Made by a program: the position numbers and the translations under genes
Notes under the pieces: generated by a model
Told to the model about the DNA's origin: nothing
Databases searched by the model: none
The model's input: only the letters and a program-made list of their open reading frames with translations
Shown: positions 1 through 46,018 of the stretch, one piece after another
Position numbering within the stretch: position 1 is the first letter of the stretch
Layout of the letters: the number at the start of each line of letters is the position of its first letter
Assembly: GCF_016907915.1 (NCBI RefSeq)
Contig: NZ_JAFBCW010000020.1
Span: forward strand, 1-46,018
Length of the DNA stretch: 46,018 nt
Reading direction: 5' to 3'
Source: Desulforadius tongensis
Lineage (GTDB): Bacteria; Bacillota; Desulfotomaculia; Desulfotomaculales; Desulfohalotomaculaceae

Positions 1-81
1 CCATACCGAACACGGAAGTTAAGCTCTGCAGGGCCGATGGTACTTGGGGGTTGACCCCTGGGAGAGTAGGTCGCTGCCAGA
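1..81 (+). rRNA. 5S ribosomal RNA, 3' part
   Basis: The window opens inside a 5S rRNA: the conserved block ccataccgaacacggaagtt and the closing tract gggagagtaggtcgctgcca are both present. About the first 30-40 bases lie outside the window. It is followed directly by a terminator, so this is the end of an rRNA operon or a separate 5S gene. Confidence 0.95.
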
Positions 82-93
82 ATTAATTTTTAT

Positions 94-126
94 AAAGCCC
101 TGAGATGTAAAAATCCCAGGGCTTTT
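94..126 (+). terminator. rRNA operon terminator
   Basis: Inverted repeat AAAGCCCTG / CAGGGCTTT with a short A-rich loop, ending in a T run just after the 5S rRNA. Confidence 0.85.
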
Positions 127-241
127 AATAGTTTGCCTGGCATAGGTCTGCCGGGCCAAAATTATTTTTTGAGAATTTTTATGTCAAAATATATCTGGCT
201 TCATATTATATATGTATAATATTGATTTGGAGAGATGGTTT

Positions 242-973
242 ATGAATGAAAAAGATAAGCTGATAAAGGTTCTGTATAAAATAAACCACAGTCTAAATAT
301 GCAGAATAAACTTTTAAACCAGCTGAATGAAAAAATATCTGAAAACCTGGAATACCAGGATAGATTGTACCGGTTGTTAGGGAAAACGGCATTAACTGAA
401 GATAACATGTATCGTTTAAATAATAATGTTTTTAATGATAGAAGGCAGCCTTTATTTTCTGAACCGGTTAATGTTTTTGACCTCAAAACCATAGGAACGG
501 GATATCCTGAGGGAAACGCCTCTCTCGCAGGAAAGCTTTACTCTACTTATTCAGGCAGTGTAACAATAGACGCTAATAAATATGCGGATTTTTATTTTAA
601 TAATCCTTCCGGTTCCGGAATAACGGCACAGTTTACTTGTGTTTTCGGAGAAGTGCGCAGGACTATAAGCGTCAGCGTATATAAAGATGTAACTTCATTT
701 TCCGATACAGGTACCCTCACCCCGCGCAATAACAATCCTGCTTTTTCTGATAATAGTGCCTTAACCGTTCGGTCCGCTTTTAATGTTGCCACCAACCCCG
801 TTTCAGGAGGAACAGCACTTTATTATTGTATACAAAAGCAGCCTTTTTTCATGGAATTTAAAGGGGCGCTTACCCTTCCGCCGGGGCACAACTGTGTAAT
901 TCAATTTTTAAACCAGGGAGCTGAAACCGATACCGCTGCTTTTGATGTCAGATGGTGGGAAATTGAAACTTAA
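242..973 (+). CDS. hypothetical protein with N-terminal coiled coil and beta-rich C-terminal half
   Basis: I do not recognise this protein. An ATG lies 30 bases upstream at 212, but only the ATG at 242 has a ribosome site (GGAGAG, about 8 bases away), so I use 242 (243 aa). Residues about 1-60 are polar and leucine/asparagine spaced, suggesting a coiled coil. From about residue 80 the chain is rich in Gly, Thr, Ser, Val and aromatic residues, like a beta-sandwich (jelly-roll) domain. There is no signal peptide or membrane segment. Phage-tail-like or surface proteins have this look, but that is only an impression. It is monocistronic, between the rRNA terminator and a separate downstream gene. 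Confidence 0.6.
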   Translation: MNEKDKLIKVLYKINHSLNMQNKLLNQLNEKISENLEYQDRLYRLLGKTALTEDNMYRLNNNVFNDRRQPLFSEPVNVFDLKTIGTGYPEGNASLAGKLYSTYSGSVTIDANKYADFYFNNPSGSGITAQFTCVFGEVRRTISVSVYKDVTSFSDTGTLTPRNNNPAFSDNSALTVRSAFNVATNPVSGGTALYYCIQKQPFFMEFKGALTLPPGHNCVIQFLNQGAETDTAAFDVRWWEIET

Positions 974-1117
974 AATTTGAGCGCGTATATCCAGCCCATG
1001 AAATGCACCCCGAAAAGCAGAAAATTTAATAAAAAACGGTGGAAAAATATCTATCTATTTGATATAGTGTAGCTTGTTAATTTATAATGCACATATATTT
1101 CGGGGTGATTATTTTAT

Positions 1118-2023
1118 ATGGATAGTAAAATGGCTGAATCCCTGCTTATATATGCCGATGTCAGCAGTTTAGATCAACTTAAAGAGGCCATTGATAACGG
1201 TGCCCAGGGTATTGGAATTTTACGAACAGAGTGTTTATACCAAAATGCCCGAAACTGTTCTGAAGAAGAGCAATTTATGCTTTACCGTGAAGCTGTTAAA
1301 ATAGCCGGTAACCGGCCTGTTACCATACGTACCTTTAGTGGTTTTTCTGATGAACAAAAGACGGGGCGGTGGGGTATTCGCTTTAGTATGGTTTACCCGG
1401 ATATTTTTCAAACCCAGCTGCGAGCTATCTTAAGGGCCGGTGTAAATGGAAATGTAAATATTGCTCTGCCGGGTATATCTGATGCAGAGGAGTTTAAATG
1501 GGCTAAAAAACAGCTGGAACTGGTAAAAAAGCAGCTTGAAGAACAAAATATCAAATATAATAAGCGTGCTCTTATGGGAATAATGATTGAAATACCGGCA
1601 GTGGTTATGTGTTTAGATATGCTCATCCATGAGGTTAATTTTTATATCATTGATTCAGACAGGCTGCTGCAGAATCTCATGGTTATTAATGCCGGTAACG
1701 ATACTTTAGAAACTCTTAAAGACCCACTGCACCCGGCTGTGCTGCGCACAATAAAACAGATAATGACTGCCAGGCCCGGTGGACGCATAAAGCTGTCTGT
1801 TTGCGGCAGGTTAGCCGAAACTGATTATGCTGTACCCATTTTGAAAGGAATGGGAATTAAAAGTATAGCTGTAAGGGCCGGCATACTTTCCAGTATATCT
1901 GCATTGGAAAAGAGTGTAAGCAAAGAAAATTGTCTTCGAATAGCATCTAAGACGTTGGCCCTTTCCAACTCTCAGCGTATAAAAAATTATGTTATGGCGG
2001 CTATTGATAAATATAAAATGTAA
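1118..2023 (+). CDS. orphan PEP-utilising enzyme domain (enzyme I C-terminal-like)
   Basis: The 301-residue protein resembles only the C-terminal, PEP-binding TIM-barrel of PTS enzyme I or PEP synthase. Family-like blocks in order are GIGILRTE near residue 31, RGIRFS-like WGIRFSM near 88, TQLRAILRA near 100, GIMIEIPA near 153, DPLHPAVLR near 200 and the catalytic-Cys block VCGRLAE near 227. The N-terminal phosphohistidine domain is absent, and the usual GTNDL block is replaced by DSDRLLQ. No HPr or enzyme II gene is nearby. It may be a degenerate or regulatory PEP/pyruvate-binding protein. ATG with GGGGTGAT eight bases upstream. Confidence 0.7.
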   Translation: MDSKMAESLLIYADVSSLDQLKEAIDNGAQGIGILRTECLYQNARNCSEEEQFMLYREAVKIAGNRPVTIRTFSGFSDEQKTGRWGIRFSMVYPDIFQTQLRAILRAGVNGNVNIALPGISDAEEFKWAKKQLELVKKQLEEQNIKYNKRALMGIMIEIPAVVMCLDMLIHEVNFYIIDSDRLLQNLMVINAGNDTLETLKDPLHPAVLRTIKQIMTARPGGRIKLSVCGRLAETDYAVPILKGMGIKSIAVRAGILSSISALEKSVSKENCLRIASKTLALSNSQRIKNYVMAAIDKYKM

Positions 2024-2027
2024 TATT

Positions 2028-2056
2028 AACCAGCTTGTAGTATAAGCTGGTTTTTA
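2028..2056 (+). terminator. rho-independent terminator
   Basis: Stem AACCAGCTT / AAGCTGGTT followed by five T, ending the PEP-utilising gene. Confidence 0.85.
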
Positions 2057-2086
2057 ATTTTTTAAATTACAAAATCATAACCCCAT

Positions 2087-2148
2087 TGTCTTACACGCGA
2101 CAATTACAATGTCTTAATAAAGACAAATCCCCTGTCGCTGTCAAGACA
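2087..2148. promoter_or_regulatory. array of three TGTC-N8-GACA palindromes
   Basis: Three 16-bp sites fit TGTC-N8-GACA exactly: TGTCTTACACGCGACA (2087-2102), TGTCTTAATAAAGACA (2110-2125) and TGTCGCTGTCAAGACA (2133-2148). Each pair is separated by 7 bases, a strict 23-bp period. The array lies between the terminator of the preceding gene and the TSUP transporter, so it most likely controls the transporter. The geometry suits cooperative binding of a dimeric regulator. TGT-N10-ACA resembles NifA-type upstream activator sites, but I found no convincing sigma-54 promoter (GG-N10-GC) downstream. Confidence 0.65.
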
Positions 2149-2305
2149 TATCGCCAAATAATAGTGTGATAAACTAATTAATGAACGATGGGTTTTAATT
2201 ATCTTAATAGTGAAAAATTATACTATCCTACATAATGTATACATTTTTCTGGTAAAAATTAAATTTCTCCAGGTGAAAACAACAGGAAGTGAAAGGTGGT
2301 GTGGT

Positions 2306-2353
2306 GTGTTTTTTAGTGCTGAGATTATATTAGCGGCTGAAAAGGAGGTGTAA
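2306..2353 (+). CDS. possible 15-residue leader peptide
   Basis: A short GTG-initiated reading frame (15 codons plus stop) sits in the 400-base leader of the TSUP transporter, with AAAGGTGG upstream. Its last codons contain a second strong AAGGAGGTG sequence with no start codon behind it. It may be a leader peptide or chance. The rest of 2149-2478 is AT-rich, with no other gene visible. Confidence 0.2.
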   Translation: MFFSAEIILAAEKEV

Positions 2354-2478
2354 GAATTTTTTTTATCGGTTAATTTGCAATAAATATAACTTGCACAATC
2401 GAGCTTTTATTTTAAATATAAGGCAATTATTATAAGTGATAAAGAGCTGTGGTACAAAATCAAGAGGAGGGACTTACT

Positions 2479-3471
2479 GTGGAGTTTGCTTATGGTTTAG
2501 ATGCCAACCCATTTGGCATTCTGTTTTGGGGTATCATTGTTGGTTATGTTTTTTCTACCGTAGGTGCTGCGGGGGCCGTTCTTACCTTTATTGGTCAAAC
2601 TGTGTTATTTAAATTTGACAAGGCCATGATTAAACATTTAATAACTACAGGTATGGCAGAATCTGAAGCTAAAGCAGCCGCTAAAAATACCTTAAAGGTT
2701 CATAACCTGATGGCTGTAATTTTTTCACCGCTCATTGCAGTACCCCGGTACTTTAAAGAGAAAAGGGTGGCCATTCCCCTGGCGCTGTGTGTTGCAGTAG
2801 GTGTTGTTGCCGGTGCTGTAATTGGTCCCATGATTCCAATGTCAATGAAAGCATATAAGTTTTGGTTCGGTGTAGTAACCTTCCTGATCGGTATCAGGTT
2901 ATTCTATGAAACAACAGATTATGCCCGCAATAAAAAACAAAAGTTAAAAAACATCTCCAAAAAATTTGAAGAAAAAGTTAAAGAACTTAAGAAATCCGGT
3001 AACTGGGATGAGTTAGCAGCAGAGGGTTTCAAAGTTAACAACTTCAGTATTTCCGGTTTAAAATTTACCTTCTGGGGCGAAGAATTCTCCATTAATCCTA
3101 TGGCGGCAGCACTGGGTGGTTTCTTCATTGCCATTATCGCTTCTATGTTTGGTTTAGGCGGCGGGTTCCTGCTGGTACCATACCTGTCCTCAATATTTGT
3201 ACTGCCAATGTTCGTTGTAAGCGGAACCTCAATAACCATTGTACTTGTTAACTCAGTAATTGCCATTATCAGCTATCTGGCAAAGGGTGCTCAACCCGAT
3301 CTGATGTTCATGGGAGTTATGCTGGTGGGTATTGCCATTGGTTCTTTCGTGGGCCCGGTTACTCAAAAATATTATAAAGAAAAATATCTCAGGATGTTCC
3401 TGGCTGCAATATTATTCTTCTACGGTCTGCGTTTTATGGGTGTATGGGCTGCACTGGGTATTCCCATCTAA
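2479..3471 (+). CDS. TSUP-family (TauE/SafE) anion exporter
   Basis: A polytopic membrane protein of 330 aa with the two-fold repeat of the TSUP family. Each half carries a glycine-rich helix start (GYVFSTVGAAGA near the N terminus and FGLGGGFLLVPYL in the second half). A charged, Lys-rich cytoplasmic loop of about 60 residues separates the halves. Family members export sulfite, sulfoacetate or related anions; the substrate cannot be read here. I chose the GTG at 2479 because GAGGAGGG lies eight bases upstream; a GTG at 2449 has no ribosome site. Expression is probably controlled by the operator array at 2087-2148. Confidence 0.85.
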   Translation: MEFAYGLDANPFGILFWGIIVGYVFSTVGAAGAVLTFIGQTVLFKFDKAMIKHLITTGMAESEAKAAAKNTLKVHNLMAVIFSPLIAVPRYFKEKRVAIPLALCVAVGVVAGAVIGPMIPMSMKAYKFWFGVVTFLIGIRLFYETTDYARNKKQKLKNISKKFEEKVKELKKSGNWDELAAEGFKVNNFSISGLKFTFWGEEFSINPMAAALGGFFIAIIASMFGLGGGFLLVPYLSSIFVLPMFVVSGTSITIVLVNSVIAIISYLAKGAQPDLMFMGVMLVGIAIGSFVGPVTQKYYKEKYLRMFLAAILFFYGLRFMGVWAALGIPI

Positions 3472-3490
3472 GTAATAATTAATACGATAT

Positions 3491-3524
3491 AAAAAATCAC
3501 CGGAGTAACTGCCGGTGATTTTTT
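3491..3524 (+). terminator. rho-independent terminator
   Basis: Stem AAAATCACCGG / CCGGTGATTTT with a T run after the TSUP gene. Confidence 0.9.
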
Positions 3525-3605
3525 CATGCCGTTTAAAATAAAGAATATTGACCTGTTATTAAAAGAATTATATATTAATGCAGTAGTTGTTTTAGAAAGG
3601 TAGTG

Positions 3606-4064
3606 GTGATAATAAATTTAAAAGCTGCTTTAATTGTTAGTCTGCTGGCCTTTGCTGTAACCACCCTGGTGGTAATTATTAGTGCCCGGCTGTCTCAGCA
3701 AAAGCGGAAAGATGAATTGATGGCGGAAATTAAAAAGTATAACCAGCTTTCTAAAGATGCATCCGATGTCGGGGCCAAGGGTATTTATGCCGCCTATCAA
3801 AAACAGGGTAATGAAAAATTAATGGATTATTTTGTTGCCATGTATAAAGAAGCGGTTGTGGAGATGGCGCTGCACGTACTGGCACTGGGGATGATACAAA
3901 GGTATTACTTTGTGGAAATTATTCCTTTTCCCACCTCCATTTGGTTCTTTGGCGACGGGTTAGGGAGTATGGCCTGGTATGTTATCAGTGCTGTTGCTTT
4001 TTTCTTTGCGGTAATTAAACCCCTTAAACCGAAGGTCCGCTACTTTAGGCCTTACTGGCAGTAA
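3606..4064 (+). CDS. small membrane protein, possibly DUF106/EMC3-like
   Basis: 152 aa. An N-terminal membrane helix (about residues 5-25) is followed by a charged helical stretch with coiled-coil character (about 28-75), then two more hydrophobic helices (about 80-100 and 118-138) and a basic tail. This helix, coiled coil, helices pattern and the WYVISAVAFFFA segment recall DUF106/TMCO1-type members of the YidC/Oxa1 superfamily, but the match is weak. Start GTG at 3606 with AGAAAGG five bases upstream; GTG at 3603 is the alternative. It follows the TSUP gene after a terminator, so it has its own transcript. Confidence 0.55.
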   Translation: MIINLKAALIVSLLAFAVTTLVVIISARLSQQKRKDELMAEIKKYNQLSKDASDVGAKGIYAAYQKQGNEKLMDYFVAMYKEAVVEMALHVLALGMIQRYYFVEIIPFPTSIWFFGDGLGSMAWYVISAVAFFFAVIKPLKPKVRYFRPYWQ

Positions 4065-4080
4065 TGTTAAAATATAAATT

Positions 4081-4130
4081 AATGCGGTAGGTGATGCTTT
4101 TGTTTGTTCAGGGCTCTTACCGTATTTTTT
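4081..4130 (+). terminator. probable terminator with long loop
   Basis: Stem AATGCGGTA / TACCGTATT (one G-T pair) with a loop of about 28 bases and a run of six T. Confidence 0.55.
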
Positions 4131-4204
4131 GAAATTTTTGCCTGGTGATAAACTCTAAATATATGATATTATACTTTACAGTTGCTAATGGAGGGTTATT
4201 ATTT

Positions 4205-5911
4205 ATGTTCACTGACAGGGATTTGAAATCCAAGTTAAGCAGTATTGACGGCAGGGGTTACAAGGCATACAAATCCATTGCCGGAATGTACCGGTTCCCG
4301 CATTTTCAATTGTTTATTGACCATGTGCAGAGCGATCCCTTTGCGCCGCCTTCCAGGATAAGGGTTAGGGTGCCTCAGGATATGGCCGGGTTCCCGGGGC
4401 ATTTGTTTAAAAATTATCATCGCCGGGCAGCTTTACAAGATTATTTAACCAGGCAGTTTGCCCGCAGCATATCGGTAATATCTCAAGGTAAAACAGGCAG
4501 CGGCAAAAGCGGTATAATATCAATTGACCGGTGCGGCCAGGAGATACTGGAGCGTACCGCTATGGTAGTTAATGACCGGTTTGTAGAAGCGCGGCTGGCC
4601 ATCGGACTGCCGGCCAGGGGTAGAACAATTATGGCTAAAGAAGCGATCAGTATTTTCTTTGATCAGATGAGTGAAATTGTCAGCCGGTCGCTTTACTATA
4701 AAAATTTGCATCAAAAACAGCTGCAGCGGCATATTGAATTAGTGGAGGACCAGGCTTATCTCCAGTCCAAGCTGCTGGAGCAGGGCTTGGTGGCCTTTGT
4801 GGCCAATGGTTCCATACTTCCCCGGGAGAGCGGCGTCAGCGATAAACCGCTAACAGGTAAAAATGTAATTCCCTTCCGGGCTCCCAAAAGTTTAGAGGTT
4901 ACCTTTGAGCTGCCCAACAACGGCCGGGTAACCGGTATGGGTATTCCCAAGGGGGTAACATTAATAGTAGGAGGCGGTTATCACGGCAAGTCAACGCTGT
5001 TGAGAGCCATTGAACGGGGAGTTTATCATCACATTCCCGGGGATGGAAGGGAGTTTGTGGTAACTGTTCCCGATGCGGTGAAAATTCGGGCGGAAGATGG
5101 CCGCAGTGTTCAGGGAGTAAACATCAGCGGTTTTATTAATAACTTACCTTTCCAACAGGATACCGAGAAATTTTCCACGGAGAATGCCAGCGGCAGTACA
5201 TCTCAGGCGGCCAATATAGTTGAAGCGCTGGAGGTAGGTACAAGCCTGCTGCTGCTGGATGAGGATACCAGTGCCACAAATTTTATGATTCGCGATGGGC
5301 GGATGCAGAAGCTGGTGTCAAAGGAACAGGAGCCCATTACTCCGTTTATAGACCGGGTGCGGGAATTATATGATAAATATGCCGTTTCCAGCATACTGGT
5401 GGTTGGCGGCTCAGGGGATTATTTTACGGTGGCAGATTGTGTTATTAAAATGGAAAACTATACGGTAAAAGATGTTACAAAGGAAGCTAAGGAAATTGCT
5501 GCCCAAAGTATGGATACCCGCCGGCGAGAAGTAAGCAATGAGTTTAGTATAACCCGGCGTATATTTAACCCCGCCGGATTTAAGCTGAATAATAGGGATA
5601 AGGTTAAAGCCAGGGGGCTGTATCAAATTCAATACGGGCGGAAGGATATTAACTTACACTACGTTGAGCAGCTTGTGGATGACAGCCAAACTAATGCCAT
5701 AGCGGAAATCATTAGATATGCTGCCAAGCATTATTTCAACGGGAAACTTACATTGGCAGAAGTGGTGGACAGTGTGTTAAATGACATTAAGCAGTTTGGG
5801 TTGGATGTTATTTCACCGTTTAAAGGGCAGCACCCGGGAAACCTGGCTTTACCCAGGAAACATGAAATTTGTTCTGCCATAAATAGAATGCGTGGGGTTG
5901 AAACATTATAA
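4205..5911 (+). CDS. predicted ABC-class P-loop ATPase
   Basis: 568 aa, matching the soluble 'ABC-class predicted ATPase' family (PF09818). The N-terminal region has the family's GRGYKAYKSI and FPHFQLFIDHVQ-type blocks. A central ATPase core carries Walker A GGGYHGKST near residue 256, an ABC-signature-like SGSTSQAANI near 330, and a Walker B/acidic motif LLLLDEDTSATNFM near 345. There is no membrane segment, and the cellular role of the family is unknown. The ATG at 4205 has GGAGGG nine bases upstream; an in-frame ATG at 4145 lacks one. It is followed by the DAK2 gene after 94 bases. Confidence 0.9.
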   Translation: MFTDRDLKSKLSSIDGRGYKAYKSIAGMYRFPHFQLFIDHVQSDPFAPPSRIRVRVPQDMAGFPGHLFKNYHRRAALQDYLTRQFARSISVISQGKTGSGKSGIISIDRCGQEILERTAMVVNDRFVEARLAIGLPARGRTIMAKEAISIFFDQMSEIVSRSLYYKNLHQKQLQRHIELVEDQAYLQSKLLEQGLVAFVANGSILPRESGVSDKPLTGKNVIPFRAPKSLEVTFELPNNGRVTGMGIPKGVTLIVGGGYHGKSTLLRAIERGVYHHIPGDGREFVVTVPDAVKIRAEDGRSVQGVNISGFINNLPFQQDTEKFSTENASGSTSQAANIVEALEVGTSLLLLDEDTSATNFMIRDGRMQKLVSKEQEPITPFIDRVRELYDKYAVSSILVVGGSGDYFTVADCVIKMENYTVKDVTKEAKEIAAQSMDTRRREVSNEFSITRRIFNPAGFKLNNRDKVKARGLYQIQYGRKDINLHYVEQLVDDSQTNAIAEIIRYAAKHYFNGKLTLAEVVDSVLNDIKQFGLDVISPFKGQHPGNLALPRKHEICSAINRMRGVETL

Positions 5912-6005
5912 ATAATTTAAAATATTGGTTCATAGCAGGAAACGGAACTATTATCTAGAAGTATATTATGGTTAGAGTAATTTTAGTAGTTGGGGGAACG
6001 CTATT

Positions 6006-7616
6006 TTGGGTATATATAACTTAGATGGTACGGGACTAAAGTTTATATTAATGGGCTGTGTAAATTTTTTAGCAAAATTAAAAACAGAAATAGACGCATT
6101 AAATGTATTTCCGGTGCCCGATGGCGATACCGGTACCAATATGTACCTAACACTGCTGGAAGGTACCAAAGCAGCACAGCGGGTTGACGGTAACGATTTG
6201 GATAAAGTAATTAAAGCGGCAGCAAATGGCTGTTTAATGGGTGCCCGGGGCAACTCCGGTGTAATATTGTCCCAGGTGGTAAGGGGCTTTGCCAATGCCT
6301 TAAGCGGAAAGACCAAGGCGGATGCCAAAGATTTGGCCAAAGCCATTGAGGAAGGGGCTAAATTGTCTTACCAGGCTGTTTCCGAGCCTGTGGAGGGTAC
6401 TATTTTAACTGTATTAAGAAAGAGTGCCGAGGCGGCTCACCATGCTGCTGAGCGCAGTCCCGAGTTAACGCGTTTTATGGTTGCTGTTTCCCGTCAGGCT
6501 CGCAAAGCCCTGGAAGCCACTCCGGATCAACTGCCGGTGCTGAAGGAAGCGGGAGTGGTTGATGCCGGCGGTAAGGGCTGGGTGGTTATTTTACAGGGCA
6601 TACTTTATACCCTGAGAAAAGTGGAGCAAATTGGATTACTTGATGATTTTACCGCCAGTCAGAAGAAGCGCCTGGCAGAATACATTCCCAAGGAACTGGA
6701 AAGTGATATAACTTATACATATTGTACTGAGTTTTTACTAAAGGGTAATGGCCTGCCGCTGGAGCAGATTAAAAGGGAACTGCAGCCCTATGGTGATTGT
6801 TTAATGGTGGTGGGCAGTGAGCAGGTAACCAAAGTACATATTCATTCCAATCATCCCGGTTTGGTAATTGAAACCTGCTTAAATTACGGTTCGCTGCACA
6901 AATTGCGGATCAGCAACATGCAGGAGCAAAATGAAAATTGGCGGCAGGAGCAAACAGCCAAACCTTTAGCTGTTATTGCAGTGGCTTTGGGTGAAGGGAT
7001 AGTTAATATCATGGAAAGTATTGGTGCGGACATAGTTATTACCGGCGGCCAGACCATGAACCCGAGTACCGAGGATATTTTACAGGCTGTGGAAGAGGTG
7101 CCGTCTAAAAATGTAATCATAATGCCCAATAATAAAAACATAATCATGGCAGCCCGGCAGGCTGCCTCAATGACTAAAAAGTCAGTGGCAGTAATACCAA
7201 CTGTTTCTATACCCCAGGGGCTGTCTGCCCTGCTGGTATATAATCCCGAAGGGAGCTTAGAGGAAAACGAAGAGCGTATGAATGAAGCAATGGAAATGGT
7301 TAGAACCGGGGAAATAACAAAAGCCGTTCGGGATGTAAGTATTGGCGGCCGGTCTGTGAGCAGCGGGGATGTTATTGGTTTGGTAGACGGCCGGCTGGTA
7401 TCCAGCGGGGATGACATATACTCGGTGATGAAACAGCTGGTTCAGGAATTGACATCGGACGGAGAAGAACTGGTCACGTTATATTACGGCCAAGACCTCA
7501 CCGGGGAAATAGCCCAACAGGCTGCAGATAAGCTGCGGGAGGATTTTTTGGATTTGGAAATTGAGGTGCATTACGGGGGACAGCCGCTTTATCATTATAT
7601 CATTTCAGCGGAGTAA
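6006..7616 (+). CDS. DAK2-domain protein, FakA/YloV-type fatty acid kinase
   Basis: 536 aa, the normal length for FakA/YloV. The N-terminal DhaL-like kinase domain has the metal/ATP motif NVFPVPDGDTGTNM near residue 36 and GARGNSGVILSQ near 80. A middle domain follows, then a C-terminal domain with a DegV-like fold (ITGGQTMNPSTEDIL and MPNNKNI). In other Bacillota FakA phosphorylates fatty acids delivered by DegV-type FakB proteins; no fakB gene is in the window. Starts at TTG with GGGGGA eight bases upstream. YloU (Asp23), the usual upstream neighbour, is absent. Confidence 0.9.
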   Translation: MGIYNLDGTGLKFILMGCVNFLAKLKTEIDALNVFPVPDGDTGTNMYLTLLEGTKAAQRVDGNDLDKVIKAAANGCLMGARGNSGVILSQVVRGFANALSGKTKADAKDLAKAIEEGAKLSYQAVSEPVEGTILTVLRKSAEAAHHAAERSPELTRFMVAVSRQARKALEATPDQLPVLKEAGVVDAGGKGWVVILQGILYTLRKVEQIGLLDDFTASQKKRLAEYIPKELESDITYTYCTEFLLKGNGLPLEQIKRELQPYGDCLMVVGSEQVTKVHIHSNHPGLVIETCLNYGSLHKLRISNMQEQNENWRQEQTAKPLAVIAVALGEGIVNIMESIGADIVITGGQTMNPSTEDILQAVEEVPSKNVIIMPNNKNIIMAARQAASMTKKSVAVIPTVSIPQGLSALLVYNPEGSLEENEERMNEAMEMVRTGEITKAVRDVSIGGRSVSSGDVIGLVDGRLVSSGDDIYSVMKQLVQELTSDGEELVTLYYGQDLTGEIAQQAADKLREDFLDLEIEVHYGGQPLYHYIISAE

Positions 7617-7672
7617 TTGTTAAAATAAATTAATTGTTTATCAAGCAGGATTTATGATATTAAATATAGAAT

Positions 7673-7691
7673 ACCCCCAAATCAGGGGGGG
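7673..7691 (+). promoter_or_regulatory. hairpin covering the ribosome site of the CGGC gene
   Basis: CCCCC (7674-7678) can pair with the GGGGGGG (7685-7691) that serves as the ribosome site of the gene at 7697, with loop AAATCA. This could reduce or gate translation. Confidence 0.35.
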
Positions 7692-7696
7692 ATTTT

Positions 7697-8062
7697 ATGT
7701 CTAAAGGAATTGCCATATTTAGCTGCAAAAAAATCCGTGATATAAGCTGTATCGGCTGTATTAAGTGTTTTAAAGCCCTGGCTGATCGGGCTGGGGAGTT
7801 TGCTCGTTACCAGCAGGAAGATGAAGTGGAAATTGTGGCTATGAGCAGCTGCGGTGATTGTCCCGGTTTAATGATACCGCGTACCGTTTTGGTGATGGAA
7901 AACCTGAGAGCCCAGGGCCGGGATGTAGATGTTATTCACATCGCAACCTGTATGGTAAAGGCGGTTGAAACAGCAGCCTGTCCCATTGATTTACAAAAGC
8001 TGAAAAACACGTTGGAGAAGAAATTTAAAAAAGAAGTTGTTATAGGTACTCACAACTACTAA
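7697..8062 (+). CDS. CGGC-domain protein (predicted metal binding)
   Basis: 121 aa, matching the CGGC family of small cysteine-rich proteins common in anaerobes. Cysteines occur as IFSCKKI, SCIGCIKCF, SSCGDCPGL, ATCMVKA and AACP, with the family block CGDCPG at about residues 53-58. The function is unknown; metal or Fe-S binding is assumed from the cysteines. The ATG at 7697 is five bases after a run of G that may be hidden in a hairpin. A terminator follows, so it is monocistronic. Confidence 0.8.
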   Translation: MSKGIAIFSCKKIRDISCIGCIKCFKALADRAGEFARYQQEDEVEIVAMSSCGDCPGLMIPRTVLVMENLRAQGRDVDVIHIATCMVKAVETAACPIDLQKLKNTLEKKFKKEVVIGTHNY

Positions 8063-8065
8063 GTA

Positions 8066-8107
8066 AAAAGCGGCGGCAGGGGGTAAACTTGTCGCCGTTT
8101 TGTTTTT
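8066..8107 (+). terminator. rho-independent terminator
   Basis: CGGCG / CGCCG stem flanked by A and T runs after the CGGC gene. Confidence 0.7.
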
Positions 8108-8154
8108 TAATATATAAGGGATTTTTTTAAAAAATTTTTTGGGAGGCATGAATA

Positions 8155-8436
8155 ATGGTGGTGGGTACGTTAACAATAGAACTTTTTGTTGGCGAAGCCA
8201 GTACTCTTAAAGATAAGCGCAGGGTACTGAAAAGTATTATTGACCGGGTAAAAGCAAAGTTTAATGTATCAATAGCAGAGGTTGACGGGCATGACATTTG
8301 GCAGCGTTCAACCCTTGGGGTGGCATGTGTTAGTAACGAAACGGCTCATGCTCAAAGTATGCTCAGTAATGTGGCTAAATTTATAGAAAACCAGGGAACG
8401 GCCGAAATTATTTCCATATCCACTGAAATATTATAA
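8155..8436 (+). CDS. DUF503 (YlxP-like) protein
   Basis: 93 aa, the typical size of DUF503. Family landmarks are LFVGEASTLKDKRRVLKSII near the start, the AEVDGHDIWQRSTLGVA block in the middle and a beta-strand IISISTEIL at the end. Members elsewhere are often near ribosome-binding factor genes, but here it stands alone. The function is not established. ATG at 8155 with GGGAGG eight bases upstream; no terminator of its own on this strand is clear. Confidence 0.85.
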   Translation: MVVGTLTIELFVGEASTLKDKRRVLKSIIDRVKAKFNVSIAEVDGHDIWQRSTLGVACVSNETAHAQSMLSNVAKFIENQGTAEIISISTEIL

Positions 8437-8440
8437 TTAT

Positions 8441-8474
8441 AAAAAAGTCAGACCCTTACTGGGAAGAGTCTGAC
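8441..8474 (-). terminator. rho-independent terminator overlapping a gene end
   Basis: On the minus strand AGTCAGAC / GTCTGACT is followed by six T. The stem includes the last codons of the small minus-strand gene. Confidence 0.8.
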
Positions 8475-8650
8475 TGAAACTTATCTATAAATTTTTTAGC
8501 TTCTTTTTCATTTGAATAACCCGTAAACCGTAAGGTTTCTTCTACGTTTTGAATATTTTCAATGGCTTCATTGATAGGCGTACCCGCCGGCACTATTTCG
8601 CTTTGGTACTGCAGGTGACCCTTTAGCCGATAACAAATAACATCAAACAT
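8456..8650 (-). CDS. small hypothetical protein
   Basis: 64 aa, soluble and acidic, not recognised. Residues NEAIENIQNVEETLRFTGYSN are followed by KEAKKFIDKF, a compact helical pattern. The start at 8650 has AAAGGGGTG nine bases upstream. An upstream ATG at 8680 overlaps a TATAAT box on this strand, so it is probably promoter rather than coding sequence. It has its own terminator. Confidence 0.6.
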   Translation of the reverse strand: MFDVICYRLKGHLQYQSEIVPAGTPINEAIENIQNVEETLRFTGYSNEKEAKKFIDKFQSDSSQ

Positions 8651-8800
8651 CCCGGCAAACACCCCTTTCTTTAAAACCATTATAACATAAAGCCGTCCTA
8701 AATGGCGCCTTTTATATTTAATTAGTTAAAATATAAGTATTGCACTAAAAATGGTGGTGGGATAAAATACTGGTAACATTAATCGAGGGGGTATATAAAA

Positions 8801-9436
8801 ATGTTTGTGGCTGATCATATGACCACTTCTCCGATAACCATTACCAAAGAAACACCGGTTTTAGATGCTTTAGAGCTGATGAAAAAGCATAGGTTTAGAG
8901 AACTGCCGGTTGTCCAGGGTAACAGGTTGGTGAGCCTGGTTACCGAGAAAGAGTTACTTGCCGTATCCCCTTCTCCGGCCACTACTTTAAGTGTTTATGA
9001 GATAAGAGGATTAATGTCTAAACTAATGGTTTCAGATGTAATGATTAAAAATCCCATCACTGTTGATCCATACTGCACTATAGAAGAGGCGGCATTAATT
9101 ATGCGCGAGCATAAAATAAGCTGCCTGCTGGTGGAAGAAAACGAAGTTTTAGTGGGTATCATTACCCAGACAGATATTTTTGAAGCGCTGATTAAAATAT
9201 TGGGCCTTAGAAAAGCAGGAACCAGGATGGTAATCGAATCCCGGGATAGGGTGGGATTAATAGCTGAAATTACAAGTATAGTGAGAGATTGTAAAGTAAA
9301 TGTAATTGGTATTGCGGTGCTGGAAAAGAACAGGGAACGGGTTCATGTGATGCTCCGCCTGGGTACCAAAGACCCCGGGCATCTTATTAAGGCTTTGGAA
9401 GAAGCGGGCTTTAAAATTGTAAAATGCAGCTGCTGA
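8801..9436 (+). CDS. CBS-CBS-ACT domain protein (AcuB-like)
   Basis: 211 aa. Two CBS repeats (about residues 1-60 and 75-135, each with a VxDxM..xPITV-type start) form a likely nucleotide-binding pair. An ACT domain follows (about 143-211, starting MVIESRDRVGLIAEITSIV), which in other proteins binds amino acids. The arrangement matches AcuB-type regulators. The ligand is unknown. ATG with GAGGGGG upstream; a hairpin terminator shared with the convergent chemoreceptor gene follows. Confidence 0.85.
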   Translation: MFVADHMTTSPITITKETPVLDALELMKKHRFRELPVVQGNRLVSLVTEKELLAVSPSPATTLSVYEIRGLMSKLMVSDVMIKNPITVDPYCTIEEAALIMREHKISCLLVEENEVLVGIITQTDIFEALIKILGLRKAGTRMVIESRDRVGLIAEITSIVRDCKVNVIGIAVLEKNRERVHVMLRLGTKDPGHLIKALEEAGFKIVKCSC

Positions 9437-9446
9437 GCTAACGGCA

Positions 9447-9490
9447 GGAAGGCTGTTATCCCGTTAGGATGACAGCCTTCCAAAATTTTA
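9447..9490. terminator. bidirectional terminator between convergent genes
   Basis: Perfect 10-bp stem GGAAGGCTGT / ACAGCCTTCC followed by AAAATTTT, between the AcuB-like gene and the minus-strand chemoreceptor. Confidence 0.8.
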
Positions 9491-11335
9491 TACTTTAAAT
9501 TTGCTTACCAATTCATTCAGGTTGGCGGACATTTGGGTTAGTTTTTCCACCGAGGAGTTAAATTCATCTGTAATGGCCGCTTGTTCCTCTGAGGCAGCAG
9601 CTACATTTTGTATACTGGTGGCAACTTCATGGGTGGCAGCGGTGGCTTGTTCTATCTGCTCGGTTAGGCTGGTAACCAAATGGTAAATTTCTTTAAAGAC
9701 TGCACCGGTTTCATTTACTTTGTCCATACCGCTTTCCACCAGGTTGTATCCCTGCTGCATTTTTTCCACAGCGGTGCTGGTACCCTTCTGCATATCGGCA
9801 ATAAGCCCGGCTACATTTTGGGTGGCATCAGCCGTTTGTTCGGCCAGCTTCCTAACTTCATCTGCCACCACTGCAAATCCCCGTCCCTGTTCGCCAGCCC
9901 TGGCAGCTTCAATGGCGGCATTTAAAGCCAGCAGATTGGTCTGCTCTGCAATGGCGGTAATTAAATCAACTATTTTACTGATATCCTGGGCCTTTAAATT
10001 CACTTCTGTAATGGCCTCTGTTACTTCTTTTGTGGCGCTGATTATGGACTCCATGGAAGAAACTACGTCCTTAATAATTGCCTGCCCCCTGTTGGCACTT
10101 GCTGAAGCCCTTTGCGCCCCCTCAAATATTTCGCTGGAAGAGGCGGAAATTTGTTCCACGGTGGCAGCCACCTGGGTGATTTCCTGGCTGGTCCTGTTCA
10201 CCGCCTCAGTGGTTTGCTTTGTTCCTTCCGCCAGCACTTCACAGGCGTCGGTTATGGAATCGGAGGATGACTTTACACTGCCGATAATATCTTTCAAATG
10301 ATTGGTCATCTGGTTAATTGATTTAGTCAGGCTGCTCAATTCATCGCTGCTGCTTACTTTAACAGTGTGGGTTAAGTCTCCCTGGGCGATGGTATTGGCC
10401 CCCTGCTCGATGGACTTCAGCGAGCCAACCAGTTTTTGGGCGATAAATACACCGAGGATGACCGCAAAAACTAAAACTATTAAAGAAATTATTAACCCTT
10501 GTTTTTTGATTACGTTAATTACCCCGTAGGCCTCATCTTCACTTTGGACCACAAACAGCCCCCAGCCGGTGATTGGTATGTGCGAGTAGTAAACAATCTG
10601 CCTGCTGCCGCTGCTGTCGGTAAACTCGGCAGTACCGGATTTGTTGGCCAGGGCCTTTTTTACATATTCTTCGTTGGATAAATCGCGGCTGTTATCAACC
10701 CAGTCCGAATTTGGGTGGGCGATGATTTTTCCCTTCCGGTCTGTTAAAAATACATACCCTTTTTCACCCAGGTTGTTTTTGTTTACCACTTCGGTAAGTT
10801 CGTTCAGCGATACGTCCATACCCAGTACACCGGCAAAATTTCCGCTTTTATCCCGCAGCGGGCAGGAGATTGTTACCACCGGCTTGTGCGTAGCCCCGTC
10901 TATGTAAACATCGGAATAAACCAGCTTGTTTTTTTCTGCTGGTTCTTTATACCAAGCCTGCTTGCGGGGGTCATAATCCGGCGGTACTGGTGCCGGCGGT
11001 TCAGTTATCAGCTTACCTTCTTTACTGCCGAAATACACATTTACGAGATGGGGGTCGGCATCCAGCATGGACCGAAAGACAGCTGACATTTTATCCTGAT
11101 CCAGCGATTTAACCTGTTCCATTGCACTTATTGTCAGCAGCAGCTGGCCCTTACTGTTAAAGTATCCCGCAATGTTATCCTGTAAGGCAAGGTTCAGGTT
11201 TTTGTTGCTGGCGTTTAAATTATTGATAATCGTCTTGGAAATGTAATTGGTGGATAATAAAGTCAGTGTGCCGATGCTGAATATAGAGATGACGGCGATG
11301 AAGATACTTAGTTTTGCTTTTAAACTCCTAAACAA
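9488..11335 (-). CDS. methyl-accepting chemotaxis protein (dCache sensor)
   Basis: 615 aa. A first membrane helix (about residues 9-31) precedes an extracellular Cache-type sensor with [11 protein letters not shown] and [13 protein letters not shown] second membrane helix lies near 275-298, then a HAMP domain and the long cytoplasmic signalling coiled coil. The conserved hairpin tip, which contacts CheA/CheW, includes [19 protein letters not shown]. Cache domains of this type usually bind amino acids or small acids. I chose TTG at 11335 because AAGGAG lies seven bases upstream; an in-frame upstream ATG at 11401 adds 22 residues with no ribosome site. Confidence 0.93.
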
Positions 11336-11469
11336 CTTCCTGCTCCTTTCTGTAAATGATGATGATGGAAAGAGAAAGAGATCACAAGATAATGGTAGCA
11401 AATATTACATAATACTGCAAGATTTGATATTAATGCCAGTAATAATTTTTTTAGGGGCCGGAAATAAGC

Positions 11470-11495
11470 AAAAAAAAAATAACCCGGCAGGTTAT
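11470..11495 (-). terminator. rho-independent terminator
   Basis: On the minus strand ATAACC / GGTTAT followed by a run of about nine T, downstream of the L,D-transpeptidase. Confidence 0.75.
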
Positions 11496-11501
11496 CACCA
11501 C

Positions 11502-12830
11502 CTAATCGTGAATTATAATCATGGTATGGGCGGGAATATTTTCGTACACCCATTTGGCATCCGGTTCTGCCAATCTTATACAGCCATGACTGGCAGGCAG
11601 TCCCAGTTTGATATGCTCTTCTTCTTTGGTCTGCCAGCGGCTGTTTTTAGGAACGGAATGGATTAATATACTGCCCGCAACTCTTACCCAATAGGCAGCA
11701 CCTTCCCCAAACCTGGCGGCCCAAAAACTCCTTCCCCGGTCACCGGTGTAGTAAGTTCCCGGCGGGGTTTCATGGCCGGAACGCCCGCCGGAGGCCAGCA
11801 TCACTCTTACCGGGCAGCGGTCTTTATATACCGTTACGGTGTGTATATTACCCAGTTTAACCTCCATCCAGTACTGGTTATTCATTGTTCTGGTGGTAAA
11901 TGAAATTTTAAACGGCCTGCTGGACTCTTTAGCTGCGGAGGCTGCTTTAACTGTTAAGTTATATTTAGTACCGGGTAAAAGGGCGTTGTACGGTTTAAAG
12001 ATAATGGTATTTTTAACTGCTTTTACCCGGCCGGGAACATCATGGTTGGTGGTACTTTCCTTTATAATCACTGATCCGCTGTCTAAAGTTTGGTCATAAG
12101 AAAATTTTAATACCGGATAAAGGGGAACATTTGTGCTGCCGTTTGTAATACTGCAGCTCAAAATTCGGGGTTTAACGGCTGCGGTTATTTTACATGCTGT
12201 TTTCTGTTTTAAATGTCTGCCGGTAAATGTTTTTAGCTGTTCGTTAAATGTAACTTTAAAGCTTTGGTTTGGAGATAAGGGAGTTTCAGGAACAAACAGC
12301 CACCGGCTGTAATCCTTTGTACCGGTGTTATTAAATTCCGCGGGCATAAAGCTGCCCGGGATACTTGCTTTGGCTGCTTTTATAAAACTGCCGGGTTCTA
12401 TAAAAGTGTTGAATTTAAATTCCACCGGTTTATCTGTGGGCACTGTTCTGGAAGTGGCACCCAAGAGTTTTGGTGCCGCATCATTGGACATCGTTTTGGT
12501 TGTATGAAGGGTAATGGGCAGGCCAAAGGGCTTATAAGCTGCCAGTAATTTTATTTTTTGCCCGTAGGGAATATTTTCTCGGATGGTTAAAGTAATTTGG
12601 CGGTTATTTTGCTGGGTTAATGCCCAGCGGGGCATGTGTGTGGGATATTCGGGAATAACGGTGGAAGATGATTTTACTAATTTAACCGGCACTAAAAATT
12701 GAATAACCGCTTTCATCTGCCCGGAATCGGTGCGGGAAACTGTTTTCAAGATGTTAAATTTGATTATAAAGGATGCGGCAAGAAGCAGTAAAATACTAAA
12801 AAGTATTTTTCCCCGGCTGGTGGACATCAT
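11502..12830 (-). CDS. L,D-transpeptidase (YkuD) with Ig-like domains
   Basis: 442 aa. An N-terminal membrane anchor or signal segment (about residues 8-28) is followed by two or three SbsA/Big-type Ig-like repeats (for example APKLLGATSRTVPTDKPVEF and KPRILSCSITNGSTNVPLYP). The C-terminal YkuD catalytic domain has the active-site motif SHGCIRL near residue 413, with the upstream HSVPKN histidine block. The enzyme should cross-link peptidoglycan stem peptides or attach proteins outside the membrane. ATG at 12830 with AAGGA close by; ATG at 12827 is equally possible. Confidence 0.9.
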   Translation of the reverse strand: MMSTSRGKILFSILLLLAASFIIKFNILKTVSRTDSGQMKAVIQFLVPVKLVKSSSTVIPEYPTHMPRWALTQQNNRQITLTIRENIPYGQKIKLLAAYKPFGLPITLHTTKTMSNDAAPKLLGATSRTVPTDKPVEFKFNTFIEPGSFIKAAKASIPGSFMPAEFNNTGTKDYSRWLFVPETPLSPNQSFKVTFNEQLKTFTGRHLKQKTACKITAAVKPRILSCSITNGSTNVPLYPVLKFSYDQTLDSGSVIIKESTTNHDVPGRVKAVKNTIIFKPYNALLPGTKYNLTVKAASAAKESSRPFKISFTTRTMNNQYWMEVKLGNIHTVTVYKDRCPVRVMLASGGRSGHETPPGTYYTGDRGRSFWAARFGEGAAYWVRVAGSILIHSVPKNSRWQTKEEEHIKLGLPASHGCIRLAEPDAKWVYENIPAHTMIIIHD

Positions 12831-12948
12831 CCTTATGCTGTCCCCCCGTAAAAACAGCAGGCTGTTTTTTTATAAATTATGCGCTGTTTGATTTATTTAG
12901 CACAGGAATTTATCAGCTTGAAAAAATGCTGCGGTTTATGAAACATAA

Positions 12949-12979
12949 AAACAGGGGGCAGCAGCAGTGCCCCCTGTTT
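12949..12979 (-). terminator. rho-independent terminator
   Basis: On the minus strand AAACAGGGGGCA / TGCCCCCTGTTT followed by T run, ending the symporter gene. Confidence 0.9.
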
Positions 12980-12987
12980 GCAAGCGG

Positions 12988-14355
12988 TTAAGCGCTTAAA
13001 CCGGTGGAAGTTTCCTCTTCTTTTCTGCGCAGCTCGTTAAAGGACTTGGTTTCAGCAACAATTACTCCCGAGAGCAGCAGCAGGCCGATTAAGTTGGGGA
13101 CGGCCATGCAGCCGTTTAAAGTGTCGGCGATAAACCAAACGGTGTCCAGCGTTTGTACGGCACCCCAAAATGCAGTCAGCACGAAGGCCAGGCGGTAAAA
13201 TACAATGCCTTTGGTGCCAAAGATGTACTGGAAGCATTTTTCACCGTAGTAAGACCAGCCCAGCACGGTGGAGTAGGCAAAGAAGATTAAGCCGATGGTA
13301 ACAATATAAGCACCGATTCCGCCCGGCAGGAGGCCGTTAAAGGAGGCGGCGGTTAAAGTAGCACCTTCCAACCCTTCTTCCACAACGCCTTTTATATTGG
13401 CGATGGTTAAAGCCAGGCCGGTGATGGTACATACTACAATGGTATCCAAAAAGGTACCGGTCATAGATACCAGCGCTTGGCGGCCGGGGTGGTCGGTTTT
13501 GGCAGCGGCAGCGGCGATGGGAGCGGAACCTAAACCGGCCTCGTTTGAGAATACACCCCGGGCTACGCCCCAGCGAATCACTAAACCGATGGCACCGCCG
13601 GCCACAGCCTGGCCGGTAAAGGCATCGGAGAAGATTAAAGCAAAAGCGGAGGGAACGGAATCAATATTAGTTAAAAGAATAATTAGTCCGGCAGCAACAT
13701 AGAAAACAGCCATAAAGGGAACAATTAAGCCTGTAACCCGGCCGATACTTTTGATACCACCTAAAATAACAGCGGCGGTTAAAGCTGACAGTACAAAACC
13801 GGTTACCCAGGTGGGTACACCGAAATTGGAATTTACAACATCGGCCACAGAGTTTGTCTGTACCATGTTGCCAATGCCGAAGGCAGCAGTGGCACCAAAC
13901 ACGGCAAAGGCTAAGCCCAGCCATTTCCAGCCCAAACCTTTTTCAATGTAGTACATCGGGCCGCCGGCCATGTTGCCGTTTTCGTCAACGGTGCGGTATT
14001 TAATGGCTAAAATGGCTTCGCCGTACTTGGTAGCCATTCCAAAGAAGGCGGTAACCCACATCCAGAAAATGGCCCCGGGGCCACCCAGCACAAAGGCTGT
14101 GGCCACGCCGGCAATGTTACCGGTACCGATGGTGGCGGCAAGGGCGGTCATTAAGGCTTGGAAGTGGGAAATATCCCCGCCGGATTTGTCATCTTGATTT
14201 TTAGAGAATGCCAGCTTTAACGCGTAGGGTAAGGTGGTAACCTGTATAAATCCCAGGCGCAGAGAGAGAAAGATACCGGTGCCCACCAGGAAAGTCAGCA
14301 TCCATGGGCCCCAAACAAAATCGTTTACCTTGGTAAGAACAGTCATAAAGTCCAT
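12988..14355 (-). CDS. sodium:alanine/glycine symporter (AGCS/AlsT family)
   Basis: 455 aa with about ten membrane helices. Family motifs include ATIGTGNIAGVATA near residue 75, GGPGAIFWMWVTAFFGMATKY near 90, AGGPMYYIEKG near 131 and the C-terminal half helices with SYYGEKC. It should import alanine, glycine or serine with sodium. The serine dehydratase genes nearby make a serine/alanine catabolic role plausible. It is monocistronic, with a strong terminator behind and an unusual inverted repeat in its leader at 14447-14510. ATG at 14355 with AAGGAGTG upstream. Confidence 0.93.
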   Translation of the reverse strand: MDFMTVLTKVNDFVWGPWMLTFLVGTGIFLSLRLGFIQVTTLPYALKLAFSKNQDDKSGGDISHFQALMTALAATIGTGNIAGVATAFVLGGPGAIFWMWVTAFFGMATKYGEAILAIKYRTVDENGNMAGGPMYYIEKGLGWKWLGLAFAVFGATAAFGIGNMVQTNSVADVVNSNFGVPTWVTGFVLSALTAAVILGGIKSIGRVTGLIVPFMAVFYVAAGLIILLTNIDSVPSAFALIFSDAFTGQAVAGGAIGLVIRWGVARGVFSNEAGLGSAPIAAAAAKTDHPGRQALVSMTGTFLDTIVVCTITGLALTIANIKGVVEEGLEGATLTAASFNGLLPGGIGAYIVTIGLIFFAYSTVLGWSYYGEKCFQYIFGTKGIVFYRLAFVLTAFWGAVQTLDTVWFIADTLNGCMAVPNLIGLLLLSGVIVAETKSFNELRRKEEETSTGLSA

Positions 14356-14446
14356 TAGAAAAGCATCACTCCTTTAAATTTTTAATAAAATAATAAATAC
14401 TACCGCCCGCTCGGGTTATGTATATTCGTCTAAGGATTACAAAATT

Positions 14447-14510
14447 CCTGCCGGTGCGAACGAAAAATTGTGCAATTCTGACAATAAAGAATGTCCAGTT
14501 CACCGGCAGG
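14447..14510. repeat. long-loop inverted repeat in symporter leader
   Basis: CCTGCCGGTG (14447-14456) and CACCGGCAGG (14501-14510) are perfect 10-bp complements separated by 44 bases. The rest of 14356-14573, between the divergent symporter and 14574 genes, is AT-rich with no gene. The element could be an RNA fold in the symporter leader or a protein-binding site. Confidence 0.5.
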
Positions 14511-14573
14511 GAACGGGGATTGTATTATTGAATAAATTAAACATTTAATATTTATCGGATAAGGAGTGTTAAT

Positions 14574-14900
14574 ATGGGCGTACTGGAAAAAAGACAGCCA
14601 TCATTTGTTAAATTTAGAGAATATTTCTTTAACGTGGTAAAAGAAGTCACCGGGCAGGATATTGTTAATCCCTATGCAGCGTGGCAGGAACTGGGCGATG
14701 CACAGATTAGGGAGCAGATACTAAGTAAAGTTAAGTCCCATTTGGAATCGGAATATGGCTTTGAAGTTATCCTGCCTGGTAACTTGGTTCAGTTTGACGG
14801 TGCGGTGGAAAGTGTGGCTAATCAAATACATCACAACTTTTCCACCGTGTACCTGGTGGAAAGGATAAATGCCAAGATTTTTGGACAGCGGCAGAAGTAA
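14574..14900 (+). CDS. hypothetical protein
   Basis: 108 aa, soluble, not recognised. It has an aromatic N-terminal helix (FVKFREYFFNVV), a central amphipathic helix (IREQILSKVKSHLESEYGF) and a short beta segment (VILPGNLVQFDG). There are no cysteines and no membrane segments. The ATG has AAGGAG six bases upstream. It ends three bases before the convergent sdaAA stop, leaving no room for a separate terminator. Confidence 0.65.
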   Translation: MGVLEKRQPSFVKFREYFFNVVKEVTGQDIVNPYAAWQELGDAQIREQILSKVKSHLESEYGFEVILPGNLVQFDGAVESVANQIHHNFSTVYLVERINAKIFGQRQK

Positions 14901-14903
14901 CAT

Positions 14904-15773
14904 TTACAGCACTTTTTTCTCAATTTTTTTTGCTGTTTCTGTGGTGGCCAGGCCTCCCATGGATGTTTCCCGCAGTGTAACCGGGATGGAGCGTCCTACC
15001 CTGTACATGGCGTCAATTACCTCGTCACAGGGGATGGCGCTTTCTATTCCGGCCAGGGCCATATCGGCAGATACAATGGCCAGCGATGCGCCGGTGGCGT
15101 TTCTTTTAATGCAGGGAATTTCCACCAAACCGGCCACCGGGTCGCATACCAGTCCCAGCACGCTTTTTAAAACGATGGCCACCGCATTGGCGCACTGCCT
15201 GGGTGTACCGCCGGCCAGCTGTACCACTGCCGCTGCCGCCATAGCGGAAGCGGAACCGATTTCCGCCTGGCATCCCCCTGCTGCACCGGCTATGCTGGCG
15301 TTATTGGCAATAACCAATCCAACGGCACCGGCGGCGAACAGAGCATCCACCAGGTCTTTCCTGCTGGCTTTAAGGTGAGAACCGGCGGCAAAAATACAGC
15401 CGGGAACCACCCCGCAGGAACCGGCGGTGGGAGTGGCCACAACTGCTCCCATGCAGGCGTTTACTTCAGCGGTGGCCATGGCCATGGACATGGCCTGGAT
15501 AATTAAATTCCCTGCCAGCGACCTGTTGCTTTGATTATATTGTGAAAGCAGCCTGGCATCTCCCCCCACCAGGCCGCTGCGGGATTTTAAATCTTCCTTC
15601 AGCCCGCGCTCCACCGCCTGTTCCATCACCTTCAGGTGCTTGAACATATTTTCATATAAAGTATCTTTGTCCTGCCCGCTGGTTTCCATTTCCTGTTCAA
15701 TCATTATATCGGATATTTTTACTTTTTTTGTTTCAGCTGAAGCAACCAATTGTTCTATAGTAGTAAACTGCAT
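14904..15773 (-). CDS. sdaAA: L-serine dehydratase, alpha subunit
   Basis: 289 aa, full length for the alpha chain of the two-subunit Fe-S enzyme that deaminates L-serine to pyruvate and ammonia. The Cys-containing motifs that hold the 4Fe-4S cluster are visible: PTAGSCGVVPGC near residue 115 and CDPVAGLVEIPC near 211. It lies 12 bases downstream of sdaAB, in the same operon, so the two subunits are co-expressed. The cluster makes the enzyme oxygen sensitive, in keeping with an anaerobe. ATG start after AGGTAGG. Confidence 0.95.
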   Translation of the reverse strand: MQFTTIEQLVASAETKKVKISDIMIEQEMETSGQDKDTLYENMFKHLKVMEQAVERGLKEDLKSRSGLVGGDARLLSQYNQSNRSLAGNLIIQAMSMAMATAEVNACMGAVVATPTAGSCGVVPGCIFAAGSHLKASRKDLVDALFAAGAVGLVIANNASIAGAAGGCQAEIGSASAMAAAAVVQLAGGTPRQCANAVAIVLKSVLGLVCDPVAGLVEIPCIKRNATGASLAIVSADMALAGIESAIPCDEVIDAMYRVGRSIPVTLRETSMGGLATTETAKKIEKKVL

Positions 15774-15785
15774 TTTTTTAACTAC

Positions 15786-16463
15786 CTACCTTCCGCTGTT
15801 TTTGTTGAAGGCCACAATACCGGTGACGTGGGCCAACTCTTTTAACTCGATGGTTATGTCATCCGGTACCTGCTGGTCAGTTTGTATTACCATTAAAGCC
15901 TCCGCACCTTTGGATTTTCTGGCCACTTCCATGTGCCCGATATTAATCCCGTGGGAAGCCAGCAGGTTGGCCACCGCAGCTATTACGCCATACCTGTCGT
16001 GGTGAAATACCAATAAAAAGTTATTATCCGCCGCGGCTTTAACCTTAAAACCGTTTATTTCCACAATTTCGGCCCTGCCGCCCCCCGGTGATATACCCAC
16101 TATTTCGAAGGTGCGGTTATCCCTGTTCATGATAATCTTTGCTGTGTTAGGATGGTCTGTTTCTTCATCACTGGTAGTTAAATTGATATTTATGCCCAGC
16201 CTGAGAGCATCTTGGGCGGAATTCACTATTCGCCGGTCATCGGCACTGTAGCCCAGCAGCCCCCCAATTAGCGCTAAATCTGTACCGTGCCCTTTATATG
16301 TTTTGGCAAATGAACCGTAAAGTATTATTTGAACGTTTTGAGGTTGGGCGTTAAATATGTTTCGGGCCATTAAACCAATTTTAGCAGCACCCGCAGTATG
16401 TGAACTTGAAGGACCAATCATTGACGGTCCCACAATGTCAAAAACAGAGCTGTATTTACTCAT
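15786..16463 (-). CDS. sdaAB: L-serine dehydratase, beta subunit
   Basis: 225 aa. The N-terminal domain has the family motif GPSMIGPSSSHTAGAAKIG at residues 12-30, part of the active site. The C-terminal part is an ACT domain (about 148-225, beginning NFLLVFHHDRYGVIAAVANLL) that probably senses serine. It is the first gene of the operon with sdaAA. GGGAGG precedes the ATG. A hairpin-plus-terminator leader lies 100-180 bases upstream, suggesting attenuation. Confidence 0.95.
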   Translation of the reverse strand: MSKYSSVFDIVGPSMIGPSSSHTAGAAKIGLMARNIFNAQPQNVQIILYGSFAKTYKGHGTDLALIGGLLGYSADDRRIVNSAQDALRLGININLTTSDEETDHPNTAKIIMNRDNRTFEIVGISPGGGRAEIVEINGFKVKAAADNNFLLVFHHDRYGVIAAVANLLASHGINIGHMEVARKSKGAEALMVIQTDQQVPDDITIELKELAHVTGIVAFNKNSGR

Positions 16464-16569
16464 TTCCTGCCCTCCCGGTGTTTGAAAGTTAATACTAATG
16501 TAATGTATAACACATTAATTAGATAATAAAAAGTATAAATTGAAGTAATGAAAAATTAATAAAATAAAG

Positions 16570-16642
16570 AAAAAAGCCTGAAGAACCGGGCTTCAGGCAT
16601 ATTAAATTAAGGAGGCTAAAATAATGATTTAACTCCTTAATT
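16570..16642 (-). promoter_or_regulatory. hairpin plus terminator in the sdaAB leader
   Basis: Reading the minus strand, a 10-bp hairpin AATTAAGGAG / CTCCTTAATT (16633-16642 with 16605-16614) is followed by a terminator GCCTGAAG / CTTCAGGC (16576-16598) and six T, all upstream of sdaAB. No minus-strand gene precedes it within the window, so it is not the end of another operon. It looks like a transcription attenuator. I see no T-box specifier or GGUGG motif. Confidence 0.5.
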
Positions 16643-16789
16643 CATAGTATCAAAAAATAACTGCTGCTGACAATGGAAATAGTTACTTTTAATGTTATGA
16701 ACCTTTTACCTTAAATATTTAACCGGCGGCGGGGGTATAATAGCGGGAAAAAACATTCCTTAAATTTTGAGGTAAAAGGGGCGATTTAA

Positions 16790-17287
16790 ATGCATAAAAA
16801 AGACAATAAATTGAGAGCGCAGGTGCAGGAAGCCATTGATGCCCATCCCGAAATGGAACGTTACGGGATACAGGCCGATGTGGTGGATGGTGAAGTGCAG
16901 TTAACCGGCATTGTAGACACCGCGGCCGAAAAAAACAGGCTTAATGAAATCGCATCCCGGGTTCCCGGTGTTAAACGGATTGAAAACGGTATTACCGTAT
17001 CCACAGACGGCCAGATAAATGACAGCGGTGTAGCTATGGAAGTTACCGAGGAATTAAATGCCCACCCCCGGGTGAACATGAAAAATATCGGGGCTAAAAT
17101 TGCAGACGGTAAAGTTTTTTTAGTAGGACGTACCGACGATCCGGCGGAGGAACGGGCGGCCATAGAAGCGGCATCCAAGGCCAGGGGAGTGACCGAGGTT
17201 ATTTCCCGGGTGAAACACAAGCGGACAGGAGATTTAAGCCTGGAGGAAATCTTCCACAGCCAGGTGAGAAATGATAAAGAGGATTAA
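16790..17287 (+). CDS. protein with two BON domains
   Basis: 165 aa. Two BON repeats (about residues 8-72 and 78-142) show the GxV.LxGxVd....r....a..vpGVkrVen pattern, for example GEVQLTGIVDTAAEK and GKVFLVGRTDDPAEE. BON domains often bind membranes or phospholipids, but this protein has no signal peptide, so it is probably cytoplasmic. The short tail is charged. ATG at 16790; the ribosome site AAAGGGGCG is about eight bases upstream. Confidence 0.85.
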   Translation: MHKKDNKLRAQVQEAIDAHPEMERYGIQADVVDGEVQLTGIVDTAAEKNRLNEIASRVPGVKRIENGITVSTDGQINDSGVAMEVTEELNAHPRVNMKNIGAKIADGKVFLVGRTDDPAEERAAIEAASKARGVTEVISRVKHKRTGDLSLEEIFHSQVRNDKED

Positions 17288-17312
17288 GATACCATTTTTC
17301 GGGGGACACAGC

Positions 17313-17340
17313 ATGCCCCAGGGATATGCCCCTGGGGCAT
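17313..17340. terminator. strong hairpin between convergent genes
   Basis: ATGCCCCAGGG / CCCTGGGGCAT, 11 perfect pairs with a 6-base loop between the BON gene and uraA. There is no T run on either side, so termination is likely but not certain. Confidence 0.55.
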
Positions 17341-17345
17341 ACCTT

Positions 17346-18614
17346 CTATTCATTTGTTAATCCAAACATATCGAACAATTTAAAGGCCAGGCTTAAAATA
17401 ATGGCCACCACCGTAGCCAACCCCATACCTTTTAAACTTACCGCTCCCATGGTAACTTCCGCACCGCTGATGCCGAGAATCAGCACCACGGAAGTTAAAA
17501 CCAAGTTTCTGGGTTTACTGTAATCCACCTTCGCTTCAACCAGCATGCGTATACCGGAGGCGGCGATAACACCAAACAGCAGCAGGCTTACACCACCCAT
17601 CACCGGTGTTGGAATGCTCATGATGGCGGCAGCCAGTTTGCCGGAGAAGGAAAGAATAATGGCAATTACCGCAGCAATACCAATTACCCATACACTGTAT
17701 ACCTTAGTGATGGCCATAACACCAATATTTTCACCGTAAGTGGTGTTGGGGGTTGAACCCACAAAACCGGAAATCAATGTGGACAAACCGTTACCCAGCA
17801 GGGAACGATGCAGGCCCGGATTTTTGGCCAGGTCCCGGCCCACAATATTGCTGCTTACAAAAAGGTGCCCCACGTGCTCGGCAATTACCACCAGGGCAGC
17901 CGGTAAGATAATCATAATGGCTTCCCAGTCAAATTGTGGTGTGTAAAAAGTGGGAATTTTTACCCACTGGGCTTTAGCGATAGAGGCGGTATTTACCATA
18001 CCCATGGCAAAGGATATGGCATAACCGCTTAAAATACCGATTAAGATGGGGATAATGGCTAAAAAACCTCTAAATAACACCGAGCCTAAAACGGTAATGG
18101 CCAGCGTTGTCATAGATACCATAATGGCCTGGGGATCCTTTACAGCGTCTGCCGGCGCGCCGGGAGGCAGTACCAGACCGGCCATTTGTGCTGCCACCGG
18201 TGCCAGCTCCAAACCGATTACCGCCACAATGGCTCCCATGGCAGCGGGGGGAAACAGCACATCAATCCACCCGGTGCCGGCAGCCTTAACAATTAACGCC
18301 ACCAGTGTAAAAACTAAACCCACGCAGATAAATCCGCCCAGCGCGGCTTCATAACTCTTGCTGCCCAGAACAACCATCACCGGGGAAATAAATGCAAAAC
18401 TGGAACCCAAATAAGCAGGTATACCGCCCTTACATAAAAAGATATACAGCAGTGTGCCGATACCGTTCATCAGCAGTATGGTTGCCGGGTCAACTTTAAA
18501 AATGAACGGAACAAGTACAGTGGCCCCAAACATGGCAAACAGGTGCTGCAGTGAAAGAGGCAGTGTCTGCAGCAGTGGTAACCTTTCTTCAACCTGAATT
18601 TCCCTTTTTCTCAT
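17346..18614 (-). CDS. uraA: uracil permease
   Basis: 422 aa NCS2-family transporter. Helix-rich throughout; motifs include LSLQHLFAMFGATVLVPF near residue 20, the half-helix AYLGSSFAFISPV near 67 and GLSTLISGFVGSTPNTTYGEN near 275. It imports uracil, which upp converts to UMP. I chose the ATG at 18614, with AGGGGAGG nine bases upstream; the frame stays open further upstream but crosses the attenuator hairpin. It lies downstream of upp and is separately controlled by the PyrR attenuator. Confidence 0.93.
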   Translation of the reverse strand: MRKREIQVEERLPLLQTLPLSLQHLFAMFGATVLVPFIFKVDPATILLMNGIGTLLYIFLCKGGIPAYLGSSFAFISPVMVVLGSKSYEAALGGFICVGLVFTLVALIVKAAGTGWIDVLFPPAAMGAIVAVIGLELAPVAAQMAGLVLPPGAPADAVKDPQAIMVSMTTLAITVLGSVLFRGFLAIIPILIGILSGYAISFAMGMVNTASIAKAQWVKIPTFYTPQFDWEAIMIILPAALVVIAEHVGHLFVSSNIVGRDLAKNPGLHRSLLGNGLSTLISGFVGSTPNTTYGENIGVMAITKVYSVWVIGIAAVIAIILSFSGKLAAAIMSIPTPVMGGVSLLLFGVIAASGIRMLVEAKVDYSKPRNLVLTSVVLILGISGAEVTMGAVSLKGMGLATVVAIILSLAFKLFDMFGLTNE

Positions 18615-18654
18615 TAATAAGAACCTCCCCTTTGGTTTATCTTTCTCAGAGCAT

Positions 18655-18780
18655 AAAAAAAGCTTCTCGCCAGAGAGGCGAGAAGCAAAATTCGACATAT
18701 TTCCTCAGCCGGCACGGGAACCCCGGCCGGCTGCACTGTACCCTTTTGCACCTTTTTAGCCTCACTGGACTAATTTAAAG
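18655..18780 (-). promoter_or_regulatory. PyrR-responsive attenuator
   Basis: On the minus strand, between upp and uraA, the sequence AGTCCAGTGAGGCT (18758-18771) matches the PyrR-binding loop consensus ARUCCNGNGAGGYU. About 70 bases downstream is a terminator GCTTCTCGCC / GGCGAGAAGC with seven T (18655-18686). With UMP bound, PyrR should hold the binding hairpin and let the terminator form, reducing uraA. pyrR itself is not in the window. Confidence 0.9.
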
Positions 18781-18811
18781 GTTTCGGTAGTGTTAAAATA
18801 TTTAATTATAA

Positions 18812-19450
18812 CTACAGTAAGTATAACCTATCTCCCGCATCACCGCAACCGGGAATTATGTAACCCACTTCATTTAACTTCTTATCAACGGTGGCAGCTA
18901 TAATTTTAACCTGCGGGTAGCGGCTGTGAACTTGATTAATCCCTTCCGGGGCGGCAAAAGCACAGGCTACAACAATGCTTTCCGGCTTAATGCCCCCTTC
19001 AACCAGTATGTCCAGGGTTTTTACACAACTGTTGCCGGTGGCCAGCATGGGATCCATAACATAAACTCTTTGGTAAACATCAACATTTTTCGGCAGGGTG
19101 CTGAGGTATACCTTGGCTTCCAAAGTTTCATGATCTCTGGCCATGCCGATGTGGGCAACCTTAGCCCGGGGAATAACTTCCAAGAAACTTTCCACAAAGC
19201 CCAATCCGGCCCTTAAAATTGGTATTAATAATACGGTATCATCGGCAGCTTCTGCTACGTCAGCGGTTATATTTAAAGGTGTTTCTACCTGGTACTGCCT
19301 GGTGGGCAGATCAGCAGTGGCTTCCATGGCTAAAAAAAGTCCCAGGTGTTTTAATGACCGGCGAAATTGAACAATGTCTGCATCCTTATCCCGCAGGTAT
19401 CTTAAACAATTATCAACAACAGGATGTTTAAGCACGGTTACGTTACTCAA
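18812..19450 (-). CDS. upp: uracil phosphoribosyltransferase
   Basis: 212 aa, close to the usual 209. It joins uracil to PRPP, giving UMP. PRPP loop VMDPMLATGNSC near residue 128 (commonly ...ATGGSA) and the uracil-binding end GYIIPGCGDAGDRL near 195 are clear. The start is TTG at 19450 with GGAGGAGG upstream; the frame extends to an ATG at 19516, which has no ribosome site. First gene of the upp-uraA unit. Confidence 0.95.
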   Translation of the reverse strand: MSNVTVLKHPVVDNCLRYLRDKDADIVQFRRSLKHLGLFLAMEATADLPTRQYQVETPLNITADVAEAADDTVLLIPILRAGLGFVESFLEVIPRAKVAHIGMARDHETLEAKVYLSTLPKNVDVYQRVYVMDPMLATGNSCVKTLDILVEGGIKPESIVVACAFAAPEGINQVHSRYPQVKIIAATVDKKLNEVGYIIPGCGDAGDRLYLL

Positions 19451-19554
19451 AAATATTCCTCCTCCTAAGATTGCTGCAGCTTCTGTATTTTTTAAGCATA
19501 GCCTAATCGGATTCAAAGTATTCCTGTGTTATAATCTAGTAAATCACAACAAAT

Positions 19555-19584
19555 TTGTCAAACTTAATTCCTTTTCGATATAAT
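19555..19584 (+). promoter_or_regulatory. likely sigma-A promoter for lgt
   Basis: TTGTCA and TATAAT separated by 18 bases, about 40 bases before the lgt start codon. Confidence 0.55.
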
Positions 19585-19624
19585 AATACTTAATTCCTGC
19601 TTTAAAGATAAAATTTGTTAGGAG

Positions 19625-20404
19625 ATGAGGAATTTGATTGACCCCATTGCTTTTACCATTGGCCCGATAAAAGTGCACTGGTATGGCATAATTATGGCTT
19701 CTGCTTTTTTGGTGGGGATGTACCTGGCCTATCGTCGAGCTGAACAAACAAATATCCACCCCGAGCACATAATCAACATGATTACTTTAATCATTCCTGC
19801 GGCCATTGTGGGTGCAAGGTTATATTATGTTATTTTTGAATGGCAGCGCTATGCCGACAATCCCTGGGAAACCCTGGCGGTTTGGCACGGCGGTTTGGCA
19901 ATTCACGGGGGACTAATTGGAGGAATTTTAGCCGGGTACTTTTATGTGCGAAAACACAAACTGCCGGTGTGGCAGATTGCCGATATATGTGCCCCCAGTG
20001 TGATAATCGGACAGGCCATAGGCCGGTGGGGTAATTTTATAAACCAGGAAGCCCACGGGGGGCCGGTAAGCCTGCAGTTTATATCTAAATTTCCGGAATT
20101 TATAAAAAACCAAATGTTTATAGATGGCCGTTATTATCACCCCACCTTTCTCTATGAATCGTTGTGGGATTTCAGTGTCTTTGTTTTTCTGTTCCTGTAC
20201 TGGAAAAAGAAGCGCTTTGAAGGGGAAATTGCCCTGCTGTACCTGGTATTATATTCCCTTGGCCGGTATTTTATCGAAGCCATGCGTACAGACAGCTTAA
20301 TGCTGGGGCCCTTTAGAGTGGCGCAGCTTGTCAGTTTGTTTTTGATTGTCACCGGTACGGCGGTAATTATTTACCGCAGAAAAAAAACGAAGCATAAAGA
20401 GTGA
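19625..20404 (+). CDS. lgt: prolipoprotein diacylglyceryl transferase
   Basis: 259 aa, seven membrane helices. It transfers diacylglycerol from phosphatidylglycerol to the lipobox cysteine of prolipoproteins. Signature residues: HWYG near 18, GARLYYV near 59, HGGLAIHGGL near 86 and the Lgt signature GRWGNFINQEAHGG near 131; the C terminus has GRYFIEAMRTDSL. TTG/ATG choice: ATG at 19625 with AGGAGATGAGG-type purine site just ahead. It is followed by an intergenic repeat element. Confidence 0.95.
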   Translation: MRNLIDPIAFTIGPIKVHWYGIIMASAFLVGMYLAYRRAEQTNIHPEHIINMITLIIPAAIVGARLYYVIFEWQRYADNPWETLAVWHGGLAIHGGLIGGILAGYFYVRKHKLPVWQIADICAPSVIIGQAIGRWGNFINQEAHGGPVSLQFISKFPEFIKNQMFIDGRYYHPTFLYESLWDFSVFVFLFLYWKKKRFEGEIALLYLVLYSLGRYFIEAMRTDSLMLGPFRVAQLVSLFLIVTGTAVIIYRRKKTKHKE

Positions 20405-20406
20405 TG

Positions 20407-20470
20407 CCAATACGGCACCATCAGCCAATAAAAACCCCGGCAGCGCAAATGCTGCCGGGCCCAGCAGGAT
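20407..20470. repeat. intergenic repeat, short copy B
   Basis: Contains CGGCACCATCAG...AATAAAAA.CCCCGGCAGC (20413-20444) and TGCTGCCGGGC..AGCAGGAT (20450-20470). Both blocks recur in the longer element at 23991-24312. CCCGGCAGC and GCTGCCGGG also form a hairpin that may terminate lgt and the convergent acetyltransferase. Confidence 0.65.
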
Positions 20471-20476
20471 ACAGGA

Positions 20477-21535
20477 TTAGGATAAGTTAGAACAAAGCTG
20501 CTGTGCTTCCAGCTGCTTGTTGTACAGTCGAAACCTTTTAGAAACCTTAAAATTAAAAGTGTTTTGCAAAATTCTGTTCATCATAGTGTTGCTTTCCATA
20601 ATTAAAGATAATTCTGCTTCTTTGTAACCCCTGCGCTGCACCCTTAACATGGTTTCGTACATCAGCAGGGCTGCCACACCCCTTTTACGATATTTCGGCA
20701 CCACTGCCAAAACTGCCACCCGGCAGCTTTGGGAATGCTGCTCCGGCAGGGTAAGGCAGACTCCCGCCGGTTCCCCGTTAATTTCCACCGCCAGCAGCAG
20801 TTCCGGGTCGGCGAAGGAACGATAATTGCTTAAATACTGGGCGGCATCGGTCACCGAAAGCCTTTCCGCACCCCAGTTGTCCTGCATAGTTTCATTATGT
20901 ATTACCGATAATAACTGTGCTTCCCTGTAAATGTTGGCCAGGTTGATCGGTCTTAATACCAGGCCCTTGGTTTGATACACTTTTTTAGCTATACGGGCTA
21001 ACTTTTCAGGTACCGGGTGGCGGTTAGTCCAATGATAGGCAAGTAAATCCAGCTGCTTTTTAAAACCGCATTTTTCCAGCAGATGAGAATAATAATATGG
21101 GTTGTACGGCATACCGTTTTTCGGTGGAAGATTAAATCCTTCCACCAGCAGACCAATACTGTCATTTGTATTGCAGCTCACCGGTCCGGAAAGGCAGCGG
21201 TATCCTTTTTTTACTGCCCACAACTCCAGCTCCTTAAAAAGTTCCTTTGCTGCCTGTTCATTATTAACACATTCAAAATATCCAAACAGGGCGGTATCTT
21301 TTTCCTGCTGCCGGCGGTTAATCATTCCCGCCACCCTACCCACCACGGAGTTGTTTTCCACTGCCACCAGCAGAATCAAATCCTGGGGGGATATTTGCAT
21401 TAGTTTATTTAATACCTGGTGGGGGGAGGGAGGGGTCCACAGGGGATCATCATAATAAATGACGCCGGGCATCCTGATAAAAATATCCAGCTCCCGCCTG
21501 TTGGAAACTTCAAATGCTTTAACAGTCACGGCCAA
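20477..21535 (-). CDS. GNAT-family N-acetyltransferase
   Basis: 352 aa. The N-terminal half (to about 170) resembles an extra GNAT-like domain, with PGVIYYDDPLWTPP and LSGPVSCNTNDSIGLLVEGF. The C-terminal half is a canonical GNAT fold whose acetyl-CoA loop is VPKYRKRGVAALLM near residue 276. The substrate is unknown. It stands alone on the minus strand; the start ATG at 21535 follows GGAGGGA. Confidence 0.85.
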   Translation of the reverse strand: MAVTVKAFEVSNRRELDIFIRMPGVIYYDDPLWTPPSPHQVLNKLMQISPQDLILLVAVENNSVVGRVAGMINRRQQEKDTALFGYFECVNNEQAAKELFKELELWAVKKGYRCLSGPVSCNTNDSIGLLVEGFNLPPKNGMPYNPYYYSHLLEKCGFKKQLDLLAYHWTNRHPVPEKLARIAKKVYQTKGLVLRPINLANIYREAQLLSVIHNETMQDNWGAERLSVTDAAQYLSNYRSFADPELLLAVEINGEPAGVCLTLPEQHSQSCRVAVLAVVPKYRKRGVAALLMYETMLRVQRRGYKEAELSLIMESNTMMNRILQNTFNFKVSKRFRLYNKQLEAQQLCSNLS

Positions 21536-21662
21536 ATCCCTCCAAAAAAAAGACTGACTTTACAGGTCAGCCTAAGAATAATCCAGCGTATAGTTGTTAC
21601 GTGGCTGGGCTTAATTTATATTATGGAGAGGACGGCAAAAGCGTGATTGCCCATGCAAATAT

Positions 21663-22409
21663 TTAGCGCATAACTTTGGGCCAGAGATTTCTTTGATCAA
21701 AGTTTTTTAAAGCATTGATAAAGTTTTCCCGCAGCCGGGGGTAGCGCTTGGAAAGCTCCGTTACCAGTTCCTTGGCTTCTTCACGCTTGGTTCGGCGGTT
21801 TGCCGGGCACGGGTTGTCAATAACCGGTACAGCGGCCTTTTTAGACAACCTGATGATGTCCCTTTCCGGTATGTATACAAAGGGCCGGATGATTGTTAAA
21901 CCTGTTCTATCCAGGTAGGTACGGGGTGAAAAAGTGCGCAGCTGGGCATTATAGAAAAAGCTCATAAAAAAAGTTTCAATGGCATCATCAAGGTGGTGAG
22001 CCAACGCCACCTTATTGCACCCCAATTCCACTGCAGCGCTGTTTAATGCCCCCCGGCGCAGATTAGCGCAAAGGGCGCAGGGGTTTTTTTCCTGCCGGGC
22101 GTCGAAGACGATGCGGCCTATTTCCCCCGGTTGAATGTATAAGGGCAGCCCCAGGGAAGTGCAGAAATCCTTTAACGGAGTGATATCCATATCTTCAAAA
22201 CCCATGGTTACGTGAATGGGTTGGATTTCAAAATCGTAGGGATAATATTTTTGATAATAAGCTAAAACGTATAACAATGTGGTGCTGTCTTTACCCCCGG
22301 AAAGGCCGATGGCGATTTTATCGCCGTTTTCGATCATCTTGTAATCTGCCACAGCTTTTACAGCCTCACTTAATACCCAGCGGAGAATGTTGCTTTTGTT
22401 TTTTCCCAT
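21663..22409 (-). CDS. TtcA-like PP-loop tRNA thiolation protein
   Basis: 248 aa of the TtcA/TtuA superfamily. The ATP pyrophosphatase P-loop is GLSGGKDSTTLL near residue 34. A CxxC pair, CALCANLRRG near 109, and NPCPANRR near 199 supply cysteines for the 4Fe-4S cluster used to thiolate tRNA. DDAIETFFMSFFYN near 140 is the family's central motif. Whether it modifies cytidine 32 or another base cannot be told. ATG at 22409; monocistronic. Confidence 0.85.
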   Translation of the reverse strand: MGKNKSNILRWVLSEAVKAVADYKMIENGDKIAIGLSGGKDSTTLLYVLAYYQKYYPYDFEIQPIHVTMGFEDMDITPLKDFCTSLGLPLYIQPGEIGRIVFDARQEKNPCALCANLRRGALNSAAVELGCNKVALAHHLDDAIETFFMSFFYNAQLRTFSPRTYLDRTGLTIIRPFVYIPERDIIRLSKKAAVPVIDNPCPANRRTKREEAKELVTELSKRYPRLRENFINALKNFDQRNLWPKVMR

Positions 22410-22488
22410 CGGTTAATACATCCTTTGCTAAGTTTATTTTCAGTGTTGAAATCTAACCCAGGTATTATTATCTCCAACTAAATAACAT

Positions 22489-22517
22489 TTGACAACACTT
22501 TATTAGAGTGTTAAAAT
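22489..22517 (+). promoter_or_regulatory. promoter of the homocysteine locus with palindromic spacer
   Basis: TTGACA, 17-base spacer, TAAAAT, about 30 bases before the riboswitch. The spacer forms an inverted repeat with its borders, AACACT (22494-22499) and AGTGTT (22507-22512), so a repressor could sit between the two boxes. Confidence 0.7.
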
Positions 22518-22545
22518 ATTCCTACTAATTGAATAAACAGTTAGC

Positions 22546-22710
22546 GCATCTCTTATCAAGAGTGGTGGAGGGAACAGGCCCAATGAAACCCGGCAACCGC
22601 GCCAGCTGTACTGGCGGTCCGGTGCTAATTCCTGCAAGAGATTATTCTCTTGACAGATAAGGGGGCAAAGTGGATTTGCTAAACCTCTTCTGTTAAGAAG
22701 GGGTTTTTTT
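22546..22710 (+). promoter_or_regulatory. SAM-I (S-box) riboswitch with terminator
   Basis: The aptamer shows CTTATCAAGAG, GGTGGAGGGA, GGCCCAATGAAACCCGGCAA, GGTGCTAATTCCTGC and the closing GACAGATAAG. The expression platform ends in AACCTCTTC / GAAGGGGTT with seven T (22681-22710). High SAM should terminate transcription before the DUF39 gene, as for methionine biosynthesis genes. Confidence 0.97.
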
Positions 22711-22781
22711 ATATATAAAATCTAACATGCCCCCGAGCAACCGGCAAAAGTTTGTTATTTAATTTATGGGAGGTATGTTTG

Positions 22782-23990
22782 ATGGGCATTGAAAGAACCT
22801 ATGCGGAAATTAATGAAAAAATTAAAAGCGGGCAGGCAGTGGTTTTAACTGCCGAAGAAGTTGTTTCTCTGGTGGAGGAAAAAGGTGTTGCCCAGGCGGC
22901 CAAGGAAGTGGATGTGGTTACCACCGGGACCTTTGGCCCCATGTGTTCCTCCGGCGCCTTTTTAAACTTCGGCCATGCCAGCCCGCGGATAAGAATGAGC
23001 AAAGTGTGGCTGAACAAAGTTCCCGCATATGCCGGTATAGCTGCTGTGGATGCTTACATTGGTGCCACCGAACCCGCCGAGGATGACCCGTTAAATAAAC
23101 ACTTTCCCGGGGAATTTCGCTACGGCGGCGGCCATGTGATAGAGGACCTGGTGGCCGGGAAAAAAGTTCATTTAAAGGCCTTCTCCTACGGCACCCATTG
23201 CTATCCCCGCCGGGAGCTGGAGATGGATATCAGCTTGGATGACATAAATGAGGCCTTTTTGTTTAACCCCCGTAATGCTTATCAAAATTATAACTGTGCG
23301 GTAAACTGCAGTGAAAAAACCATTTACACCTACATGGGCATGCTGCAGCCGAAACTGGGCAGCGCCCATTACAGCACCTCCGGCCAGCTCAGCCCGCTGC
23401 TGAAGGACCCGCACTTTTTAACCATTGGCATAGGTACCCGTATTTTTCTGGGTGGGGGCATAGGGTACGTGGCTTGGCCGGGCACCCAGCATTTTCCTGC
23501 GGTGATGAATGCAGCGGGAGTTGATCTGCATCCCAGCGGCGGCACGCTGGCGGTAATAGGTGACATGAAGCAGATGAATCCCCGTTATCTTAGAGGAACC
23601 AGCATGCTGGGATATGGCTGTTCATTAGCAGTGGGTATTGGTATACCCATACCCATATTAAATGAAGAAGTTATGCGCTGGGCCTCCCGTTCCGACAGAG
23701 AACTATACGCGCCCATTGTAGATTACAGTGATGCATACCCCAACCGCAAAGGAGACATTCTGGGTTATGCCAGTTATGCAGATTTAAAGAGCGGTGAAAT
23801 TACCGTTAACGGGAAGAAGGTTAAAACGGCCCCAATGTCCAGTTACCCCATGGCAGTGGAGATTGCCAATGAGCTAAAGGAATGGATAAAGGCAGGTAAG
23901 TTTGAAATAAGTCGGCCGGTGCAGCTGCTGCCTTCGGCTGAGGACAGCATCATACCCAAAGCCCTTGATGAAGAAAAACAGAAAAAGTAA
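22782..23990 (+). CDS. homocysteine biosynthesis protein (DUF39/HcyBio)
   Basis: 402 aa of the DUF39 family. Work on methanogens showed that this family, with a NIL-domain ferredoxin partner, makes homocysteine from aspartate semialdehyde and a sulfur source without the usual O-acyl-homoserine route. The SAM riboswitch upstream fits that role. Family blocks: TGTFGPMCSSGAFLNFGH near residue 46, FRYGGGHVIEDLV near 107, the Cys-rich YNCAVNCSEK near 170 and GIGTRIFLGGGIGYVAWPG near 214. ATG at 22782 with GGGAGG upstream; an in-frame ATG at 22752 is less likely. Confidence 0.92.
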   Translation: MGIERTYAEINEKIKSGQAVVLTAEEVVSLVEEKGVAQAAKEVDVVTTGTFGPMCSSGAFLNFGHASPRIRMSKVWLNKVPAYAGIAAVDAYIGATEPAEDDPLNKHFPGEFRYGGGHVIEDLVAGKKVHLKAFSYGTHCYPRRELEMDISLDDINEAFLFNPRNAYQNYNCAVNCSEKTIYTYMGMLQPKLGSAHYSTSGQLSPLLKDPHFLTIGIGTRIFLGGGIGYVAWPGTQHFPAVMNAAGVDLHPSGGTLAVIGDMKQMNPRYLRGTSMLGYGCSLAVGIGIPIPILNEEVMRWASRSDRELYAPIVDYSDAYPNRKGDILGYASYADLKSGEITVNGKKVKTAPMSSYPMAVEIANELKEWIKAGKFEISRPVQLLPSAEDSIIPKALDEEKQKK

Positions 23991-24312
23991 TGCTGCCGGG
24001 CTCAGCAGGATGCCGTTTTCCGGGGCAGACCATCATGCCGCTTTGCGGCACCATCAGAGGATAAAAAGCCCCGGCAGCCATTTGCAGGAGTAAGCATTTT
24101 TGAGTGAGCAGCTGCCGGACTTAGCGAAGACGGCAGGCGGAGGCAGGGTAACGCACAGGAAGTGCGTTACCGGCATCTGAGCCAGGGAAGGCGAATATGC
24201 CGGGGTCCTGCCGGAGCCGGGCGGCTGAGTGGTAGTTCGGCCTGCGAAACGAAACCAGTGAGCGGTGTGCAAATGCTGCCGGGCTTAGCAGGATGCCGTT
24301 TTCCAGGGTAGA
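23991..24312. repeat. repeat-rich spacer, copy A, bounded by 39-bp direct repeats
   Basis: A 39-base sequence starting TGCTGCCGGGCT occurs at 23991-24029 and again at 24274-24312, with 36 of 39 bases identical. Between them are CATGCCGCTTTGCGGCACC (24034 on), shared with the element at 45836, and blocks shared with 20407-20470. A perfect hairpin GGTAACGCAC / GTGCGTTACC lies near 24148-24172. No convincing ORF. It separates the DUF39 gene from its NIL-ferredoxin partner. Confidence 0.7.
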
Positions 24313-24335
24313 ATAAAATGTAAGGGGAGATTAGT

Positions 24336-24737
24336 ATGCCTTCGAAAAAAATTATTTTACGTTTCTCACCGGAAACCTCTGATAAACCAATTATTTACCA
24401 CCTGGTTAAAGATTTCGACCTGGTAGTTAATATAATAAAAGCCCATATTAACCCCGATAAAGAGGGAACCTTAGTTTTAGAATTGACCGGTGAGCGCTAT
24501 GAAGAAGGAATTAATTTTTTAAAGGAGCAAAAAATTACCGTACAGCGGCTGGCTGAACAAATAAATTACCATAAAGAGCGGTGTACCAGCTGCGGCTGCT
24601 GCACCGATTCCTGTCCCACCGGGGCACTGTATCTGCAGCGGCCTTCCATGCAGGTAAACTTTGACGGTGACAAATGTATCGTATGTCAAATGTGTGTTAA
24701 AGTATGTCCGATGAAAGCGATGGAGGTTTGTTTCTAA
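24336..24737 (+). CDS. NIL-domain ferredoxin protein
   Basis: 133 aa. The N-terminal NIL domain (about residues 1-75, as found in methionine ABC transporters) is followed by two 4Fe-4S motifs, CTSCGCCTDSCP near 84 and CIVCQMCVKVCP near 113. This is the architecture of the ferredoxin partner of DUF39 proteins in homocysteine synthesis. GGGGAG lies upstream of the ATG. It overlaps closely with the next gene and likely forms one operon with the DUF39 gene despite the repeat spacer. Confidence 0.92.
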   Translation: MPSKKIILRFSPETSDKPIIYHLVKDFDLVVNIIKAHINPDKEGTLVLELTGERYEEGINFLKEQKITVQRLAEQINYHKERCTSCGCCTDSCPTGALYLQRPSMQVNFDGDKCIVCQMCVKVCPMKAMEVCF

Positions 24738-24738
24738 C

Positions 24739-25494
24739 TTGCAGTACATTGATAGAACCTACCGCCGGCTGCACCGCCAGCGGGATTTAAAACACTTTCA
24801 AGTGGCGGTGAAAGAAACCGATCTGGATATAGCGGTGACCCGCCGGTGCTTTAACCCGGGTCTGGTGGATGAAATTAAAAAAATGATTGAAAAATACCGC
24901 CGGCAGCTGGAAAAATACATCCAGCGGGATCCTGAATTTGCTAAAACCTTAACCCCCCACAAATTAAAACCCGGGGCACCGCCAATGGCCAGGGAAATGG
25001 CAGAGGCGGCTAGGTTGGCCGGGGTGGGGCCCATGGCAGCGGTGGCCGGAACCTTTGCCCAGTATGTAGGAAGGGAGCTGTCACAGCTGTCCAGCGAGGT
25101 AATAATTGAGAACGGCGGCGACATATTTTTGCTTTCCGCTAAAAGAAGATACATAGGCATATTTGCAGCCCAATCGCCCTTCAGCAATCGAATGGCCTTG
25201 GAAATACAGCCGGAACAAACACCGCTGGGAATTTGCACTTCATCCGGTACTGTGGGACACTCCCTCAGCTTTGGCAGTGCGGACGCAGTGGTGGTGCTGT
25301 CATCATCAGCCATCCTTGCCGATGCGGTGGCCACCGCAGCTGCCAATATGGTAAAAAACAGTGATGATTTAAAAAAAGCGGTGCAGTTGGCCGTAACAGT
25401 TCCCGGTGTAAAGGGTGTTTTAGCTATTAAAGATGATAAAATGGTTGTCCAGGGTGAAATTAAACTGGTGCCCCTGGTGCAAAAAAGTGATTAA
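24739..25494 (+). CDS. UPF0280 family protein (ApbE-like)
   Basis: 251 aa. UPF0280 proteins are related to ApbE flavin transferases and are found near DUF39 loci in anaerobes and methanogens. Visible blocks: PMAAVAGTFAQYVG near residue 97, IENGGDIFL near 122, GICTSSGTVGHSLSFGSADAV near 158 and ADAVATAAANMV near 193. A link to sulfur transfer or homocysteine formation is suspected but I cannot show it. Starts TTG at 24739, two bases after the previous stop. Confidence 0.85.
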   Translation: MQYIDRTYRRLHRQRDLKHFQVAVKETDLDIAVTRRCFNPGLVDEIKKMIEKYRRQLEKYIQRDPEFAKTLTPHKLKPGAPPMAREMAEAARLAGVGPMAAVAGTFAQYVGRELSQLSSEVIIENGGDIFLLSAKRRYIGIFAAQSPFSNRMALEIQPEQTPLGICTSSGTVGHSLSFGSADAVVVLSSSAILADAVATAAANMVKNSDDLKKAVQLAVTVPGVKGVLAIKDDKMVVQGEIKLVPLVQKSD

Positions 25495-25510
25495 TGAAAA
25501 TAATGGTCAG

Positions 25511-25554
25511 CCCGTTATACTGCTGTTAAAAGTGATATAACGGGTTTAATTTTT
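25511..25554 (+). terminator. rho-independent terminator
   Basis: Stem CCCGTTATA / TATAACGGG with a 16-base loop and trailing T run, ending the homocysteine operon. Confidence 0.8.
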
Positions 25555-25723
25555 ACATGATTATTTAGGACAAAAGTCTTATTTTATTAGGAGTAATGTC
25601 CTATACATTATTGTACTGACCTTAACGAATATCTAGTAAGGTTATTTTTTACTCTGTATATAGTGTATGGCTTGAACAAGGTAACAAAGTTTGGTAGCAT
25701 GTTTTTAATACATATAAAGGGGT

Positions 25724-27463
25724 ATGATGATGGTCATGGGAACCAATAAAATAACCTTAAATGAAAAGGGCAAAGTAATACTGCCGGGGGATTTGAATCA
25801 ACATGTACAGTTGGTTCCTCACTCTGATATAGCGGTCACAGTTAACGGAAAACAAGTGCGCGAGCCGGTTTCCATCAGCGGGGAAGATAATGTTGAGCTT
25901 GCCGCCGTCAAGGGTGACCAGGGCAAAATAACAGTGGAAATTTCAAAGGACAGGTTGTCAGCCTACGTTACGCTGACCCCTGCCGTTGTTATTGCACCGC
26001 AGATAGAGGTTGAATATACCCCCAATGGTGTAACGGTAAAAGTTTTACCCCAATTAAAAGCGGAATACCCCTTTACCACGGAAGCAATCGTACAGGCACT
26101 GAAAGAAAACGGGGTAGTTTATGGAATAAGCCGGGAAAAAATATCTTCATTGCTAAAAAAACCATCAGAAACAAAGACACTGGTGGCAGAGGGCACCCCT
26201 TTTAAGCCGGGGGTTGATGAATCGGTAAACCTATTGATTGATACAGAGAATAACAATCAGCCGGAAATACTGCCTGACGGCAGGGTGGATTTTAGACAAA
26301 AACGCCTCACGTCGGTGGATATTGGGCAGGTGCTGGCGGTAAAAATACCGGGAAAACCCGGTGAACCGGGGACCGGGGTGGATGGCCGTCCCATAGAACC
26401 TCCCGACTATAAAAGAATGGAACTGCAGGCCGGAGAGGGAACCTTACTGCAGCAAAACGGTTTCAGCGTTGTTTCCACCGGGCGGGGTTTACCGCTGGTA
26501 CAAAGGAACAAAAACACCTGGATATTTAAGGTTATTCCTGTGTACCAGGTGGAAGAGGTTACCTTAAGTACCGGCAATTTAGAATTTAACGGCGATCTAG
26601 TGGTGAATAAAGATGTGGCCGAAGGGATGTCGGTTTTTGCTGCCGGTGATGTAAAAATTGGCGGATCGGTTTACGGGGCCAAAATTGTTGCCCTGGGCGA
26701 TGTGATAGTGAGTAAAAATGTTATCAGCTCCTTTGTTAATGCCGGGGGCATGTCTCAATATTTGGAAAATCTTAAAATCAAATTTCAATCAATTAACAAA
26801 TCATTGATTCAGCTGGTTGAATTGGTGGTCCTGCTGCAGGAAAGGTGCAGGCAGTTAAATAAGGAAGTTTGCCTGGGGCAGTTAATAGTGGGATTGATAA
26901 ATAAAAAATTTTCCCATCTGCCCAAAACAATAAATGAACTTGTACACCTGTTAAAGAATAAAAAGGTTGTGGTTTCATCCGAGGTCAGAAATTTAATTAC
27001 AGAATTGGAATTGAAATTTAGGAGACTGGGCTGGCTGAAAATTAAAAGCATTGAAGAACTGCAGCAGCTGCAGCAGCGGGTATCGGCGGTGATGGATTTC
27101 TTGGAAGCACAGGATAATGAAGAAAAGGGCAATGTTACCGTTTCTTACGCCATAAATTCAAATATTGAAGCGGAAGGCAGTGTTTATATTGCCGGTAAAG
27201 GCTGTATTAATACCAATATTAACGCCAAAGGAAATGTAACCATAGATGCCGTTTTCAGAGGGGGCATTATCAGCTGCAAAGGTGCTGTGAAAATTAATGA
27301 GGCCGGGTCGGAAATGGGGGTTAAAACAGTAATTAAAACCGGCGGCAGCCCGGTAAAGATTGAAAAGGCTTACCAAAATGTTTTCATTACCGTAGGCAGC
27401 AGCAGTAAAAATATCAACGGTACGGAGTACAAAGTATATGTAAGAGAAGAACAGAACCAGTAA
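25724..27463 (+). CDS. DUF342 (FapA) domain protein
   Basis: 579 aa. The FapA/DUF342 core covers about residues 75-540: an N-terminal region with a YGISREKI motif, the KPGEPGTGVDGRPI block near 212, then right-handed beta-helix turns (GDLVVNKDVAEGMSVFAAGDV and similar) split by a long coiled coil at about 340-460. DUF342 proteins are linked to polar localisation of signalling, but the role in Clostridia is unclear. Upstream are two inverted repeats (TAGGACA/TGTCCTA and ACCTTA/TAAGGT). Start ATG at 25724, with ATGs at 25727 and 25730 also possible. Confidence 0.85.
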   Translation: MMMVMGTNKITLNEKGKVILPGDLNQHVQLVPHSDIAVTVNGKQVREPVSISGEDNVELAAVKGDQGKITVEISKDRLSAYVTLTPAVVIAPQIEVEYTPNGVTVKVLPQLKAEYPFTTEAIVQALKENGVVYGISREKISSLLKKPSETKTLVAEGTPFKPGVDESVNLLIDTENNNQPEILPDGRVDFRQKRLTSVDIGQVLAVKIPGKPGEPGTGVDGRPIEPPDYKRMELQAGEGTLLQQNGFSVVSTGRGLPLVQRNKNTWIFKVIPVYQVEEVTLSTGNLEFNGDLVVNKDVAEGMSVFAAGDVKIGGSVYGAKIVALGDVIVSKNVISSFVNAGGMSQYLENLKIKFQSINKSLIQLVELVVLLQERCRQLNKEVCLGQLIVGLINKKFSHLPKTINELVHLLKNKKVVVSSEVRNLITELELKFRRLGWLKIKSIEELQQLQQRVSAVMDFLEAQDNEEKGNVTVSYAINSNIEAEGSVYIAGKGCINTNINAKGNVTIDAVFRGGIISCKGAVKINEAGSEMGVKTVIKTGGSPVKIEKAYQNVFITVGSSSKNINGTEYKVYVREEQNQ

Positions 27464-27490
27464 AATGACGCGGGGTATCGCGTTATTTTT
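27464..27490 (+). terminator. rho-independent terminator
   Basis: Short stem ACGCG / CGCGT followed by TTATTTTTTT after the DUF342 gene. Confidence 0.65.
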
Positions 27491-27525
27491 TTATGCCCCT
27501 ATATTAGACAAAATTAGACATATAA

Positions 27526-27543
27526 TTGTGAAAAACGACACAA
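27526..27543. promoter_or_regulatory. Rex-like operator upstream of the hdr cluster
   Basis: TTGTGAAAAACGACACAA resembles the Rex consensus TTGTGAA-N4-TTCACAA, with two mismatches in the second half. It lies about 250 bases before hdrC, in a 329-base gene-free region that otherwise shows AT-rich promoter-like sequence and no ORF. Rex would couple the cluster to the NADH/NAD ratio; this is inferred from the site only. Confidence 0.4.
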
Positions 27544-27792
27544 TGGCCGGGGTAAATGATGGTGTTCTGAAATAATGGCAGCGAAAAATAAAATAAGTAT
27601 GATGTGAAACGCGGTGCTTGGTTAAATTTTTTAATTTAATATAAATGGTGTTATTCTGCTATAGTGAAAATGAATTTTGCTAAATTTAAAAAAAGCAGAA
27701 TTTTAGGGTACAAAAACCAATAATTATGTGATAAAATTTTCATAAAGATAAGTATTTTAACAATAATACAGCAGCAAAGGAGGGGTGAGTTA

Positions 27793-28407
27793 GTGAATAT
27801 TATCACAAACCATGGGCCGGAACAGCTGGATTTTAATTTCATTAAAGAAGTTAAAGAAAGAAGCTGTCAACCGGTGGATTTGTGCTATCACTGTCAGAAG
27901 TGTTCTGTAGGCTGCCAGGTGGCTTCGTATACCGATTTTCGTCCCAACCAAATTATTAGGATGATTCAATTTGGTTTAAAGGATGAACTGTTGAAGAGTA
28001 CCGCCATTTGGCTCTGCGTGAACTGCGAAACTTGTGGTGCCCGGTGTCCCAACGGCATTTCGGTTTCTGCAGTTACCGATACATTGAGAGAAATGGCGCT
28101 GGAAGAAGGAGTGCCGGCCGGTGTGAAAAATGTACCGCTGTTCCACCAGGCGTTCTTAAACTCGGTGAAATCCGGCGGCAGGGTACATGAACCAACGATG
28201 CTGGTTCGCTATAAATTGAAGAGCGGCAATCTGTTTGAGGATATGAAAATGGGTATAGATTTATTTAAAAAGGGCAAACTTCCGCTGTTCCCCAGCCGGA
28301 CTAAGAATAAAGATCAGGTGAAAAAGATTTTTGACCGGGTAAAAGGAACCGGTTTCAGCAGATGCGGACAAAACTTTAACTCTGCATCCATTGAAGAAAG
28401 GGGGTAG
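27793..28407 (+). CDS. hdrC: heterodisulfide reductase subunit C-like ferredoxin
   Basis: 204 aa iron-sulfur protein with two 4Fe-4S motifs, CYHCQKCSVGC near residue 31 and CVNCETCGARC near 74. This is the HdrC pattern, carrying electrons between HdrA and HdrB. Its C-terminal part is basic with no membrane helix, so the complex is soluble, unlike DsrM/HmcF-type relatives. GTG start with AAAGGAGGGG upstream. First gene of hdrC-hdrB-hdrA-mvhD-FdhB-like; hdrB follows after five bases. Confidence 0.93.
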   Translation: MNIITNHGPEQLDFNFIKEVKERSCQPVDLCYHCQKCSVGCQVASYTDFRPNQIIRMIQFGLKDELLKSTAIWLCVNCETCGARCPNGISVSAVTDTLREMALEEGVPAGVKNVPLFHQAFLNSVKSGGRVHEPTMLVRYKLKSGNLFEDMKMGIDLFKKGKLPLFPSRTKNKDQVKKIFDRVKGTGFSRCGQNFNSASIEERG

Positions 28408-28412
28408 TACAG

Positions 28413-29264
28413 TTGAAATTTGCCTATTACCCCGGATGTTCGCTGGAGTCCACCGGCCAGGAGTTTGATTATTCCATCCGGGCTGTTAGTAAGGCTTTAG
28501 ATGTGGAATTGGTGGAACTACCCGATTGGGTATGCTGTGGTTCTACATCGGCTCACGCCACTTCTCATAAATTAGCCCTGGCTTTACCGGCACAAAACCT
28601 TGTCATTGCTGAAGAACAGAGGCTTGATCCGGTGGTGCCCTGTTCGGCCTGTTACAATCGCCTGAAGACGGCGGAACATGCCATTAAAACCAATGATGAA
28701 CTTAGAAAACAGGTTGAAAGCCTGTTAGGATGCCGTTTTACAGGAGAAGTGCAGACCAAATCAGCTTTGGAGGCCTTTACAAAGGATGTGGGGCTGACCG
28801 CCATTACCAAACGGGTAGAAAGAAAATTGACAGGCTTAAAGGTGGTTTGTTATTACGGGTGCTTAACCTCCCGCCCCCCGGAGGCGGTGGCCTTTGAAGA
28901 CCCTGAAAATCCGCAGAGCATGGATAAGCTAATGAAGGCTTTGGGTGCGGAACCTTTAACCTGGTCCTACAAAACCGATTGCTGCGGTGCCAGTTTGTCA
29001 ATTACCAAGGCAGATATTGTTTACAGTATGACCGGACGGATATTGGATGCGGCGGTGGAAGCGGGGGCCCAGGCCATTGTCACCACCTGCCCGCTGTGCC
29101 AAACAAATTTGGAAACGCGCCGCCGGGGCGGTATTGATATTCCGGTATTTTACTTTACTGAATTAATGGGATTGGCCTTTGGCCTGCCTGATACCAACAG
29201 GTGGTTTAAGAAACATATGGTTGACCCCATGCCCCTGGTGAGATCTTTAACTGAAACGGGTTAA
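28413..29264 (+). CDS. hdrB: heterodisulfide reductase subunit B-like protein
   Basis: 283 aa with two CCG domains, which in HdrB hold non-cubane 4Fe-4S clusters at the disulfide-reducing site. First: PGCS near residue 5, WVCCGSTSAH near 41 and CSACYNRL near 77. Second: YYGCLTSRPP near 148, TDCCGASLS near 190 and CPLCQTNLE near 228. The natural disulfide acceptor in non-methanogens is not known. TTG start five bases after hdrC, so the two are probably translationally linked. Confidence 0.93.
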   Translation: MKFAYYPGCSLESTGQEFDYSIRAVSKALDVELVELPDWVCCGSTSAHATSHKLALALPAQNLVIAEEQRLDPVVPCSACYNRLKTAEHAIKTNDELRKQVESLLGCRFTGEVQTKSALEAFTKDVGLTAITKRVERKLTGLKVVCYYGCLTSRPPEAVAFEDPENPQSMDKLMKALGAEPLTWSYKTDCCGASLSITKADIVYSMTGRILDAAVEAGAQAIVTTCPLCQTNLETRRRGGIDIPVFYFTELMGLAFGLPDTNRWFKKHMVDPMPLVRSLTETG

Positions 29265-29345
29265 ATGGTAGTTAGTTAGCTGTTATCATCAATAAAATTT
29301 GGGACATCCGGACCAAAAACGGAGACTGGAGGTCTGGTAATTATT

Positions 29346-32300
29346 ATGAGTAAAAATAATTTACTAACCGGAGCAGTGATGGTGGTTGGCGGTGGTATAT
29401 CGGGTATGCAGTCAGCGTTGGATTTGGCGGAAGCAGGTTTTAAAGTATACCTGCTGGAACAAAAACCGGCCATTGGCGGCATCATGGCCATGCTGGACAA
29501 AACATTTCCCACCAACGACTGCGCAATGTGCACCATGTCACCCAAGCTGGTTGACGTGGGCAGGCACTTGAACGTTGAGATTATCACCAATGCTGAAGTG
29601 CTGGGAGTAGAAGGGGAACCGGGTAACTTTAAAGCCCGGGTGTTAAAAAAGGCCCGTTACGTGGATGAGGAGAAATGTATAGCCTGCGGCCGGTGCGCCG
29701 AAGAATGTCCCGTCAAGGTGCCCAGTGAATTTGACGGCGGGCTGGGTAAGCGCAAGGCCATTTATAAAATGTATGCCCAAGCTACTCCCAATGCCTATGC
29801 CATTGATAGGGACAAATGTTTGCGATTAAAAAATCCTAAAGCCTGTGGTAAATGTTTAAAAGTTTGTGAGGCCGGCGCTATAAACCACCAGATGAAAGAC
29901 GAAGAGCTGGTGCTGGAAGTTGGTTCAATAATTTTGTCGCCGGGTTTTGAACCCATTGACCCCGCTCCTTACGGGGAATATGGCTGGGGTATTTACGATA
30001 ATGTAATCACCAGTGTTCAATTTGAACGGATGCTGGCTGCCTCCGGTCCTTTCCAAGGCCACGTGGTGCGCCCCTCTGATCACGTTGAACCGAAAAAAAT
30101 TGCCTTTATTCAGTGCGTCGGTTCCCGGGATATACATAGAGGTAAAAATTACTGTTCTGCTGTCTGCTGTATGTATGCCACTAAAGAGGCCATTATTGCC
30201 AAGGAACACGTTGAAGGCCTGGAGGCCACTATTTTCTACATGGATATCCGGGCGTACGGTAAGGATTTTGAGAAGTATTACGACCGGGCCCGGCTGCAGT
30301 ACGGTGTTAAATATGTAAGAAGCATGATTTCTTCAGTAAAGGAACTGCAGCAGAGCAAAAACCTGCTGATACGTTATCTCACCCCGGAAGGTGAGTACAG
30401 AGAAGAAGAATTTGACATGCTGGTTTTATCTGTGGGTTTGAAACCCAGCAGCACGGCCAAACAGCTGGCCGAGGCGGTGGGTGTAGAACTGGATAGTAAC
30501 GGTTTTTGCAAGTGTGATGAATTTAATCCCAGTGCCACCACAAAACCCGGTATTTTTGCCGGGGGAGCCTTTGTGGCACCGAAGGATATTCCGGAAACGG
30601 TGGGGGATGCCAGCTGTGCTGCGGCACAGGCCGGGCGTGTCCTGGCAGAATCCAGGGGAACGCTGGCCCAGGTTAAAGAGTACCCGCCGGAAAAGGATAT
30701 TTCAGGTGCGGAACCGAGGATTGGTGCCTTTATCTGTAACTGTGGTATAAACATCGGATCGGTGGTTAAAGTTCCCGAAGTGGTGGAATATGTAAAAACC
30801 CTTCCCGGTGTTGTTCACGCCGAAGAATTTCTGTTTACCTGCTCCCAGGACAATGTTGAACGCATAAAGGAGAGAATTAAAGAACATGACTTGAACCGGG
30901 TGGTGGTGGCTTCTTGTACACCGCGTACCCACGCTCCGCTGTTTATGGCCAGCATTCGCGAAGCGGGATTAAACCCCTACTTGTACGAACAGGCCAACAT
31001 TCGTGAACATGCCAGCTGGGTGCACCAGGATAATCCCCGGGCGGCCACCGAAAAGGCCAAGGATTTGGTGCGCATGGCGGTGGAAAAGGTAAAACTGGCT
31101 AAGCCGGTGCACACCTCGTTCTTTGAAATTAACCGCAGGGTGTTGGTAATTGGCGGGGGATTGTCAGGTATGACCGCAGCGTTGAATTTGGCCGGCCAGG
31201 GTTTTGGCGTATACCTGGTAGAAAAGGAACCCCAGCTGGGTGGGAATGCCCGTCACGTCAAATACACCATTGATGGTTCCGATCCGCAAAAGTTAATTGC
31301 CGATTTAAGCAGCCGGGTAAATGAACACCCGCTGGTGGAAGTTTTAACCGGGGCTGAAATTACAGCGGTTTCCGGTTACCTGGGCAACTATAAAACCACG
31401 GTGGAAATTGACTCGCAGTTGAAAGTGCTGGAACATGGCGTGGTAATTGTTGCCAGCGGGGCGGAAGAAGCAAAACCAACCGAATATCTTTACGGTGAAC
31501 ATGACGGTGTACTTACCCAGAGGGAACTGGAGGAGCGCCTGGCCGGCGGCCGGTTGGAGGGCGTGAACAATGTAGTGATGATTCAATGCGTTGGTTCACG
31601 CCAGGAAGGACGCCCCTACTGCAGCCGCATATGCTGCACCCAGGCAATTAAAAATGCCCTGCAGATTAAAAAGAAAAACCCCGGGGCCAGGGTTTTCGTA
31701 TTGTACCGGGATATTCGCACCTACGGCATGAAAGAAAAATATTACCGGCAGGCCAGGGAACAGGGTGTAATATTTATTCGTTATACACCGGAGGACAAAC
31801 CGGTGGTTAATGCCAAAGGAGATAAAATTGAAGTTAAAATTACTGACCCGGTACTGGAACGGCAGCTGGTGCTGGATGCTGACCTGTTGGTGCTGTCCAC
31901 CGGCATTGTGCCCAGGAAAGACGGTGAAAAATTATCCCGCCTGTACAAGCTGCCCCTCAACGCCGATGGTTTTTACAATGAAGCCCATATGAAGCTGCGC
32001 CCGGTGGACTTTGCCGCCGACGGCTTATATCTCTGTGGGTTGGCCCATTCGCCCAAGCTGATTAGCGAATCACTGGCCCAGGCCAACGCTGCGGCCATCA
32101 GGGCGGTAACACTGCTGTCTAAGGATCGCCTGGAAAGCCTGGGTATTGTGGCCACGGTTAATGAAAAATGGTGTAAGGGCTGCGGCCTGTGCGTAAGTAT
32201 CTGCCCCTATGATGCCCGGGTAATAGACGAAAACAAAAATGTGGCTGTGGTACGTGAAGTGCTCTGCCAGGGCTGCGGGGCCTGTGTTGCCGCTTGTCCC

Positions 32301-32372
32301 AGCAGTGCGTCACAGCAAAATGGTTTTGAGAAGAAACAACTCCTTACTATAATCGACGCGGCGATAAGTTAG
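29346..32372 (+). CDS. hdrA: double-module HdrA-like flavoprotein
   Basis: 1008 aa, about 350 longer than a standard HdrA. N-terminal module: FAD motif GGGISGMQSA near residue 15, a cysteine pair CAMCTMSPK near 59 and two Fe-S motifs (CIACGRCAEECP near 110, CGKCLKVC near 166), similar to QmoA. The second module starts with the HdrA N-terminal signature ICNCGINIGSVV near 461, then a second FAD motif GGGLSGMTAA near 600 and a C-terminal dicluster ferredoxin (CKGCGLCVSICP near 942, CQGCGACVAACP near 972). HdrA is the flavin-bifurcating core. Two FADs suggest an extended electron path. Confidence 0.93.
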   Translation: MSKNNLLTGAVMVVGGGISGMQSALDLAEAGFKVYLLEQKPAIGGIMAMLDKTFPTNDCAMCTMSPKLVDVGRHLNVEIITNAEVLGVEGEPGNFKARVLKKARYVDEEKCIACGRCAEECPVKVPSEFDGGLGKRKAIYKMYAQATPNAYAIDRDKCLRLKNPKACGKCLKVCEAGAINHQMKDEELVLEVGSIILSPGFEPIDPAPYGEYGWGIYDNVITSVQFERMLAASGPFQGHVVRPSDHVEPKKIAFIQCVGSRDIHRGKNYCSAVCCMYATKEAIIAKEHVEGLEATIFYMDIRAYGKDFEKYYDRARLQYGVKYVRSMISSVKELQQSKNLLIRYLTPEGEYREEEFDMLVLSVGLKPSSTAKQLAEAVGVELDSNGFCKCDEFNPSATTKPGIFAGGAFVAPKDIPETVGDASCAAAQAGRVLAESRGTLAQVKEYPPEKDISGAEPRIGAFICNCGINIGSVVKVPEVVEYVKTLPGVVHAEEFLFTCSQDNVERIKERIKEHDLNRVVVASCTPRTHAPLFMASIREAGLNPYLYEQANIREHASWVHQDNPRAATEKAKDLVRMAVEKVKLAKPVHTSFFEINRRVLVIGGGLSGMTAALNLAGQGFGVYLVEKEPQLGGNARHVKYTIDGSDPQKLIADLSSRVNEHPLVEVLTGAEITAVSGYLGNYKTTVEIDSQLKVLEHGVVIVASGAEEAKPTEYLYGEHDGVLTQRELEERLAGGRLEGVNNVVMIQCVGSRQEGRPYCSRICCTQAIKNALQIKKKNPGARVFVLYRDIRTYGMKEKYYRQAREQGVIFIRYTPEDKPVVNAKGDKIEVKITDPVLERQLVLDADLLVLSTGIVPRKDGEKLSRLYKLPLNADGFYNEAHMKLRPVDFAADGLYLCGLAHSPKLISESLAQANAAAIRAVTLLSKDRLESLGIVATVNEKWCKGCGLCVSICPYDARVIDENKNVAVVREVLCQGCGACVAACPSSASQQNGFEKKQLLTIIDAAIS

Positions 32373-32428
32373 CAGTTCAATTAATATATAAGCAACTCCT
32401 CACCATGTGAGGGGAAAGGAGGTCTGTT

Positions 32429-32875
32429 GTGAGCATTCCGGAACAAAAGCTAGACGCTGAATTTGAACCCAAAATTGTTGGTTTAATGTGCAACTGGTGC
32501 TCCTACACAGGTGCCGACTTGGCAGGTACTTCCCGTATCCAGTACCCTCCAAATGTTCGCATTGTACGGGTTATGTGTACCGGTTCGGTAGACCCGATGT
32601 ATTTGGTGCGCCCGCTGTTGGAAGGTGCTGATGGTGTGCTGGTGGGTGGTTGACACCCCGGTGACTGCCACTATGGTAGTGGCAATTACAAGGCGCGCCG
32701 TAAAATAGCGATGGTAAAAGAAATATTAAAACAGTTTGGTGTGGAAGAGGATCGACTGTGGTTTAGATTTATCAGTGCTTCCGAAGGCAACTATTTCGGT
32801 CAAACCATTACCGAGATGGTAGAAAAATTAAAACAATTGGGCCCCAACCCGATGGGTAAAAAATGGCAGACATAA
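32429..32875 (+). CDS. mvhD: MvhD/FrhD-type electron-transfer subunit, selenoprotein
   Basis: 148 aa when the in-frame TGA at 32651-32653 is read as selenocysteine (residue 75). Upstream the frame gives the family N terminus with GLMCNWCSYTGADL near residue 12 and VMCTGSVDP near 50. Downstream, in the same frame, it continues HPGDCHYGSGNYKARRK and WFRFISASEG to a TAA at 32873. The family motif is GCHPGDCHY, so UGA replaces precisely the first Cys, a 2Fe-2S ligand region. Selenocysteine at this position is known in some methanogen VhuD/FrhD proteins. GTG start with AAAGGAGG upstream. Confidence 0.92.
32651..32690 (+). promoter_or_regulatory. UGA(Sec) codon with bacterial SECIS hairpin
   Basis: Twelve bases after the UGA begins a perfect stem TGCCACTA (32666-32673) / TAGTGGCA (32677-32684). 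The apical loop region reads ATGGTA, holding a GGU as in SelB-binding loops, about 21 bases after the UGA, the spacing seen in bacterial SECIS elements. Confidence 0.85.
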
Positions 32876-32888
32876 GGAGGTGGGGTGA

Positions 32889-34004
32889 GTGATGAAAAAT
32901 TATATATTAAAGGTGGAAAACAATAACCCGGTAAAAAGCCTGGCTGGTTTTATGAAGGGGCTTTTAGAGCAGCAGGTTGTTGACGCGCTGTTTGTGCAGC
33001 AGCCCGTTGACGGTGCTGCTGTGCATACGCTGGTAAAGGAGCCGGAAGCTGCCGCCGGTGCCAACCCGCTGGTGCCCGTTAGTTTACAAAACGCTGCCCG
33101 GTTGGTGTCCGACCTCACCAGCCGGGGATTGAAAGAAAAGGTTGGTGTGGTGCTGCGGTCCTGTGAGGTGCGGGCGCTGGTAGAACTGGTTAAGCTGCAG
33201 CAGGCCAAGCTCGATAACCTGGTGATTATCGGTGTGGACTGCTTGGGTACCTTTGAACCAAGCACATACCGTCAATTGGTAAAATCGGGTCAGCTTAAGC
33301 CGGAGGATTGGGCGGCCAAGGCGGCCGGCGGGGAAACGGCAATTGGCGGTACGGATGTTCGCCGGTCATGTCGGATTTGTGATCATGTTACTGCAGAGCA
33401 TGCCCAAATTCACATCGGTTGGGTGGGCATGAATGTAAATAGTGAACTGTTGATTCAGGCCGGTGATGAGCTGGCCGGTGCGGTGGAAAAAATAGGGCTG
33501 TCCGGCGGCGGTGATTTGTCCAAACGCAGCGATTTAATCAGCAGGCTGGTGGAAACCAGGGCGGCAGAAAAAGAAAAAATGATTGCTGAATACAGCGACA
33601 AATTAAACAGTATGGATAAGTTAATGGATGAGCTGTCCGCCTGCTTGAAGTGCAGCAACTGCCGTCAGGCCTGTCCCATCTGTTTCTGCCGCGAGTGCGT
33701 ATTTATAAGTCCCACCTTCCAGCACGATGCTGACAAGTACTTGAAGTGGGCCGAGCGAAAGGGCTGTATCGAAATGCCAACGGACACTGTGCTCTTCCAC
33801 CTGACCAGGGCCAATCACATGGGAGAATCCTGTGTTGGCTGCGGGCAGTGTGAATCAGCCTGTCCCAGCGGCATACCCGTGGGCATGATGTTCCAGGTGA
33901 TGAGCAAACGGATACAGGATTTGTTTGACTATGTGCCCGGCCGTGACATTGAAGAACCGCTGCCGCTGTCTACATATAAAGAAGTGGAGCTGGAACCCCG
34001 TTGA
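32889..34004 (+). CDS. FdhB/FrhB-like iron-sulfur flavoprotein subunit
   Basis: 371 aa. The N-terminal two thirds resemble the beta subunit C-terminal domain of F420 hydrogenase/formate dehydrogenase (VGVVLRSCEVRALVELVKL near residue 97, IIGVDCLGTFEP near 130). Fe-S motifs follow: CRICDHVTAEHA near 162, CLKCSNCRQACPICFC near 249 and CVGCGQCESACPSGIP near 316. Such subunits pass electrons between Hdr complexes and ferredoxin, F420 or NADH, and this one probably replaces a hydrogenase at MvhD. Start GTG at 32889, or ATG at 32892, 13-16 bases after mvhD's stop, with AAGGAGG. Confidence 0.88.
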   Translation: MMKNYILKVENNNPVKSLAGFMKGLLEQQVVDALFVQQPVDGAAVHTLVKEPEAAAGANPLVPVSLQNAARLVSDLTSRGLKEKVGVVLRSCEVRALVELVKLQQAKLDNLVIIGVDCLGTFEPSTYRQLVKSGQLKPEDWAAKAAGGETAIGGTDVRRSCRICDHVTAEHAQIHIGWVGMNVNSELLIQAGDELAGAVEKIGLSGGGDLSKRSDLISRLVETRAAEKEKMIAEYSDKLNSMDKLMDELSACLKCSNCRQACPICFCRECVFISPTFQHDADKYLKWAERKGCIEMPTDTVLFHLTRANHMGESCVGCGQCESACPSGIPVGMMFQVMSKRIQDLFDYVPGRDIEEPLPLSTYKEVELEPR

Positions 34005-34018
34005 TAAAATATTCCTGC

Positions 34019-34046
34019 GCCCTGTCCCATTGGGACGGGGCCTTTT
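34019..34046 (+). terminator. terminator of the hdr cluster
   Basis: GCCCTGTCCC / GGGACGGGGC (one G-T pair) with five T, 15 bases after the FdhB-like gene. Confidence 0.85.
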
Positions 34047-34066
34047 TATACCTGTCGTTAGGCTGC

Positions 34067-34747
34067 TTACACCAGTGCCCGCAGCTTTTTTTGGTCTTTA
34101 ATTACTATTTGCCGGCGGTTTACTTCTAAAATACCCTTTTTCTTTAATTCACTTATTATCCTGTTGGCGGCTTCCCTGGAGGTTCCCACCATACTGGCCA
34201 GTTCTTGATTTGTCAGCGTCAGTTTTAATATAATGTCTTCTTCCCTCTGCACCCCGTGTTCTGCTGCTATTTCCAGCAGTGCCAGTATTATTCTCCTGCG
34301 CACGTCGTTTAGTGCTAAATTCCGCACCTTTTCCTGGGCAGAGCGCAGACGCTTGGACATAATGTGCAGCATGGACAGGGCAATCCCGGGATTGGCGATA
34401 ATTAATTTTTCCATGTCGCTGTTTTTTACCGCGCCGATAACCGAGTCCTGCTGCACTTCTGCGCTGGCGGGGTAACTGCTGCTGCCAAACAATACCACCT
34501 CGGCAAAGACTTCCCCGGGGTGAACGAAATGCAGTATGTGTTCCCGCCCGTCGGCACTGCGTTTGGTCAGTTTTACCAGGCCCTGTTTTAATATAAACAG
34601 TGCTGTGCCCGGGTCGTCTTCTAAAAAAACAAAACTGCCCTTTTTGTAACTGCGGTCGTGCACCAATTTGGCTATTTTGGCAAGCTGTTCACCGGTGAGC
34701 TCGGAAAACAGCGCGCATTTTTTAAAATATTTCACGTTGTCGTTCAT
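34067..34747 (-). CDS. Crp/Fnr-family transcription regulator
   Basis: 226 aa. The cNMP-binding beta-barrel (about residues 10-125) has FLEDDPGTALFILKQGLVKL, and a C-terminal winged helix (about 145-226) has LTNQELASMVGTSREAANRIISELKKKG as its recognition region. There is no N-terminal FNR-type cysteine cluster, so it should respond to a ligand other than via an Fe-S cluster. It is convergent with the hdr cluster. ATG at 34747; an in-frame GTG at 34759 is less likely. A palindrome just upstream may be its own operator. Confidence 0.88.
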   Translation of the reverse strand: MNDNVKYFKKCALFSELTGEQLAKIAKLVHDRSYKKGSFVFLEDDPGTALFILKQGLVKLTKRSADGREHILHFVHPGEVFAEVVLFGSSSYPASAEVQQDSVIGAVKNSDMEKLIIANPGIALSMLHIMSKRLRSAQEKVRNLALNDVRRRIILALLEIAAEHGVQREEDIILKLTLTNQELASMVGTSREAANRIISELKKKGILEVNRRQIVIKDQKKLRALV

Positions 34748-34763
34748 TGCTGCACCCACTGTT

Positions 34764-34783
34764 CTGGAAAATATATTTTACAG
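34764..34783. promoter_or_regulatory. palindrome upstream of the Crp/Fnr gene
   Basis: CTGGAAAATATATTTTACAG is a 20-bp palindrome with a single mismatched pair, ending 17 bases before the start codon. It could be an autoregulatory operator. Confidence 0.35.
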
Positions 34784-34815
34784 TATTTTGGCCCGTTTAC
34801 ACGGCTGTAATTAGA

Positions 34816-34854
34816 AAAAAACTCCTGCCGGGCTGGGTTCGGCAGGAGTTTTTT
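34816..34854. terminator. bidirectional terminator
   Basis: AAAAACTCCTGCCG / CGGCAGGAGTTTTTT, T run on both strands, ending the minus-strand ferredoxin gene before the Crp/Fnr promoter. Confidence 0.9.
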
Positions 34855-34858
34855 CTTA

Positions 34859-35248
34859 CTACCCGTGAATTAATGCCGGCAGGCATCTGGTACATACCCA
34901 CAAACTTTCCCCTTCCTTACGGCAGGGCAGCAGCGGGGCATCCATTTCGGTTCTGCTGCAGTTAAAACATTTTTGAACTTCAAAATGCACATCCCTTTTA
35001 GCCTGCTGTTCTTTAACTGCCTCTTCAGAAAAGGGTTCTGCTTCCCTGGTTTCTAAAGAAAGCGCCCCCGTGGGACAGGTGCCGATGCAAAAACCGGCCC
35101 CATCGCAAAGCTCTTCTTTTATTACCTTGGCCTTGCCGTTGACTATTTCAATAGCCCCTTCGGCACACGGGGCTACACAGTTGCCGCAGCCGGTGCACTT
35201 TTCTTCATCAATTTTAACAATTTGTCTTTTAATTTTAGCCATAGTCAT
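34859..35248 (-). CDS. ferredoxin with extra C-terminal cysteine domain
   Basis: 129 aa. Residues about 15-70 hold a two-cluster ferredoxin; the first motif is CTGCGNCVAPC, while the second has an expanded spacing, CDGAGFCIGTCP. The C-terminal 35 residues hold two CxxC-type pairs (CFNCSR, CTRC) that could bind zinc or a third cluster. It probably serves as an electron carrier or redox adaptor. The promoter has an FNR-like site at the ideal activating position. ATG at 35248 with AAGGAG; ATG at 35242 is also possible. Confidence 0.85.
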   Translation of the reverse strand: MTMAKIKRQIVKIDEEKCTGCGNCVAPCAEGAIEIVNGKAKVIKEELCDGAGFCIGTCPTGALSLETREAEPFSEEAVKEQQAKRDVHFEVQKCFNCSRTEMDAPLLPCRKEGESLWVCTRCLPALIHG

Positions 35249-35282
35249 TTCACTCCTTGTTGTTTAATGCTGCATGTGTTTA

Positions 35283-35323
35283 ATAGTAGCACTTTTATTG
35301 TATACTGTTAATGATATAGATCA
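35283..35323 (-). promoter_or_regulatory. FNR-class promoter of the ferredoxin gene
   Basis: On the minus strand -35 TTAACA (35306-35311) and -10 TACTAT (35283-35288) are 17 bases apart. Next to the -35 box lies TGATCTATATCA (35312-35323), which matches the FNR core TGAT-N4-ATCA. Its centre falls at about -41.5, the class II activator position. Confidence 0.65.
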
Positions 35324-35428
35324 CATGTTTTATAAATAAAGGATTAACAGCGCTGATGTCAAATTAATATAAAATCAGCGCTAAAGGTGCTTGCGGTTGA
35401 CCGCTGGCCGTCAAGGGAGGGATAGTTT

Positions 35429-36139
35429 CTGAAAAAACAGCCCCCTATTTGGGAATGTGCAGGGTGTCCGGTGCGCAGGTTAACTATAGTATGTGATTTA
35501 AAAGGGGAAGATTTGCTGGAATTTCAAAGGAATGTACAAAAGCACAGGGTAAAATCCGGTCAGCTTATTTACTCCGAGGGAGAAAAATGTGCCGGGTTGT
35601 ATATCATCATGCACGGCCGGGTGAAATTATATTACGAAAGTATCGACGGTAAAGAACAAATTGTTGATATTATTGGTCCCGGTGCGGTGTTTGGGGATGT
35701 GTCATTAACCGCCAACAGCAGGTATGATGTCAGTGCAGAAGCATATGAAGACGGGGTGTACTGCAGTATTCCGCTGGACTATTACCAGCAGCTGGTACAA
35801 AGCAAACCCCAGGTGGCCATTCGCCTGCTGACGGTGCTTGAGTCCCAGCTGACTAAATCAAGAAAAATGATCAGGGATTTATCATTAAAGAGGGCCCGGC
35901 AGAGAATGGCTTCCATTATTGTCAGGCTGGCCAATGAAGAGGGCAGGGATGCACCCGGTGGGATGGAAATTAAGCTGCCGGTTACCGTTCAAACCCTGGC
36001 TTACATGAGCGGTTTAACCCAGGAAACGGCATCCAGGGTACTCAGTGAATTTCGCAAAACGGGAGTAATAGCTTTAAAGAACCGCAGGTTAAAAATACTG
36101 CAGTACGAGAAATTGAAAGAGAATGCCGAAATGGGTTGA
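35429..36139 (+). CDS. FNR-like regulator with N-terminal cysteine cluster, probable CTG start
   Basis: 236 aa if translation starts at CTG 35429, which has GGGAGGG seven bases upstream and follows a TAG stop. This start adds 14 residues and gives the N terminus WECAGCPVRRLTIVC, three cysteines as in Fe-S or oxygen-sensing FNR/Crp relatives. The GTG at 35471 has only a weak site and loses two of the three. The rest is a cNMP-type barrel (GRVKLYYESIDGKEQIVDII) and winged helix (TVQTLAYMSGLTQETASRVLS). It is divergent from the ferredoxin gene, with an FNR palindrome between them. Confidence 0.75.
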   Translation: MKKQPPIWECAGCPVRRLTIVCDLKGEDLLEFQRNVQKHRVKSGQLIYSEGEKCAGLYIIMHGRVKLYYESIDGKEQIVDIIGPGAVFGDVSLTANSRYDVSAEAYEDGVYCSIPLDYYQQLVQSKPQVAIRLLTVLESQLTKSRKMIRDLSLKRARQRMASIIVRLANEEGRDAPGGMEIKLPVTVQTLAYMSGLTQETASRVLSEFRKTGVIALKNRRLKILQYEKLKENAEMG

Positions 36140-36237
36140 CAAAACGGTTTTTATTTAAGATTATAGTTGTCTATTGTTTAAAGATTTTTTATTTTATATA
36201 CTAGTTAAATAATTATAAATGACAGGCGGTGATATTT

Positions 36238-36426
36238 GTGCGACCGGTTATTGATCACGATACCTGTATTGGCTGTGGTAACTGCCATAATGTCTGCCCG
36301 GCGGAGCCCAACGTATTTGAAGCGGATGACCACCACTGCCAGGTTATCCATCCCGAGGCATGCACCGGGTGTATGGAATGTGAGGTTAACTGCCCCGCAA
36401 GTTCCATTCGCATGCTGGATGAATAA
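36238..36426 (+). CDS. small 2[4Fe-4S] ferredoxin
   Basis: 62 aa. Motifs are CIGCGNCHNVCP near the N terminus and CTGCMECEVNCP near 45, with a longer spacer between. It is the usual size of a clostridial-type ferredoxin. I use GTG at 36238, since GGCGGTGAT is just upstream; GTG at 36229 is the alternative. It sits alone after the FNR-like gene with its own terminator, and could feed the Hdr complex or oxidoreductases nearby. Confidence 0.85.
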   Translation: MRPVIDHDTCIGCGNCHNVCPAEPNVFEADDHHCQVIHPEACTGCMECEVNCPASSIRMLDE

Positions 36427-36438
36427 AACTGCCGGCCG

Positions 36439-36475
36439 AAACCCATCGAGATAAAAGTATCTCGGTGGGTTTTAT
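36439..36475 (+). terminator. rho-independent terminator
   Basis: AAACCCATCGAGAT / ATCTCGGTGGGTTTT, T-rich tail, after the ferredoxin. Confidence 0.85.
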
Positions 36476-36551
36476 TATTATTTGGAAGCATTGATGCAAT
36501 TAATATTTAACTTTGGGTACACTAAGAAAAATTATCTAAAGCGGTGGTAAG

Positions 36552-37466
36552 ATGGAAGAACTGTTGCAAAAAATATTAGAGCAAAATCGCTACCGGGTTA
36601 AGTACGGCCGGGTGGCCTCGTATATTCCCGCGCTGGCCAAGGCAGACCCGGGAAACGTGGGCATAAGTGTGGCGAATATGAAAGGGCAGTTGTTCACCGC
36701 TGGAGATTGCTGTGTTAAGTTTACCATGCAGAGTATTGCCAAACCCCTGGCTTTGATACAGGCCCTGGTGGACAGGGGACCGGTGGAGGTGTTTAGAAAG
36801 GTGGGAATGGAACCCACCGGGGATCCCTTTAACTCTATAATTAAACTGGAGACCCTTAACCCCAGTAAACCCCTTAATCCCATGATTAATGCCGGTGCCA
36901 TAGCTATCACTTCTTTAATAAAGGGAAAAAACAGCAGTGAAAGGATAGAGAGAATTTTAAAACTGGTCCGGTTGATGGCGGGTAATGAAAGCATTGGTAT
37001 AAATGAGAAGGTTTACCGTTCGGAAAAAGAAACTGCCCACCGCAACCGGGCTATGGCCTATTTCATGCTGGATACCGGGGTGCTGGATGGAGATGTGGAA
37101 GATATACTGGATACGTACTTTCTGCAGTGTGCCATTGAAGTTACCTGTTCAGATATAGCCAATATAGCTCTCTGCCTGGCCAATAGGGGAAGTACGCCTG
37201 CCGGCCGGGAGATAGTTCCCGCTGAAATAGTGCGGATTATCACTACTTTTATGGTTACCTGCGGCATGTACAATGCTTCCGGGGAGTTTGCCATCAAAGC
37301 GGGAATACCTGCCAAGAGTGGGGTTTCCGGCGGTATAATGGCGGTGGTGCCTCAAAAGATGGGTATTGGGGTGTACAGTCCTGCCCTGGACCCGAAAGGT
37401 AACAGTACAGCCGGCATACATATTTTGGAGGATTTATCGGCCTGGTTGGACTTAAGCATCTTTTAA
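36552..37466 (+). CDS. glsA: glutaminase A
   Basis: 304 aa, the normal length. It hydrolyses glutamine to glutamate and ammonia. The Ser-x-x-Lys catalytic pair is in FTMQSIAKPLAL near residue 58, and NPMINAGAIA near 113 and the C-terminal PAKSGVSGGIMAVVP near 257 are family blocks. It acts in the cytosol. ATG with a GCGGTGG purine site. It appears to stand alone; the next gene starts 68 bases on. Confidence 0.95.
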   Translation: MEELLQKILEQNRYRVKYGRVASYIPALAKADPGNVGISVANMKGQLFTAGDCCVKFTMQSIAKPLALIQALVDRGPVEVFRKVGMEPTGDPFNSIIKLETLNPSKPLNPMINAGAIAITSLIKGKNSSERIERILKLVRLMAGNESIGINEKVYRSEKETAHRNRAMAYFMLDTGVLDGDVEDILDTYFLQCAIEVTCSDIANIALCLANRGSTPAGREIVPAEIVRIITTFMVTCGMYNASGEFAIKAGIPAKSGVSGGIMAVVPQKMGIGVYSPALDPKGNSTAGIHILEDLSAWLDLSIF

Positions 37467-37534
37467 GGCGGTGTCTTTAGCCGAAGACCACCTGGTGGAT
37501 AAAGTTAGTATCTAAAAAGAAAGGGGAATGTTTA

Positions 37535-37807
37535 GTGGAACGAGATATTACTATTTTAGGATTACTTGTTGACGAGCGGGCTTCCCATGCCCCGGAGGTG
37601 CAGGATGTGTTGACCCGTTACGGGGCACGGATTTTATCCCGCAGCGGTATCCCGGCACCCAGTAAAAACAGGGGAATAATAACCTTGACCATGGAAGCCT
37701 CCCAGCAGGAACGTCAAGAAATGGAGCAGGAACTGGGACAAATACATGGGGTACAGGTAAGGTCAATCAGTTTTGGAGTACCGTCAGATGTATTCCATGA
37801 ATGCTGA
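37535..37807 (+). CDS. TM1266-type small regulator
   Basis: 90 aa of the 'iron-only hydrogenase system regulator' (TM1266) family, an ACT-like ferredoxin-fold protein. Visible blocks are ILGLLVDERASHAPEVQDVL at the start and RSGIPAPSKNRGIITLTME in the middle. No hydrogenase gene is in the window, so its target is unknown. GTG start with AAAGGGG upstream. Its last 24 bases overlap the 3' end of the convergent phosphate transporter. Confidence 0.8.
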   Translation: MERDITILGLLVDERASHAPEVQDVLTRYGARILSRSGIPAPSKNRGIITLTMEASQQERQEMEQELGQIHGVQVRSISFGVPSDVFHEC

Positions 37808-38794
37808 TAACAGCCGGTAAATTATCGTCCCGGAAATAAAGCTGACGGGTAATGTAACTAACCAGGCGCAGATCATGCTGCGCACAGTCTGCCAGTTTAC
37901 AGCATTAACACCGCCGCTTATGCCCGCTCCCACCACCGAGGATGATATAACATGGGTGGTGCTTACCGGCAGATGCAGTAACGTAGCGGTGATAATTATG
38001 CCGGCCGAACTCAGGTCGGCAGAAAAGGCGTTGGGCGGACGCAGCCTGGTGATGCGTTGGCTGACGGTGTAAATTATGCGCCACCCCCCCACCGAAGTGC
38101 CGGCGGCCATGGCCAGTGCGGCGGTGATTTTAACCCACAGGGGTATGGTGCGGCAGTCCGGCTGTAATCCCGCTGCCACCAGGGCAAAGGTGATGACGCC
38201 CATAGTTTTTTGAGCGTCATTTGTACCGTGGCTGAAGGCCTGGAAGAAGGCGGTAATTACCTGCAGTTTTCGGAAATAATGATCGGCTTTGGCGGCGGAA
38301 GATGGTGGGATTAAGCGTTTGCACAGGGACATAATAAAAAAACCCGTTGCCATGGCCAGCAGGGGGGAGATTATCAAAGCCTGAATAATGTGCCAAAGGC
38401 CGGCTTTGTTTACTGTCTCCCATCCGGCAGCAGCGGCTGCCGCTCCGGCCAGTGAACCGATTAGAGCGTGGGAAGAACTGCTGGGTATTCCCAGGTACCA
38501 GGTGAATAAGTTCCATGTTACTGCTGACATTAATGCAGCCATAATTACCGGCAGACCATTTTCCAGCTGTGCCGGATCGGCGATTTCTGCACCGATGGTA
38601 TGGGCCACCCCGGTAAAAAGTACCGCTCCTAAAAAGTTTAAAACAGAAGCCCAAATGATGGCCCGGCGGGGGGAAAGGGCACCGGTGGCGATGGATGTGG
38701 CCACCGCGTTGGCGGTGTCGTGAAAGCCGTTAATAAAGTCGAAGATTAAAGCCATTAATACAATAACAAATACCAGCCCAAAACTTTCCGGCAT
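37784..38794 (-). CDS. PiT-family phosphate transporter
   Basis: 336 aa, about ten membrane helices. The two PiT repeats are clear: DFINGFHDTANAVATSIATG near residue 16 and AFSHGTNDAQKTMGVITFAL near 190. It imports phosphate or sulfate with protons or sodium; family members in sulfate reducers have been proposed for sulfate. The ATG at 38794 has GAGGTG upstream; an in-frame ATG at 38824 is less likely. Unusually, no PhoU-like gene is adjacent; a MarR/Hpr-like regulator is upstream on the same strand. Confidence 0.9.
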   Translation of the reverse strand: MPESFGLVFVIVLMALIFDFINGFHDTANAVATSIATGALSPRRAIIWASVLNFLGAVLFTGVAHTIGAEIADPAQLENGLPVIMAALMSAVTWNLFTWYLGIPSSSSHALIGSLAGAAAAAAGWETVNKAGLWHIIQALIISPLLAMATGFFIMSLCKRLIPPSSAAKADHYFRKLQVITAFFQAFSHGTNDAQKTMGVITFALVAAGLQPDCRTIPLWVKITAALAMAAGTSVGGWRIIYTVSQRITRLRPPNAFSADLSSAGIIITATLLHLPVSTTHVISSSVVGAGISGGVNAVNWQTVRSMICAWLVTLPVSFISGTIIYRLLSAFMEYI

Positions 38795-38852
38795 ATGGCA
38801 CCTCATAAAAAAGTTCTTTTTCACACCATATTCCGGATTGAGGTATTAATGA

Positions 38853-39365
38853 CTATAATTCTTTTCTTTCCAGTTTATTACGCAGCTTTTTAGTTGACTT
38901 TTGAACATATTGTACAAATTTTTCGCCGTTGAACAATCTGTTCAGCCGGTAGAGAGTATCGAAATACTGCTGTACCAGTTCTTTGTTTCCCAAATTTAAT
39001 GCATCTATAAATTTAAAATTATCCTTATTGTTCCAGCTGATTTTGAGCATTTTTTTACCCTTGTCGGTTATGTAGACCCGTTTGGTGCGGGCATCCTTTA
39101 CATCGGTTTCTTTACGCACCATACCGAACCGTTCCATTCTTTCCACCAGGTCTATAACCGTTGAGAGGTGCCAAATACCGTATTCACTAATTTGCGAAAG
39201 GGTACTGCCGTTTTCGAAGTAAAGAATCCACAGCAGGTGCTGCTGGGAAACAGTTAAACCACTTTTAGCGGCGCATTTTCTCCAGTCTTCATCAATGGCT
39301 TTATACAGCCCGCGGGTTAAATTCAGTATTTCATGCAGCAAGCAGGTCTTGTTTATTTCATCCAA
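38853..39365 (-). CDS. MarR-family regulator, Hpr/ScoC-like
   Basis: 170 aa. MarR fold with winged-helix region STLSQISEYGIWHLSTVIDLVERMERFGMVRKE and wing VKDARTKRVYITDKGKK. The N-terminal NLTRGLYKAIDEDWRK and LTVSQQHLLWI blocks resemble the Hpr/ScoC transition-state regulators of bacilli. The start TTG at 39365 has AAGGGAG eight bases upstream; the frame extends to 39407 with no ribosome site. It probably regulates itself or the phosphate transporter just downstream. Confidence 0.85.
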   Translation of the reverse strand: MDEINKTCLLHEILNLTRGLYKAIDEDWRKCAAKSGLTVSQQHLLWILYFENGSTLSQISEYGIWHLSTVIDLVERMERFGMVRKETDVKDARTKRVYITDKGKKMLKISWNNKDNFKFIDALNLGNKELVQQYFDTLYRLNRLFNGEKFVQYVQKSTKKLRNKLERKEL

Positions 39366-39397
39366 AGGCTTCACTCCCTTACCAAAAGATAACAAAA

Positions 39398-39412
39398 TAT
39401 TATACAAAGTAT
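39398..39412 (-). promoter_or_regulatory. possible -10 box with operator for the MarR gene
   Basis: On the minus strand TATAAT overlaps the inverted repeat ATAC-AAA-GTAT, about 35 bases before the start codon; autoregulation is plausible. No good -35 box is seen. Confidence 0.3.
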
Positions 39413-39465
39413 TGTAAAAATCCTTTTAATTTGCACCTAATTTCTAAAATTTAAACAAAAAAGAA

Positions 39466-39526
39466 AACCCCCGCAGTATAATGTATACTTATATAAAAGA
39501 ACTTGAGATATATGCGGGGCTTTTTT
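39466..39526 (+). promoter_or_regulatory. terminator-like hairpin in the nhaC leader
   Basis: CCCCGCA (39467-39473) pairs with TGCGGGG (39513-39519) across about 39 bases, with further TATA/TATA pairing, followed by CTTTTTT. It lies on the + strand about 220 bases before the NhaC start and could attenuate transcription. Confidence 0.4.
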
Positions 39527-39537
39527 ATTATATAAAA

Positions 39538-39738
39538 ATGTATAAAGTTCCCGCTTTTTCTGTGCGGCAGCGGGATGTTTTGATAAAATTTAACAATAAA
39601 AAAGGATATTTACAGTTGAAGGAGAAAAAACAGTTGTCTGATAATTTTATAAAGGTGGTGAAAAATTATTTACTAAAACAAAAAGATTTTAAAGTGAATG
39701 TTCAAAATGGACACGAGAGACTATTAATGAGGAGGTAA
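39538..39738 (+). CDS. doubtful small ORF before nhaC
   Basis: A basic frame of up to 66 residues from ATG 39538 (TTG at 39616 is another start); no good ribosome site. The frame opens further upstream but there runs through a terminator-like hairpin. Not recognised. It ends four bases before the NhaC start, which would suit translational coupling. Confidence 0.25.
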   Translation: MYKVPAFSVRQRDVLIKFNNKKGYLQLKEKKQLSDNFIKVVKNYLLKQKDFKVNVQNGHERLLMRR

Positions 39739-39742
39739 GTAA

Positions 39743-41293
39743 ATGGAATATGGATGGCTGTCAGTAATTCCGCCATTAATTGCTATTACGGCAGCACTAA
39801 TTACTAAAGAAGTTCTATTGTCGTTATTTTTAGGTATTTTTGTGGGTGCATTTATTCTTTCCGATTACAGCTTAATTGCGGCCTTTGAAAAAACCTTTGC
39901 CATTGGATTTAAAAGCATGTCAGACCCGGAGTGGAATATTCCCATTTTGGCCTTTCTGTTTTTACTCGGTGGATTGACTGCTCTGATTTCTGCCTCCGGC
40001 GGCAGCAGAGCCTTTGGTGAATGGGCACTGGCCCGGGTAAAAAGCCGCACGGGGGCCCAAATGGTGACAATGTTATTAGGAATTATTATCTTTATTGACG
40101 ACTACTTCAACAGCCTGGCAGTGGGTCAGGTGGCCCGTCCCATCACCGACAGGCACCGTGTTTCCAGGGCCAAGTTGGCTTATATAATTGACTCCACCGC
40201 CGCACCGGTTTGTATTATTGCTCCCCTTTCCAGTTGGGGCGCTTACATCATTACCGTTATTGCCGACCAATTGAAAAACGTAAATGTCACCGGTATTGAG
40301 CCGCTGACAGCTTTTATAACCATGATTCCCATGAACATTTACGCCATACTGACACTGCTGATGGTGATTGTAATCGCTGTTACCAATGTTGAGTTTGGCC
40401 CCATGGCCGGGGAAGAAAAAAGAGCCCTTAAAACCGGCCAGCTGTATGACCAAAGCAAGGGTGAGCCCCCGGGCAGCCCGGAAGTGGAATTAAGTAAAGA
40501 CGGTACGGTAAAAGGTAAAGTTATCGACCTGGTGCTGCCCATTTTGGGGCTGATATTTTTTACCACGCTGGCCATGCTGTATACCGGCGGTTATTTTGGT
40601 GAACAGGGCGGCTCATTGATGGATGCCTTCCTAAATACCGCCGTTAGTATATCGCTGGTATACGGTGCTGCCTTAACCATTATTTTTGCTGCTTTTCTGT
40701 ACCTGCCGCGGAAACAGATGAAACCCCGGGATTTTATCCCGGCGCTGCTGAAGGGGATGCAGTCTATGGTTACCGCCATTGTTATTCTTGTACTGGCCTG
40801 GGCCATCGGCGGTGTAATTGGTGAGCTGGGTACAGGTAAATTTTTGGCTTCTAAATTAAGTGAAAAACTGCCCGTATACCTGCTGCCCAGTTTGGCCTTT
40901 GCCCTTTCCGGTTTAATGGCCTTTGCCACCGGTACATCATGGGGCACCTTTGGTATCATGCTGCCCATTGCTGCTCCAATGGCAGCCGGTGCCGGTACCG
41001 GTACGGATATTATTTTGATGTCCATGGCTGCCGTGCTGGCCGGTGCAGTGTACGGGGACCATATTTCCCCCATATCCGATACCACCATTTTGTCTTCCAC
41101 CGGCGCAGCCTGTCACCATATTGACCACGTGCGCACCCAGCTGCCCTATGCCACACTGGTGGCCGCTATCAGCATGGTGGGCTATATTATAATGGTGCTG
41201 GTTAACAATGTACTGGCCGGTTTAGGTTTTTCCATACTGCTTTTAATCGGTGCCGTTTTTGCCCTGAAAAAGGGAAAATTAGAGGTTGAATAA
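39743..41293 (+). CDS. NhaC-family sodium/proton antiporter
   Basis: 516 aa, about twelve membrane helices. NhaC/MleN-type blocks: SVIPPLIAITAALITKEVLLS at the start, FIDDYFNSLAVGQVARPITDR near 122 with the acidic residues of the ion path, and SPISDTTILSSTGAACHHIDHV near 436. It exports sodium in exchange for protons, or an organic anion exchange as in MleN. ATG with GGAGG six bases upstream. A cytosolic loop near 222-255 is poorly conserved. Confidence 0.92.
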   Translation: MEYGWLSVIPPLIAITAALITKEVLLSLFLGIFVGAFILSDYSLIAAFEKTFAIGFKSMSDPEWNIPILAFLFLLGGLTALISASGGSRAFGEWALARVKSRTGAQMVTMLLGIIIFIDDYFNSLAVGQVARPITDRHRVSRAKLAYIIDSTAAPVCIIAPLSSWGAYIITVIADQLKNVNVTGIEPLTAFITMIPMNIYAILTLLMVIVIAVTNVEFGPMAGEEKRALKTGQLYDQSKGEPPGSPEVELSKDGTVKGKVIDLVLPILGLIFFTTLAMLYTGGYFGEQGGSLMDAFLNTAVSISLVYGAALTIIFAAFLYLPRKQMKPRDFIPALLKGMQSMVTAIVILVLAWAIGGVIGELGTGKFLASKLSEKLPVYLLPSLAFALSGLMAFATGTSWGTFGIMLPIAAPMAAGAGTGTDIILMSMAAVLAGAVYGDHISPISDTTILSSTGAACHHIDHVRTQLPYATLVAAISMVGYIIMVLVNNVLAGLGFSILLLIGAVFALKKGKLEVE

Positions 41294-41320
41294 CAGTGGT
41301 ATTTGAAATATGATATTAAG

Positions 41321-41354
41321 CAGCAGGCCTCCCATATATGCGGGAGGTCTGCTG
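41321..41354 (+). terminator. hairpin after the NhaC gene
   Basis: CAGCAGgCCTCCC / GGGAGGtCTGCTG, strong stem, weak T tract. Confidence 0.65.
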
Positions 41355-41398
41355 TTTGGTTGTAATTTTTATTATTTCAGGGTAGGTGAAATGCCGGG

Positions 41399-42289
41399 AT
41401 GGCGGAAGAAAAGTTTATGAGTTTGCTGGAACAGGTGCAGTGGCTTTCAGTAATTGAAAAAATGGTTGTTACTGTGGCCATAATCATTATCAGTTATATT
41501 TTAATGAAGCTGAGAACTAAGCTGATAGCGCGGATATTTAAATTTACCAAAATGGATGAAAACAAAGAGCGCACCTTGGCAACCATGCTGATGTCCTTTA
41601 CCAGGTATGTCATTTACATCATTGCCGTGCTGTTAATATTAAAGCAGTTTGTGGACATTACCCCCATTATTGCCGGAGCCGGGGTGGTGGGGCTGGCCAT
41701 TGGTTTTGGTGCCCAAAGCCTGGTAAAAGACGTAATTACCGGTTTCTTTGTCATGTTTGAAGATCAGTTTCACGTGGGGGACTTTGTGCAGATTAACGGG
41801 GAAGTAACCGGTACGGTGGAAGAAATTGGACTGCGGATGACCACCATCAGGGAATGGTCTGGTAAAAAATTTTACATTCCCAATTCAGAAATCCGTACGG
41901 TGCGAAACTATAACCGCCGGGAACTGCGGGCCATTGTGTCGGTGACATTTCCCTATGAAGAAGATCCTGTTAAAGTGAGGGAACTGCTGGAGGACGTGTG
42001 CAGGCAGGTGGAACGTGATTTCCGGGATCAATTTTTAACCGATGAAAGGGGCAGCCTGGTGGAACCGCCCCAGGTATATGGTGTTACCGATATAAACGAA
42101 AACGACCGGGGCGGTACGTTTACCATTATTGCCAAAACTAAACCGGCCTCCATTTGGACGGTGGAAAAAATGTTAAAAGAATATATTTGGCGCCACTGCT
42201 ACCAGCAGGGAGTAAAAATTGCTTACCCCAGGCGCATTTACCAGGAAGTGGAGAGCAGAGAAGCGGGAACGGGTGCTGCCGGTATTTAG
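41399..42289 (+). CDS. small-conductance mechanosensitive channel (MscS family)
   Basis: 296 aa. Three membrane helices in the first 110 residues; the pore helix is GAGVVGLAIGFGAQSLVKDVI near 95, followed by the cytoplasmic vestibule with the beta domain (GDFVQINGEVTGTVEEIGLR) and C-terminal domain. It releases solutes on hypo-osmotic shock. ATG at 41399 with GGTGAAAT upstream; ends in a charged tail. Next gene is 95 bases away. Confidence 0.92.
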   Translation: MAEEKFMSLLEQVQWLSVIEKMVVTVAIIIISYILMKLRTKLIARIFKFTKMDENKERTLATMLMSFTRYVIYIIAVLLILKQFVDITPIIAGAGVVGLAIGFGAQSLVKDVITGFFVMFEDQFHVGDFVQINGEVTGTVEEIGLRMTTIREWSGKKFYIPNSEIRTVRNYNRRELRAIVSVTFPYEEDPVKVRELLEDVCRQVERDFRDQFLTDERGSLVEPPQVYGVTDINENDRGGTFTIIAKTKPASIWTVEKMLKEYIWRHCYQQGVKIAYPRRIYQEVESREAGTGAAGI

Positions 42290-42383
42290 CATCAAATATT
42301 TAGTATACAGTACTTAATTAAAAAGTAGAAAATGATATGTTATAATGTATTTATATATTATGTTATTTTTGGGAGGTTTACAT

Positions 42384-43352
42384 ATGGATCGCGAACTGGC
42401 AATGGAGCTTGTCCGGGTTACCGAGGTGGCAGCATTGGGAAGTGCCCGCTGGTTGGGGCGCGGTAAAAAGACCGAGGCAGATGATGCCGCCACCAGCGCC
42501 ATGAGGGAGATGTTTGATTCGGTAAGCATGAATGGTACGGTGGTTATCGGTGAGGGGGAAATGGATGAGGCCCCCATGTTATATATTGGCGAAAAACTTG
42601 GCTGTGCGCCGGCTCCCGAAGTGGATGTGGCCGTGGACCCGCTGGAGGGCACCAACCTGGTGGCCAAGGGTTACGGCAATGCGCTGGCGGTGGTGGCCGT
42701 AGCAGACCGGGGGAATTTATTGCACGCGCCGGATATGTATATGGAGAAAATTGCTGTGGGCCCCCGGGCAGCGGGTAAAATTCATATTGATGATCCCATT
42801 GAACATACTTTAAAAATTTTGGCCGAGGTTAATAATAAAAATATCAGCGATTTAACAGTGATGATACTGGAACGGGAGCGTCACAAACACTTTATAGAAG
42901 GTGCCCGCAGTGCCGGGGCCAGGGTGCGCCTGTTCAGTGACGGTGATGTGGGGGCAGCCATCAATACCGCCCTGGATGAAACCGGTATCGATTTGTACGT
43001 GGGAATCGGCGGGGCGCCGGAGGGCGTTATTGCCGCTGCGGCGCTGAAATGCATGGGCGGGGAAATGCAGGCTCGGTTAGTGCCGCAGAACGATGAAGAA
43101 TACCGCCGCTGCGTGAAAATGGGTTTAAAAGACCCCCGGCAGATATTATACATGGACGACCTGGTTAAAGGTGATGATGCCATCTTTGCTGCCACCGGCG
43201 TAACTGACGGCGAGCTTTTAAAGGGGGTTCGTTATTTAAGCAACGACCGGGCGGAAACCCATTCCATAGTAATGAGAGCTAAAACGGGAACCGTTAGGTT
43301 TATTAAGGCCGTTCATTACCTGCCCAATAAGCCGCATTTGGTTCTGAAATAA
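42384..43352 (+). CDS. glpX: class II fructose-1,6-bisphosphatase
   Basis: 322 aa. It removes the 1-phosphate of fructose 1,6-bisphosphate in gluconeogenesis. Metal and substrate motifs are [15 protein letters not shown] near residue 28, [11 protein letters not shown] near 54, [12 protein letters not shown] near 81 and [14 protein letters not shown] near 208. ATG at 42384 with GGGAGG seven bases upstream; an ATG at 42345 is in frame but lacks a site. Followed by a strong terminator. Confidence 0.95.
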
Positions 43353-43367
43353 TTAGTTAGCATATTG

Positions 43368-43390
43368 AAAGGGGCCGTTAGGCCCCTTTT
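43368..43390. terminator. terminator between glpX and the convergent oxidoreductase
   Basis: AAAGGGGCC / GGCCCCTTT with loop GTTA and T run. Confidence 0.9.
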
Positions 43391-43414
43391 CACTCTCCGG
43401 TCTATATCTGCTTT

Positions 43415-45361
43415 TTATAAAGCTTCTATTTGGCAATGACAGTCATAAAAGGGTGTGCCCGGGCCTAAATCCGGTATAAAATCCGGGGTTAACAGGTTGA
43501 CGCCGCCTCCCGATTTCAACCAGCGGCCCTGGTATATTAACGCTGCTTTTTCCGGCACCCGGCCGGTAATGGATACTTTGACCTTTAATTTACCCCGGGG
43601 GGTTTTTATTACCGCCAGCTGGCCCTCTGATAAACCGCGTTTTTCCGCTTCTAAAGGATTTATTTCCACCGGCATGGGCTGGCTGCTGTTTTTATCTAAG
43701 TTGTGATACTGCGAATGCATATATGCCCTGTGATGGGCGGTGATAAGCTGCAGGGGGTATTCCTCGGTTGGTGGTTCATACACCCCTTGATACTCCTGGG
43801 AACAAAATTGAAATTTGCCGTCGGCAGTTTTAAATTTACCGTTCTCCCAGGCCGCCGACGGTGCTGCCGGGTGCCTTATTGCTCCCTGGGCTAGCTTTTC
43901 TATGGTCAGGCCGTATTTTTCAGCGGCCGGCTTCAGCGCCCACTCCAGCCACTGCCTGGGTGTTTGCAGTTCAAATCCCGGTAGGTTCATATGCCGGGCC
44001 AGTTCGCTAAAGATTACCGGGTCCGGTTTGCACTGCCCCGGCGGCTCTACCACTTTGCGGACATACCCCAGGTAATAGTTCCATGAACTGATAATAATAT
44101 TTTCTTCTTCCAAAAAATAAGTGCAGGGCAGTACCAAATCAGCTGTTTCCGCGGTGTCGGTCATAAACATGTCCACCACCACCACAAAGCCGGCAGATTT
44201 AAAAGCCTGCAGCACTTTTTTGGTGTTGGGCAGCTGGTTCACCGGGTTGGAACGGGTGACAATTATGGCCTTGATCGGTGGGTCCTGGGCATTGATAATT
44301 TCTTCGGCCAGTGTAGGGGTGGCCAGCGTGCGCTCTTTTTCAGCCAGGTGTTTTCCCGCCAGGTCATTAAAAAACCCGTGCCATAACTGGTGGGCATAGT
44401 TAGCTCCGCCGCCGGGAATACCAATATTACCGGTTAATGCAGCCAGGGCATCAATGTACCTGACGGTATTCCCCCCGTTGGCGTAGCGCTGCATGCCGTA
44501 ACCAAAAAGAATGCTGGCCGGTTTGCATTTGGCGTACATCAGGGCGGCACGGCGAATGGTTTCCGCCGGCACGGCGGTTATTTCTTCCGCCTTTTGCAGG
44601 GAGAAGTTTTTAACCAGTTGGCAGTAGCTGTGGTAATTGGCGCAGCTGCGCGCAAACTGGTAATTGTGCAGGTTTTCTTCAATTATTACACCGGCCATGG
44701 CCAGTGCCAGGGCACCGTCGGTTCCCGGCAGGGGCCGGACATGTAAATCCGCCTCTTCGGCCATTTTAATTTGCAGCGGGTTTATAACCATTAATTTAGC
44801 CCCTTTTTCCCTGGCTTTTTTAATAAAGGGAACCATATGCAGGTTGGTAGTATCCGGGTCCCTGCCCCAGAGCACAATTAAGCGGGAATTGAGTACATCC
44901 GACCAGGGGTGAATTTGCAGCATGCCAAAGTCTGCTTCCTGGGCGGCATAACCGCTGCCCCAGCAGATACTGCCCCGGGGGGTGGTCATACCGCCGTAGG
45001 CATTGCCAAAACGGGTATCCAGTTGGTGCAGCAGCCCCCCGCTGCCGCTGCCGGTGTGCAGTAAAACGGCGGTGCTGCCGTACTGCTGCTTAATATGATT
45101 TAACCTTTCAGCTATCAGGTCATAGGCATCTGACCACTCAATGGCCTGCCAGCTTCCGTTTTTCCTTACCAGGGGATGAGTAATCCGCTGGCTGCTGTAC
45201 ATTCGCTGTAAATGGCGGTAGCCCTTGGAACACAAAAAACCCCGGGTGAGGGGATGATCCGGGTCGCCCTCAATTTTGACTACTTTTTCATTTTCCACGT
45301 GCACCAGCATTCCACAGGTGTCAGGGCAGTCCAACGGGCAGGTGGATTTGTAAATAGTCAA
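43415..45361 (-). CDS. single-subunit molybdopterin oxidoreductase
   Basis: 648 aa of the DMSO reductase/formate dehydrogenase superfamily. The N-terminal 4Fe-4S motif is CPLDCPDTCG near residue 8 with a fourth Cys in FLCSKGY near 43. The likely metal ligand is the Cys in RGSICWGSG near 132, so it uses cysteine rather than selenocysteine. Later blocks (IVTRSNPVNQLPNT, TDTAETADLVLPC, EINPLEAEKRGLSEGQLAVI) bind the two guanosine pterins. No Tat signal, so it is cytoplasmic; the substrate is unknown. No small subunit is adjacent. ATG at 45361. Confidence 0.9.
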   Translation of the reverse strand: MTIYKSTCPLDCPDTCGMLVHVENEKVVKIEGDPDHPLTRGFLCSKGYRHLQRMYSSQRITHPLVRKNGSWQAIEWSDAYDLIAERLNHIKQQYGSTAVLLHTGSGSGGLLHQLDTRFGNAYGGMTTPRGSICWGSGYAAQEADFGMLQIHPWSDVLNSRLIVLWGRDPDTTNLHMVPFIKKAREKGAKLMVINPLQIKMAEEADLHVRPLPGTDGALALAMAGVIIEENLHNYQFARSCANYHSYCQLVKNFSLQKAEEITAVPAETIRRAALMYAKCKPASILFGYGMQRYANGGNTVRYIDALAALTGNIGIPGGGANYAHQLWHGFFNDLAGKHLAEKERTLATPTLAEEIINAQDPPIKAIIVTRSNPVNQLPNTKKVLQAFKSAGFVVVVDMFMTDTAETADLVLPCTYFLEEENIIISSWNYYLGYVRKVVEPPGQCKPDPVIFSELARHMNLPGFELQTPRQWLEWALKPAAEKYGLTIEKLAQGAIRHPAAPSAAWENGKFKTADGKFQFCSQEYQGVYEPPTEEYPLQLITAHHRAYMHSQYHNLDKNSSQPMPVEINPLEAEKRGLSEGQLAVIKTPRGKLKVKVSITGRVPEKAALIYQGRWLKSGGGVNLLTPDFIPDLGPGTPFYDCHCQIEAL

Positions 45362-45459
45362 TCCGTATCACTCCGTTTCTAAATTATTGGCAGGAAAGTT
45401 ATTTGATGAGCAAGAAGCTATAAGAAGCTATAAATAAAAAAAGTTGGGAGTTCATTAAA

Positions 45460-45738
45460 ATGCAGTTCGTTAAATTTTATGTCATATCCATAAACCTGCT
45501 TACCTTCGGCCTGTTTGTGCTGGATAAATGGCTGGCCGGGCGTAAAAGGGTAAGGTGGCGCATTCCTGAAAACCGCCTGCTTTTGGCCAGTGTCATTGGC
45601 GGTTCACTGGGAGCGCTGGCGGCCATGCAGTTAGTACGCCATAAAACCCAAAAAATAAAATTTAAGTGGGGGATACCGGCCATACTGCTTATTCAAGGGG
45701 CGGTAATTGCCTTTTTTATCAGACAGCTGGTGGATTAA
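45460..45738 (+). CDS. DUF1294 membrane protein
   Basis: 92 aa. A membrane helix at the start (FYVISINLLTFGLFVLDKW), the DUF1294 block RVRWRIPENRLLLASVIGGSLGALAAMQLVRHKTQK and a C-terminal helix. The function is unknown. ATG at 45460 with GGGAG upstream, divergent from the oxidoreductase. Confidence 0.85.
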   Translation: MQFVKFYVISINLLTFGLFVLDKWLAGRKRVRWRIPENRLLLASVIGGSLGALAAMQLVRHKTQKIKFKWGIPAILLIQGAVIAFFIRQLVD

Positions 45739-45835
45739 AATGTCCCCACCTTGGAATGCTAAAGCTGCACTCCCAATTACTATTGTAGCATATGGACTGT
45801 TTGGCAGATAGCTATTTGTTTCACCGGCAGCTCCC

Positions 45836-45923
45836 CATGCCGCTTTACGGTACCGGCGGACAGTGAAAATTCCGGCCGCCGTTTGCAGGAACAAACGCTT
45901 TTCAGTGAACAGCGTGCCGATAT
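45836..45923. repeat. intergenic repeat, copy C
   Basis: Begins CATGCCGCTTTACGG and continues with TTTGCAGGAACAAACGCTTTTCAGTGAACAGC..TGCCG-type sequence, aligned with 24034-24119 over about 85 bases with scattered mismatches. It directly adjoins the 3' end of the group II intron. Confidence 0.55.
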
Positions 45924-45924
45924 G

Positions 45925-46018
45925 ATCGAGTAGGGTAACGCCGCAGTAATTTGCTACGGCGTTATCCCTCTCACAGAACCGTACGTACGGGCCTCGTATA
46001 CGGCTCCTGATAAACCTC
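45925..46018 (-). mobile_element. group II intron, 3' end (domains V and VI)
   Basis: On the minus strand the catalytic domain V runs GAGCCGTATACG...CGTACGGTTC (about 46003 to 45974), with the AGC-type triad and a closed stem-loop. Domain VI follows: AACGCCG / CGGCGTT with an unpaired A on the 3' side. The intron ends near CTACTCGAT at about 45925. The intron body and any reverse transcriptase gene lie beyond the window end. Confidence 0.85.

Follow-up and report, generated by a model that had tools for sequence, protein, structure and literature searches.

CooA, the CO sensor of R. rubrum, Desulfovibrio, Carboxydothermus and Calderihabitans, has the CRP/FNR fold and a consensus operator of TGTC-N8-GACA (PMC7306483), which has also been given as TGTCGGCNNGCCGACA (PMC545781). 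HcpR of Desulfovibrio, another CRP/FNR regulator, has a thiosulfate-reductase-like gene among its predicted targets (PMC545781); its operator is TTGTGA-N6-TCACAA, whereas the sites described here are TGTC-N8-GACA. Class II CRP/FNR-dependent promoters combine an operator at -41.5 with an extended -10 sequence and a weak -35 element. The system presented here combines a regulator of the CRP/FNR family with an operator of CooA type and a promoter of class II, none of which is a new kind of element. It differs from other class II promoters in that extra dimers are predicted to sit every 22/23 bp directly upstream, a rule that is conserved across the class.

The window, that is, the whole stretch of DNA that was analysed, consists of 46,018 nt from Desulforadius tongensis. 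It contains three operators, each of which fits the CooA operator TGTC-N8-GACA exactly:

2087-2102, no strand assigned: operator 1, TGTCTTACACGCGACA, exact match, centred at -87.5 relative to the predicted start at 2182
2110-2125, no strand assigned: operator 2, TGTCTTAATAAAGACA, exact match, centred at -64.5
2133-2148, no strand assigned: operator 3, TGTCGCTGTCAAGACA, exact match, promoter-proximal, centred at -41.5 (class II position)

A preliminary description of this DNA had reported three exact sites with a 23-bp period and 7-base spacers, and exact matching confirms this. The spacers, which it called identical, are identical in length (7 bases each) but not in sequence, and the term "perfect palindromes" slightly overstates a symmetry that is present only in the outer four bases of each half. 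Its view that the sites are very unlikely to have arisen by chance holds, since 0.26 exact sites would be expected in the window and 0 of 100 window shuffles reach three. Nor is the sequence commonplace: there are 11 exact sites in the 2.58-Mb genome, 3 of them within the window array, versus 35 occurrences of a reversed control pattern. The window array is the only one in the genome with at least two exact sites.

The array is also kept in close relatives, where its core letters have diverged. TSUP orthologues in and beyond the genus (87% to 79% identity) are preceded by two or three exact sites that repeat every 22/23 bp, or every 45 bp where the middle copy is degraded; at the genus level, operator 2 is the best conserved of the three. 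Because TGTC, GACA, and their spacing stay constant while the core letters vary between copies and species, the sites appear to be selected operators rather than a recent repeat. Across the window's class, 33 of 113 genomes contain two exact sites separated by a linker of 6 or 7 bases (1 genome for the reversed control). When linkers of 1 to 31 bases are scanned, the matches listed have almost solely linkers of 6/7 or 28-30 bases (exceptions among them, 2/20 and 1/26), the latter representing three-site arrays whose middle site is degraded. At the loci examined, successive exact sites are 22 bp (n=13), 23 bp (n=43), or 44-46 bp (n=18) apart, with no other spacing below 60 bp, although the 22/23-bp counts partly reflect how the loci were selected. 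In a phylum-wide sample, an exact pair is present in 5 of 15 class members versus 2 of 383 others, and the array is thus nearly confined to the window's class within the phylum.

A generic σ70 scan of the region yields no plus-strand promoter because the predicted promoter lacks a -35 element; it was revealed instead by a comparative offset test. Each array has two flanks with the promoter on one of them, so that 48 distinct arrays provide 96 oriented flanks. TAnnnT lies 21 nt past the last GACA in 35 oriented flanks, versus 1-10 at other offsets. The longer sequence, TGnTAnnnT, is found at this offset in 28 of the 96 flanks, versus 0-4 elsewhere and a background of 0.23%, and in 4 further flanks at offset 22. 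With one promoter flank per array, an extended -10 is therefore present in about 60% of the 48 arrays; 9 of the 48 lack a recognisable -10 at 21/22 nt. About 57 predicted promoters have been found across the class. In the window, the promoter and its surroundings are as follows:

2028-2052, plus strand: intrinsic terminator that ends the preceding gene and insulates the promoter of the array
2167-2175, plus strand: extended -10, TGA-TAAACT, from the TGnTAnnnT offset test, with a predicted start near 2182
2170-2175, plus strand: -10 hexamer TAAACT, conserved in relatives L025, L026, L027, and L028
2182-2478, plus strand: predicted leader (~297 nt) of the TSUP transcript, with no known RNA family and an unremarkable fold
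2479-3471, plus strand: the target, a TSUP (TauE/SafE family) transporter gene (PF01925, E 4e-27)

The distance from operator 3 to the -10 is a constant 21 nt across the class, and this fixed position of the extended -10 places the centre of operator 3 at -41.5. As predicted from these positions, the arrangement has class II CRP/FNR geometry. The sites upstream of the TSUP gene are very probably genuine operators of that gene.

The distance between the sites and the gene had seemed too great for a simple repressor, suggesting either an enhancer-type activator or a long leader. Only the leader survives. The promoter adjoins the array, its -10 lying 21 nt past the last site, and there is no σ54 element; the predicted start near 2182 precedes a leader of about 300 nt, which removes the puzzle. 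A leader of this length is common to genus mates, while that of L026 is about 50 nt. No riboswitch or any other Rfam family matches its sequence, which folds no better than shuffled versions (z -0.5). Two blocks within it are kept in the genus, 2209-2227 (AGTGAAAAATTATACTATC) and 2374-2400 (TTTGCAATAAATATAACTTGCACAATC, two TTGCA words close together), and these perhaps constitute a second promoter. Homologues put the start of the TSUP gene at GTG 2479, where orthologues begin at a matching ATG; the ORF itself opens at GTG 2449. Positions 1118-2023 of the window encode an isolated PtsI-like barrel of 301 aa (PEP-utilisers C-terminal), unaccompanied by the other PTS or PPDK domains, and a gene for this barrel adjoins the TSUP locus in several relatives.

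Although no regulator had been evident from the window, a candidate can be named. A CRP/FNR gene lies immediately upstream of the array in L025, L026, and L029, and beside it in further genomes; the window and L027 have no local CRP/FNR gene between the PEP-utilising-domain gene and the array. This candidate, CRP_A, is encoded in the window's genome on contig C15 (G000:C15:12224-12886), unlinked to the array, and is 72% identical to the L029 protein. Here and in relatives, CRP_A consists of a cNMP-binding-like sensor (PF00027) and a Crp-type helix-turn-helix (PF13545). CRP_A accompanies the array across genomes and is lost along with it. CRP_A is present in 62 of the 113 class genomes and in 32 of the 33 that have the array (Fisher P 7e-10, not corrected for kinship); the sole array genome without it is 80% complete. 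Within genus g17, both are found in 3 genomes and neither in 4, which also lack aprA. Family f16 has neither, yet three of its members have aprA above the cut-off. Since the exact 22/23-bp array is absent from 30 of the 62 CRP_A genomes, CRP_A must act through single or degenerate sites as well. Nearly all CRP_A orthologues have the recognition helix [ST]RQTVT[ST] (RQTVTS), and the paralogues CRP_B and CRP_C, with the same helix, could share the array sites with CRP_A. The two other CRP/FNR genes found in the window's genome, at 34067-34759 (minus strand) and 35471-36139 (plus strand) of the window, flank a ferredoxin-like gene, and the helices of their products are SREAANRI and TQETASRV.

Among the genes behind the 57 predicted promoters, TSUP transporters are the largest group. 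Other targets are DUF169/COG2043 proteins, PhsA-like (thiosulfate-reductase-like) molybdoenzymes, dCache_3 chemoreceptors, and CRP_A itself, with a rhodanese-domain protein and an AprA-like flavoprotein as further members; unlike in the HcpR regulon, hcp and canonical apr/sat are not seen. In the window's own genome, these target classes reappear, each with a smaller number of sites: 3 of the 8 exact sites outside the array have an extended -10 at exactly 21 nt (chance of three such coincidences among eight, about 6e-6), and these single sites lie in front of the genes for two chemoreceptors and a pyridine-nucleotide oxidoreductase. The DUF169 gene of this genome has an exact site, a degenerate site 23 bp on, and then an extended -10 at 21 nt. 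The network looks like a regulon for sulfur-oxyanion uptake, respiration, and taxis, suggesting that the signal for CRP_A may be related to sulfur compounds.

In sulfate reducers, TSUP proteins are candidate transporters of sulfate or other sulfur compounds, with substrates not established (PMC5840216). Desulfovibrio has a TSUP permease and a DUF169 protein encoded by neighbouring genes (Dde_0597/0598), and mutants in both are fitter on nitrate (PMC4001038), an independent hint that TSUP and DUF169 proteins may act together. A PEP-utilising enzyme is encoded near this cluster, as it is here, with a different domain make-up. At aprA loci, here and in six relatives, no site with an extended -10 was found, and since the canonical aprA loci examined have no array, sulfate respiration proper is linked to the network only indirectly. 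Control of APS reductase is not claimed; the AprA-like gene behind the L029 array falls under the aprA family cut-off. Such AprA-like flavoproteins below the cut-off are regularly encoded near a gene for a CRP_A-related regulator, as in these examples:

G062:C11:37983-42188
G028:C1:1532899-1537067
G021:C60:57869-60882

Together, the computational findings (the sites and how they are conserved and phased, the fixed distance to the -10, the targets in common, and the linkage and co-occurrence of CRP_A) argue strongly for a tandem operator of CRP_A, a homodimeric activator of the CRP/FNR family, and we consider this explanation as a whole very likely. Binding, activation, and cooperativity of CRP_A are inferred. 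A CRP_A dimer at -41.5 would recruit RNA polymerase, in the class II manner, to a promoter that has an extended -10 but no good -35 element. Two more dimers, 23 and 46 bp upstream and on almost the same face of the DNA, would probably add cooperative binding and contacts to the α subunit of polymerase. The same control would operate at several promoters of the class, those for TSUP transporters, DUF169/COG2043 proteins, PhsA-like enzymes, Cache-domain chemoreceptors, and CRP_A.

The footprint of one CRP dimer is about 22/23 bp. An array period of this size means that neighbouring dimers would touch. A further TGTC half-site is present 7 nt past the last operator, one array period on and within the promoter spacer, at 15 of the 57 promoters (chance about 1e-23 if the promoters were independent, which they are incompletely). 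Loci with this half-site are:

L056, L059, L061, L065, L066, L078, L089, L102, L116-L119, and L124

Tentatively, and with less confidence than in the tandem operator itself, one might picture CRP_A dimers binding cooperatively as a string of 2-4, packed as closely as they can be at one every 22/23 bp and optionally extended by a half-site within the promoter spacer; the response to a sulfur-related signal would then be switch-like or self-limiting. If true, such a string would represent a promoter logic as yet undescribed in the CRP family.

The extra half-site could also mediate shut-off, and CRP/FNR proteins are capable of both modes; the regulator might then be a repressor or a dual regulator, with the tandem array serving cooperative silencing. 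This is unlikely, because operators are mostly centred at -41.5, a position typical of activation, and a good -35 element is missing from the promoters.

More doubtful still is the idea that CooA itself, the haem CO sensor, acts at these operators and that the TSUP gene is part of a CO response. In its favour, the operator consensus is identical (PMC7306483, PMC545781) and the recognition helix nearly so (TRQTV/SRQT in CooA); the best solved matches of the CRP_A helix-turn-helix segment are 2hkx, 2fmy, and 1ft9, the CooA proteins of Carboxydothermus and Rhodospirillum. However, of the three CRP/FNR proteins found in the window's genome, CRP_A alone has a CooA-type helix, and over its full length CRP_A is nearer to GlxR/Mtb-CRP (E 1e-30) than to CooA (E 1e-14). 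The haem-His segment (CRP_A residues 85-104, placed by numbering against CooA rather than by direct alignment) contains no conserved His, and 38 of the 43 orthologue rows lack one there altogether; invariant in it are E86, R99, and C101 (Desulfoscipio numbering). A CooA-type helix without a conserved haem His is consistent with CooA-like DNA reading by CRP_A and a sensor that would not be CooA-like. The targets seen are also non-CO genes, encoding TSUP, DUF169, PhsA-like, and chemoreceptor proteins, and the operators stand in phased arrays of two to four. At the loci examined, no array was seen ahead of coo genes (CO dehydrogenase). A CooA-type operator thus need not imply CO sensing, which is relevant to motif-based annotation.

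A σ54 activator acting from enhancer-type sites is extremely improbable and is in effect rejected: the outer letters of the sites do fit the NifA-like TGT-N10-ACA, but no GG-N10-GC (-24/-12) element is present in window positions 2149-2478, L025, or L027, the conserved element is instead an extended -10 at a fixed distance, and CRP/FNR genes adjoin the sites in relatives. Chance palindromes or a mobile repeat, for which one might cite the single exact sites elsewhere in the genome, are ruled out by the shuffles and by the conservation in a nearly class-confined array of spacing and TGTC/GACA amid differing core letters.

The array belongs to a control network of Gram-positive sulfate reducers that had no name before; the network is probably governed by an activator of the CRP/FNR family, whose dimers would lie next to one another immediately upstream of the promoter. 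The arrangement had been taken for an undescribed one; this is not so for the operator, which is of CooA type (PMC7306483, PMC545781), but it does apply, as far as the searched literature shows, to the class-wide array of tandem sites every 22/23 bp and to the regulon. A search of the open-licence literature that covered the operator sequence, CRP sites in tandem (class II/III), and regulators of Desulfotomaculum found no description of this regulon; undescribed there are the class-wide phased array, the putative pairing of CooA-type reading with a non-CooA sensor, and the target set. The control of sulfur-compound transport and respiration in Gram-positive sulfate reducers is poorly understood. 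In the network described here, DUF169 proteins, a thiosulfate-reductase-like enzyme, and chemoreceptors are joined by TSUP transporters, most of whose substrates in sulfate reducers have yet to be established. With a named candidate regulator, an operator grammar, and about 57 predicted promoters, the regulon is directly testable, and the phased array offers a good natural system for studies of cooperative CRP-family binding.

Four family f5 genomes have, in the array region, a gene for a CRP_A paralogue of 145-170 aa that consists of the sensor domain only and has no helix-turn-helix; tblastn found no helix-turn-helix remnant at these loci:

L065, 1707-2219: sensor-only CRP_A paralogue
L066, 844-1296: sensor-only CRP_A paralogue
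L060, 1606-2043: sensor-only CRP_A paralogue
L061, 907-1374: sensor-only CRP_A paralogue

These short proteins are possibly dimerisation decoys or co-sensors.
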